Below, piece after piece: positions 1 through 39,563 of a stretch of DNA of 39,563 bases. The stretch covers positions 1-39,563 of IMG/VR virus record IMGVR_UViG_3300014497_000015; one strand, given 5' to 3'. The stretch's first letter is position 1, and the number at the start of each line of letters is the position of its first letter. Origin of the DNA: a virus. A program made the position numbers and the translations under genes. The notes below the pieces were generated by a model that had not been told where the DNA came from, did not search any database, and saw only the letters and a program-made list of their open reading frames with translations.

Positions 1-16
1 CCACCATATTGCGTGC

Positions 17-40
17 CAAAGAAGCCAAACAACTTCTTTG
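17..40. other. hairpin in host flank
   Basis: A perfect 8-bp stem (CAAAGAAG at 17-24 with CTTCTTTG at 33-40) around an 8-nt loop lies in the host DNA just outside the prophage. There is no U-run, so it is not a standard terminator. The rest of 1-80 shows nothing I can name. Confidence 0.4.
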
Positions 41-80
41 TAGAACTTCACCCGGCCAATGGCATGAATGAAGCTTTGAT

Positions 81-135
81 TGGTGCGGATGAAGAGACTC
101 GAACTCTTACGCCTCGCGGCGCTGGAACCTAAATC
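81..135. other. attachment site, left (att core copy 1)
   Basis: This 55-bp stretch is identical to 39441-39495. It matches the 3' half of a tRNA-Leu gene on the - strand, from the CCA end through the T arm, variable arm and anticodon loop, but lacks the 5' half. It is the displaced tRNA end left when the phage integrated and supplied its own copy on the other side. Identity stops at 136 (a here, c at 39496). Confidence 0.95.
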
Positions 136-276
136 ATACGCATCAATGTAAACCATTGCGACATCAATAGGTTACGACGCCCGCAACCGTCACAACCGTT
201 CGAATTGCGCGCATCATGTCACAATGTAGCGCGACGTGCGACACATTCTTGTCACACACCATCTCAGGCGTTCTGC
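136..276. other. phage attachment arm with repeated GTCACA motifs
   Basis: This noncoding stretch lies between the att core and Rz. It carries three direct copies of GTCACA (189-194, 218-223, 251-256); the middle one sits in the 9-mer TGTCACAAT (217-225), which recurs at 39361-39369 on the other side of the prophage. Repeated short motifs flanking a core are what arm-type integrase binding sites look like. The assignment is inference from position and repetition. Confidence 0.5.
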
Positions 277-801
277 CTACTGCACATTCCCCTTTGCAAC
301 CCCATCGTACGCCTGCTCACAGGTCACTCCCCGGGCATGGCTGTCCTGAGCATATCCTGCCAAATCGCCCGCTCTTTCATCAGCGCGCTTGAACACGTCG
401 GCAAACACCATAACGGCACGGGTAGCTGCCGCGCTTGCGGCGGCAGTGCAGGAATGGCCCCCGGCCTGACTGGCTGCGAGTCGAGCGGCAAGCTTGTCTG
501 CTTCGAGCTGCACCCCGTTACGAGAAGCGCGCTCAGCAGCAGCGTCAGCAGTGAGTTGATCGATCGTGCGTTGGCCATCTTGCACCGCCTTGTCGATTGC
601 GTGTTGATAGGACTGCTCGCGCACCCGGGCGGCAGACTCGTTTGCGGCCCGGGCAGCTTCGTCGCGGGTGTCTCGCCTCGCCCACTCGGCCTGCCACTTG
701 GCGTCAGTGACACTCACGCCGTGGTGATAGGCGCCAAACAACGCGCCGAGAGCCAGCAGCACCGCAGCTATATAAGGAAGGAATCGCAACCAGATGCTCA
801 T
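277..801 (-). CDS. Rz-like i-spanin
   Basis: This 174-residue protein has a single N-terminal membrane anchor (about residues 8-25), followed by a long Ala/Glu/Arg/Gln-rich stretch (about 35-125) that should form a coiled coil in the periplasm. That is the architecture of Rz-type inner-membrane spanins, which join with the outer-membrane partner Rz1 to disrupt the outer membrane in the last step of lysis. Rz1 is encoded inside it in another frame. It overlaps the endolysin gene by 4 bases and is the last gene of the late operon before the attachment site. Confidence 0.85.
   Translation of the reverse strand: MSIWLRFLPYIAAVLLALGALFGAYHHGVSVTDAKWQAEWARRDTRDEAARAANESAARVREQSYQHAIDKAVQDGQRTIDQLTADAAAERASRNGVQLEADKLAARLAASQAGGHSCTAAASAAATRAVMVFADVFKRADERAGDLAGYAQDSHARGVTCEQAYDGVAKGNVQ
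324..578 (-). CDS. Rz1-like o-spanin lipoprotein, embedded in Rz
   Basis: This 84-residue ORF lies wholly inside the Rz gene in a different frame. The chosen ATG at 578 gives a short signal peptide ending in a lipobox V20-T21-G22-C23, after which the mature chain is proline-rich (several PP/LP motifs around residues 37-55), the hallmark of Rz1 outer-membrane lipoproteins. Upstream in-frame ATGs would put the signal sequence internally, so they were not chosen. Function follows from the nested Rz/Rz1 arrangement known in lambda-like phages. Confidence 0.85.
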   Translation of the reverse strand: MANARSINSLLTLLLSALLVTGCSSKQTSLPLDSQPVRPGAIPALPPQARQLPVPLWCLPTCSSALMKERAIWQDMLRTAMPGE

Positions 802-1349
802 GCCAGCACCTTCAGCGCACGTTCGTAGAACTCCAGGCGCTCAGCAAGACCATTCAGGCCGCCGTTGATGCGCCGAGTGATCCCGTTCATATCGCCGGCA
901 TCCGCAAGGGCATTGAGGTTGCGGGAATTCCAGAACCACGCCGCAGACTTGCACGCCCACTCGGCCTGCTCGAGCAACTCAGGCGTGCGCAACAGGCGAT
1001 CGTCGCCGAATAGGGCCTTGCTGCACGCGTAGTAGTTGTCGCGGCCCGTTACCTGAATCAGGCCGCGGCCACGGTACTTCTGACCGTCACCGTCAGCCTC
1101 TGGCGTATTGCCCAAGCGCTTGGCCAGCGTCCCAGTGTCGTACTTGCTCAGGTACTGATCACCACCCAGCTCCCGGACGTACCGAAACTGGCCAGACTCA
1201 TGACCAACCTGAGCAATGAATGCTGCCATGCGAAGCGGCGTGTTGATCTGATACCGGTCCATGGCCAAATTCAGCGCAGACGCAAAAACGCCGGCTTGCT
1301 TGCCGGCGTTCGGGAGGATCTGCAGCAACTGCTGCGCGGTGATGGGCAT
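798..1349 (-). CDS. endolysin, GH19 chitinase-like
   Basis: This 183-residue protein matches the phage GH19 (class I chitinase-like) endolysin pattern: a helical N-terminus, the motif around VGHESG with candidate catalytic Glu51, a second acidic residue at Glu60, and the later YRGRGLIQVTG and WNSRNLN-type segments. It would hydrolyse the peptidoglycan glycan strands. There is no signal peptide, so it needs the holin to reach its substrate. The gene is followed directly by Rz/Rz1, but the holin gene is about 17 kb away at 17818-18222. Confidence 0.92.
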   Translation of the reverse strand: MPITAQQLLQILPNAGKQAGVFASALNLAMDRYQINTPLRMAAFIAQVGHESGQFRYVRELGGDQYLSKYDTGTLAKRLGNTPEADGDGQKYRGRGLIQVTGRDNYYACSKALFGDDRLLRTPELLEQAEWACKSAAWFWNSRNLNALADAGDMNGITRRINGGLNGLAERLEFYERALKVLA

Positions 1350-1362
1350 GCGTGGACTCCTG

Positions 1363-1728
1363 TTATGCGAGGTCTGGCGACTTGCCTTCGGGCGATGCGA
1401 CGATGACAGGAATCGGCGGGATTGCTGGCCATACCGGGGCTGCTGGCCACGTCGGCTGTTTCGTTACCTTGCCCAGCGCAAACTTGTAAGCCTTCCATGA
1501 CGCCAGCACAGTCACCAGCGCAGCCTGTTCAGCGATATCCTCGTCAGTGGCTTCGCCGACATCAATGCCATACCCGATCGTGTCGATTCGGTCTTGAATC
1601 CGCGCGATCTGCGCCACTGCCTGGGCGTTTCTGGCTGCGAGTTCTGCCTTCATGGCAGCCAAATGTGCGGCGGCAATCGCGGCGTCCTTCATGGCCTTCG
1701 TGATCAACTTGCTCCAATCGATGTTCAT
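1363..1728 (-). CDS. tail fibre assembly-like protein
   Basis: The protein has 121 residues. Its N-terminal half is a helical Ala/Lys/Arg-rich region; its C-terminal half contains WKAYKFALGKV followed by a Trp/Pro-rich end (QPTWPAAPVWPAIP-like), reminiscent of phage tail fibre assembly (Tfa-type) proteins. Its position just after the fibre genes supports a chaperone role. The similarity is partial; a structural role is the alternative. It overlaps the preceding gene by 4 bases. Confidence 0.6.
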   Translation of the reverse strand: MNIDWSKLITKAMKDAAIAAAHLAAMKAELAARNAQAVAQIARIQDRIDTIGYGIDVGEATDEDIAEQAALVTVLASWKAYKFALGKVTKQPTWPAAPVWPAIPPIPVIVASPEGKSPDLA

Positions 1729-2060
1729 TCCGACACCTCAACTTCGCCACCAGCAAGGTTTTCAGGGAGTGGTTGCGGGAACATTACCGGACCGTCTGGA
1801 ACGTCAACCAAGTCAACAGGGAAGGCCTGTTCCTGGCTGTAGTTCCACGGCAGCGGAAGTAGCAGCGTAACAATCAGCTCGGTACCCACCCGATCCACAT
1901 CGGCGGCAAACCATTGAGACGTGATCGCTGTAGCTGGCAGGGTGTCGCCATCACCCATTGGGGATAGGTCGAAGTCCTCACCGTTCAAAGTGAGAACAGA
2001 TCCTGTTTTCACCGCGGTTAACGTGTCATCCCTGCGAGAGGGAGAGAGTTTTATGATCAT
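1725..2060 (-). CDS. hypothetical protein next to tail fibre
   Basis: This 111-residue protein begins MIIKLSPSRRDD. The ATG at 2060 overlaps the TGA of the fibre gene (TGATG), which is why this start was preferred over an upstream in-frame one lying inside the fibre gene. It reads as a compact acidic beta-type domain with no catalytic motif I can name. Proteins of this kind often lie between fibre and fibre-assembly genes in Pseudomonas phages; the function is unknown to me. Confidence 0.7.
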   Translation of the reverse strand: MIIKLSPSRRDDTLTAVKTGSVLTLNGEDFDLSPMGDGDTLPATAITSQWFAADVDRVGTELIVTLLLPLPWNYSQEQAFPVDLVDVPDGPVMFPQPLPENLAGGEVEVSE

Positions 2061-2818
2061 CAGAACCACCGCCCGATTGCGATCAGAGAAATAGTGAGGT
2101 TGGCTGAAGCGAAGGAGACTGGACTTATGATTGTCAGCGGCCCGGAAGCCGTCGTAGTGGGGGATGTGCCGCAACCCCACATCGCTGCGCCAATACCGTA
2201 TACGGAAGCGACCCCACATATCGGAGCCGCAATAAATGTCGACGCAAAGCTCTGACTCGTCAGGTTCGCGTACCAAACTGAGCCGATAGCGTTGTTGACG
2301 TTGAATGTCCCAGCAAACACCTTCGTGCAGATCATGGTGCCGTCGTAGAGCTTGATCGCAACGCCATTGGCATTGGTGATGTACTCAACAACCGACCGGG
2401 CTGTGTTGTATCTGATGCACTGCCAGTTGCCGCTACCCAGGCTCAGGAATTCAGCATTATCATTGGCCGCAGTGAGGATATTCGCCGAGCCGGGCAGGAT
2501 CAGCGAAGTGGCGTTATGCGTCAGGGTGAGCGCAGCAAGAAAACGTACTGTTCGAATCACGCCGGCGGCAGCAGTGCCAAGGGCCGTAATGGTGGTCGTG
2601 CCACTGACATAGATGACGTTCGACACCGCGGCGCCGATATCAGTTGTTGCCGCCGAAGCAATTGTCTGTGGGGCGAACGCCGTCTGATCGCGCAGCAGTG
2701 CGATAAACGACGCCTGGGTACGCAGATAGTCGTCAATGAGCGACGGAGATTCAGAGCCCGGCGGGTTGTTGCTGCCTGCGGTGGTGGAAAGATCTGCAAT
2801 CGAAGAAGGGACCGGCAT
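2060..2818 (-). CDS. tail fibre / tail tip protein
   Basis: This 252-residue protein opens with a segment typical of podophage tail proteins (about residues 8-45: LSTTAGSNNPPGSESPSLIDDYLRT-like), which probably attaches it to the tail. The remainder is Ala/Thr/Ser/Gly-rich and beta-prone, ending with a hydrophobic strand. It is short for a receptor-binding fibre, so it may be a tip or truncated fibre. An intrinsic terminator-like hairpin lies just upstream (2834-2858), so it may be expressed by read-through. Confidence 0.75.
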   Translation of the reverse strand: MPVPSSIADLSTTAGSNNPPGSESPSLIDDYLRTQASFIALLRDQTAFAPQTIASAATTDIGAAVSNVIYVSGTTTITALGTAAAGVIRTVRFLAALTLTHNATSLILPGSANILTAANDNAEFLSLGSGNWQCIRYNTARSVVEYITNANGVAIKLYDGTMICTKVFAGTFNVNNAIGSVWYANLTSQSFASTFIAAPICGVASVYGIGAAMWGCGTSPTTTASGPLTIISPVSFASANLTISLIAIGRWF

Positions 2819-2833
2819 TTTTAGTCATCCCAA

Positions 2834-2858
2834 TAAAAAGTCCGCACATGGCGGGCTT
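2834..2858 (-). terminator. intrinsic terminator-like hairpin
   Basis: On the - strand an 8-bp stem with one mismatch (arms at 2851-2858 and 2838-2845, 5-nt loop) is followed by a T-rich run. It lies between the lytic transglycosylase-type virion gene and the fibre gene. Q-type antitermination would allow read-through. Confidence 0.6.
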
Positions 2859-2967
2859 GGAGGCGTTGGTGGAATTCACTTACATGGACTTCAAAATCTG
2901 GTCTGGCGTCGTGATCGTCGTGGCGTTCTGGATTTACTGCTTTTGGAAAGGCCTCACTGGCCATTAA
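2848..2967 (+). CDS. possible small membrane protein on the opposite strand
   Basis: This 39-codon ORF runs against the late operon in the only sizeable gap between structural genes. An internal ATG at 2884 gives a 27-residue protein beginning MDFKIW with a hydrophobic, Trp-rich membrane segment (SGVVIVVAFWIYCFWKG). It overlaps the 3' end of the opposing gene by 14 bases. The Shine-Dalgarno signal is weak. I list it because the hydrophobic pattern is striking for a chance ORF, but confidence is low. Confidence 0.3.
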   Translation: MAGLEALVEFTYMDFKIWSGVVIVVAFWIYCFWKGLTGH

Positions 2968-5119
2968 CGGCTTGTGGCACAAGCAACGGGAGAACCTTGT
3001 TCGCCTGTTCCGCGCCGATCGATAAGAGCCCCCTTCCCTGGCTTGGTGGTCGCATCAGCAAGGATTTCAGAGCGTTGCTGTTCAGGGCCGCATTTGCCCC
3101 TCGGCCGGCTGTCAATATCCCAGCCGCAAGCGGTATAGATAGCGCCCCGGCAGCTCCAGCCCCGCCCCAACCAAGCGCGGTGCGCTGCATAGCGCCATGC
3201 GGACTTTCACGGGTCCGCATGAACTGAGCACTGATATCTGCCAAGTCCTGCAAATCAGGGTTGCCGATGTTCTTCATGTTGGCCAGTCTGGCAACCGAAA
3301 TGTCGCCGTCGGCGCCGTTTTGAGCCAGTTTCTCCAAGTCCAGCATGGTCCCATATTGCCGGCGAACATTTGCAAAGTCGGCAGCGTCTTCCGGTTTCAT
3401 CGATCGGTTAAGAGCGCTCATCAATGATTTTTTGAGGTCGCTCGCGTAATACGCTTGAGGCGTGTTATGCCCACCAATACGATCCAGCGTCTTCTTGATG
3501 TTGTAGGCGGCTTGGCCGTCAATCTCGCCATTCTTGGCCTTCCCTAGGATCTCCTCAATCTGCTTCTGAATGATGCTCGCCTGCCCTGTTTCGAGCTCTC
3601 CAGCGGCGCGCTGCCCTTGCTCAACAAGATCTTGAAGAAATTGGTCATCAACCTTGACCTTGTTGCTTTGCAGCACGGAATCGAACTTCGAACCAAGATC
3701 TGCCCTGGCATTCCGCAGAGCCATGTTGATGTCATCCGTGTCCTGGCCAATAGTTCGGCTCAATGCTGTTTTCAGCTGATCATTCATTTTCGTCAGCGTG
3801 CCAGTCCTTCCACTCAGCGGCATGTATTCCAGAGAAGCGGCCATGGCGTTCAGCGGCTTGCTATTTACGATGCGATCAGCAGGGATACTGATGCCAAGGT
3901 TTTCCGCCTTTTCCGCAAGAGCGCTTACGGCGGGCTTCACCTCCCCGCCTCGCAAAGCCCGCCCAATACCCAGCGCCGCGCCACCGCCAAGCGCCATAGC
4001 CCCTGGCACTGCACCGCCAACAATGGCGCCCAGACTGGCGTCCTCAGGATTGACCAGCCCCGCCGATGCACCACCGGCGATCGCACCACCAGTCCCGCGA
4101 GTGAGCAACCCGGTCAGCCCTTGCGTGCCGCCTGCCCGGAAACCGCCGGAGCCAATCGACTCAATCAGCGGAGCAATCTTGGCGGCGCCTGGGAGCATCG
4201 CAACTCCTTTTGCCAGTGCTCCACCCATCCCGCCAGTACCGGCAATTTCAGTACCAAGCTTGCCAGCTTTGAAGGCCATCGAATCAGGCTGGGCGCCCAT
4301 GTCTTGCAGAGCCCAGTCCATGTCCGCGCGGCGCTGACGGTTCGATTCCAGTGATAAGCCTTTCCCGGCGCGCAGGTCCTGCACGATGTCATAGGGCGCG
4401 ACAATTGTTGCTCCAATAGACCCAGCTCCACGCACCGCGCCGGCCAGAAGGTTCCCAGAGTCCTGCATCAGCTCCTTGCCTGCGTCCTGCGGAAGACGGC
4501 TCAGTAGATTGCCGAAGCGGCCAGCCTGCGGGCTAGGCGCTGCGCCTTGGGTGTCCTGGTCAGCAGGAGCCCGCGATCCTGTTGGCGCAGGCTGCATTGC
4601 CGCTGTAGATTCTGATGCCAGCGCCTGTGGCGCCTTGGCAATGACAGCAGGAGCCGAGAATTGCTGGTTCAATTCGGCAAATGGATCTTCTTGCTGCGAT
4701 TGTGGCGCGGTCTGACTGAACTGTTGGTTCAATTCGGCAAATGGATCATCCTGTTGGCTCATGTTGGCGGTGACCTTCTTAATGTAGTTCCGTGTTTCCG
4801 CTGGGGCCGATTCAATTCCTTTGCGCTGAAAATTTCCAATGCCCCAGTTATAGGCTGCCAACGCCCCTGGAACGCTTCCAGTTTGCTGCATCATGTCTGA
4901 AAGCATTTTTGCGGCGCCGGCAGCTGACTGTTGCAGATCATTCGGGTCTTGGACGCCATATTGGGCCGCCGTGGCTGGCATGAATTGAAAGTGACCTTGC
5001 GCGCCTTTTGGCGATTGCATGTTCTGCCCGCGACTAGACTCGGCAGACCACACTGCATCCAACAGGCCCGACGGAAGCTTGTTGTCTTGCTCAAGCTTCG
5101 CAAAGAGGCTGTTCATCAT
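2954..5119 (-). CDS. internal virion/ejection protein with lytic transglycosylase domain
   Basis: The protein has 721 residues. Residues about 8-117 form a soluble lytic transglycosylase-like domain: likely catalytic Glu27 in WSAESS, the GHFQFMPATAAQYG segment and the AYNWG segment. This would open peptidoglycan locally during DNA entry. A duplicated DPFAELNQQF motif follows (residues 125-134 and 145-154), then a Gly/Ala-rich amphipathic stretch (about 285-395) and a long helical C-terminal part. This domain order fits podophage ejection proteins carried in the head. Start: ATG at 5119 overlaps the upstream stop; ATG 5116 is equally possible. Confidence 0.85.
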   Translation of the reverse strand: MMNSLFAKLEQDNKLPSGLLDAVWSAESSRGQNMQSPKGAQGHFQFMPATAAQYGVQDPNDLQQSAAGAAKMLSDMMQQTGSVPGALAAYNWGIGNFQRKGIESAPAETRNYIKKVTANMSQQDDPFAELNQQFSQTAPQSQQEDPFAELNQQFSAPAVIAKAPQALASESTAAMQPAPTGSRAPADQDTQGAAPSPQAGRFGNLLSRLPQDAGKELMQDSGNLLAGAVRGAGSIGATIVAPYDIVQDLRAGKGLSLESNRQRRADMDWALQDMGAQPDSMAFKAGKLGTEIAGTGGMGGALAKGVAMLPGAAKIAPLIESIGSGGFRAGGTQGLTGLLTRGTGGAIAGGASAGLVNPEDASLGAIVGGAVPGAMALGGGAALGIGRALRGGEVKPAVSALAEKAENLGISIPADRIVNSKPLNAMAASLEYMPLSGRTGTLTKMNDQLKTALSRTIGQDTDDINMALRNARADLGSKFDSVLQSNKVKVDDQFLQDLVEQGQRAAGELETGQASIIQKQIEEILGKAKNGEIDGQAAYNIKKTLDRIGGHNTPQAYYASDLKKSLMSALNRSMKPEDAADFANVRRQYGTMLDLEKLAQNGADGDISVARLANMKNIGNPDLQDLADISAQFMRTRESPHGAMQRTALGWGGAGAAGALSIPLAAGILTAGRGANAALNSNALKSLLMRPPSQGRGLLSIGAEQANKVLPLLVPQAVNGQ
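4665..4747. repeat. 60-bp-period tandem repeat within the transglycosylase gene
   Basis: A 23-bp sequence is identical at 4665-4687 and 4725-4747. It encodes the duplicated DPFAELNQQF segment between the enzyme domain and the rest of the protein. The second copy probably arose by tandem duplication and may vary in number between relatives. Confidence 0.85.
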
Positions 5120-6510
5120 TGTTTGCCTTTTGGGAGCCAGCGCGACATGACAGGGTCAGCCCAAATGGATTGCTGAACCTTGCGGTATTGGGAGTCGACT
5201 TCCGAAAGCGGAATACCACGATCTTGGGCGATCTTGATGGCCTTCTCGTAGTAGTCCGCCTTGCGGATTGCCGAATTGTTTTTTGCCTGCGCCATATCAA
5301 GGATCAAGTCGTTGGCTTCTGGCGTGTTTTTAAGTTGGGCGAACATTTGTGCTGCGCGCGCGGCATCGCCTTCAGTCTGCGGACCTTTCTGATCCTGCAG
5401 ATACTTCATCAACCTTTCGGAAGCGACGGACTGATACTGCTGGGCATTCGTAGCAAACATCTCGGCGTTCTTTGGAGCAATACCAAGAGCCGTCAGAACC
5501 CCGGCGCCAGCCGCCTTTGCCTCCGTCCCCCAGCCTGTTTGGATTGGGATGCTTCGCATAACGCTGATTGAGCCGTTCATGTCCTGTGCGGCTTTTCCAT
5601 TGTCCAAGGTTGGACGGTATGAGCCAGTAATGAAATCATTGTTCAAGCCTTTTGTTGCGTCCTGGCTCACAGGATTCAAACCTGCCACAAGCCCACCGCC
5701 TTGCCCTGGCAATGATCCACCGCCGGCGCCTGCAACATCGAGCCGAGGCACGTAATATTCGTTCCCTTTCGGGCCGATGACTTTCATTGGATCAAGACTG
5801 GCGGCTCCAACTTGCTCCGCGCGTTTCTGCCCAACGGCATAAGGGAATTGTGCCGCAGCAACGGAGCCAGCTTCGGCGCCCTTGTAGCCGGCGTTCGCTT
5901 GCGCTGCGCCAGGCACAGGCATAGCTTGCCCCTGATCGTTCATCATCACGCCTTCAGCCATTTTCGGCATGTAGGTCTGCTGTCCGGTGCGCGGGTCGAC
6001 GTAGTAGTTGCCACCCTTGCGCTCTTGCGGGTTGTTTGCCTGCTTGTACAGGTCGAGGATCGTCGATCCATTCGGCAGGTCCAGCATGTTGTAAGCCGCG
6101 ACGTCATTCAGTCCGAGTGGGAAAGCACCTTGCGCCTGCCGGCCTTGGGTCTGAGGCATTGAGGAAGGTGCGGCACCGGGGGCGGCGAAGCCGTCTGGCG
6201 CCATCGCACCATCCTGCGGCATTCCCGGCATTGGTTGCCCACCGAACATGCGCTGCGCCATATCCATCGCCATGTTCTGCTTCTTCAGATTGGCCTGAAT
6301 CTGCTGTGCCTGCATGCCTCGATATTGGTCTGTAGATTGTCTCTGCAAGGCATTGCTGTAGCCGGCAATGCCGGCCAGTCCAGCAGCGCCCAACGTGTTT
6401 ACTGGGGCGCCCCTACGGGCCCCAGCCAATCCGCCAAACGCTGCCGCCAACAACCCTTGACCCTCTGGAGACTTTGCGAAATCCAGCAGTCCATTCATAC
6501 CGTCGACCAT
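5116..6510 (-). CDS. putative internal virion protein (Gly/Ala/Gln-rich)
   Basis: This 464-residue protein begins MVDGMNGLLDFAKSPEGQ. The ATG at 6510 was chosen because it sits one base after the upstream stop with a GAGAGGA ribosome site. The N-terminal 40 residues are Gly/Ala-rich and hydrophobic; a Met/Gln-rich helix and Pro/Gly-rich linkers follow, and the last 170 residues look helical. Its place between two other head-interior candidates suggests an ejection protein. No enzymatic motif was recognised. Confidence 0.65.
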   Translation of the reverse strand: MVDGMNGLLDFAKSPEGQGLLAAAFGGLAGARRGAPVNTLGAAGLAGIAGYSNALQRQSTDQYRGMQAQQIQANLKKQNMAMDMAQRMFGGQPMPGMPQDGAMAPDGFAAPGAAPSSMPQTQGRQAQGAFPLGLNDVAAYNMLDLPNGSTILDLYKQANNPQERKGGNYYVDPRTGQQTYMPKMAEGVMMNDQGQAMPVPGAAQANAGYKGAEAGSVAAAQFPYAVGQKRAEQVGAASLDPMKVIGPKGNEYYVPRLDVAGAGGGSLPGQGGGLVAGLNPVSQDATKGLNNDFITGSYRPTLDNGKAAQDMNGSISVMRSIPIQTGWGTEAKAAGAGVLTALGIAPKNAEMFATNAQQYQSVASERLMKYLQDQKGPQTEGDAARAAQMFAQLKNTPEANDLILDMAQAKNNSAIRKADYYEKAIKIAQDRGIPLSEVDSQYRKVQQSIWADPVMSRWLPKGKQ

Positions 6511-6511
6511 T

Positions 6512-7213
6512 TCAATATCCTCTCTGAGCGCGGCGCTGCTGTGCATACTGCTGACGCTGGGCGATCAGCGGGTTTTGCTGGCCTTGGGCGATCTGTGCGA
6601 GCGTTTGCGGGCCGCTCATGTTCTGCTGTGCCGGGCCGTTCGCCATTGGCTGCTGTTGCTGACCCTGGGAAAGCAGGCCGTAGACCTTCTGGCCGGTACT
6701 CGCCGCATCCATGTACGGTTTGGCCTGGGTGTTGAAGTTTGACAGGCTGGTGCCCATCGAACCGAGCAGTCCCGGAGACGATCCACCAGCGTACGCGGCG
6801 CTCCCGGCCTGACCTGTTACCAGCGGCTGGCCAAGGCCATACCCAGCAGTCGGTGCCGAACTCGCAGCCGCAGTGCCTGCGCCACCAGAACCGCCACCCA
6901 GCAGCCCGCCGGCCGCACCGCCCGCTGCGCCGCCGGCGTAGATGGACGCGATGGTCTTGGCGATCGTGTGCATGGTCTTGCCAGGGCCGGTGTTGATCCC
7001 TGCGTCCTGGGCTTCTTCGTAACGCTGCGGTGCCGCGCCGCCCCACTGGTCAACGAGCGGCTTGTCGTTGGTGCCCAGCACCTTGTTCCAAACGTTGGTA
7101 GAGAACGGGTCAGCAGAGCCATAGAGCAGCCGTGCCGGGTTCTGACCAACCTGCTTGCCCATGGCGCCCAGGTTGAACATTTCGAAGCTGCCAACATCGC
7201 CGAAGAAGCTCAT
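6512..7213 (-). CDS. putative internal virion protein
   Basis: This 233-residue protein starts MSFFGDVGSFEMF, with ATG overlapping the previous stop (ATGA). A hydrophobic Gly/Ala-rich stretch lies at about residues 88-120 (AGGAAGGAAGGLLGGG-like) and the C-terminal third is Gln-rich. The low complexity and small hydrophobic patch resemble proteins that leave podophage capsids to help DNA cross the envelope. That role is inferred from neighbours and composition. Confidence 0.6.
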   Translation of the reverse strand: MSFFGDVGSFEMFNLGAMGKQVGQNPARLLYGSADPFSTNVWNKVLGTNDKPLVDQWGGAAPQRYEEAQDAGINTGPGKTMHTIAKTIASIYAGGAAGGAAGGLLGGGSGGAGTAAASSAPTAGYGLGQPLVTGQAGSAAYAGGSSPGLLGSMGTSLSNFNTQAKPYMDAASTGQKVYGLLSQGQQQQPMANGPAQQNMSGPQTLAQIAQGQQNPLIAQRQQYAQQRRAQRGY

Positions 7214-8145
7214 TTACCACCCCCGCCGGATTGCTTGGTAGTCGCGGTATTGCCCAGGCCAGAACCGAAGACGCCCGACATGGCCGCGAGCTTTTTGTAC
7301 GGATCGTTTTGCTGATCCAGCCAGCTCTGATATTGGGCGTCCAGATTTTGCTGATAGTTGTCCTGCTGAGAATTGCCCGCATTCATCAATTGCGAGGCAT
7401 CGGTGTACGCCTGATTGGCGTAGGTCGGGGCAAGGTTCATGTACTGCGATTTGAGCTGATCGTTGCGGCCGGCATAGTCTTGTGCCGCTGTCAGGTTCCG
7501 ATTGAGCTGATTTTCAGCCAGGCTCTGCTGGGCGGTGTAGTCCTGCATGCGCATGCTCGACGCAGTGTTTCCCAGATTCTTGGTCAGGTCGTTCAGTGAG
7601 TTTTGGGTCGCTGCCTGGGCGCCGGAGTTGCCAAACGAGCCAGACCCGACCATTTGCGTGGTCAGGCCCGGGGCGATCGCGTCGTTGTAGTTGCGCGTGA
7701 TGTCCCCCATCGCCGCATCGATGTTTTGCTGCAAATAGGGGTTCTGCCCGGCGTACTTGTTGGAGCCAAGGTTCCCGAGCGAGGTAGCGGCATTGCCTGA
7801 GGCCAGAGCATTCTTCATCGTGCTGCCGGCTTGGTTCATCAATGCATCACCGCTAGTCGCCCGATTCGCAATAGCATCAGCGCCCATGCGCTGGTAGTCA
7901 TTGAGATAAGCGACCTGCTGACCGCCATAGCTCTGATAAGGTTGGTTGGCCAAGTCCATGGCCTTGCTGCTGTACGCGGCGGCCAGTGGCTTCAGCTCGG
8001 TCGGGATCGATTGCGTGGTAGAGCTGCTAGATCCACCGCCGCCTTTTCGAGGGCGAATCACGTCACCAACAAAGGCCGGAAGAGCGCTGAGCGCCGGGCC
8101 GCCGAACTCTGCGCTGAGCTGGTCATGCAAGTCATCAATATTCAC
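7210..8145 (-). CDS. putative internal virion protein, Gln/Asn-rich
   Basis: This 311-residue protein starts at a GTG whose TGA-overlap (GTGA) couples it to the gene before; GGAGG lies 7 bases upstream. After a Gly/Ser/Thr linker (about residues 33-48), the chain is rich in Gln, Asn, Tyr and Ala (long helical NYQQNLDAQYQSWLDQQ-type segment near the C-terminus) and ends in Gly/Lys. It precedes two ejection-protein candidates in one operon, so a virion-internal role is likely. Family not recognised. Confidence 0.6.
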   Translation of the reverse strand: MNIDDLHDQLSAEFGGPALSALPAFVGDVIRPRKGGGGSSSSTTQSIPTELKPLAAAYSSKAMDLANQPYQSYGGQQVAYLNDYQRMGADAIANRATSGDALMNQAGSTMKNALASGNAATSLGNLGSNKYAGQNPYLQQNIDAAMGDITRNYNDAIAPGLTTQMVGSGSFGNSGAQAATQNSLNDLTKNLGNTASSMRMQDYTAQQSLAENQLNRNLTAAQDYAGRNDQLKSQYMNLAPTYANQAYTDASQLMNAGNSQQDNYQQNLDAQYQSWLDQQNDPYKKLAAMSGVFGSGLGNTATTKQSGGGGK

Positions 8146-8552
8146 AGTTCAACCTCCAGGGTTTGGTAGACCGGCGCGAAACCGCAACGCTGGCGATAAA
8201 GGCGCGCTTGGGCGGGCGCAGCGGCGCACCGAAGACGAAGACAGCCCAGGCTCTTGGCCATCGCGCCAACCTCTTCGAAAAATGCCTCGAAATGGCCGTG
8301 AGGAGCGTAGAGCTCGTAGACATACAGGACCCGGAAGTTCGGCAGCTGCTCGACACCGACGACGCCCCAGCCGGCGATCTGCTCGTTTGTATCGAGCCGC
8401 AGCAGCGTGCGCTCGCCTCGACTGAGCATCATCTTGAGCTGGTCGCCAGTGATCTCACCGCCCGATGTTGCGCAGGCCTTGGCCAGATTCGAGGCGCCAT
8501 CCTTCCAAGCCGAATCGATGTGAGTCGTCGGCACCACAATGATTTTGTTCAT
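8142..8552 (-). CDS. GNAT-like acetyltransferase in the virion module
   Basis: This 136-residue protein has the pattern of a GNAT N-acetyltransferase: a central strand with RTLLRLDTNEQIAGWGVVGVEQL, a basic/hydrophobic strand RVLYVYELYAP, and a C-terminal LRLRCAAAPAQARLYRQRCGFAPVYQTLEVEL resembling the last strand and helix that bind acetyl-CoA. The canonical R/Q-x-x-G-x-G/A loop is not clear, so activity is uncertain. GNAT-like ORFs occur among structural genes of several podophages; the substrate is unknown. Confidence 0.65.
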   Translation of the reverse strand: MNKIIVVPTTHIDSAWKDGASNLAKACATSGGEITGDQLKMMLSRGERTLLRLDTNEQIAGWGVVGVEQLPNFRVLYVYELYAPHGHFEAFFEEVGAMAKSLGCLRLRCAAAPAQARLYRQRCGFAPVYQTLEVEL

Positions 8553-8845
8553 CAGTTACCTGTCAGGAATCGGCGCTGCACCCAGGTGCCAGGAGTGCCG
8601 GAAACAACACACGTCCAGCCGTCAATCACGTATTTAGATCCGGCAGTCCCAAGCTCCGACGGGGTCAGGTTCTTCATGGAGTCGCCTTGCATCCATGAGC
8701 CGGTTGTTGGCGCAGCAGTGGTAGCGCCATAGAAGGCGGAGATGCGCATCTCCGACAGCAAATTGACCTGCGTGGCATGCTCTCGCAGTTCGCGCTGCAG
8801 CACCGGGTCAAGCGTGCCAACGCGCGGCGTTGTGTTGAGTTTCAT
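8552..8845 (-). CDS. small putative structural protein
   Basis: This 97-residue protein has a helical N-terminal half (LQRELREHATQVNLL) and a beta-type C-terminal half containing GSKYVIDGWTCVVSGTPGTWVQRR. The GTPGTW ending is seen in many phage structural or decoration proteins. It lies between the tail hub/nozzle candidate and the acetyltransferase, and its stop overlaps the next start (TGATG). A decoration or tail-accessory role is inferred. Confidence 0.55.
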   Translation of the reverse strand: MKLNTTPRVGTLDPVLQRELREHATQVNLLSEMRISAFYGATTAAPTTGSWMQGDSMKNLTPSELGTAGSKYVIDGWTCVVSGTPGTWVQRRFLTGN

Positions 8846-8847
8846 CC

Positions 8848-10293
8848 TTAACGGCCTCCTGCCGGCGTGAGATCAGCGTCCATATGCGTCACACGTACAG
8901 GACCGGTAAACGTGAATGTCGCCTTGTGCCAGCGCGCCGACTGGCGCAGGTCAAACTTGCCATCCAGCACCGTCCCAGCCGTCCCGGAAGTGAAACCGGT
9001 GCCGGAATTCTGCTGAATGAACGTCTGCACGGTAGCGGCGATCGGGGACACGGCGTAGCGCAGGCGGATCTTGTTCAGGGCCGAAACCGCGTCGTCATCG
9101 CCTACATCACCTGTCGTCATCGAGCTGGATACGGATACACCTGTCATGGACTGGAGCTGGTGCGAGGTGTTGAAAATGGACAACGAGCGACCGCCAGCAA
9201 GCCAGAATTGGGAGTCGAACGAGTATGCCGACAGTCCGTCAATCGTTGCCGAAATGGCCGAAAGGCCATCAATCGTCACGCCGCCTGCCACGTAGTTCAG
9301 CGCCGCCTCAATGCTGCGATTTGCAACGCCCCACTTTTTCGCGGTGATGTGATAGACCAGCGCAGAGTCGTTCGTGGTCGAGCCCAGCGAAGGGTAAAAG
9401 ACCCACACGAGGTTCTTTTGCTTGTCGAAGACACAAATCGTCCGATATCGGTAGGACGGGTTCGAGTTGTCGAAGAAAAACTGCCGGACAAAACCCTCGG
9501 CCACTGGCACCGGGCGCGTTCCGTCAAAAATCCAGATGTTGTCGTCGCCGACGAAGAAGTGGGCGCCGCCAATATCGCAGATTGCCTCCTTTCCAATGCA
9601 GCCAGCTTCGCCGCCGGGCACTTGCAGCCAGTTCCACACGGTCGGCGCGCCAACGTACTGGCCGAGGTAGATGGACTTCATCTTGTAGGCAATCGCGTAC
9701 TCGCCCAGGCGCATACCCGCCGTGAGTTTTCCGGCCGTCGCTACCAGGCGTCCTGACGTCGCCTGCGTGGCAAGGCTCGGCGTCCATGAAGTTTCATCGA
9801 ACGCTGCACAGCAGTGCCAGCCATCTGGCTTTTCGGAACCGTCATTGGTGTTCAGCGCCATGACGAAGGCGCCGACAGTGAACAGAATTTCAGCCTTTGG
9901 CGCAGTGGCCACATCAGCGAAGGCGGCGCCCGTCGAGCGCTGGATCACGTCGGCACGGTTCGCGCAGAGCGTGGCATCACCAAACTGGGCAATCGACCAG
10001 CGCGTGTCGACGCCGCCGTTGTAGGCAGCAGCCCGTCCGATATCAACCCAGGCACCCGCAGACAGCTCGTAAAGCTTCGTGGTAGTACCAGCAATGATCC
10101 GGCGCGTATCGTCGAGCTTGGTCACCACCGCAGCGCCACGGCAGGCTGCAGCGAGAGCTGGGGTGGACGCCGGCGTGACCGGCTCTGGCGCGCCTTCCAT
10201 GCCATTCTGATATGGGATCAGGTTGGTGCACCAAGTAATCAGGCCTGGAGTCGTTACATCCGCGTCAGGCGCGAACCCAGTTAAAGGGATCAT
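8848..10293 (-). CDS. tail tube/nozzle-like structural protein
   Basis: This 481-residue, beta-rich protein starts MIPLTGFAPDADVTTPG and contains repeated WxxG/IxxGTT-type strands suggesting a propeller-like fold (for example RRIIAGTTTKLYELSAGAWVD at about 68-88). It follows the adaptor gene directly (TGATG overlap), the position of tail hub or nozzle proteins in short-tailed phages. No enzymatic motif seen. The assignment is by order and overall character. Confidence 0.65.
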   Translation of the reverse strand: MIPLTGFAPDADVTTPGLITWCTNLIPYQNGMEGAPEPVTPASTPALAAACRGAAVVTKLDDTRRIIAGTTTKLYELSAGAWVDIGRAAAYNGGVDTRWSIAQFGDATLCANRADVIQRSTGAAFADVATAPKAEILFTVGAFVMALNTNDGSEKPDGWHCCAAFDETSWTPSLATQATSGRLVATAGKLTAGMRLGEYAIAYKMKSIYLGQYVGAPTVWNWLQVPGGEAGCIGKEAICDIGGAHFFVGDDNIWIFDGTRPVPVAEGFVRQFFFDNSNPSYRYRTICVFDKQKNLVWVFYPSLGSTTNDSALVYHITAKKWGVANRSIEAALNYVAGGVTIDGLSAISATIDGLSAYSFDSQFWLAGGRSLSIFNTSHQLQSMTGVSVSSSMTTGDVGDDDAVSALNKIRLRYAVSPIAATVQTFIQQNSGTGFTSGTAGTVLDGKFDLRQSARWHKATFTFTGPVRVTHMDADLTPAGGR

Positions 10294-10862
10294 CAGCGCG
10301 CCCTCGCTACCATCGGGCCGGACCGGCGCTGGTCGTTACCTTGGACCTCGCCCAGCACCTGAAGGAATCGACCCTCCCAAGTGGCAGCGTCAGTAGCGTT
10401 CTTTACAAAAAGCGAGGCTTCCATCAGCGCACCCCAGAGGTATAGGCTCCAGGGGCCTTCGCTGACCCAATTGGTGGTGGCTGTAGCCAAGGCAGGAATA
10501 CGCACATAAAGCACCCCTTGCACGCTACCGGCGCCATCAAAGCGCAGGTCTGCGCCATCCCAGGCGTACATGGTCGGAGTACCTTGGTATCCGCCAGCAA
10601 TTACTGATTCAAGCGTCTGCGGCTTCAATGGGGTGCGCTCGTAGTTCGGCACCCACAATGCTTTTACATCGATGACATCAGTCGCCGGGGTTATCAGGTT
10701 ATCGGTGATGTCCGTAACCGCAAGCGATGACTCCATCTGCCGAACGCGAAGCGCGCGGTTCATGCGCTCCTCTGCCAAGGCGATAAAGTCAGGGATGCGT
10801 GCGGAAAGGTCGCCGCGATTGATCCAATCCGCAACCCGTGCGCTGATGTCGGAGTAATTCAT
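10293..10862 (-). CDS. head-tail adaptor (podophage, gp11/gp4-like)
   Basis: This 189-residue protein begins MNYSDISARVADWINRGDL. The ATG at 10862 overlaps the previous stop (ATGA), which decides the start. The N-terminal helical segment with FIALAEERMNRALRVRQME, followed by strands with ALWVPNYERTPLKPQT, resembles podophage adaptor proteins that form a ring under the portal. A helical C-terminus (WSLYLWGALMEASLFVKN) fits the same family. Its place after capsid genes and before tail genes agrees. Confidence 0.75.
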   Translation of the reverse strand: MNYSDISARVADWINRGDLSARIPDFIALAEERMNRALRVRQMESSLAVTDITDNLITPATDVIDVKALWVPNYERTPLKPQTLESVIAGGYQGTPTMYAWDGADLRFDGAGSVQGVLYVRIPALATATTNWVSEGPWSLYLWGALMEASLFVKNATDAATWEGRFLQVLGEVQGNDQRRSGPMVARAR

Positions 10863-11155
10863 TTGAGGGCCTTGTTGAAGGTAGCCATCATCGGGTTTGC
10901 CTTGAGCCATGCGACCAGACGCTTCTGATCAATACCGCCGTCCTGGCGCATCATGGTTCCGAGGACTGCGTTCGGGATAAACCCAATGTGGCGCATCTCG
11001 CCCCACGTCTGTCCCTCGGTTTCCGCGCGCATCTCTTTGGCGCGCTCAAGGAACGGCTCAGCGTCATACGATTTCTCGAACACGATCTTGTCGCCGAGGT
11101 CGTGAACGGTTGTCTTAACGCCGGTTTGCGGATCGAATTCGGTAAATTTGGACAT
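10859..11155 (-). CDS. hypothetical virion-region protein
   Basis: This 98-residue acidic/basic mixed protein (MSKFTEFDPQTGVKTTVHDLGDK) is mainly helical in its second half. It lies immediately after the capsid terminator and before the adaptor, overlapping the adaptor start by 4 bases. Small proteins of this type are common at this position in podophages with SU10-like capsids. Function unknown. Confidence 0.7.
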   Translation of the reverse strand: MSKFTEFDPQTGVKTTVHDLGDKIVFEKSYDAEPFLERAKEMRAETEGQTWGEMRHIGFIPNAVLGTMMRQDGGIDQKRLVAWLKANPMMATFNKALK

Positions 11156-11156
11156 T

Positions 11157-11186
11157 AAAAAACCCGCCCCAGTTGCCCAGGGCGGG
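11157..11186 (-). terminator. intrinsic terminator after major capsid gene
   Basis: On the - strand a perfect 7-bp GC stem (11180-11186 with 11163-11169) is followed by six T. It sits 16 bases past the capsid stop codon and may reduce expression of downstream genes relative to the capsid protein. Confidence 0.85.
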
Positions 11187-11202
11187 CCTCAGTCAGGTGC
11201 GA

Positions 11203-12174
11203 TTAAGGAGTCAGGTCAGCGATTTTGCCGTGCGCCTTCTCGGAGGTGACCACAAGGCACGCCTCAACCGAGACCAGCTCTTTCTCGGTGTGACCGGTTT
11301 TCGCCAGAGGGTCAGACTTGAAGCCGCCCAGGTAGGCGATACCGGCGTATTCCGGGTTCAGGATGAACGCGGTGCCGGTGTTGGCGGTGGCCTGGACGTA
11401 GTTCGGCACCACGGTCAGCTCGCCGAAGTCGGACATGTAAACGTCCGCGCCGCCGACGATCACGCCCTGCTTGCCCTTGCTCACGTTGAAGCGGTTGACT
11501 GCGATACCAGCAAAGCCCGAAAACGTGCCTTTGTGGCTCGGGGTCATGCTGATGATGCTCGGCATTTCACCGCTGTTGGTGTAGATGCTCTGCATCACGG
11601 TCTTCAGCTGGGCTTCAGCGAATGCGCGGGCAGTGCCAGCCACTGGAGCGACAGTTGCCAGACCAGAGGTATGCGCAGTGGTGGAACCACCGGCACCATG
11701 GCTGACGTTGGAGTACAGCAGAACGCCCAGGCCGGCGGATTTGCGAGCGGTGGTGCTGTTACCCTGAACGGCTGGGTTGTTGGACAGCACCATAGCTTCC
11801 AGGTCGCGTTTCAGCTCGACCATGCACTTCGAGACTTGATACTTCATCTCGTCGGAACGGCCGGCGGACTTGGTTTTTTGCTGGGTGCTGGAAACCACAG
11901 CGACTTTGTCGAACAGCTGGACGGTGTTCGCCACTCGATCGGTCGGAGTCAGCGCGGTGCCGGTGCGGTCATCGCCCTCGATCACGGCGTTGTCCTTGTT
12001 CGGCGTAGCGAGGTTGTCGCGCTGCCATTCGTGCAGGCGCTGGGTGGCCTTGAAACGGCCGATGGCGGAGACGAGGGGGGTCTTTTCCGGAGAGACCATG
12101 TAGATCTTGTCTTGGAGGTCTTCGCGGTTACCAATGGCGTCGTACGAGTCAAAGGTATTGGTTGGTTGAGTCAT
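11203..12174 (-). CDS. major capsid protein, SU10-like
   Basis: The 323-residue protein starts MTQPTNTFDSYDAIGNREDLQDKIYMVSPEKTPLVSAIGR, matching the N-terminal pattern of SU10-type (DUF5309) major head proteins. It continues with the W-Q-x-D-x-L-A segment, the GLGVLLYSN segment and a C-terminal region with a GGxDVYxSDFGExTVVPN-like strand. It follows the scaffold gene with a short spacer and is followed by a strong terminator, as expected for the most abundant virion protein. Confidence 0.9.
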   Translation of the reverse strand: MTQPTNTFDSYDAIGNREDLQDKIYMVSPEKTPLVSAIGRFKATQRLHEWQRDNLATPNKDNAVIEGDDRTGTALTPTDRVANTVQLFDKVAVVSSTQQKTKSAGRSDEMKYQVSKCMVELKRDLEAMVLSNNPAVQGNSTTARKSAGLGVLLYSNVSHGAGGSTTAHTSGLATVAPVAGTARAFAEAQLKTVMQSIYTNSGEMPSIISMTPSHKGTFSGFAGIAVNRFNVSKGKQGVIVGGADVYMSDFGELTVVPNYVQATANTGTAFILNPEYAGIAYLGGFKSDPLAKTGHTEKELVSVEACLVVTSEKAHGKIADLTP

Positions 12175-12186
12175 GGCTTACTCTCC

Positions 12187-13056
12187 TCAGAGCAAAGCAG
12201 CCAAATCCTGGACCCGGCCATTCTTCTTCAGGCGGTCAAGGGCGGCTTGATTGGTTCGGGGCTTTTGCGGGGCGGCTTGCGGCTTGATTGCCGGAGCAGC
12301 CTCAGCGACTTTCTGCATGGCCTGAGGCCGTTTGGCCTGAAGCTCTCGCCACTTCATGGCGTCATGCAGTACATGGACGTGGCGGGCATCTACGAGGCCG
12401 TCAAGCTCCTCGCCTTTGATGCCGTAATGCTCTTCAGCTGCCTTGCGGATCTGCTCAACGGTTTTCGGTCCGAAGCCCGGCAGACGTGCGCGCAGATCCG
12501 ACATGGCTTCGGTGAGCAGTTGCTGACGCTGGGTTTCCGTCAGTTGCTGGGCCTGAGCTTGGGTCTGCTGCAGTTCTGAGAGCTTGGCTTGCGCTTCACG
12601 CTGGAGCTGTTGATACGCAATAGTCAGCTTTTGGGCCTGTGCCGGGTCCGCATCAACAAGCGCGTTCCAGTCCAGAGCCTCGAATTGGGCCAGCCGGTCC
12701 TGCACTTGGCGGAACTCGACAGCCTTCTCAAAGGAGGCGCCCAACACCTGTTCGCGCTGCTGGAGAGCTTGCGCACGCTCTTCAACTGCCCGACGTTGAT
12801 CGGCTACCTCTTGGGTTTTCTGGGTGTAATCCTTGTGCATGAGGACCATGCCCTTGAGTTCCTTCGGAACCCGATAGGACTTGCCCTCGATCTCGACCAG
12901 CTCGCCGTCGTCTTCTTCCGCTTCCTGGGCTTGCTCACCCTCTTCGGGGAGTGCTTCGGCTTCGGCTACTTCGCCTTCTTCGACCTGCTCGGGCGCTTCG
13001 TCCAGAAGCTCGGATACATCATCCAGAGACACTCCAGATTCTTGGTTGGTGTCCAT
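12187..13056 (-). CDS. capsid scaffolding-type protein
   Basis: This 289-residue protein is very acidic in its first 70 residues and has a long coiled-coil Gln/Glu/Ala-rich middle (about 75-190) and a basic tail ending in LAALL. Highly charged helical proteins encoded immediately before the major capsid gene act as internal scaffolds in podophages. The ATG at 13056 was chosen because GGAG lies 6 bases upstream; the in-frame GTG just before it is less favoured. Confidence 0.8.
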   Translation of the reverse strand: MDTNQESGVSLDDVSELLDEAPEQVEEGEVAEAEALPEEGEQAQEAEEDDGELVEIEGKSYRVPKELKGMVLMHKDYTQKTQEVADQRRAVEERAQALQQREQVLGASFEKAVEFRQVQDRLAQFEALDWNALVDADPAQAQKLTIAYQQLQREAQAKLSELQQTQAQAQQLTETQRQQLLTEAMSDLRARLPGFGPKTVEQIRKAAEEHYGIKGEELDGLVDARHVHVLHDAMKWRELQAKRPQAMQKVAEAAPAIKPQAAPQKPRTNQAALDRLKKNGRVQDLAALL

Positions 13057-13088
13057 CACTCACTCCAGTTCGCCCGGATTGCGGGCAT

Positions 13089-13111
13089 AAAAAAGCCCGC
13101 TCAAGGCGGGC
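13089..13111 (-). terminator. intrinsic terminator before scaffold gene
   Basis: On the - strand GCGGGC/GCCCGC hairpin arms (13106-13111 and 13095-13100, 5-nt loop) are followed by six T. It lies between the small gene after portal and the scaffold gene and may balance portal against scaffold/capsid expression. Confidence 0.8.
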
Positions 13112-13127
13112 AAAGGTTGAATTCGGG

Positions 13128-13424
13128 CTATTTCCTGAAGATCCGAGCGAGTCGCCCGGCCTCTTCGTACTGTTTGAGCTTGTGCGCGGCCAACTTCCCG
13201 GTATCGATGTAACCGGTCAGCACCTCGCGGAACTTGCGGCTGGTCTTGATGAGCTGCCATAGGGCCTCTTTGCCCTCTTTGTCACGCGCCGGGCAGCCAA
13301 TCCACTGCTCCATCACCTCGCGGTCGATGGCGTCCAGCGCTTCCTTCAGCAGCTCGTTTTCCAGCAGCTGGAGCGCGACCTGGCCCCGGCTTTGTTGTTC
13401 CAGCAGATCAGAATCACTGGCCAT
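13128..13424 (-). CDS. hypothetical protein between portal and scaffold
   Basis: This 98-residue helical protein begins MASDSDLLEQQSRGQ, with ATG 13424 inside the last codons of the portal gene and a GAGGA ribosome site 8 bases upstream. It contains a conserved-looking LLENELLKEALDAIDREVMEQW segment and a basic C-terminus. Small ORFs with this look follow portal genes in related podophages; role unknown, possibly head completion. Confidence 0.75.
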   Translation of the reverse strand: MASDSDLLEQQSRGQVALQLLENELLKEALDAIDREVMEQWIGCPARDKEGKEALWQLIKTSRKFREVLTGYIDTGKLAAHKLKQYEEAGRLARIFRK

Positions 13425-15468
13425 TCGGGAATTCCTCGGTCTGACGTGCATGTGTGGCAGCGTGATTCAGGCGAAGAACCTCCATTTCCAGCTTGAACTG
13501 GCGGTCTTTCTCAGCCTCAGAGGCCTTGAATTGCCGATCCTTGTCAGCCTCGACGGCCTTCTGCTGCATTTCGGCCTGCGTCTTCATCTGTTCGTTCTTG
13601 AGCTTCTCCTGCTCGAGCACGACTTTCGGATCTGGCGGTGGTGGCTGATCGGCTTCAGGCGGAACAGAGGCTGGATCGACCCAGAACTCCTCTGGATTCT
13701 TGAATCCGGCGTTCTCGGCCAGCCTCGCCTGCACGTTGAAGAACTTGTCCGGGCTCATCAGCGACTTGCCGAACGGCGACTGGGCGACCATGGCCTGGGT
13801 CTGGGCGATCTGCTGCAAGAACACGTTCTGCTGCTGCACGTCACCGGTGCCAATGCCGACGTTGATCGTCATGTCGTACTGGTCGCGCCATTCCTGTGGG
13901 TCGGCCTGCACGTACTTGCCGTTGAGGCGATAGCTCAGCTTCTCCATGCCGTTGTCGGTCAGCACCTTGAAGATGCCTTGGAACATCGGCGCAACAAGGC
14001 ACTCGGCGGCGATGCGGGCCATCAGCTTCATACGCTTCTGGCTGGCGTTCATGATCATCTGGGCGCCGGTCGCGGTCTTGTTCAGACTGTCACCGTCAAG
14101 GCCCTGGCTGTAGCGCGTCCAACCGGTGCGGTTTTCCTTCTCGCCCTGCAGCTGCTCGAGCATTGGCATGGCTTCGATGCCCTGCCAGCGCTCTTGGTAC
14201 GGACGAACGACGCCCGCTTGCTTCTCGAGGATGATCCCGCCAGGGCGGCGATTGAGCAGACTGTCTATGTCTGCCATCGGGTTGCCCTGGCTGTCCATCG
14301 TGACGATGGTTTCCTGATTGTTCGCCAGATACAGGTTGTCGAGCTGCTGCCGCATGATGGTGGTGTGGATTCGCTGGAAGTCCTCGACCAGATCCGCCAC
14401 CGACAGGCCATTGAAGGCGTGCGTCATGATGTACGGCGTCCAGGCCGCGATCGGCACGTGGCTGCATTCGACGTTCTTCAGCACGCGATCGCCCAGGCGC
14501 ACGATGTTGCGGCGCTCAGCGATGCCGTCACCGTCGTAATCGACCAGCACATACTCGTCACGCAGGTAGCCACGGACCATGGACTGGTCCAGCGGGTCTT
14601 CGTCTTCCCAGTCGTCGAACCGGCCGCCGTTGTTCTCACGGTAGTCGGTCACGTTCTCGTAGGTCGCGGCGCGGACTTCGGACACGTCGACGTCATAGCC
14701 CATTTCGCGCATCTCGGAGACGCTACGACGGGTGACGTGGCAGACATATGGGCAATCCTTCAGCAGTGGCGAGTCGTGCCGGCGCGATACCTGCAGCTCT
14801 TCAGGTGGGATTGCTACGACGCAGCAATAGCCCTTCTCCTGAATGGTTTTGACCTTGACGTTGAAGCGGCGCGGCATGTCAGGCATGACGCCAGTCTGCT
14901 GATACTGCTCGGCCGCCATCTGCTGGAACTGCTGCGCTTCCTCATCGGACAGCTCGGCCTCTTCCTGCTCGATGATCTCGGCGTCAGGGTTTTCCTGCAT
15001 GAACAGAGCAATCTGCATCTCGTCCACGTTGCTGTAGCGCGTGAACGTCGGGACGCGCTTCTTCTCGTAGAACCACTTCACCGAACCGGTTTTGAGCAGC
15101 AGCGCGTCCTTGAGCGCGGTGTACAGGATCATGAACCCGTTGTTCTGCTTGTAGAACACGTAGTTGCAGGCGTTAGTGACCTGCTCGGCGCCTTCTTCAT
15201 CCTCCGGACCGACAGGCTCGAAGACCACAGCCTTCTCCGAACTGGTGAACACCTCGATCAGGTCAGGAAGCATGCCCTCGACCGCGTCGAACACGTCAGA
15301 TGCCACGACAGCCGAGCGGCCCTCCTCCTCGTTGCCATACGGCTCACGGGTGTAGGCACGCATGGCCTTGACGCGCTCTTCCTGCAACTCACCGTCATTG
15401 AACAGGTGAGCCTGGCGCGCCTCATCTTCGAGGTAGGAAACCAGCTCGGCGTCGGTCATCTTGGTCAT
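13414..15468 (-). CDS. portal protein, P22-like
   Basis: This 684-residue protein begins MTKMTDAELVSYLEDEARQAH; the ATG at 15468 overlaps the terL stop, so the longer in-frame extension into terL was rejected. The AYTREPYGNEEEGRSAVVASDVFDAVEGMLPDL region and the later large beta/helical body are typical of the P22 portal family. The C-terminal 90 residues are a Lys/Glu/Gln-rich helix (barrel-like). It forms the dodecameric channel for DNA packaging and exit and docks the terminase. Confidence 0.92.
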   Translation of the reverse strand: MTKMTDAELVSYLEDEARQAHLFNDGELQEERVKAMRAYTREPYGNEEEGRSAVVASDVFDAVEGMLPDLIEVFTSSEKAVVFEPVGPEDEEGAEQVTNACNYVFYKQNNGFMILYTALKDALLLKTGSVKWFYEKKRVPTFTRYSNVDEMQIALFMQENPDAEIIEQEEAELSDEEAQQFQQMAAEQYQQTGVMPDMPRRFNVKVKTIQEKGYCCVVAIPPEELQVSRRHDSPLLKDCPYVCHVTRRSVSEMREMGYDVDVSEVRAATYENVTDYRENNGGRFDDWEDEDPLDQSMVRGYLRDEYVLVDYDGDGIAERRNIVRLGDRVLKNVECSHVPIAAWTPYIMTHAFNGLSVADLVEDFQRIHTTIMRQQLDNLYLANNQETIVTMDSQGNPMADIDSLLNRRPGGIILEKQAGVVRPYQERWQGIEAMPMLEQLQGEKENRTGWTRYSQGLDGDSLNKTATGAQMIMNASQKRMKLMARIAAECLVAPMFQGIFKVLTDNGMEKLSYRLNGKYVQADPQEWRDQYDMTINVGIGTGDVQQQNVFLQQIAQTQAMVAQSPFGKSLMSPDKFFNVQARLAENAGFKNPEEFWVDPASVPPEADQPPPPDPKVVLEQEKLKNEQMKTQAEMQQKAVEADKDRQFKASEAEKDRQFKLEMEVLRLNHAATHARQTEEFPNGQ

Positions 15469-16778
15469 GCGATCACTCGGTTTCGATATTTGATTGGAGC
15501 CGGCGCCGTAGCGGACGGCTGCTCGTATGCGATGCACATCAGGCCGAATGCGTCAGAACTGTGGCTGGCCCAGTCGTGCTCGGGTCCAAGCCCTATGCCG
15601 CGAATCTCGTCGCGCTTTTCGTGATACCAGCCCAGCGCGTCACGACCTGCCTGCGTTGGCGCCTCGTCGAACCACATGGCAGGGAACAGGCGGCGGCCTG
15701 CCTCAACACGAAGCATCGCCGCGCCTTTGCCCTGGTTCGGAATCACCGTGACGATGTAGCCCGCAGCCTCAAAGGCCGAGCGGTACGACACGTCGTGCAC
15801 CTTGTCTTGAGTGTCGCCATCGTGTGGCAGCCAGATCTGTGCGCGTTCCGGCGTGTATCCCTTCGACCTGAGCCAGTTCAGGTGGGCCGCCAGTGGTTGC
15901 CCCTGCTGCTCGTAGTGGTCGATGACGCGGATCTCTCTGCCGATGAACTGGGCGGCCCAGAACACGAAGTTGTCAGCCTTGGCACCGGTGCCGCCGATGT
16001 CAGCGAACAGGCGGATGGTCATCAGCGGGTCAGCGGCGACGTGACTGATGCGCCCTTGCTCCTTCGCCTGAGCCAGATGCTTGGCAAAGTAGGCGCCGGA
16101 GAGTGCTGTCACGTATTCACCTTCCCAGATGTGCGGATACTGCTCGGGGCGCTCTTCAAGATCGCGCTGGCGTTCTCGCTCAAGCTTGCCCGGGAACCTT
16201 GGGTTGTCGCGCCAGTTGAGCTGGACAACCTTGATCAGTGCGTCATCGATGTTGCGGAACCGGCTCTCGACCGGCGCCTTCTTGCGCTTCGGGTTCCAGG
16301 TGACCCAAAGTTCGGCGTTCCAGTCCTCGCCCTCCTCGCGCAGCGTGGGGATCAGCGTCATCCAAGCGTCGTCAGTGACAGGCTCGGCCTCATCAACCCA
16401 GCAGATCAGGATGCGCCCCTTCGACTTGATCGAAGCGATGTTGCGGTCAAGGCCGGCGAACGCGAACCAGATGCGCTTATCGCGGCTCCGGATGAACGTC
16501 TCGCCGATCTCGTAGTAATCCTTGAGGAAAGGCTGGTCCTCGATCGCCCGCTTGCACTCCTCGAACGAAGAGTCAGCCAGCGAGTTCATGAACTGCCGGC
16601 CGCAAAGCAGAATCCCCGACACGCCATGCTTGCCGTACATGTAGCCACGCACCGCGATCATCGTGGCAAAGCTGCGGGTCTTGGCCGAGCCACGGCCGCC
16701 ATAAGCGCCACGCACGTCAGCATCGCCCTGGAACACTGGAATCAGCTTGTTCGGGATCTCGATCTTCGCAACCGCCAT
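15465..16778 (-). CDS. terminase large subunit
   Basis: This 437-residue packaging motor has a Walker A GGRGSAKT (27-34), a Walker B ILICWVDE with Asp129-Glu130, and a coupling TWNP motif (160-163). The C-terminal nuclease domain has candidate metal ligands Asp260 (FADIGG), Asp320 and Asp402/Asp409 (HDWASHSSD). It cuts concatemeric DNA and pumps it through the portal. Length and motif spacing fit the Terminase_3 (PBSX/P22-like) family. It overlaps TerS by 3 bases and the portal gene by 4. Confidence 0.96.
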   Translation of the reverse strand: MAVAKIEIPNKLIPVFQGDADVRGAYGGRGSAKTRSFATMIAVRGYMYGKHGVSGILLCGRQFMNSLADSSFEECKRAIEDQPFLKDYYEIGETFIRSRDKRIWFAFAGLDRNIASIKSKGRILICWVDEAEPVTDDAWMTLIPTLREEGEDWNAELWVTWNPKRKKAPVESRFRNIDDALIKVVQLNWRDNPRFPGKLERERQRDLEERPEQYPHIWEGEYVTALSGAYFAKHLAQAKEQGRISHVAADPLMTIRLFADIGGTGAKADNFVFWAAQFIGREIRVIDHYEQQGQPLAAHLNWLRSKGYTPERAQIWLPHDGDTQDKVHDVSYRSAFEAAGYIVTVIPNQGKGAAMLRVEAGRRLFPAMWFDEAPTQAGRDALGWYHEKRDEIRGIGLGPEHDWASHSSDAFGLMCIAYEQPSATAPAPIKYRNRVIA

Positions 16779-17371
16779 TACATCGCGACCAGTTCGATTC
16801 TCGTCACGGCCTCGACTTTGTCTTCAGGGTTCGGCTCGTCGAGGTTGTAGGCCTGACGCTCAAGGAGGATCAGCGTCTTCAGTGTCTCACTGAGCTCCTT
16901 CATCACCTTGCTGCGCCCTGGAAGCCCTGCAACCTTCTGCGCGATCTCAAGTAGCGACGAAGGGCCTTCTGCATCCGCAAGCTGGTCGATCAGCTCACGC
17001 AGCATCCCGTTGTCGTCTGTCATCGCCTCAAGCTCATCCAACAGCTTGTTGGCGAGCCGGCGAGATCGGCTGATGTCTGTGCGATGACCAAGGCGAACGT
17101 TCACAATGGCCTGCGCGTTCGCGTCAATGACGCTGCGATCTGTTACGGCGCGGTCTGCTGTAACAGATTCTGTAACAAGCTGCCGTGTAACAAGGTCTTC
17201 GGCCTTGGCTTTGATCTTGGCTGCAAGGTCTTGAGTCCATCCCAGCTTCTTGGCACGGCGAGCAATCGCCATGTGATTCGAGCCCGGGCAAGCTGCAGCG
17301 ATCTCTCTGAGCGAAAGCACACCAGCCCGGTAGAGCTGCTCGATGCGCTCCCAGTCAGGTTGGTCGGTCAT
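16778..17371 (-). CDS. terminase small subunit
   Basis: This 197-residue protein has an N-terminal helix-turn-helix region (about 8-45: IEQLYRAGVLSLREIAAACPGSNHMAIARRAKKLGW) and a long helical oligomerisation region, as in small terminases that recognise the packaging start site. It is directly upstream of, and overlaps, the large subunit gene. A cluster of GTAACA hexamers lies inside the gene (17141-17192) and may be the recognition site. Confidence 0.88.
   Translation of the reverse strand: MTDQPDWERIEQLYRAGVLSLREIAAACPGSNHMAIARRAKKLGWTQDLAAKIKAKAEDLVTRQLVTESVTADRAVTDRSVIDANAQAIVNVRLGHRTDISRSRRLANKLLDELEAMTDDNGMLRELIDQLADAEGPSSLLEIAQKVAGLPGRSKVMKELSETLKTLILLERQAYNLDEPNPEDKVEAVTRIELVAM
17141..17192. 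repeat. cluster of GTAACA hexamers inside terS (candidate pac)
   Basis: Four GTAACA hexamers fall in 52 bp: one inverted (17141-17146) and three direct (17160-17165, 17172-17177, 17187-17192), at 12 and 15 bp steps. Packaging sites of P22-type headful phages lie within the small terminase gene, so this cluster is a plausible TerS-binding site. The assignment is inference. Confidence 0.45.
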
Positions 17372-17386
17372 GCTGAATTCCTTCTG

Positions 17387-17587
17387 TTACTCGGCGCGCG
17401 GGAAACCAAACAACTGGTTGGCAAGCGCCTCGAAAGTGTCTTGCGGCTCAACAATGGTGTGCATCTTCATGTTGATGAGCTTCTTATCAAACGCCGGGGG
17501 CTCACTGCCTGCTTCCATTTGTTTTCTCGATGCTTCATACAACGAGTCGACCACTTCCTTGTGAGTCAAGTGAGAGACCATGCCCAT
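17387..17587 (-). CDS. hypothetical small protein upstream of terS
   Basis: This 66-residue protein (MGMVSHLTHKEVVDSLYEA) is rich in charged residues with a helical N-terminus. GAGAGG lies about 8 bases before the ATG at 17587, and the gene starts one base before the next upstream gene ends. No motif recognised. Its position between holin and terminase suggests a late gene. Confidence 0.65.
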   Translation of the reverse strand: MGMVSHLTHKEVVDSLYEASRKQMEAGSEPPAFDKKLINMKMHTIVEPQDTFEALANQLFGFPRAE

Positions 17588-17746
17588 TCATTCAACCTCT
17601 CTGTAGCGCGTGACTTGCTTGGCCTGAGCCCTGATCACGTCGGTGTCGACTTCAAGGCCAGTCATGTAGGCGAATGCGTAGACAGCTCGAACGTAGGTGC
17701 GGAACCACCAGGGGAGGTAGGCACGCACTTTGATCTGGCGGGTCAT
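17588..17746 (-). CDS. small hypothetical phage protein
   Basis: This 52-residue protein begins MTRQIKVRAYLPWWFRTYVRAVYAFAYMTGLE and has an amphipathic, aromatic-rich helix. Short proteins of this look recur in Pseudomonas phages near lysis or terminase genes. It follows the holin by about 70 bases. It may be membrane-associated; function unknown. Confidence 0.7.
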   Translation of the reverse strand: MTRQIKVRAYLPWWFRTYVRAVYAFAYMTGLEVDTDVIRAQAKQVTRYREVE

Positions 17747-17817
17747 GGCATTCACCGATGTGCAATTAAGTGCTGGTATTGCTGAGCTGAAGCGTGATTC
17801 GCGCAATAGGTTGCGAG

Positions 17818-18222
17818 TCACTGCCCGCCGGTTACGGTCTTCTTCAGGTCTTGCAGGTCTGTGGCGAGCTGGGCCAGATCCTTGTCCTTGCGGTTCTCGG
17901 CCCACTTGAACCAAGCCCGGACCAATACCCATGCAGGGAGTCCGCAGACGAAGATGATGCCGCCGATAGCAATCAGGCCGATGTCGTCATGCGCCCAGGC
18001 GCCAAGGTCGAACCAGCGCACGATGAAGGCGCCGCCGCAAATGCTGGAGACGGTGGTGCTGATCATCGCTACAACGAACTCACGCACCGTCTTGGGCAGC
18101 GTCATGGCCATAACCACAATGGCGGCCAGCACAGCGACAAAACCGAAGGCACCGAGCTTGTAGAGCGCGATCCCACCCAAAGCGGTAAACGGTCCAGGCT
18201 CTGACATGGCTTGCGATCTCAT
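17818..18222 (-). CDS. putative holin, three membrane segments
   Basis: This 134-residue protein has three likely membrane helices (about 23-42, 49-69 and 80-102) and a charged C-terminal tail rich in Lys, Asp and Gln. This is the plan of class I holins, which permeabilise the inner membrane to release endolysin. The ATG at 18222 has GAGG 5 bases upstream. A second in-frame ATG five codons later (MRSQAM) leaves a positive residue between the two starts, reminiscent of dual-start holin/antiholin genes. Sequence similarity to a named holin was not established. Confidence 0.7.
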   Translation of the reverse strand: MRSQAMSEPGPFTALGGIALYKLGAFGFVAVLAAIVVMAMTLPKTVREFVVAMISTTVSSICGGAFIVRWFDLGAWAHDDIGLIAIGGIIFVCGLPAWVLVRAWFKWAENRKDKDLAQLATDLQDLKKTVTGGQ

Positions 18223-18254
18223 AAGCGCCTCGTTGGTCTCGGCGGTTGGGGGAT

Positions 18255-18279
18255 AAAAAAGGCGCCAGTGTGAGGCGCC
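18255..18279 (-). terminator. intrinsic terminator upstream of holin
   Basis: On the - strand perfect GGCGCC arms (18274-18279 and 18261-18266) with a 7-nt loop are followed by six T. It is the second of two terminators between Q and the holin, fitting a late operon that requires antitermination. Confidence 0.85.
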
Positions 18280-18310
18280 GAAGTCCGCCGGGGAGACGGA
18301 TGCATAAAAA

Positions 18311-18475
18311 TCAGTGAACGGTGTTCGTGTTCTGGATGCTCTGGGCAAGCAGGTCAGACGCTGCCTTGGCGAATGTCTCCGCGAGCTTGGTCATGCCGCT
18401 TTCCTTGCACTGCGAGGCAGTCGCGGTCAGACACTGGGCAATCTCGATGAGCTTGGCATCGACAGTGACGGTCAT
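18311..18475 (-). CDS. small hypothetical protein in the late leader
   Basis: This 54-residue protein begins MTVTVDAKLIEIAQCL and is entirely helical and Ala-rich. A GAGG sits 6 bases before the ATG at 18475, and it lies between the two late-leader terminators. No family recognised; it would be among the first late products once Q acts. Confidence 0.65.
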   Translation of the reverse strand: MTVTVDAKLIEIAQCLTATASQCKESGMTKLAETFAKAASDLLAQSIQNTNTVH

Positions 18476-18500
18476 GGCCTACCTCGGAATCTCAGGCATA

Positions 18501-18526
18501 AAAAAGCCCCGCACTGTGGCGAGGCT
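18501..18526 (-). terminator. tR'-like terminator downstream of candidate late promoter
   Basis: On the - strand a 7-bp stem with one G-U pair (18520-18526 with 18507-18513, 6-nt loop) is followed by six T. It lies 25-50 bases beyond the predicted late promoter start point, the place of tR' in lambda-like phages. Confidence 0.8.
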
Positions 18527-18558
18527 CTTCGAAGCGGTAAAACCGCATATTGGGACAC

Positions 18559-18600
18559 AATGTACCCCAAAACGTCCGGACGATACAAGCAAGATACAAG
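18559..18600 (-). promoter_or_regulatory. candidate late promoter with paired repeats (Q-binding?)
   Basis: On the - strand TTGTAT (18588-18583) and TACATT (18564-18559) are spaced by 18 bp. Upstream and overlapping the -35 are two copies of CTTGTATC at 18600-18593 and 18589-18582, an 11-bp period (one helical turn). Placement just after Q and just before a terminator is exactly that of pR'. The repeats are a candidate Q recognition element; this is inference. Confidence 0.55.
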
Positions 18601-18611
18601 CCATTTTTGCA

Positions 18612-18977
18612 CTATGCGGCAATCTTTTCGTCGAGCGCTCCGTCAACCCATTGTTCTGCCGACTTTACGAGCGATTCGGCCCTGGTCTTCGGCATGTTCA
18701 TCAGCCTGCCCAGGCTGGCGAAACTGATGTCCCGGCCGTAGTAGTAGATCAACGCCATGCCCATTTCTTCGTTGCGGTGGCGCAGGCGGGCGGCGATCCC
18801 GTCAACCAGCATGCACAGGTCGTCACTGATGCAGGCCACCGGTGCCGACGAATGCTGCTCGATGTTGTCCCTGATCAGCGCGAAGTGTGGCGACACATAA
18901 CGCGGAATCCCGGCGCCGTAGCGCAGCCAGATACCCCATTGGGTAAGCAGGTAATGCGTGTCGAGCTGCTTCTTCAT
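18612..18977 (-). CDS. Q-like late antiterminator
   Basis: The protein has 121 residues. The YLLTQWGIWLRYGAGIPRYVSP N-terminus and the later segment with a helix-turn-helix look (MALIYYYGRDISFASLGRLMNMPKTRAESLVKSAEQWVDGAL) match the phage antitermination Q family (PF06530 type). It would bind near the late promoter and let polymerase pass the terminators at 18501-18526 and 18255-18279. It is the last gene of the early arm and overlaps the metallophosphoesterase stop by 4 bases. Confidence 0.82.
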   Translation of the reverse strand: MKKQLDTHYLLTQWGIWLRYGAGIPRYVSPHFALIRDNIEQHSSAPVACISDDLCMLVDGIAARLRHRNEEMGMALIYYYGRDISFASLGRLMNMPKTRAESLVKSAEQWVDGALDEKIAA

Positions 18978-20113
18978 GCTGCACCTACCTTCAACATGTC
19001 GGAATTGATCGTCAGGCGCCCTACCTCGCCGTATGCCTTGTGGTAGGTGATGACCTTGGCGTCACGGCCACTGATCCACCCGCCACGGCTTGCATAGGCG
19101 TCTGGGGCGGCCAGGGTGCGGTGCTGTTCGACGATCATCAGGTTGTTCTCCTTGATGTCGACGTGGTGCAGGTGGCCCAGGTGTGCATAGCTGTGCTGAG
19201 TGCGACCGAATACGTCGCGGAACTTCGCGACGAACACGTCCGACACGGCGGCCGGCTTCTTCTTGTGGCCATGGTGGAAGAACAGACTGGTCTGTCCATG
19301 CTCGACGCAGTAGTACGGATCTGGACTGCGGTCGACGGTGATGCGCGGCTCGTTCTCGTAGATGGCGGAGAACCATTCGCGCAGCCAGATGGAGCTGGCG
19401 GTGTCGTGATTGCCCTCGGCCATCAGGACGTGAACGCGCTGGTGTTTGGTCAGCAGCATGTCGACGACGCGGCGGGTCACGCGGATCGCCACCCGAACCA
19501 GCTTCTGGAACCGGGTGTCGGCGTCGAGTAGGTGCTTGCTGGCCGGCGTCACGGCGTCGAGGCCGTCCCAATGCAGGTAATCCCCGAGCTGCGCGAACAC
19601 GCCGATCTCTGCATCCGGCGCCATATGGATGGCCGTGGCGAACCATGCGACGAGCTGCTGCTCGGCAATGCTGAGGTCGTAGTCGGCGCCCGTCTCTTCG
19701 TGCCAGGAGAGCATGCCGAGGTGGTAGTCCGTGACGACGTAACAGTTCAGGAGGTCGCTGTTACATGCCTCTGGGGCCGGTGACAGCTCCAAGCGCGGCA
19801 GATCCTCACCCATCGCCTCGATAGCGGCCTGCATCAGCTCGCGCTGGCGCTGCTCGTCGGCTGTCGACTTCACCCACTGCAACACCGGCGCCTTGACGCC
19901 CTCCTTGTACAGGCTCGACGTACCCTTCAGCTTGAAGCCGTCCGGGACGATGTGGGTCATGTCGTGTTCGGGGCTCCATCCTTTGCGGATCATGTTCGCC
20001 TTGCGCTTCTCCAGGCTGCGCTGGTTCATGTCGAAGTGCCGGGCTGCCTGGGACAGGCTCATGGTCTTGAAGGCTTCGATCAGCTGCTCGTCGGTAACTT
20101 TGCGCTCAGCCAT
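18974..20113 (-). CDS. calcineurin-like metallophosphoesterase
   Basis: The protein has 379 residues. The start MAERKVTDEQL at 20113 overlaps the previous stop (TAATG), so the long in-frame extension was rejected. The N-terminal 50 residues are a helix-turn-helix-like region. The catalytic domain shows metallophosphoesterase motifs: TDYHLG, GDYLHWD, EGNHD, FFHHGH and LGHLHHVD, which supply the two-metal site. Phage members may act on nucleic acid or nucleotides; substrate unknown here. Confidence 0.85.
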   Translation of the reverse strand: MAERKVTDEQLIEAFKTMSLSQAARHFDMNQRSLEKRKANMIRKGWSPEHDMTHIVPDGFKLKGTSSLYKEGVKAPVLQWVKSTADEQRQRELMQAAIEAMGEDLPRLELSPAPEACNSDLLNCYVVTDYHLGMLSWHEETGADYDLSIAEQQLVAWFATAIHMAPDAEIGVFAQLGDYLHWDGLDAVTPASKHLLDADTRFQKLVRVAIRVTRRVVDMLLTKHQRVHVLMAEGNHDTASSIWLREWFSAIYENEPRITVDRSPDPYYCVEHGQTSLFFHHGHKKKPAAVSDVFVAKFRDVFGRTQHSYAHLGHLHHVDIKENNLMIVEQHRTLAAPDAYASRGGWISGRDAKVITYHKAYGEVGRLTINSDMLKVGAA

Positions 20114-20385
20114 TATCGAGTCCTCGACGTGTCGATCACGCCAGCTACGGCGCACTTCTTCGCCTCTGTCTTGTCCTCTTCCGCCTGCTCCAGCTCGATC
20201 AGCAGCTCCAGGAAGTGCTTGGCCTTCTCCAGATCCTTGATGCCGCCCTTTGAGCGCCACCGGCTGACGTACTTGATGACGCTGCCCTCGGCGAAGGGGA
20301 TGCCGTTCGCGTGGATGTACTCGATGGGCTGGATCTTCAGGTCCTTGTAGTGGTCGCCGGATACTTGCTTGTCGAGTGCGCTCAT
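20113..20385 (-). CDS. DUF3310-type phage protein
   Basis: This 90-residue protein shows the typical pattern of DUF3310: HYKDLKIQPIEYI near the N-terminus, then NGIPFAEGSVIKYVSRWRSKGGIKDLEKAKHFLELLIE. The family is common in phage nucleotide-metabolism neighbourhoods but the activity is not settled. The stop overlaps the next start. Confidence 0.85.
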   Translation of the reverse strand: MSALDKQVSGDHYKDLKIQPIEYIHANGIPFAEGSVIKYVSRWRSKGGIKDLEKAKHFLELLIELEQAEEDKTEAKKCAVAGVIDTSRTR

Positions 20386-20591
20386 GCTGCCTTCCCCTGT
20401 GCTGATTCAAGATGTGTGACGCAGGCGGCCTTGGCTTGGGCCAGATCTTTTCCTGCGTGGAGGATCTTTGAGGCAGGCGCCGGAGTACGAGCCACGTACG
20501 CAAAGCCTTCAGGCATCCAGTACTTGCTGACCAGATAGCCCTCTTCGGACGAAATGCAGCGCTTGCTTTCGCCTATTGGTGACCAGTTCAT
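20382..20591 (-). CDS. hypothetical protein
   Basis: This 69-residue protein (MNWSPIGESKRCISSEEGYLVSKYWMPEGFAYVARTP) has a beta-rich N-terminus and a helical Ala/Lys-rich end. The ATG at 20591 overlaps the stop of the small gene before it. The WSPIGESKRCI/ YLVSKYW pattern recurs in small phage proteins of unknown role. Confidence 0.75.
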   Translation of the reverse strand: MNWSPIGESKRCISSEEGYLVSKYWMPEGFAYVARTPAPASKILHAGKDLAQAKAACVTHLESAQGKAA

Positions 20592-20701
20592 GGCTTCACA
20601 CCCCGCGCAATCCGATCCCGGCGCCGTAAGCGGTGAATACCTGCAAGGCAGCCGCCGGTGAGTAACAACATGAAGAGGATGTAGAGGACGACGAGATTCA
20701 T
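20588..20701 (-). CDS. 37-residue small membrane protein
   Basis: The protein reads MNLVVLYILFMLLLTGGCLAG followed by a short, very basic tail (HRLRRRDRIARG). It has one membrane helix with a positive C-terminal side, so the tail likely faces the cytoplasm. Start and stop both overlap neighbouring genes by 4 bases, which supports it as real although it is tiny. Confidence 0.65.
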   Translation of the reverse strand: MNLVVLYILFMLLLTGGCLAGIHRLRRRDRIARGVKP

Positions 20702-21321
20702 GCTGCTGCTCTCCTGAGTTCACGGGTCTTGGCGCGGTATTCGGCGGTGATGGCCTTGAGGTCTTCGATGGTGTACTTGCGCACCGACTGATCCGCCTCA
20801 AGTTCTTCCACTGCCTGGAGGCCGATGCGCTTGATGAGGCCGATGCGGTAGTCAATGGCGTTACCGGACAGGTAGCGGTTGTCCTGCTTGCTTTGGGCGT
20901 GGCAGTTGCGCTCGTCGAAGCGAAGGTGCGGTGCGGCGCCGACGGACCGGTAGTGGCCGGCGTCAACTGCGTTACCGGCCCAGTCCAGAGGGCGGCCGCT
21001 GGAGATGCAGGCGTGACCGGCGAGCTGATCACGAACACGAATGAACTCGTTGAACGCCTTCTGCGCGTCACGCATGTAGTCGCCGCGACTTTTCAGGGCC
21101 TCTTTTCTGACCTTGATGTCTTGGCGATCAATATCAGCCAAGGCCTTGCGAGTGGCCTCCTTGCCTTTCTCCGACTTTCCGTGAGCGATGGCGCACTCGA
21201 TCTCGCCGCACACCGTCTGCGAGCTTCTGGAGGGCGTGAACATCACTCTGCACTCAGGGCAGCGCTTGCGGCGCGGCCCGGAGGTGAGTGGAGTCTTGCG
21301 CTGAAGTGGTGTGCGCTTCAC
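20698..21321 (-). CDS. NinG/Rap recombination protein
   Basis: This 207-residue protein begins MKRTPLQRKTPL and carries the CPECRVMF zinc-finger-like start, the long basic helix and the LDWAGNAVDAGHYRSVGAAPHLRFDERNCHAQ core with GNAIDYRIGLIKRIG typical of NinG. Lambda NinG (Rap) is a Holliday-junction endonuclease that promotes Red-dependent recombination, consistent with the Bet/Exo pair in the other arm. Zn ligands and the HNH-like D-x-GH and N-C-H-x-Q residues are visible. Confidence 0.93.
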   Translation of the reverse strand: MKRTPLQRKTPLTSGPRRKRCPECRVMFTPSRSSQTVCGEIECAIAHGKSEKGKEATRKALADIDRQDIKVRKEALKSRGDYMRDAQKAFNEFIRVRDQLAGHACISSGRPLDWAGNAVDAGHYRSVGAAPHLRFDERNCHAQSKQDNRYLSGNAIDYRIGLIKRIGLQAVEELEADQSVRKYTIEDLKAITAEYRAKTRELRRAAA

Positions 21322-21623
21322 TCGACCACCTCCCGCGACTTCTGCTGCTCGGGCTGGAAATTTCCGCGCAGGGGCATCAGATCGCGACGACCGAAAACAT
21401 GCCTTGATACGGTGTTTTTGATGCGAGGGTCATGGGTTTTGCTGACTACGATTTCGCCATCAACGATGACGTCATCGTCATCAGCCTCCGCATAACCAGC
21501 CGCACCTTGGTTTATGCGCTCGCCCTTGTAGGCGAACCTGACAACCGTAACGACTCGGCCAATATTCTCCTCATTGCGCGAACTGATGATCAGCGCCAAT
21601 ACACCAGGCTCTAACTGGCTCAT
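21318..21623 (-). CDS. hypothetical protein between NinB and NinG
   Basis: This 101-residue protein begins MSQLEPGVLALIISSRNEENIGRVVTVVRFAYKGE, a small beta-barrel-like N-terminus, followed by an acidic segment (AEADDDDVIVDGE). ATG 21623 overlaps the NinB stop. This kind of SH3-like small protein is frequent in phage nin regions; no function known. Confidence 0.75.
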   Translation of the reverse strand: MSQLEPGVLALIISSRNEENIGRVVTVVRFAYKGERINQGAAGYAEADDDDVIVDGEIVVSKTHDPRIKNTVSRHVFGRRDLMPLRGNFQPEQQKSREVVE

Positions 21624-22087
21624 GCTGCCGCCTCCCAAGTCTCTGGCATCTGCCCCTTCGGCTCGCTCCAGACGACGCCCTTCTCGGCGCCGAACGCGTA
21701 CATGCACTCGATCACGTCGCCCAGCTCGGCGACGGTCATGCGCTTGGTGCTTTCACCGAGCATGACCACGCCGCCGTTGATGCCTTGAGCCATGCGGATC
21801 TCTTGACGGGCGGCAGCGGTCATCAGCGCCTTCCAGTCCTCGCTGTCGAGCTTCTGCATGACGCCGTTGACCGGCCAATCTACTTGGCGGGAGATGTCGC
21901 CCAGCATTGCCCAGAGCTTGGCGTTCTGCTCCAGGGTGCGGCGGGACTTCACCGGGCGGACGATGATCTCGACGGCGCTGGAGACGGACAGCTCAGCGGC
22001 GAACTGGAAGGCAAGCTTGAATACGTCGCGGATTCGACTGGCGCCGGCTGACCAAAAGTGGCGGGGCTTGACGATTACGTTACTCAT
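21620..22087 (-). CDS. NinB-like recombination protein
   Basis: This 155-residue protein has the NinB pattern: SRRTLEQNAKLWAMLGDISRQVDWPVNG, SEDWKALMTAAARQE, and the C-terminal TKRMTVAELGDVIECMYAFGAEKGVVW. NinB (Orf) of lambda binds single-stranded DNA and can replace host RecFOR. It overlaps the gene before by 8 bases and lies in the same operon as NinG. Confidence 0.92.
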   Translation of the reverse strand: MSNVIVKPRHFWSAGASRIRDVFKLAFQFAAELSVSSAVEIIVRPVKSRRTLEQNAKLWAMLGDISRQVDWPVNGVMQKLDSEDWKALMTAAARQEIRMAQGINGGVVMLGESTKRMTVAELGDVIECMYAFGAEKGVVWSEPKGQMPETWEAAA

Positions 22088-22559
22088 GGCCGACCTCCCT
22101 ACTCATGGCGGCGCGAGCCTCCGTAACGCATGCCATGTCACGCTCGTAGGATCGGCGCGTTACAGGATGCATGTCATCGACAGGCTGGCCGTGGTAGCAC
22201 TGAATAACCTGTCCTTCCAGTTCATCAGCGCATGATTCAAGAGCAACTCGCAGCGCCTCGTTCTCAGCATTGAGCAGATCAATCTCTGGGGTTTCATGCC
22301 TTTGGTCTGGGAGGGCGCCACAAATATCCACCAGCATCATCGACATATTCGCCACGTCTGCGGCGTACTCGGTGATTCCGTCGATGTCGCCCCGCTTCAC
22401 AGATGCCTGCAACTTTCCGAAGTGATAGATAATCTCGAGCAAGCAGGTATCAGTGGACATGGAAAGCCAGCCAGGGCGATCACCTTTACCGGCATTGGCG
22501 CGGAGTTCTCTATCCATCAGCTGCAAGAAAGGCTTCAGAACTTCGTCGTATTTGCTCAT
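22080..22559 (-). CDS. hypothetical protein, MazG-like N-terminus plus HGQ/DMHPVTRR module
   Basis: The protein has 159 residues. The N-terminal part (GDRPGWLSMSTDTCLLEIIYHFGKL and ITEYAADVANMSMML) is all-helical and resembles small MazG-like nucleotide hydrolases, though the metal-binding EExxE/ExxD set is incomplete to my eye. The C-terminal 55 residues (ENEALRVALESCADELEG, then CYHGQPVDDMHPVTRRSYERDMA) match the C-terminus of the protein at 22767-23087. Function unknown; nucleotide metabolism is a guess. Confidence 0.7.
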   Translation of the reverse strand: MSKYDEVLKPFLQLMDRELRANAGKGDRPGWLSMSTDTCLLEIIYHFGKLQASVKRGDIDGITEYAADVANMSMMLVDICGALPDQRHETPEIDLLNAENEALRVALESCADELEGQVIQCYHGQPVDDMHPVTRRSYERDMACVTEARAAMSREVGHE

Positions 22560-22774
22560 AGCCGCCGAACCCCCTTAGCCCGCAACTCCACCAAAGCCCC
22601 ACAAGGCGCGCAAAGCTTCACGCCCTGAACTGCATAACGGCGTTGCTCGGGAATCTCCTCTCCGCACTCCTCGCACTCTTTGGCGCTGATGCCGGTGTAA
22701 CGGGGGATGTTCGATAGCGCATCCTCAAGAGTCTTCTCGATGAGGCCGTCTGCGAGATCGGCGATATCAACCAT
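22556..22774 (-). CDS. TraR/DksA-type zinc finger protein
   Basis: This 72-residue protein has the four-cysteine finger C34-x2-C37 ... C55-x2-C58 with the GEEIPEQRRYAVQG spacer that defines short TraR/DksA proteins. The longer DksA coiled-coil tip is missing, as in TraR. Such proteins bind the secondary channel of RNA polymerase and mimic ppGpp/DksA action, so it could shift host transcription during infection. Confidence 0.9.
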   Translation of the reverse strand: MVDIADLADGLIEKTLEDALSNIPRYTGISAKECEECGEEIPEQRRYAVQGVKLCAPCGALVELRAKGVRRL

Positions 22775-23087
22775 TGGAAGGCTCCTTGCTCAGAGCCTTG
22801 TAGGCGTTGATTTCGGCCATGTCCCGGTCGTATTCGCGGCGCGTCACGGGGTGCATGTCTTCCGGTTTCTGTCCGTGGAACTTCTGCAGCACTTCGCCTT
22901 CCAGCGACGCCGTGCATTCGGCCAGGGCAGTGCGCAGTGCATCGTTATCCGCAACCAAGCCAGCAATCATCTCGATGGTGCATACGTCGAAGAGGGCATC
23001 GCATGCCTTGCGAAACGAACGGGCATCGTTGTTTCTTTCATCCAGGCATGAATCGAGCAGCGGCTTGAGTTTGCTGTAGTCGGTCAT
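22767..23087 (-). CDS. hypothetical protein sharing a C-terminal module with 22080-22559
   Basis: The protein has 106 residues. The N-terminal half (MTDYSKLKPLLDSCLDERNNDARSF) is helical; the second half (DNDALRTALAECTASLEG, then KFHGQKPEDMHPVTRREYDRDMA) is clearly related to the C-terminus of its neighbour two genes away. Overlaps both flanking genes by 4-8 bases. No known function. Confidence 0.72.
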   Translation of the reverse strand: MTDYSKLKPLLDSCLDERNNDARSFRKACDALFDVCTIEMIAGLVADNDALRTALAECTASLEGEVLQKFHGQKPEDMHPVTRREYDRDMAEINAYKALSKEPSNG

Positions 23088-23821
23088 TGGGAAAGCTCCT
23101 GATTCTTGTTCTTGCCGAACTTCGCGAGCAGCATCGCGCGGGCGGACTTGCCGTCGGCCGGGATGCCTTGCTGAAGGATTCGTGCTTGGGTCTGTTGGTC
23201 GGCCAGTTCGTTGGCCAATTCGAAGGCGGTCTTCTGGCTGTCGTGGCCAATTCCGGTGAGGATCTTGCCGTCCAGAGGCTGGCCTTCCTGAGCGCGGCGG
23301 ATGACGATTGCGTAGGCCCGGTCGAAGCGCTCACGCAAACCCTTGTCTTCCTGCTTGGCGCAGCGCAGGTCGAAAATCCCGGTTTCGTTGGCAGCGATGC
23401 GCACGCCTTCGTGGGAGTAGACGCCCATCAGGGCTTCCATCCAGGCAGCAGCGTGCGTTGGAAGGCCGAAGTGCTCAGGGCCTGGAGTGCACCAGCCAAT
23501 GAACTGGCCGATGCTTGGGGCGAATGGCGATCCGCTGCGGCGGCATTCCTCGATCCCATACCGGACCTGTTCGATGCTGCTGATGCCGGCGTCGATGAAG
23601 CCCTTTGTCCAGCTGCGCATAGCAGTGTTTTTCGCCGCATCGTCCGGCCAAGCTTGACGCCATGCCGGGAAGATGGCCTGCAACTGGCGAAACAGCTTTT
23701 CGATCACTGCGGCAGTGGATTCATCTACGTTTCCCAGAGGCGCCTTTGCCACAGGAACGGAATCCGCGCCTGTGGCAATCATGGCCTGAGCCTGTCGAGT
23801 CAAATCACCCGCGCGCTTCAC
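23084..23821 (-). CDS. replication protein P (helicase loader)
   Basis: This 245-residue protein follows O and has the lambda P-like pattern: a variable N-terminus, then FRQLQAIFPAWRQAWPD, MRSWTKGFIDAGISSIEQVRYGIEECRRSGSPFAPSIGQFIGWC and a helical C-terminus. P-type proteins recruit host DnaB to the O-ori complex. The overlap with O is 4 bases (ATGA). Confidence 0.88.
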   Translation of the reverse strand: MKRAGDLTRQAQAMIATGADSVPVAKAPLGNVDESTAAVIEKLFRQLQAIFPAWRQAWPDDAAKNTAMRSWTKGFIDAGISSIEQVRYGIEECRRSGSPFAPSIGQFIGWCTPGPEHFGLPTHAAAWMEALMGVYSHEGVRIAANETGIFDLRCAKQEDKGLRERFDRAYAIVIRRAQEGQPLDGKILTGIGHDSQKTAFELANELADQQTQARILQQGIPADGKSARAMLLAKFGKNKNQELSQ

Positions 23822-24663
23822 AGGTCGTTACTCGTGTCGGTGCGCCAGTCGGTACTGAAGAAGTCAGGACCTGCTGAGGCTGGGCGCTGCCCCTGCTGCG
23901 CCTTCGACAAGCGCCCAATGATCCAGTCAGCCTCGAAACCCTGCCAGCCATTCAGCACTGCCAGCTCAATGGCCGCCTCTGCCCGTATGCCGACCGCTGC
24001 GCATTTGGTAAGGGCAGCGTTCACGTTTGCCCACACCTTTGCTGTAACCGGCGCACGCTTCGCCCTGCGCAGCTTCAGGTAGTCATCGATGGATTGCTCA
24101 GACAGACCGAATGGGTTGTCAGCGAGCATTTGGGGCTTGCCGAACTTTGATTCGTCGGCGGATTTGGCTTTCAGCGGTGCGCGAACTGCTTTCGCTTCAA
24201 CAGGTGCACTATCTTCCGTAGGAAGATGTTTTTCTTTCTTTGTATAAAGGAAGCAAGTTGCAGTTTTGGTCTCACTCGCGTCATTTCTCAGTGAGACGAT
24301 TTCTGCTGAGTGAGACGATTTGGTCTCACTGAGACTGTTCTGCTTTTCAGCGAAAAACACCCATTCAGCAACCGGTGAAATACCGATGTCACCACGGCTT
24401 CCGCCAACGCGGTAAATGATCCGGCGCTCGAGCAAATGGCTGATCGCCTTTGAGGTAACATCCCGGCGCATGTTGGTCAGCTTGCCGAGCTCATCGGCAG
24501 TGATTCGCTTGGTCTCCTGCTGAAAGCCGATCGTCTGACGCGCAATGGCCATCAGAACGCGCAGGTCACGCGCCGGCAGGTCAACCGTGGCCAAGGATTC
24601 CATCAGAGCATTGTCCATGCGGGTGAACCCCCTGGACTTGTCAAAGTGAACGATGTTTGTCAT
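23818..24663 (-). CDS. replication initiator O
   Basis: The protein has 281 residues. ATG 24663 was chosen over 24678 because GGAG lies 5 bases upstream. The N-terminal domain (about 10-90) is a winged helix (DLRVLMAIARQTIGFQQETKRITADELGKLTNMRRDVTSKAISHLLERRII), which would bind ori iterons; a Ser/Thr-rich linker encoded by the repeat region follows, and a helical C-terminal domain (about 165-260) would contact P. Repeats in the linker DNA (24266-24330) mirror lambda's ori inside O. Confidence 0.9.
   Translation of the reverse strand: MTNIVHFDKSRGFTRMDNALMESLATVDLPARDLRVLMAIARQTIGFQQETKRITADELGKLTNMRRDVTSKAISHLLERRIIYRVGGSRGDIGISPVAEWVFFAEKQNSLSETKSSHSAEIVSLRNDASETKTATCFLYTKKEKHLPTEDSAPVEAKAVRAPLKAKSADESKFGKPQMLADNPFGLSEQSIDDYLKLRRAKRAPVTAKVWANVNAALTKCAAVGIRAEAAIELAVLNGWQGFEADWIIGRLSKAQQGQRPASAGPDFFSTDWRTDTSNDL
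24266..24330. repeat. candidate origin iterons inside O
   Basis: Four copies of GTCTCACT lie within 65 bp: TTGGTCTCACT at 24266-24276 and 24320-24330, and the inverted AGTGAGACGATTT at 24290-24302 and 24309-24321. An A/T-rich stretch adjoins at 24222-24256. Repeats within the linker-coding part of O next to an A/T-rich segment are the layout of the lambda origin. Origin function is inferred. Confidence 0.65.
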
Positions 24664-24666
24664 AGT
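24638..24666 (+). promoter_or_regulatory. candidate promoter of OOP-like antisense RNA
   Basis: TTGTCA (24638-24643) and CATAGT (24661-24666) are spaced by 17 bp, with TGT directly before the -10 (extended -10). It points against the lytic operon, from within the 5' end of O. The predicted start is near 24673. Confidence 0.45.
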
Positions 24667-24672
24667 GGCTCC

Positions 24673-24718
24673 ACACATTGCTTGATCGAATCAGCCACCC
24701 TTGCCCGGTGGCTTTTTT
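24673..24718 (+). ncRNA. candidate short OOP-like antisense RNA
   Basis: A transcript from the promoter at 24638-24666 would end at the terminator 24693-24718 and be only about 45 nt long. It would be antisense to the untranslated leader just upstream of the O start codon. Lambda OOP RNA arises at the same place and direction. Existence of the RNA is an inference from signals. Confidence 0.45.
24693..24718 (+). terminator. + strand intrinsic terminator between O and the upstream gene
   Basis: AGCCACC (24693-24699) pairs perfectly with GGTGGCT (24707-24713) around a 7-nt loop and is followed by a six-T run. The orientation is opposite to the operon, so it does not end a lytic transcript; it implies a + strand RNA. 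Confidence 0.85.
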
Positions 24719-24736
24719 GTGTCTTGAATTTGGTGG

Positions 24737-24949
24737 TCAGTGCCTTTCGAGGCCCTTTTTGTGTTCCACCAAGGAAAGTACCGGCGCTGGATCTTTCATC
24801 CGCTTCATCTGAAGCTGTAGCGCCAATGACTGCCCTGCCCTCAAATACTCTTGCGCTGTACGTTCAAGATCCCATCCGAGCTCAACGCTGAGCTGTCGAA
24901 CCTCTTCCTGGGCCTGTAACTCCAACGCATCGAACAATGATTCGTGCAT
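24737..24949 (-). CDS. hypothetical protein upstream of O
   Basis: This 70-residue helical protein (MHESLFDALELQAQEEVRQLSVELGWDLERTAQEYLRAG) starts with a GGAGG three bases upstream of the ATG. It occupies the place that cII holds in lambda but shows no clear HTH. Function unknown. Confidence 0.65.
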   Translation of the reverse strand: MHESLFDALELQAQEEVRQLSVELGWDLERTAQEYLRAGQSLALQLQMKRMKDPAPVLSLVEHKKGLERH

Positions 24950-24967
24950 TGGCCCTCCAAAGGGCCT

Positions 24968-25186
24968 CTAGGCCGACTTATGCTGCTCGTGTTCCTTCAG
25001 GCCATTCATTTCGCGGATCAGCTCTGCTGCGCCGAGGCGGCGGGCGATCATTGAAAGGTCGTGGATGTACGTGGCCAGCTGCATGCCGGCGCGGCGTGCT
25101 TCCATGCGCAGGTACCGAAGGTCTTCAGGCTTGTAGCGGAGCTTGCAAACTTCGCTGCGTTTGTGGGACGGGTCGTCGTATGCCAT
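24968..25186 (-). CDS. ribbon-helix-helix-like protein
   Basis: This 72-residue protein has a segment VCKLRYKPEDLRYLRMEARRAGMQLATYIHDLSM that fits a ribbon-helix-helix DNA-binding fold (strand, helix A, helix B). It is the gene right after cro. A role as an accessory regulator of early transcription is likely by position; the similarity is judged by eye only. Confidence 0.6.
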   Translation of the reverse strand: MAYDDPSHKRSEVCKLRYKPEDLRYLRMEARRAGMQLATYIHDLSMIARRLGAAELIREMNGLKEHEQHKSA

Positions 25187-25215
25187 TGGTGGTTTCCTTT
25201 CGTGGCTGAGAATGG

Positions 25216-25425
25216 TTAAGCGGCAGTAGAGTGGTTAACGCCGGTGACCAGCTCGCGGGCGGTGATCGCCCCGCCAGTCAGGTCTTCGGCAAGAAATGCT
25301 TTGTCGGCGCTGATGCGATGGGTTCCCGTCACCCAGTACGAAACTGTTGGCTGAGAAACACCGAGGGCAACTGCCGTCTTGGTCTGTCCGTCGAAGTAGT
25401 CAACGAGTCGTTCAATGGGGGTCAT
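25216..25425 (-). CDS. Cro/YdaS-like repressor
   Basis: This 69-residue protein has a helix-turn-helix: IERLVDYFDGQTKTAVALGVSQPTVSYWVTG, as in Cro/YdaS-type DNA-binding proteins. It is the first gene of the lytic operon, transcribed divergently from cI across three operators. It should bind these operators to shut off cI after induction. Confidence 0.85.
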   Translation of the reverse strand: MTPIERLVDYFDGQTKTAVALGVSQPTVSYWVTGTHRISADKAFLAEDLTGGAITARELVTGVNHSTAA

Positions 25426-25440
25426 TCGAGAGCCCTCCTG

Positions 25441-25501
25441 ATAAGCCTGCTTATATCCTAGTGATGCGCAGGCTTATTTGCAACAAGATAAGAGGGCTTA
25501 T
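25441..25501. promoter_or_regulatory. three-copy operator region between cI and cro (oR-like)
   Basis: Three 14-bp sites of the form ATAAGCNNGCTTAT lie 23-24 bp apart: 25441-25454 (perfect dyad), 25464-25477 (12 of 14 match) and 25488-25501 (ATAAG-AGGG-CTTAT). They overlap the promoter elements on both strands. The same dyad occurs at 26848-26886. Tripartite spacing is as in lambda oR; binding by CI and Cro is inferred. Confidence 0.8.
25455..25483 (-). promoter_or_regulatory. PR-like promoter for cro operon
   Basis: On the - strand TTGCAA (25483-25478) and TAGGAT (25460-25455) are spaced by 17 bp. The spacer is the middle operator, and the outer operators flank both elements, so repressor binding would block it. 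Confidence 0.65.
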
Positions 25502-25504
25502 ACC
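25478..25504 (+). promoter_or_regulatory. possible PRM-like promoter for cI
   Basis: TTGCAA (25478-25483) and TATACC (25499-25504) on the + strand are spaced by 15 bp, sub-optimal as expected of an activated promoter. Transcription would start close to the cI ATG at 25514, giving a nearly leaderless message, as in lambda. Weak evidence. Confidence 0.35.
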
Positions 25505-25513
25505 GTTGTGAAG

Positions 25514-26242
25514 ATGAATACTCTTGCCAACCGCATCAAAATGGCCCGCCAGGGCGCCCGCTTGACGCAGAAGAAGCTCGCGGAACTCGTAGGCGTCGAA
25601 CAGCCAGTCATCTCCCAACTCGAAACCGGGAAGAACCTCCAGAGCGCGCACATCGCGAAGATCGCGCACGCCTGTTCAGTTAGTGCTATATGGCTATCTG
25701 ACGGAATTGGTGAAATGAAGGGCAGGCTGACGCACATCGAGGCAAATGCGGAACTCTTGGGGGACATTGATACCTGGGAGGACGATGAAACCCTTGGTGA
25801 CGACGAGTATGAAATCCCGTACTTTGCGGAGGTCGAGTTCGCGGGTGGGCAAGGTATGTCTGAGGTCGTGGAGATAGCCGATAGGAAGCTAAGATTTAGC
25901 GGCGCGACTTTGAGAGCAGCCGGCGTTGATGCAAAGAGCGCCGCGTGTGCCAGGATCAAAGGTCGCAGCATGGAACGCTTAATTCTTGATGGTGCTGCAA
26001 TTGGTTTTGATCTGGATGACACCTCAATCATCGATGGCGAGATCTACGCCTTCAACCAGCTCGGGATGCTAAGGGTCAAATATCTGCACCGCCTCCCCGG
26101 CGGTAGCGTGAGGATCCGCAGCGAGAATTCTGAAGATTTCCCTGATGAAATCATGACCGCTGAGCAGTTCGCCGAAGATGTTCGGATGCTCGGGCGCGTT
26201 TTCTGGTGGTCAACGGTTAGGCGCTCGCCAAGACGAAAATAA
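25514..26242 (+). CDS. CI-type phage repressor with S24 peptidase domain
   Basis: This 242-residue protein has an N-terminal HTH (about 4-62: RIKMARQGARLTQKKLAELVGVEQPVISQLETGK) and a C-terminal LexA/CI-like peptidase. A likely cleavage site A110-G111 (FAGG), nucleophile Ser152 (KGRSME) and Lys189 (LRVKYL) are in the right order and spacing. RecA filaments would trigger self-cleavage and induction. ATG 25514 is preferred over the TTG 12 codons upstream, which lies in the operators. Confidence 0.93.
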   Translation: MNTLANRIKMARQGARLTQKKLAELVGVEQPVISQLETGKNLQSAHIAKIAHACSVSAIWLSDGIGEMKGRLTHIEANAELLGDIDTWEDDETLGDDEYEIPYFAEVEFAGGQGMSEVVEIADRKLRFSGATLRAAGVDAKSAACARIKGRSMERLILDGAAIGFDLDDTSIIDGEIYAFNQLGMLRVKYLHRLPGGSVRIRSENSEDFPDEIMTAEQFAEDVRMLGRVFWWSTVRRSPRRK

Positions 26243-26254
26243 CATGGAGGTCTC

Positions 26255-26785
26255 ATGCGCAAAATCGCGCCGTTATTGTGCCTTTATTTTGCCACTTCTG
26301 CTGGATGCGTCTTGCAAATCCCCTCCCCAGCGATTTCTACGCCAGCCCCAGCACGGCTCTCACAGCACGAATCAGAAGCCCCTAAGCAAAAGCCAATCGG
26401 GGTCGGAGATAGCGTTGACGGCTGGGTGCAGATAGCGACGATCGACCAGAATTCCTATCAAGTGCAGGAGGGTTCATTTCGATTCGATGGAGACACAAAA
26501 GGAAACACACTTGCCGTGGTCATTGCGAGAGCCATAGATCTCGCCACAAAAGATATCTCTCTATTCCAATGGTCAGTTCCAACAGAAGACTGCATTGCCA
26601 ACAGAGGTGCCTTGGTAATACATGACATGCAAGGAAATCTCGTCGGAAACAATGACTTTGTGTTCGGCGGCGGTTCTCTGGCATCACTGATGGCTGAAAC
26701 AATCTGCGGGGTCGCCGTCAAGACTGCAACGCGGCTTAAAGAGCAACAAAGCAAGCCAACCAGGCCGTCTGCTCAGTCCATATAG
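26255..26785 (+). CDS. putative lipoprotein encoded behind cI (lysogenic conversion?)
   Basis: The protein has 176 residues. A signal peptide ends at S15-A16-G17-C18, a slightly unusual lipobox (Ser at -3), followed by a Pro/Ser-rich linker and a single compact domain with two cysteines (DC near residue 107, IC near 150) that could form a disulphide; the DC...IC pattern is reminiscent of surface-adhesin-E-like lipoproteins. GGAGG lies upstream. Directly behind cI and before a terminator, it should be expressed in the lysogen, like superinfection-exclusion or host-modifying genes. Function unknown. Confidence 0.7.
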   Translation: MRKIAPLLCLYFATSAGCVLQIPSPAISTPAPARLSQHESEAPKQKPIGVGDSVDGWVQIATIDQNSYQVQEGSFRFDGDTKGNTLAVVIARAIDLATKDISLFQWSVPTEDCIANRGALVIHDMQGNLVGNNDFVFGGGSLASLMAETICGVAVKTATRLKEQQSKPTRPSAQSI

Positions 26786-26803
26786 AGATCTGACACACCA
26801 TAT

Positions 26804-26830
26804 AAATCCCGCCTAGCGCGGGATTTTTTT
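26804..26830 (+). terminator. intrinsic terminator of the cI-lipoprotein unit
   Basis: AAATCCCGC (26804-26812) pairs with GCGGGATTT (26818-26826) over a 5-nt loop, followed by a T-run to 26830. It separates the lysogenic unit from the early leftward promoter. Confidence 0.92.
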
Positions 26831-26847
26831 CGCCCATCGAAAAATAT

Positions 26848-26886
26848 ATAAGCAATCTTATTGACGACTAGGATAAGCAGGCTTAT
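26848..26886. promoter_or_regulatory. second operator region (oL-like)
   Basis: Two 14-bp sites, ATAAGCAATCTTAT (26848-26861) and ATAAGCAGGCTTAT (26873-26886), repeat the dyad found at 25441-25501, with a 25-bp step. They bracket and overlap the PL promoter elements, so CI would repress both arms. Confidence 0.85.
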
Positions 26887-26889
26887 ATT
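26861..26889 (+). promoter_or_regulatory. PL-like early promoter
   Basis: TTGACG (26861-26866) and TATATT (26884-26889) are spaced by exactly 17 bp, a near-consensus promoter. The -10 overlaps one operator and the -35 abuts the other. Predicted start near 26896. Confidence 0.85.
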
Positions 26890-26948
26890 CACTTCAAGCC
26901 GAACGAAACACCGGCCCACGACACGACTGGTGAAGCCGCCAGATAGCC

Positions 26949-27097
26949 CGGGATCAGCGAAGTGATCTCCCGACCCCCGACAGGGGACCGACCGGAACCA
27001 AGTTCTTTGACATAGAGATTCGAGCCGGTGACCAGCCAGTAGCGGGTCACGGAGATACACCCACAGATTTACTGATGCCGCTTCGATGAGGCGGCAT
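26949..27097 (+). promoter_or_regulatory. folded leader of the leftward transcript
   Basis: The untranslated leader between PL and the first gene holds four clear hairpins: 26949-26972 (8 bp with a bulge), 26975-26986 (CCCC/GGGG), 27025-27052 (GTGACC/GGTCAC plus CC/GG) and 27075-27097 (ATGCCGC/GCGGCAT). No open frame covers it. It could be an antitermination (put- or nut-like) or processing element; that is inference. Confidence 0.5.
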
Positions 27098-27121
27098 TGG
27101 AAATACCAAGGGAGCCACACA

Positions 27122-27316
27122 ATGAACGCCAAAAAATGCAAAGCAATTCGTCGCACGCTGAAATCAGAAGGTGTTGACGTAAAAGAAACCGACTACGTCG
27201 GAGGATCGCTTGACGACAAGTTCGGACGCGATCGGGTTCGCCATCTCAACGTCGCGCAATGTCAACTCAAATCCTGTGGGCGCCTGGCCTACAAGAAAGC
27301 AAAACGCGCCGCTTAA
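27122..27316 (+). CDS. small basic hypothetical protein, first gene of the left arm
   Basis: This 64-residue protein (MNAKKCKAIRRTLKSEGVDVKETDYV) is very basic, with a Lys/Arg/Ala-rich C-terminus. ATG 27122 has GGGAG upstream; the longer in-frame start lies inside the leader hairpin. Its basic character and first position could suit an RNA-binding role such as an antiterminator, but this is only position-based. Confidence 0.72.
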   Translation: MNAKKCKAIRRTLKSEGVDVKETDYVGGSLDDKFGRDRVRHLNVAQCQLKSCGRLAYKKAKRAA

Positions 27317-27350
27317 ACAACCAGCGCCACGACAGCCTGTCGTTAACTGC

Positions 27351-27489
27351 CCGATCCTCTCTATGAGAGCGCATCGGGGTGTGATCTGAATCCTGCCGCC
27401 AAGCAGCACAGCTTCTATTCAGCGAGATCCGGAGGAATGAACTCGGGTCGATGCAGGGATTGGCACCTGCCAGATCACACCCCGATGCG
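27351..27489 (+). ncRNA. candidate structured RNA element A
   Basis: A local hairpin (CCGAT 27351-27355 with ATCGG 27373-27377, inner CTCTC/GAGAG) shares its 3' half with a 19-bp perfect long-range helix: CGCATCGGGGTGTGATCTG at 27370-27388 pairs with 27471-27489. The enclosed loop holds CCGGAGGAATGAACTCGG. The two pairings are mutually exclusive. Region 27317-27702 has no convincing gene. A second copy with the same plan but different arm sequences is at 28305-28441. Confidence 0.55.
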
Positions 27490-27702
27490 GATGAATGCCC
27501 AGGCTGATGGGCAAGTGTAAGACCTGAGGGATCGCGGGAATCGTGGCCGGTAGAGTGAGTAAGCGCCCAGATGACCACGGCGAGTCCAAGAATAAGCGGC
27601 TGAAACCTTCGCCCCGGTGAAACTCCGGTGTCACTAAGGCCGTGAATAGTCATGCCGGGATCAGCTCCGGCCATCTGCATCAACACCCAACCGGAGAACA
27701 CC

Positions 27703-27822
27703 ATGCTCCAGATCATCATGATCGGCGCAGCGCTGAGTCATGTGCGGCCAGAACCGCCTGATGATGATGTTCGACTGCCAACCGATCCGCCCGGCCACAT
27801 CCGGGAAAAGCCTCGATTGTAA
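27703..27822 (+). CDS. 39-residue hypothetical protein
   Basis: This small ORF (MLQIIMIGAALSHVRPEPPDDDVRLPTDPPGH) has a short hydrophobic start and a Pro/Asp-rich tail. CGGAGA sits about 7 bases before the ATG. It lies alone between folded noncoding stretches. Function unknown. Confidence 0.5.
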   Translation: MLQIIMIGAALSHVRPEPPDDDVRLPTDPPGHIREKPRL

Positions 27823-27929
27823 TGACGGGGTGCCGATTGGTTCTGGCCAATCAGCGTCCCGCCAAAAATTCACAAACCTGGATATCAGATGGCCTACTGC
27901 TGTTTCAGGATCGCCATCTGGCTTTACAA

Positions 27930-27954
27930 GTGCTGTCTAAACCCCAGACAGCAC
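27930..27954 (+). other. strong hairpin upstream of the HTPGPW gene
   Basis: GTGCTGTCT (27930-27938) pairs perfectly with AGACAGCAC (27946-27954). There is no U-run, so it is unlikely to terminate. Two smaller stems precede it in 27823-27925. Confidence 0.65.
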
Positions 27955-27980
27955 TCGAAAGCCATGAACGGAGAAAGACA

Positions 27981-28277
27981 ATGGGAAATACTCACACGCC
28001 AGGCCCTTGGGTTCTAAAGCATATATCCGGCAGCAATTTCGCTGTTCAACGGTTTGAAATTCGCTCCGGATCCGGCATGCCCCATCCGATTTTCAACAAG
28101 GACACCAGCGCAATCGACGGAACTTCAGTTTGCATGTCGCCACAGGATGCCAAGCTGATCGCCGCCGCGCCGGATCTTCTGATCGCGCTCACCAAGTGCC
28201 TTGATCTGCGAGGCACGCTCGAAATGCATGGCCTGCTGGCTGAAGTCGAAGCTGCCATAGCCAAAGCGACCAAATAG
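27981..28277 (+). CDS. HTPGPW-type phage protein
   Basis: This 98-residue protein starts MGNTHTPGPWVLKHISGSNFAVQ and has the conserved DAKLIAAAPDLLIALTKCLDL segment. This family is widespread in phages and prophages of Proteobacteria, usually in early regions, with no settled function. GGAG lies about 8 bases before the ATG at 27981. Confidence 0.85.
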   Translation: MGNTHTPGPWVLKHISGSNFAVQRFEIRSGSGMPHPIFNKDTSAIDGTSVCMSPQDAKLIAAAPDLLIALTKCLDLRGTLEMHGLLAEVEAAIAKATK

Positions 28278-28304
28278 TCTCCGTCGTCCGCCGTACGCAA
28301 CGGC

Positions 28305-28717
28305 CCGATATCTCTCTGGGGAAACTCGTTTAGAGAGGTGCCTGTATCGGCAAATGACCAACTTGCTTTCAGGTGTCGAACTTGAAGCCCGGCAGGAATG
28401 CAGAGTCCGGGATTAAACGACAGGTCATTTGCCAATGCAGGTACAGCTGCACACGACTCAATAGGTGGCCACTGCCTCCCCAGTGAGCGAACAAGAGGAG
28501 ATCCCACATACCCCGATGGGCTGGCATCCCTTCGGATTCCGCAATACCAGAGACGCCAAGCAGCAATAAGTCTTGGTCAGGGCTTCCCACAAATTACCGG
28601 GAGGCGCGGAAGGTAGATTGCTAGGTATTCAGCCAAGCCCTCCATCAGGAGGCAAACATCCCCTGACGTAGGGAGGTCTGCGTTAGGAAGTAAAGCCGGC
28701 TCTAGGGCCGGCTTTTT
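28305..28717 (+). ncRNA. candidate structured RNA element B with its own terminator
   Basis: Copy of element A's plan: CCGATA (28305-28310) pairs with TATCGG (28345-28350) around an inner CTCTCT/AGAGAG stem, while the same TATCGG lies in a long-range helix (28341-28359 with 28423-28441, 17 of 19 pairs). The enclosed loop has CCCGG-CAGGAATG-...-CCGGG. The stretch 28442-28690 holds more stems (for example AGGGCTT near 28580 with AAGCCCT near 28635; CCTCC/GGAGG near 28640-28652) and the region ends at an intrinsic terminator. No gene found in 28278-28741. Confidence 0.55.
28692..28717 (+). terminator. intrinsic terminator in the left arm
   Basis: AAAGCCGGC (28692-28700) pairs perfectly with GCCGGCTTT (28707-28715) over a 6-nt loop, and T-run 28713-28717 follows. 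It stands between the promoter-proximal leader genes and everything downstream, so downstream genes need antitermination or another promoter. Confidence 0.92.
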
Positions 28718-28741
28718 ATTGGGCGATTGGAGGTGATGGTG

Positions 28742-28927
28742 ATGATTCTTGCAAGCAAAAACGGCCTGATGTGCGCTTGTAAAGTTATTCGCGAAACTCC
28801 GAAAGCATGGGTTGTTGCCTATGCCGGAGAAGGTGGCAAAGAAACCAGAGTGGCTAAAAGCTCTGGACGCAAAATGTTCGAAAACGTCCGCGATGCCGAA
28901 CGCTGGATTTACGGAGATCGGCCATGA
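28742..28927 (+). CDS. small hypothetical protein
   Basis: This 61-residue protein (MILASKNGLMCACKVIRETPKAWVVAYAGEGGK) has a beta-rich core and a DAERWI end. ATG 28742 is chosen since GGAGGT lies 7 bases upstream; the ATG at 28736 is too close. Common type of short early phage protein, function unknown. Confidence 0.72.
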   Translation: MILASKNGLMCACKVIRETPKAWVVAYAGEGGKETRVAKSSGRKMFENVRDAERWIYGDRP

Positions 28928-29049
28928 AACGCACAACCCCACCCCTCCCCCGCAAGCCCCGCCCCGACGTCCACGACTGCGCCAAAGGTCGTATGCATGA
29001 CGCACCGAGGAAGGTCGTTACCACTATGCCGGGCGGGTATATCGCCTAG
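28924..29049 (+). CDS. 41-residue Pro/Arg-rich protein
   Basis: Its ATG overlaps the preceding stop (ATGA). It reads MKRTTPPLPRKPRPDVHDCAKGR and lacks a clear fold. Coupling to the upstream gene argues that it is translated. Confidence 0.55.
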   Translation: MKRTTPPLPRKPRPDVHDCAKGRMHDAPRKVVTTMPGGYIA

Positions 29050-29058
29050 GAGATTGAG

Positions 29059-29298
29059 ATGGAATTGAACATTGAGACAAGCAGCCTGACGGTAGAGCCA
29101 AACGGCAGAAACGGCGTGATGGCAATTGTCGAAGTAGACGCTGGCGATATCGCCGAGCAACTGCCTGATGCGGATCGCCTTGAGGGCATGGATGTTGACG
29201 TGGTGCGAGCTTGGCTTATCAAGAACGGCGACCATGACGACATTCTTGAGCATATCGGCCTCGACAAGATCCACGAATTCCTGTCTCACGCCGAGTAA
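29059..29298 (+). CDS. small acidic hypothetical protein
   Basis: This 79-residue acidic protein (MELNIETSSLTVEPNGRNGVM) has a helical C-terminal half (VVRAWLIKNGDHDDILEHIGLDKIHEFL). AGGAG lies about 7 bases before the ATG. Similar short acidic proteins occur in phage left arms. Function not known; acidic composition could fit a DNA mimic but there is no further support. Confidence 0.75.
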   Translation: MELNIETSSLTVEPNGRNGVMAIVEVDAGDIAEQLPDADRLEGMDVDVVRAWLIKNGDHDDILEHIGLDKIHEFLSHAE

Positions 29299-29320
29299 CC
29301 CCGCCACTCTGGAGGCGATC

Positions 29321-29746
29321 ATGAACGCACGATTTGATATCTGTCAGGCCGCGCACGACGCAAAGCCGGCGCCTCCGGTAAGCGAGTCGCCCGAAGAACT
29401 GGCGAGGTCTGCATGGCTCCATGATTCCGCAGAATGCCTGATGCGCGGATGCGACGTCACGTTCCAGCGCCGCATGAACCCCCAGCAGGGCGTTCGGTTC
29501 CGCGACTTCGCGCTGGCTGTTGATGAGCATGTGAATGCTCGTCTCGCCGACTGCCAAGTCCCTACCCCATCGCTCGGCTACATGCTGATCGAAACCAAGC
29601 GCGGGATCGTCGACAAGGTGTCTGCTGACGAGTTGCTCGGCAACAGCGACCACTCGCTCGGCATGCTGGGCGAAATCGCTGAGAAGCTGCTACAGCCGCT
29701 CGTAGACGATGCGCTGATTGCTCAGGCAGAGGACATGGAACTATGA
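29321..29746 (+). CDS. hypothetical protein
   Basis: This 141-residue protein (MNARFDICQAAHDAKPAPPVSESPEEL) is helical after a Pro-rich linker. ATG 29321 has GGAGG 5 bases upstream. No conserved catalytic pattern recognised. Overlaps the following gene (ATGA). Confidence 0.75.
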   Translation: MNARFDICQAAHDAKPAPPVSESPEELARSAWLHDSAECLMRGCDVTFQRRMNPQQGVRFRDFALAVDEHVNARLADCQVPTPSLGYMLIETKRGIVDKVSADELLGNSDHSLGMLGEIAEKLLQPLVDDALIAQAEDMEL

Positions 29747-29937
29747 GCCCGCACATCCTCATCGACGAAGACCTCGACGAACTCAACCACGCCGGCTGCC
29801 CGGACAAGTACGAGATCCTGGTCATGCAACACATAGCTCGATTCTTCACGAACGGCGACTTCACCGAAGAAGAATTCAACCACTACTGCAAACGGCTGAA
29901 CGTCGCCATCGCGAACCGGCCAAGGAGTGCGGCATGA
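29743..29937 (+). CDS. small acidic hypothetical protein
   Basis: This 64-residue protein (MSPHILIDEDLDELNHAGCPDKYEILVMQHIARFFTNGDFTEEEF) is acidic and helical. Overlaps neighbours by 4 bases on both sides, indicating coupled translation. No family known to me. Confidence 0.72.
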   Translation: MSPHILIDEDLDELNHAGCPDKYEILVMQHIARFFTNGDFTEEEFNHYCKRLNVAIANRPRSAA

Positions 29938-30083
29938 ACAGCATGACTCTGGCGTTCACCCACAAATCGTGGCTCGGCGCCCTCTCTTTGGCCTACGACG
30001 CCGGCATCGAAAACGTTCACGCGTGGTCGCGCCGGGCTTGCCTGTGCGGCGAGTGGACTGTGGCATACGAGGTGAAGGCATGA
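29934..30083 (+). CDS. small hypothetical protein
   Basis: This 49-residue ORF (MNSMTLAFTHKSWLGALSLAYDAGIENVHAWSRRACLCGEW) contains one C-x-C pair. ATGA overlaps on both sides support translation. Unknown function. Confidence 0.6.
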   Translation: MNSMTLAFTHKSWLGALSLAYDAGIENVHAWSRRACLCGEWTVAYEVKA

Positions 30084-30319
30084 ACGATGCATTACGTAAA
30101 TTCATCGACGGCGAATGGCCTGACTCAATCGCCCACCTTAAGGGCAAGACGCTGATCAGAAAGCGTGATGGTTGCCGATACCGAATAGTTCGCCATTCGG
30201 GTCAGTCATTTGGCGGCAAGCCTGCGGCATATCTTGAGCCTTTCGGTTGCTCTATGTGGTCTAGAAGCCACTGGAAAACTCACGAAAAAATCCTTTCTGA
30301 CATGAGGGTGGCGCCATGA
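30080..30319 (+). CDS. hypothetical protein
   Basis: This 79-residue protein (MNDALRKFIDGEWPDSIAHLKGKTLIRKRDGCRYRIVRHSGQSFGG) seems to be a small beta-type domain. Start overlaps the previous stop by 4 bases; stop overlaps the next start. Unknown function. Confidence 0.7.
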   Translation: MNDALRKFIDGEWPDSIAHLKGKTLIRKRDGCRYRIVRHSGQSFGGKPAAYLEPFGCSMWSRSHWKTHEKILSDMRVAP

Positions 30320-30447
30320 AACGCCTCGCCACCCGCGTCTACACCTTCCAAGAACTGATGAACCGCATCGACATGGAGTACTGGCTTGTCCATCACCACG
30401 GACAGGAGCAGTACACCTTCGTGCCGATCCAGTACAAGGGGAAATGA
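30316..30447 (+). CDS. 43-residue hypothetical protein
   Basis: It reads MKRLATRVYTFQELMNRIDMEYWLVHHHGQEQ and ends with a QYKGK tail. A short helix followed by strands. Coupled to the gene before by ATGA. Confidence 0.6.
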   Translation: MKRLATRVYTFQELMNRIDMEYWLVHHHGQEQYTFVPIQYKGK

Positions 30448-30448
30448 G

Positions 30449-30565
30449 ATGAAACCACTCTTCTGGCTCCTGGCATTCGGCGCCCTCGTCCTTCTTCTGC
30501 AATACGGCCTGTTCAAGGAGAACGGCGAGCCTCGCAGCCTTCCTGTTATGGCGGTGGGGAAATGA
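30449..30565 (+). CDS. 38-residue single-pass membrane protein
   Basis: MKPLFWLLAFGALVLLLQYGLF gives one membrane helix (residues 4-21), then a charged tail. It begins one base after the preceding stop and overlaps the next gene by 4. Small membrane proteins of this kind are common in phage early arms. Confidence 0.6.
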   Translation: MKPLFWLLAFGALVLLLQYGLFKENGEPRSLPVMAVGK

Positions 30566-30678
30566 GCAGCTATCAGCGCGCTCGCCGCCTGTATGTCTGG
30601 CGCGGTTCAGCAATCGTCCTCATCGGCACCACCTTCGTAATGCTGGCCAGCGCCTACGTAGGTCAGCTCACTCAATAA
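30562..30678 (+). CDS. 38-residue membrane protein
   Basis: A basic N-terminus (MSSYQRARRLYVWRG) is followed by a membrane helix (about 16-34) and a short polar end. It follows another tiny membrane protein gene directly (ATGA), so the two may act together. Confidence 0.6.
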   Translation: MSSYQRARRLYVWRGSAIVLIGTTFVMLASAYVGQLTQ

Positions 30679-30721
30679 TTCAACTTTCAGGCGCCCCGCA
30701 AGGATGGCGCGGGAGATTGTC

Positions 30722-31042
30722 ATGCTTGATAAAACTGGCCGAGAAATAAAGGTTGGCGACGTCTGTTTCTACAGCGAGCAACCGCATAGCAACTACGCAG
30801 ATTCGCTTGTCGAGATTTATGAGTCTCACGGCGAGCCTATGGTTGGGACGCTTGTTTTGCATGGAAATGGAGGCTGCTACATCTCATATGGCCGGGACTC
30901 GGGAGATTTGAAGCTTTCAGACTACGGCAGAGATGCGTGCGGAGTTATGACCAGTATCGCTGAAAGGCTTTCAGTGATCGACGGGCTAAGCCCAGATCAA
31001 GCGACAGTCGAATACGCAACCAAGAATTACCCGATCGACTAA
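30722..31042 (+). CDS. hypothetical protein
   Basis: This 106-residue protein (MLDKTGREIKVGDVCFYSEQPHSNYADSLVEIY) has an SH3-like beta N-terminus and a helical end. ATG 30722 is preferred because GGGAG is 6 bases upstream; ATG 30704 has its SD too close. A short GC hairpin precedes the SD. Unknown function. Confidence 0.75.
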   Translation: MLDKTGREIKVGDVCFYSEQPHSNYADSLVEIYESHGEPMVGTLVLHGNGGCYISYGRDSGDLKLSDYGRDACGVMTSIAERLSVIDGLSPDQATVEYATKNYPID

Positions 31043-31093
31043 AAACAAAACAATTTCAACTCACACGCCGCCTGCATGGCGGGGAGAACCGTC

Positions 31094-31840
31094 ATGTCTG
31101 CACAAAATCAAGGTGTTGTACCGCTGAAACCGAAAAGCCTCTCTGCTCGCATGGCCGAGCGCTTCGGCGTTGACCCTGGCGAGATGCTGGCGACCCTCAA
31201 AGCCACCGCGTTCAAGGGCAACGTGACAGACGCACAGATGCAGGCGCTGATGATCGTCGCCGACCAGTACGGCCTGAACCCATGGACGAAAGAGATCTAC
31301 GCCTTCCCGGACAAGGGCGGCATCGTCCCCGTCGTCGGCGTTGACGGATGGGCGCGGATCATCAACGAGAACCCGGCCTTCGACGGGATGGAGTTCTCGA
31401 TGGACAAGGACGGTACAGAGTGCACCTGCAAGATCTACCGCAAAGACCGTGGCCACGCGATCAGCGCTACCGAGTACATGGCCGAGTGCAAGCGCGGCAC
31501 CCAGCCATGGCAGTCACACCCGCGCCGCATGCTGCGCCACAAGGCAATGATCCAGTGTGCGCGACTGGCATTCGGATTCGCCGGCATCTACGACCAAGAC
31601 GAAGCCGAACGCATAGTCACCAACGACGCTCCAGCGCCCTCTGCTGACGCTGGCCCTGCCATCGAAACCATCCGTAACGCTCAGTCGATGGAAGAGCTGC
31701 AAGCGGCCTTCACGGCGGCGTGGAAGGATCTTCCAACCGAGCGCGCCGCACTCACCAAGGCCAAGGACGACCGCAAGAAGGAATTGTCCGAGCCTGTCGA
31801 CGCTCAGTTCGAGGAGGTGACAGATGCAACAGGGGAGTGA
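31094..31840 (+). CDS. Bet-type single-strand annealing protein
   Basis: This 248-residue protein belongs to the lambda Bet/RecT group: MAERFGVDPGEMLATLKATAF, MQALMIVADQYGLNPWTKEIYAFPDKGGIVPVVGVDGWARIINE, and HPRRMLRHKAMIQCARLAFGFAGIYDQDEAERI are signature stretches. It anneals complementary single strands during phage recombination. GGGGAG precedes the ATG at 31094. It overlaps the exonuclease gene by 17 bases, as a Red operon should. Confidence 0.95.
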   Translation: MSAQNQGVVPLKPKSLSARMAERFGVDPGEMLATLKATAFKGNVTDAQMQALMIVADQYGLNPWTKEIYAFPDKGGIVPVVGVDGWARIINENPAFDGMEFSMDKDGTECTCKIYRKDRGHAISATEYMAECKRGTQPWQSHPRRMLRHKAMIQCARLAFGFAGIYDQDEAERIVTNDAPAPSADAGPAIETIRNAQSMEELQAAFTAAWKDLPTERAALTKAKDDRKKELSEPVDAQFEEVTDATGE

Positions 31841-32453
31841 AGAGTGGATCCGCGCCCGCCTTGGCAAAGTGACCGCCAGCAAGGTAAAGGATGTGATGAC
31901 CAAGGGGCGCGGCAAGGAGCCGTCAGCCACGCGGCGTAACTACATGATGGACCTGCTCTGTGAGCGACTGACAGGCAACCAAAGCGGCCCAGACCTTTCG
32001 CGCCATGCGGCGGTACAGCGCGGCACCGAACTCGAGCCAGTGGCGCGCTCGGCCTACGAAATCGACAAGGGGCTGATGATTCAGGAGGTCGGCCTGATCG
32101 ACCATCCTGTTATCGCCGGGTTCGCAGCATCCCCAGATGGAGTTGTCGGCACTGACGGGCTTATTGAAATCAAATGCCCAAACACGGCGACCCATATCGC
32201 CGTGATCCAGGCGGCGCAACACGACAGTCAATACGAGTGGCAGATGTTGGCCCAGATGGCCTGTACCGGTATGGCATGGGTCGATTTCGTCAGCTTCGAC
32301 GACCGCATGCCTGAAGAGCTGCAGTACGCCTGCTTCCGTTTCGAGCGCGACGACAAGCGCATCGCTGAAATGGAAGCCGAGATTAAGGACTTTCTGGAAG
32401 AGCTGGCCGAACTGGAACATGAAATGCGAGGCCGAATGAGAGGTGCAGCATGA
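31824..32453 (+). CDS. YqaJ/lambda Exo-type exonuclease
   Basis: This 209-residue nuclease has the lambda Exo/YqaJ core: QGSEEWIRARLGKVTASKV, RGTELEPVARSAYE, then Asp105 in SPDG and Glu115-x-Lys117 in IEIKCP, the metal and catalytic residues, and the QMACTGMAWVDFVSFD segment. It resects double-stranded ends 5' to 3' and hands single strands to Bet. Length is usual. Confidence 0.95.
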   Translation: MQQGSEEWIRARLGKVTASKVKDVMTKGRGKEPSATRRNYMMDLLCERLTGNQSGPDLSRHAAVQRGTELEPVARSAYEIDKGLMIQEVGLIDHPVIAGFAASPDGVVGTDGLIEIKCPNTATHIAVIQAAQHDSQYEWQMLAQMACTGMAWVDFVSFDDRMPEELQYACFRFERDDKRIAEMEAEIKDFLEELAELEHEMRGRMRGAA

Positions 32454-33094
32454 ACGCCTACATCAGCAACGATCTGAACATGGTCAAGGAGCTCGACCCA
32501 ATGCGTCATGAGCTGGCCCTGCTGCAAGCGGACTGGCTTGAAAAAGGAGGGACTATTGAGGTGCTTCCCGGGCCGAGCTTTCAGCCACCACCAAAGCGAC
32601 ATGAGCCACCGCCACGGAAGAAGGTCGCGCGGCATGACAAGGCGCCGGTGGCCGAGCCCGTGTATCTGGACAAGATCACCCAGCGCGAAATTGAGCGGGA
32701 AGAACGAGCAAGGCAGCGGGTCAAGGACAAGGCCGAACAGATCTCGCACATCCGCAAGCTGGCCGAGACCATGACCTACGCAGAAGCAACCCTATACACC
32801 GGGATTCCAGTGCGCAGGCTGATGCGAATCGCCGTAGAAGGCGGGTTCAAGTTCCGGCCGGCGGTAGTCAGTGGACGCAGCAATCTGCGCCCTCCTGCGA
32901 TCAACGACGCCGAAGATGCCAAGAACGCAGAGCGGATCAAGGCGTTCAAAGAGCTGGGACTGACGCGAAACCAAGCCCGCGAGCGCGCCGGCATCACGCA
33001 CCGCTGCTTTGTGCGCCTGCTCGAAAAATTCAACATCGAATACCCGCGAGCGTTCGTTCGCCCAGCGTTCCGGCCGAAAGCGCCGAAGCAGTAA
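32450..33094 (+). CDS. hypothetical protein with two HTH-like regions
   Basis: This 214-residue protein has a basic/Pro-rich linker (about 45-65), a charged helix (75-105), and two possible helix-turn-helix units (TYAEATLYTGIPVRRLMRIAVEGGF; LGLTRNQARERAGITHRCFVRLLEKFNI). It is coupled to Exo (ATGA). Nucleic-acid binding is likely; whether it regulates or helps recombination is unknown. Confidence 0.7.
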   Translation: MNAYISNDLNMVKELDPMRHELALLQADWLEKGGTIEVLPGPSFQPPPKRHEPPPRKKVARHDKAPVAEPVYLDKITQREIEREERARQRVKDKAEQISHIRKLAETMTYAEATLYTGIPVRRLMRIAVEGGFKFRPAVVSGRSNLRPPAINDAEDAKNAERIKAFKELGLTRNQARERAGITHRCFVRLLEKFNIEYPRAFVRPAFRPKAPKQ

Positions 33095-33132
33095 ACCTCT
33101 CCCTTAAAAACTTCACCCTCCCGGGAGGCCTC

Positions 33133-33294
33133 ATGTCATCCAAAGGAAAGCTCAAGGCTGGGTATTTGGAACTCGGATTTCTGTGCGATCAGTGCCAGCG
33201 CCCGAGAATGAAGGGCAACCACGAACGCTGCTCGAAAGCCCGGCAGCAGGAATACGCTCGGAGGAATAGCCATGACAGCGAAACTGTCGCCTGA
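33133..33294 (+). CDS. 53-residue zinc-finger-like protein
   Basis: The pattern C18-x2-C21-x8-H30-x2-C33 could bind zinc; the ends are basic and Ser-rich. The GGGAGG ribosome site lies inside a perfect 12-bp palindrome (33117-33128). It overlaps the following gene by 23 bases. Confidence 0.65.
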   Translation: MSSKGKLKAGYLELGFLCDQCQRPRMKGNHERCSKARQQEYARRNSHDSETVA

Positions 33295-33577
33295 CTCGAT
33301 CGGGCTGATTTTCACGATGAACGCAACGAAGCATCCAGTGAGTGAGATCGCCAGCGCGGCTGGTTGTTGTGAGTCGACGGTTGTTCGCTACCTAAACGCG
33401 GCCGGTGTAATCCTTGGCAATCACGGCGGTCGCCCAAGACTTGTGACGGATGAGTACATGACCATGGCGCTAGACATGCGCGCCAAAGGTAAGCGCTGGA
33501 TCGACGTCGAACACAAGATCGGCTTCCACCGCTCAACCTTCCAGGCGCGGCTCAGGGCTGAGAGGGCTTCGGCATGA
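33272..33577 (+). CDS. HTH protein
   Basis: This 101-residue protein has a clear helix-turn-helix (HPVSEIASAAGCCESTVVRYLNAAGVIL) and a second HTH-like end (RWIDVEHKIGFHRSTFQARLRAE), in the manner of recombinase/transposase-type HTH domains without the catalytic part. A regulator of the left arm is likely; target unknown. Confidence 0.75.
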   Translation: MTAKLSPDSIGLIFTMNATKHPVSEIASAAGCCESTVVRYLNAAGVILGNHGGRPRLVTDEYMTMALDMRAKGKRWIDVEHKIGFHRSTFQARLRAERASA

Positions 33578-33705
33578 TCGCCTTCCTGCTGTCGTGGTTC
33601 GCCCTTTCGGTAATCCTCGGCGCCGGACTGGCGCTACTCATTCACAGGTCAAAGCTTCGCGATCAGCGGAAGGCGGACGGGGTTAACTGGAGTATTGAAG
33701 CGTGA
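33574..33705 (+). CDS. 43-residue membrane protein
   Basis: MIAFLLSWFALSVILGAGLALLIHR forms one membrane helix, followed by a basic tail. ATGA overlap with the upstream gene and GTGA overlap with the next frame support it. Confidence 0.6.
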   Translation: MIAFLLSWFALSVILGAGLALLIHRSKLRDQRKADGVNWSIEA

Positions 33706-33913
33706 GCACGCCCTATCAGTTGCATTTCATTCTCGATGGAAAAACTTCGCTTACCGTGGAGCTCAGGCGCAAGTACCGCAAATCGACAGCCACGTGGTAT
33801 TAGGCAAAACTGAGCTCTATAAAGTTACCGGAGTTCACTGGCGTTTCGACATTGATGGGGACGGTCCAACACGTGTTCCTGTTGACATCTTTATCCAGAG
33901 GGCTAGGCCATGA
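33702..33913 (+). pseudogene. small phage gene broken by a frameshift
   Basis: GTG 33702 opens a frame (VSTPYQLHFILDGKTSLTVEL) that stops at 33803, while the -1 frame continues with a matching C-terminal part (AQVPQIDSHVVLGKTELYKVTGVHW...VDIFIQRARP) to 33913. Together they read as one roughly 70-residue beta-rich protein, with the shift near 33762-33770. No slippery heptamer is visible, so this is a mutation or sequencing error rather than clear programmed shifting. GTGA couples it to the gene before. Confidence 0.65.
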
Positions 33914-33987
33914 CCACCTATCTCTTCGCAATCCTCGGCCTAGCCATGACCGGCTGGCCGCAACTTATTCAAGGGTGCATGTCATGA
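33910..33987 (+). CDS. 25-residue hydrophobic peptide
   Basis: MTTYLFAILGLAMTGWPQLIQGCMS, with ATGA-type overlaps on both sides. It may only serve translational coupling, or be a true micropeptide that sits in the membrane. Confidence 0.4.
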   Translation: MTTYLFAILGLAMTGWPQLIQGCMS

Positions 33988-34523
33988 GTGAAGTGAAAAG
34001 TTTCAAACTGGTTTCATCTGTTTTGATCGATCGAATTCTTAAAGATCAATGCGTTTCGGCTGCTCAACTGGATCAGCTTTCAAAGGCCTCATCGCCTGAT
34101 TTCCTGCACTTTGTCTGTACCGCGTTACCAGGTCCGGCAAGCGAATGCGTTTTTGTCGAGCTGGAAACGCCTGAAGGGAATGGCTCTGGGCTTGGCGAAT
34201 GGATCACACGACCTGACGGGCTTGTTGCTCTGGTTGTGCCGAATAATCACGAACTCCGCGCTCAACGCCTGCGCGCCGATACGGCTGAGGCTGAACTGAA
34301 AGTCGTGCGAAAGTCGCGGGAGGACGAACTCGAAAATTACAACGCTCTGATTGCGGATCACGCTGCTGCCGAGCAGCGCATTGCTGACACAACGGCAAAA
34401 CTTCAACTTGCCATAGATATGCTTGACGACGATGAGCGTGGCAATCGGTTCGCTCAAGCTCTGCGAATCGCTATCGCCGCCCTCAACCCCAACCCCGAGG
34501 TAGAAAGTCATGAGAAACATTGA
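33984..34523 (+). CDS. hypothetical protein with coiled coil
   Basis: The protein has 179 residues. The N-terminal half has mixed structure; residues about 108-160 (LRAQRLRADTAEAELKVVRKSREDELENYNALIADHAAAEQRIADTTAKLQ) form a coiled coil. The C-terminal FAQALRIAIAALNP segment is common in phage proteins. Unknown function. Confidence 0.72.
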   Translation: MSEVKSFKLVSSVLIDRILKDQCVSAAQLDQLSKASSPDFLHFVCTALPGPASECVFVELETPEGNGSGLGEWITRPDGLVALVVPNNHELRAQRLRADTAEAELKVVRKSREDELENYNALIADHAAAEQRIADTTAKLQLAIDMLDDDERGNRFAQALRIAIAALNPNPEVESHEKH

Positions 34524-34743
34524 AACGCGTGAAGGTTACGACCTATGGGACAAGGTCAACAAATTGCCTCGGTTCAATTTTTGGCGTGGCGGCGACGATG
34601 AAAAAGGATCGGTAATCCGGGTTCCTGAAAAGCACGGCAACTGGGTTGAACATCATGAAGTTCAGAAGCTGGCAGACGAATACCAGGACGAGATAAACAG
34701 CTTGCGCGACCGGCTCGCAAGACTTGAGCCGAAAGGAGTTTGA
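34510..34743 (+). CDS. small hypothetical protein
   Basis: This 77-residue protein (MRNIETREGYDLWDKVNKLPRFNFWRGGDDEKG) has a short coiled coil at its end (YQDEINSLRDRLARLEP). Overlaps the previous gene by 14 bases. Confidence 0.72.
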   Translation: MRNIETREGYDLWDKVNKLPRFNFWRGGDDEKGSVIRVPEKHGNWVEHHEVQKLADEYQDEINSLRDRLARLEPKGV

Positions 34744-34745
34744 CC

Positions 34746-35390
34746 ATGACCAATAACCCAACGATTGAAGGCGTGTCGCGCGTTCTTCTCGAGCCTGACC
34801 GTGAAATGCGCGTGTATATCGCCGGCCCAATGACCGGGATCAAGGATTACAACTTCCCAGCGTTCAATGCCATGGCCGATAAAATGCGCGCTGCTGGCTG
34901 GCATGTTGAAAACCCAGCGGATCACGGGCTTGTGCCGGGCGCCGAGTGGGGCGATTACCTGCGCTATGACATTGGCTGCCTTGCAAGCTGTGAGGCAATC
35001 ATGTTGCTGCCAGGGTGGACGGCTTCACGCGGCGCACGTCTTGAGGTTTCAATCGCAAAAGAACTCGGTGTCGCGTTCATGTACGCAGATGGTGCTGAGC
35101 ATGCGCCAGCGATCGAGCGGCAAGAGCCTTGCTGCGTGGTCGAGCACGGCCCATTCGACGATGATGGCGCCCCTCAATGGGTTCGCGTCGTAACCCTTGG
35201 TGATTACGATCTTGAGAACATTCCCGATGGCACCCTTCTCTGGATGGCGCCCTCGAACCTGGAAGCCCTGCAATCCACCATCGCCCAGCTACAGGCACGA
35301 GTCGAATTCCTAAAAGAAGGAATCCGCAAACACTGGAAGGTCGCTTGCGATCAGCGGGCGCGCATCGCTGAGCTGGAGAGCGGGAAATGA
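34746..35390 (+). CDS. DUF4406-like protein with extra C-terminal domain
   Basis: The protein has 214 residues. Residues about 20-112 match the DUF4406 / nucleoside 2-deoxyribosyltransferase-like fold: YIAGPMTG (24-31), FPAFNAMADKMRAAGW, AEWGDYLRYDIGCLASCEAIMLLPGW and ASRGARLE with Glu100 at the place of the catalytic acid. Family members may process nucleotides. The C-terminal 100 residues (WMAPSN, then coiled coil) are an added module. AAAGGAG decides ATG 34746. Confidence 0.8.
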   Translation: MTNNPTIEGVSRVLLEPDREMRVYIAGPMTGIKDYNFPAFNAMADKMRAAGWHVENPADHGLVPGAEWGDYLRYDIGCLASCEAIMLLPGWTASRGARLEVSIAKELGVAFMYADGAEHAPAIERQEPCCVVEHGPFDDDGAPQWVRVVTLGDYDLENIPDGTLLWMAPSNLEALQSTIAQLQARVEFLKEGIRKHWKVACDQRARIAELESGK

Positions 35391-35950
35391 GCATGTTTGA
35401 TCTAAGGAAGGCTAAGGAAACTCCAGAGACAAAATCTCTTGTTTTCAGGTATTTAGACTTCGATCAGAAAACTGGCACGTTCACCTGGAAGATATCTGCC
35501 AAAAACAAGGCCGGCGCTGGAAAAGTCGCCGGTACTCTTCACAAGTCTGGTTATCGAACAATCAAGATCAAGCGCGTTAACTATCAGTGTTCCAGGCTCG
35601 CATGGTTATTCAAAACTGGAGAATGGCCTAAAAATCATATCGATCACATCAACAACGACAAGACCGACAACCGGATTGAAAACCTGAGGGAAGCCACTCA
35701 CTCCCAAAACGGATGCAATAGACCTATGGCTCCATACAACACCTCTGGTTTTAAGGGTGTTAGCTGGATGTCAAAAGCTCGGAGATACAAAGCGCAGATC
35801 ACCGCCGACGGGAAGACTTACTCCCTTGGGATGTTCGATGATCCAGGAATGGCGTATGAGGCTTATAAAAAAGCAGCACAAGAACTGCATGGCGAGTTCT
35901 ATCACGTTGACCCTTCTGCCACCGCTGCGCTGAATGAGCAAGCCGAATGA
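35387..35950 (+). CDS. HNH homing endonuclease with AP2 DNA-binding domain
   Basis: The protein has 187 residues. An N-terminal YLDFDQKTGTFTWK strand pair leads into an HNH nuclease with HIDH (84-87), Asn95 and Asn99 (NDKTDNRIENLRE), followed by an AP2 domain (about 121-171: GFKGVSWMSKARRYKAQITADGKTYSLGMFDD). This is a typical free-standing phage homing endonuclease. Its composition is noticeably more A/T-rich than its neighbours, consistent with recent insertion. Overlap with the gene before is 4 bases. Confidence 0.92.
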   Translation: MSMFDLRKAKETPETKSLVFRYLDFDQKTGTFTWKISAKNKAGAGKVAGTLHKSGYRTIKIKRVNYQCSRLAWLFKTGEWPKNHIDHINNDKTDNRIENLREATHSQNGCNRPMAPYNTSGFKGVSWMSKARRYKAQITADGKTYSLGMFDDPGMAYEAYKKAAQELHGEFYHVDPSATAALNEQAE

Positions 35951-36054
35951 TCGCCCTCACCTGGTTCTACCTCGTCTACGTCCGCTGATTCATCCCTTCT
36001 GTTGTAAACCCCCTGACTACTCACTGCTTGCCGCTCAGCGGCCGGAGCATCGTC

Positions 36055-36261
36055 ATGTCTCATATCGAAGAAAGAGAGGGCCGGCTGTACGCGGCCGAAA
36101 TGCTTGCGTCTGCCGTCTATATGCCGCGCTGTATGTTCGACGAGCGCGGGCCGGTGGAAACGATGGCCTGCAATCTGGAGCTGACGGCTCAGGTCAGGCC
36201 GGCGGACTACGCCAAGGGGATCAAGCAGGTTTTGGAGGTGGTGCGCCATGGCCAGCTTTGA
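36055..36261 (+). CDS. small hypothetical protein
   Basis: This 68-residue protein (MSHIEEREGRLYAAEMLASAVYMPRCMFDERGPVE) starts at ATG 36055; a hairpin GCCGC/GCGGC (36030-36042) precedes the CGGAG ribosome site. The only reading in the 104 bases before it is a 13-codon ORF that I do not call. Confidence 0.68.
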   Translation: MSHIEEREGRLYAAEMLASAVYMPRCMFDERGPVETMACNLELTAQVRPADYAKGIKQVLEVVRHGQL

Positions 36262-36460
36262 CATCCACGCACAGAACCCTGACGGCGGACCGGGCAAGCT
36301 GCTCGATGTCATCGACCGCGTACCAGAACACCGCAAGGCCGGCCAGTTCGTCGAGTTCGACGGCGAGATGCACAAGGTCATGACGGGTATTCGCAATTTC
36401 ATCATCGTCACCCAAGAGCGCTGGGCGCGGGTGGCGGCTGCATCGTGGAGAAAATCATGA
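36248..36460 (+). CDS. small hypothetical protein
   Basis: This 70-residue protein (MASFDIHAQNPDGGPGKLLDVIDRVPEHRKAGQFVEFDGEMHKVM) seems a small beta domain. It overlaps the previous gene by 14 bases and the next by 4. Confidence 0.7.
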   Translation: MASFDIHAQNPDGGPGKLLDVIDRVPEHRKAGQFVEFDGEMHKVMTGIRNFIIVTQERWARVAAASWRKS

Positions 36461-36801
36461 ATATCGAATGGAACGGCGAAGACCTGCCGCCGGTTGGGAC
36501 GCTTTGCGAGATCAGCATCTATACCGGCAAATGGCGCGAGTGCTACATCGTCGCCCACGACAATGGCAAGGCGGTATATCGGCACCACAACGGCGAATAT
36601 TACGTATACGGAGCGGCCGAGCCAGGCACTCCATATCTTCGCCCTATCTTGCCGATCCGACCTACGACGGAAGAGCGCGATAACATGACTTTGGAGTTGG
36701 CCGGGATTCTTGCTGGCCACGACCAGCACATCGCAGTTCGTGACATCCAGATGGCCCAATACCTCTATGACATCGGCTATCGCAAGCAGGTGAAGGCATG
36801 A
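36457..36801 (+). CDS. hypothetical protein
   Basis: This 114-residue protein (MNIEWNGEDLPPVGTLCEISIYTGKWRECYIVAHDNGKAVYRHHNGEYYVY) has a barrel-like N-terminal half and a helical end (REVRDIQMAQ-like). The WNGEDLPPVGTxCE pattern recurs in phage early proteins. ATG 36457 chosen because of its ATGA overlap. Confidence 0.78.
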   Translation: MNIEWNGEDLPPVGTLCEISIYTGKWRECYIVAHDNGKAVYRHHNGEYYVYGAAEPGTPYLRPILPIRPTTEERDNMTLELAGILAGHDQHIAVRDIQMAQYLYDIGYRKQVKA

Positions 36802-37064
36802 GCACAGTGGTGGGCAAGGTTTGCCCTAAACACAAAGATCTGAATGGGCTCAGATACCACCCAAACCGGCTTTGCGTTGAATGCGCCAAGGAAAAGAACC
36901 GAGATCGGCACGCTGCAAGAGAAATGACAATTTCTCAGGAAATAAAGGCCCTAAAGAAAGAAAACGGCCGTCTCCGAAAAAATATAGAAATGCAGAAGAG
37001 CTTGATCATTTCCCTGAGAGCTGAAATTCAAGACCTTATTGAACACCCTGAGGATGCGCTATGA
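36798..37064 (+). CDS. small protein with zinc-finger-like start and coiled coil
   Basis: The protein has 88 residues. C9-x2-H12 and C26-x2-C29 could form a zinc site; residues 45-80 form a coiled coil. Similar small proteins sit in phage early arms. Function unknown. Confidence 0.72.
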   Translation: MSTVVGKVCPKHKDLNGLRYHPNRLCVECAKEKNRDRHAAREMTISQEIKALKKENGRLRKNIEMQKSLIISLRAEIQDLIEHPEDAL

Positions 37065-37480
37065 GTGAGCAAGAATTTGACTGCCCGCCCGCGACTGGTC
37101 ACGCGATCCCACTGTGGCTGCGCTGGCAATTTGACGAACTTGAGCTCCATGCCACGCACATGAGCGGCGCAAGCGTGTTCACTCAGATGCGTACGAAGGT
37201 GCAAGCATACTTCGAAATGCTGCGGTCGGTAGAGCGCGGGAATGCCGGCAGAGAATTGTTCCTCACTGGTCGCGCAGCAGAAACTCAAACAGGCCCTACT
37301 CCGCTCTACACCGCCGTAGACATGGCCAATGCGGCGCGGGACGGGTTCAGGGATGGGGCGGCGAGTGTGGTGGTGGAGTTGCCAGAGCCTGACTGGTCTT
37401 ACGAAAACACCGGCCGCCTGCTATCGAAGGGCTCGGTCATTGACGCCATCATCGCCGCCGGCGGGAGGGTGAAGGAATGA
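37061..37480 (+). CDS. hypothetical protein
   Basis: This 139-residue protein (MSEQEFDCPPATGHAIPLWLRWQFDELELHA) is helical in its first half, with a C-terminal GRLLSKGSVIDAIIAAGGRVKE end seen in several phage proteins. Coupled on both sides by 4-base overlaps. Confidence 0.7.
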   Translation: MSEQEFDCPPATGHAIPLWLRWQFDELELHATHMSGASVFTQMRTKVQAYFEMLRSVERGNAGRELFLTGRAAETQTGPTPLYTAVDMANAARDGFRDGAASVVVELPEPDWSYENTGRLLSKGSVIDAIIAAGGRVKE

Positions 37481-37839
37481 TTCTGACCATGGAGCACATA
37501 ACAGCATCGGCATGCCCTGAATGCGGATGCGTCGAAGTCCTAAAGTTCGAGAAGAGCAACAGGCACTGCAACGGACAATGGAACGAGCGGCTGACATTCG
37601 GCTGCGGCCTCTCACTGCGATACTCGCCGAATTTCGGCGGCGTAGAGAGTGACAAATACTGCACAAAATCTATCAAGGCAAAAGCCTGGAAAGCGCGCCG
37701 CAACGAGATGGCCGGGTTGATGATTGAGGCGCTGGCCAAGGATACCGGTGTATCTCCGGAGTCGCTGGCGATGCTTCAGCGGAGTCTGGCGATGGACCTT
37801 GATCTATACCGCGACGACCTTGAAAAGGTGAAGTCATGA
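37477..37839 (+). CDS. zinc-ribbon-like hypothetical protein
   Basis: The protein has 120 residues. C13-x2-C16-x-C18 and later C31, C43, C62 suggest a metal-binding ribbon at the N-terminus; the C-terminal half is helical. ATG 37477 overlaps the preceding stop; ATG 37489 is an alternative. Confidence 0.7.
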   Translation: MILTMEHITASACPECGCVEVLKFEKSNRHCNGQWNERLTFGCGLSLRYSPNFGGVESDKYCTKSIKAKAWKARRNEMAGLMIEALAKDTGVSPESLAMLQRSLAMDLDLYRDDLEKVKS

Positions 37840-38135
37840 CCGACTACGAAAACCTTATGAAACGCTGCCAGCGCGGCGCCACGAACCTAAACGATGCCAA
37901 CAACCTGCTGGCCGAGTGCTATGGGATGTTGGGCAAGGTTAAGGAGATTGTTCGCATCCAGGCAGAGAATGAGGCGCTGCGCAAGGACGCCGAGCGGTAT
38001 CGGTGGCTGCGTGGAAACCACATTTTCGCGCATGTACAAGTCGAGCAAAGCGACGGAACCCAGCCATACGTGTACGACAGCGAGCTTGATCGAAGCATCG
38101 ACGAAATCATGTCAGCCATGGGCAAGGAGGGTTGA
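37836..38135 (+). CDS. small phage protein with ENEALRKDAERYRWLR motif
   Basis: The protein has 99 residues. The EALRKDAERYRWLRG segment is shared by many small early phage proteins. A helical N-terminal half is followed by a strand-rich end. Function unknown. Confidence 0.78.
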   Translation: MTDYENLMKRCQRGATNLNDANNLLAECYGMLGKVKEIVRIQAENEALRKDAERYRWLRGNHIFAHVQVEQSDGTQPYVYDSELDRSIDEIMSAMGKEG

Positions 38136-38136
38136 G

Positions 38137-38448
38137 ATGAAGCTGATTTCGATCTCCCAGGCTGCGGAAATCCTGAGCATCGGCCGCACCACTGCCTACG
38201 CCCTGGCCAAGTCAGGAAAACTCCCCTGCGTTCGGGGCTTCGGCCCCTTGCGCGTCCACTACGAAAAGCTCGTCCAGATGATAGAGGACGGTATCCCTGA
38301 TACCCTCCGCGACGCGGGCGGCGTATCCAAGGAGAAGATATGCCCTATAAAAGAGGAAAAACGTGGTGGATCAGTTTCACCGCAGCAGATGGCACGTACG
38401 TTAGACGCTCTGCTGGCACCGAGGACTACGCAGCAGCCAAGGCCATAG
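38137..38448 (+). CDS. excisionase-like HTH protein
   Basis: The protein has 103 residues. The N-terminal 55 residues (ISISQAAEILSIGRTTAYALAKSGKLPCVRGFGPLRVHYEKLVQMIEDG) are an HTH_17/excisionase-type winged helix. The gene overlaps the integrase gene by 109 bases, more than in lambda; the C-terminal third, encoded in the overlap, is low-complexity. It probably binds near the attachment site to direct excision. Repression of its own promoter is a possible second role. Confidence 0.75.
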   Translation: MKLISISQAAEILSIGRTTAYALAKSGKLPCVRGFGPLRVHYEKLVQMIEDGIPDTLRDAGGVSKEKICPIKEEKRGGSVSPQQMARTLDALLAPRTTQQPRP

Positions 38449-39431
38449 AACAGGAGCATCGAGGGGCGGCGTGGCGGCAAAAGGAGCTGGGGGTTGATCC
38501 GCCGCGCACCTTCGAGGAAGTGATGATCGAGTACCTGGGCAATGCGAAAACCGCGCAGAAGAGCTTCGAGACGACACAGTACCGTGTCAAATCGCTGCAG
38601 CGGCACTTCGCCGGACGGCTGATGAACGAGCTGTCAGGCAAGGACATCCGCGACTATTCGGCGGCGCGTGCCAAGGCAGGCAAGTCGGCGGCGACGGTGA
38701 ACCGGGAGCTGGCAGCACTGTCGGCGGCGATTAACTGGTGCGTGACCGAGCTGGAGTGGAAACTCCCCAACCCGGTACGTGGCCGAAAGCTCAAGGAGCC
38801 GGAAGGCAGGGTGCGCTGGATAACCCGGGCGGAAGTAGACGGTCTGTGCCGGATCGTGCGCAAGCAGCGCTTTGGCGACATGCTTGAGGACTTTATCCGG
38901 TTGGCGGTCAACACCGGGTGCAGAAAAGAGGAAATGCTGGGGCTTGAATGGCGCCGGGTCGATTTTGCCAACCGGCTTATCTATCTGGATGGGGAGCATA
39001 CGAAGGCAGCGAAACGCCGAAGCATCCCACTCAATGAGGGTGCGCTGGCAGCGCTGAAGGGGAGAATGGCGATGCGGGCCGAGCACTGCCCAACATCGCC
39101 ATGGGTATTCACGCGGAAAAACGGGGTGCGCGTTGCAGATCCGTCGACAGGATTTGACAACGCTTGTGAAAAAGCTGGCATCACGGATTTTACGATACAC
39201 GACTTGCGCCACACCTGTGCGGCGTGGTTGGTGTCAGCGGGCGTTCCGTTGATTGAAATCAGGGATTTGTTGGGGCACTCGACAATCCAGATGACCGAGA
39301 AATATGCCCACTTGGCTCCTGCCAGGGTGCGCAATGCGGTCAGCGTCTTGGATCAGGGCTTGTCACAATCTCGCTACAGCGAGAATCCAGTGTCGGTACA
39401 GGAGGGTCATCTAAGGCTGGTAAGGCCTTGA
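38340..39431 (+). CDS. tyrosine integrase
   Basis: This 363-residue integrase has an arm-binding N-terminal part (about 1-55), a SAM-like core-binding domain (55-150) and a catalytic domain with Arg195 (NTGCRKEE), Lys222, His287-x2-Arg290 (HDLRH), His313 (LLGHS) and Tyr322 (EKYAHL). These are the full catalytic residues. It catalyses insertion into the tRNA-Leu gene and, with the excisionase, excision. The gene ends 9 bp from the att core. Confidence 0.96.
   Translation: MPYKRGKTWWISFTAADGTYVRRSAGTEDYAAAKAIEQEHRGAAWRQKELGVDPPRTFEEVMIEYLGNAKTAQKSFETTQYRVKSLQRHFAGRLMNELSGKDIRDYSAARAKAGKSAATVNRELAALSAAINWCVTELEWKLPNPVRGRKLKEPEGRVRWITRAEVDGLCRIVRKQRFGDMLEDFIRLAVNTGCRKEEMLGLEWRRVDFANRLIYLDGEHTKAAKRRSIPLNEGALAALKGRMAMRAEHCPTSPWVFTRKNGVRVADPSTGFDNACEKAGITDFTIHDLRHTCAAWLVSAGVPLIEIRDLLGHSTIQMTEKYAHLAPARVRNAVSVLDQGLSQSRYSENPVSVQEGHLRLVRP
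39361..39369. other. candidate arm-type site, right
   Basis: The 9-mer TGTCACAAT is identical to 217-225 in the other attachment arm. It lies inside the 3' end of the integrase gene. Candidate integrase arm-binding site, by repetition only. Confidence 0.4.
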
Positions 39432-39440
39432 TTTTAAAGG

Positions 39441-39495
39441 TGGTGCGGATGAAGAGACTCGAACTCTTACGCCTCGCGGCGCTGGAACCTAAATC
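39441..39495. other. attachment site, right (att core copy 2)
   Basis: Identical to 81-135. It restores the 3' half of the tRNA-Leu gene, including the CCA end. The junction with the host half of the tRNA lies at or just beyond 39495, in the anticodon stem. Confidence 0.95.
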
Positions 39496-39525
39496 CAGTG
39501 TGTCTACCAATTCCACCACATCCGC
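39441..39525 (-). tRNA. tRNA-Leu (anticodon UAG)
   Basis: This 85-nt gene on the - strand includes the encoded CCA. It reads GCGGATG acceptor, a D arm with GGTAGAC, the anticodon stem CTGGA/TCCAG around TTTAGGT (anticodon at 39491-39489), a long variable arm typical of class II tRNAs, and GTTCGAGTC in the T arm. It is the phage integration site; the phage-borne 3' half keeps it functional. Confidence 0.96.
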
Positions 39526-39563
39526 AGATGAAGCTTTTAAAGCAAAGGCGCCAGACTGTTACA

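Follow-up and report, generated by a model that had tools for sequence, protein, structure and literature searches.

The slot of the early-left leader that in phage lambda is occupied by nutL/N is occupied in HK022 by putL, the put RNA bringing about antitermination through the zinc-binding domain of the RNA polymerase beta' subunit. Other phage leader RNAs, the CI RNA of satellite P4 and the C4 antisense RNA of P1 and P7, carry short complementary segments, and integron attC sites conserve a stem as complementarity together with a variable terminal structure. HK022 put is a compact site of about 70 nt made of two stem-loops, present on both PL and PR in copies alike in sequence (PMC9378689), and C4 antisense RNA is among the phage RNAs listed previously (PMC2864571). 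The element described here occurs twice in the PL leader of a lambdoid Pseudomonas phage, within a stretch of 39,563 nucleotides (positions 1 to 39,563 of IMG/VR record IMGVR_UViG_3300014497_000015) that we refer to as the window. It resembles put in being a hairpin-built structured RNA downstream of a lambdoid PL that plausibly acts on elongation in cis, but it is larger (about 180–300 nt), contains a long-range helix and swapped inserts, and is found only on the PL side of the window, often after the first gene. It appears to be an undescribed structured RNA, common in temperate phages of Pseudomonas, and its covariation is very strong.

Two copies in the PL leader

Genes for an O-like protein, Cro and CI were identified in the window phage (PHROGs), and its right end carries an integrase gene and a tRNA gene. 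A terminator at about 26823, 3' of cI, is followed by the PL promoter (26848–26889, + strand; TTGACG at 26861–26866 and TATATT at 26884–26889 with a spacer of 17). Two CI/Cro operator-like palindromes (26848–26861 and 26873–26886, + strand) overlap this promoter, and the ATAAGC..GCTTAT palindromes seen there also lie between cro and cI (25441 and 25488, with a half site near 25463); the element therefore sits on the PL RNA. In the leader two small genes precede a terminator at 28712 (intrinsic, 28693–28718, + strand), and a copy of the element follows each of them. The first gene (27122–27316, + strand) encodes 64 amino acids, lies directly 5' of copy A and has a stop codon that abuts its RNA frame; the second, upstream of copy B (27981–28277, + strand), encodes a 98-residue member of phrog_1273. 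An unlisted 39-codon open reading frame with a ribosome-binding site follows copy A (27703–27822, + strand) and has a relative downstream of the element in locus L093.

Copy A opens with hairpin I (ACGACA-GCC-TGTCGT, 27329–27343, + strand), followed by hairpin II (27351–27377, + strand), in which segment a (CCGAT, 27351–27355) and segment b (GCATCGG, 27371–27377) flank an inner CTCTC/GAGAG stem. Segment b continues into a variable left arm, GGTGTGATCTG (27378–27388, + strand), and after an insert (27389–27470, + strand) come the right arm CAGATCACACC and segment a', CCGATGCG (together 27471–27489, + strand), so that CGCATCGGGGTGTGATCTG (27370–27388) pairs with CAGATCACACCCCGATGCG (27471–27489) over 19 of 19 positions. 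The insert holds a 5' hairpin, CTGC-CGCCAA-GCAG (27393–27406, + strand), and a 3' hairpin, GCAGG-GATTGGCA-CCTGC (27453–27470, + strand), whose loops are complementary (GCCAA:TTGGC). In a third domain (27484–27681, + strand), GATGCGGATG (27484–27493) can pair with CATCTGCATC (segment b', 27672–27681) through 10 bp including one G-U, enclosing two further hairpins (27497–27512 and 27654–27671) with complementary loops GCTGAT:ATCAGC. Copy B repeats the plan with hairpin I GCCGT-ACGCA-ACGGC (28290–28304, + strand), hairpin II (28305–28350, + strand; a CCGAT at 28305–28309, inner CTCTCT/AGAGAG, b GTATCGG at 28344–28350) and a long helix that encloses its insert (28338–28444, + strand; a' CCAATGC at 28432–28438).

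An earlier note on this DNA had recognised two structures with a shared plan, each about 30 bases after a gene stop, and this holds: hairpin II is present in both copies, its ATCGG is common to the local hairpin and the long helix, and the stops at 27316 and 28277 precede CCGAT by 34 and 27 nt. The helix of copy A is as perfect as described, while that of copy B, given as 17 of 19 pairs, does pair but extends over 22 nt (GTGCCTGTATCGGCAAATGACC, 28338–28359, with GGTCATTTGCCAATGCAGGTAC, 28423–28444) with wobbles and a C-A mismatch of a type (CCAATGC) that recurs in homologues. Folding the copies, as the note had proposed, gave z scores of -4.5 for copy A and -4.0 for copy B against dinucleotide shuffles, with 0 of 200 shuffles as stable. 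Two of its details have to be revised. The AGGAATG hairpin that it placed in the plan is not conserved in the family, and the segment 27351–27489 is not the whole unit, since the frame extends back to the upstream stop and the third pairing reaches 27681. An open reading frame starting at the AGGAATG of copy A was also considered and rejected, the ATG being lost in relatives (ACG in locus L123).

The leader beyond copy B has conserved features of its own. A block consisting of GGTGGCCACTGCCTCCCCAGTGAGCGA and a Shine-Dalgarno-like GAGGAG (28464–28502, + strand) has a consensus 27-mer that was found in 81 stretches of viral contigs, and just 5' of the leader terminator (about 28661–28690 in the window) lies a hairpin of the type TCACATA-GGGAGGTC-TATGTGA that is conserved in homologues. 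Of 78 conserved leader blocks about 62 contain a strong Shine-Dalgarno sequence followed by a minigene of a start, 0–2 codons and a stop (ATG-AAG-TAG, ATG-AAA-TAG or even ATG-TAA), some 30–60 nt after GGTGGCCACTGCCTGCCCAGTGAGCGA in loci L130, L169, L206 and others; further examples lie near 13311 on the - strand of phi297 (L430) and near 1967 in L417, and the window block (28464 onwards) seemingly has no minigene ATG. These recall the bar minigenes of lambda, which read ATG-ATA-TAA (PMC8012679). In locus L280 the early-left first-gene slot, directly upstream of the element, encodes a 59-residue protein that is CsrA/RsmA-like by sequence.

Homologues and covariation of the closing helix

At least about 300 homologues were found among IMG/VR contigs, named Pseudomonas phages and Pseudomonas genomes. 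BLAST of the region returned conserved patches in PseuP_224, Aurca01, phi1, MD8, Orimi01 and others, and these relatives, when folded, have the same plan with different arms; the element region is not mentioned in the PseuP_224 paper. A pattern scan of genome contigs gave 79 stretches, mostly Pseudomonas, in 52 of which the element was recognised, and one hairpin-II variant is present in 23 of 299 genomes of one Pseudomonas genus group, with 0 in the reversed control. In MD8 and phi1 the element lies left of cI in the early-left region, phi297 has a diverged element between two terminator-like hairpins, and no such element was seen in phage D3. We note in phi297 (L430, 12900–13157) an overlap between the annotated CDS phi297_00020 and a 20-bp long-range helix built in the same style; the CDS is probably a misannotation. 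At least 317 copies could be oriented, of which 289 are non-redundant, and 301 were kept as reliable. True copies in the window are on the + strand (PL side) only, no matching element being found on the PR side; one minus-strand match by similar rules looks spurious.

The frame of the element consists of hairpin I, hairpin II (CCGA...GCATCGG; 26 to 46 nt long in homologues) and a 3' CC(G/A)ATGC, enclosing a swappable insert with an 11-bp closing helix whose sequence is highly variable. CCGA, GCATCGG and CC(G/A)ATGC hardly change, and the inner stems of hairpin II, the arms and the inserts vary. Whichever gene precedes it, the frame starts from that gene's stop codon: CCGA stands 36–38 nt after that stop in 137 of 265 loci, and the genes concerned are unrelated. 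The region does not code for a conserved protein, the reading frame not being preserved and the inserts being unrelated with lengths that do not differ by threes.

The long helix is real and is formed by RNA, and it has been freely rewritten on both sides while still pairing. This is very strongly supported by covariation and bears out the compensatory change that the earlier note had suspected from the two copies alone. Among 93 distinct arm pairs, positions 2–10 form Watson-Crick pairs in 93% of cases and carry about 1.2 bits of mutual information per pair, and the arms fall into 15 families whose representatives pair at 8 or more of 9 positions with their own partner, as against 2 of 210 cross pairs. 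Sliding the partner lowers pairing from 0.97 to 0.32–0.41, and a set of 24 diverse sequences has a covariation score of 0.618, compared with 0.145 (sd 0.015) for shuffled and at most 0.096 for slid alignments. Pairing statistics from the later sets are inflated, the calling of elements there having demanded an arm match; the unconditioned check is a set of 235 hairpin-II anchors picked without regard to the arm, in which a manual count found the complementary right arm missing from only about 5, the chance of such an arm being estimated at about 4% per 400 nt. Covariation is also seen in the outermost pair of the long helix (C-G to U-A) and in the stem of hairpin I, where both sides have changed in 4 of 6 pairs. 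A CRP-like TGTGATC..GATCACA in the commonest arms is absent from the other arms and was treated as coincidence.

A stem that persists as complementarity around exchanged sequence recalls integron attC and might instead belong to the DNA, serving mosaic phages as an inverted-repeat cassette or a recombination linker; genes and inserts are indeed exchanged mosaically between conserved flanks, and the window phage encodes Bet and an exonuclease. Within the 93 arm pairs, however, 31 G-U combinations stand against 7 A-C, a bias indicative of single-stranded RNA from the + (transcribed) strand, and the orientation relative to the upstream gene is constant, with only one insert found reversed. The element further differs from attC in its constant outer core and in having no integron context, and a DNA-level role, already disfavoured, is highly improbable.

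The diversity of the arms could also be read as specificity. If the variable arms were an RNA determinant of superinfection, like seqA/B/C in satellite P4, one would understand why they diversify with compensatory changes around a fixed core. This is very unlikely: 51 of the 93 arm pairs belong to one family around GTGTGATCT, the arms of two copies within a phage are sometimes almost identical (L128, L180), the phages possess CI in any case, and there is no c4-type Rfam match. With the P4 CI and C4 RNAs the element has in common that it is a phage leader RNA with short complementary segments, yet its complementarity is long-range and in cis and spans the 15 arm families. At the gathering thresholds of Rfam 15 no model, including C4 (RF01695), matches at the element, whether in the window or at any of 23 related loci, so that the absence of a fitting named family, as supposed at the outset, holds at that level; none of the weaker Rfam matches involves the element either. 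Elsewhere on the contig of locus L108 (7546–7624) there is a Proteo-phage-1 RNA (RF03044), unrelated to the element.

Exchange of inserts within the frame

The inserts are about 30–180 nt long and purine-rich, and those of the 301 reliable copies among the matches listed fall into 82 unrelated clusters. Insert type is nearly independent of the upstream gene (25 same pairs against 14.5 expected, with a maximum of 24), and with so little association the idea of a toxin-antitoxin arrangement was dropped. Relatives of the 64-residue protein in L417 and L418 (84% and 73% identity) precede elements with other arms and inserts, which shows that the RNA part is exchanged independently; we know of no precedent for insert swapping that is independent of the neighbouring genes. 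The stability of inserts is overall near that of shuffles and marginally greater (mean z -0.39), and they were accordingly not taken as globally stable RNAs. A role as an RsmA/CsrA sponge was rejected as well, the GGA motifs (ANGGA 15 versus 9 on the other strand) being explained by purine richness.

Complementary loops of 5' and 3' hairpins (score of 6 or more) occur in 21% of insert clusters as opposed to 3% of cross pairs, and a cruder test requiring at least 5 bp gave 19 where about 9 were expected. The loop pairs differ between clusters (GCTGAT:ATCAGC, GCGAT:ATCGC, CTGGCT:AGCCAG, CTGCCA:TGGCAG, in addition to that of copy A), and this complementarity supports predicted loop-loop docking for some members of the family, roughly one in four or five insert clusters. 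In some inserts a hairpin like a T-arm adjoins the right arm, and a tRNA D-arm is present in some as well (D-arm/T-arm inserts in L173, L070, L320, L417 and L071); docking may extend to these tRNA-like inserts. The T-loop signature GGTTCGA is found 7 times in inserts and 0 times on the other strand. ARAGORN reported no complete regular tRNA at the element, its single call being a tRNA-??? with an abnormal anticodon loop inside the L071 insert (about 6783–6854). The likeness to tRNA thus lies in D-arm and T-arm sequences beside a closing stem; that stem is about 19 bp long, however, no CCA end is shown, and most inserts are not tRNA-like.

Such modularity raises the thought that the inserts are the business end, the frame presenting structured and in some cases tRNA-like RNAs that act early and in trans on host or defence factors. 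The 82 unrelated clusters and their near independence of the neighbouring gene, the tRNA-like examples and the early-left position are all compatible with a swappable payload, but this is rather unlikely for RNAs that have no known target, are not strongly structured overall and are under CI repression. Slightly less probable still is a fuller version, in which kissing-hairpin and tRNA-like inserts are swapped within the constant frame and expressed first as counter-defence or host-takeover RNAs.

The helix itself may serve RNA processing or stability, a doubtful reading that nevertheless has something in its favour. A near-perfect duplex of about 19–22 bp, with arms free of sequence conservation, would suit an RNase III site at which the long early-left transcript is cut, or might shield its ends; the intergenic position, which in roughly half of loci is 36–38 nt beyond the stop, would agree with this, and where inserts are T-arm-like, with the GGTTCGA signature, the site could, as a variant of the same reading, be one for RNase P. 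Processing would leave unexplained, however, the invariant CCGA/GCATCGG/CC(G/A)ATGC core and the downstream b'.

Competing pairings and control of early-left transcription

The core and the downstream segment would allow the RNA to refold. The four segments a, b, a' and b' permit 1:2 and 3:4 pairing as against 2:3, as in amino-acid-type attenuators. In 71% of homologues CTGCAT is found no more than 262 nt from a', compared with 16% and 8% further away, and (C)TGCATC lies in the same range in 62% of loci, compared with 14–29% further away. The a/b/a' core is fixed and single-partner stems change freely, as expected if each core base has two partners. The local CCGAT:ATCGG pairing is 97.5% complementary and never varies among homologues, and for this invariance covariation neither supports nor refutes the a:b hairpin. 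The competition proposed in the earlier note between local hairpin and long helix is therefore permitted by the sequence, with a further competing strand downstream, and a switch between alternative pairings is plausible. In a nested energy model of the window b:a' is favoured by about 9 kcal/mol, so switching would have to be kinetic. That the switch is a riboswitch, as had been suggested, is unsupported, the 82 insert clusters offering no conserved ligand-binding core and no sign of ligand sensing. Attenuation survives as a topological analogy only, since no U-run follows the alternative pairs; unlike an attenuator, moreover, the element has its terminator (28712) some 1 kb beyond b' and shows no matching leader peptide.

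We tentatively favour control in cis of early-left transcription near the leader terminator, a function that we consider possible and that is read from sequence patterns. Hairpin II (a:b) would form first, during transcription of the leader; as the right arm emerged, the variable arm would nucleate pairing and a would be displaced, giving the long b:a' helix, and the third strand, b', would later compete for a'. The insert would determine the delay, and loop-loop docking would stabilise the fold in some members of the family. What counts would then be the final fold rather than the sequence: by affecting how polymerase elongates or terminates in the leader, it would time the reading of the early-left genes. 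In this it would resemble both RNA antiterminators, HK022 put for one, and attenuators that choose between 1:2/3:4 and 2:3 pairing, and be identical to neither. In favour of this are the CI/Cro operators at the promoter, the covariation of the arms, the terminators downstream, the enrichment of b' and the complementarity of the loops. Across loci intrinsic terminators concentrate between -600 and -1500 (the end on the cI side) and between +300 and +1000, with hardly any in the interval. The model is weakened by the presence of a strong downstream terminator in only about one third of loci, by the lack of covariation in the competing segment and by the marginal stability of inserts, and a put-like form of it by the finding of nothing matching on the PR side of the window, put being on both arms.

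The element fills the slot that belongs to nutL/N in lambda and to putL in HK022, which makes the read-through of the early-left leader in lambdoid phages of Pseudomonas directly testable, and its rewritten closing helix beside a locked core is a clean natural experiment on a bistable RNA.
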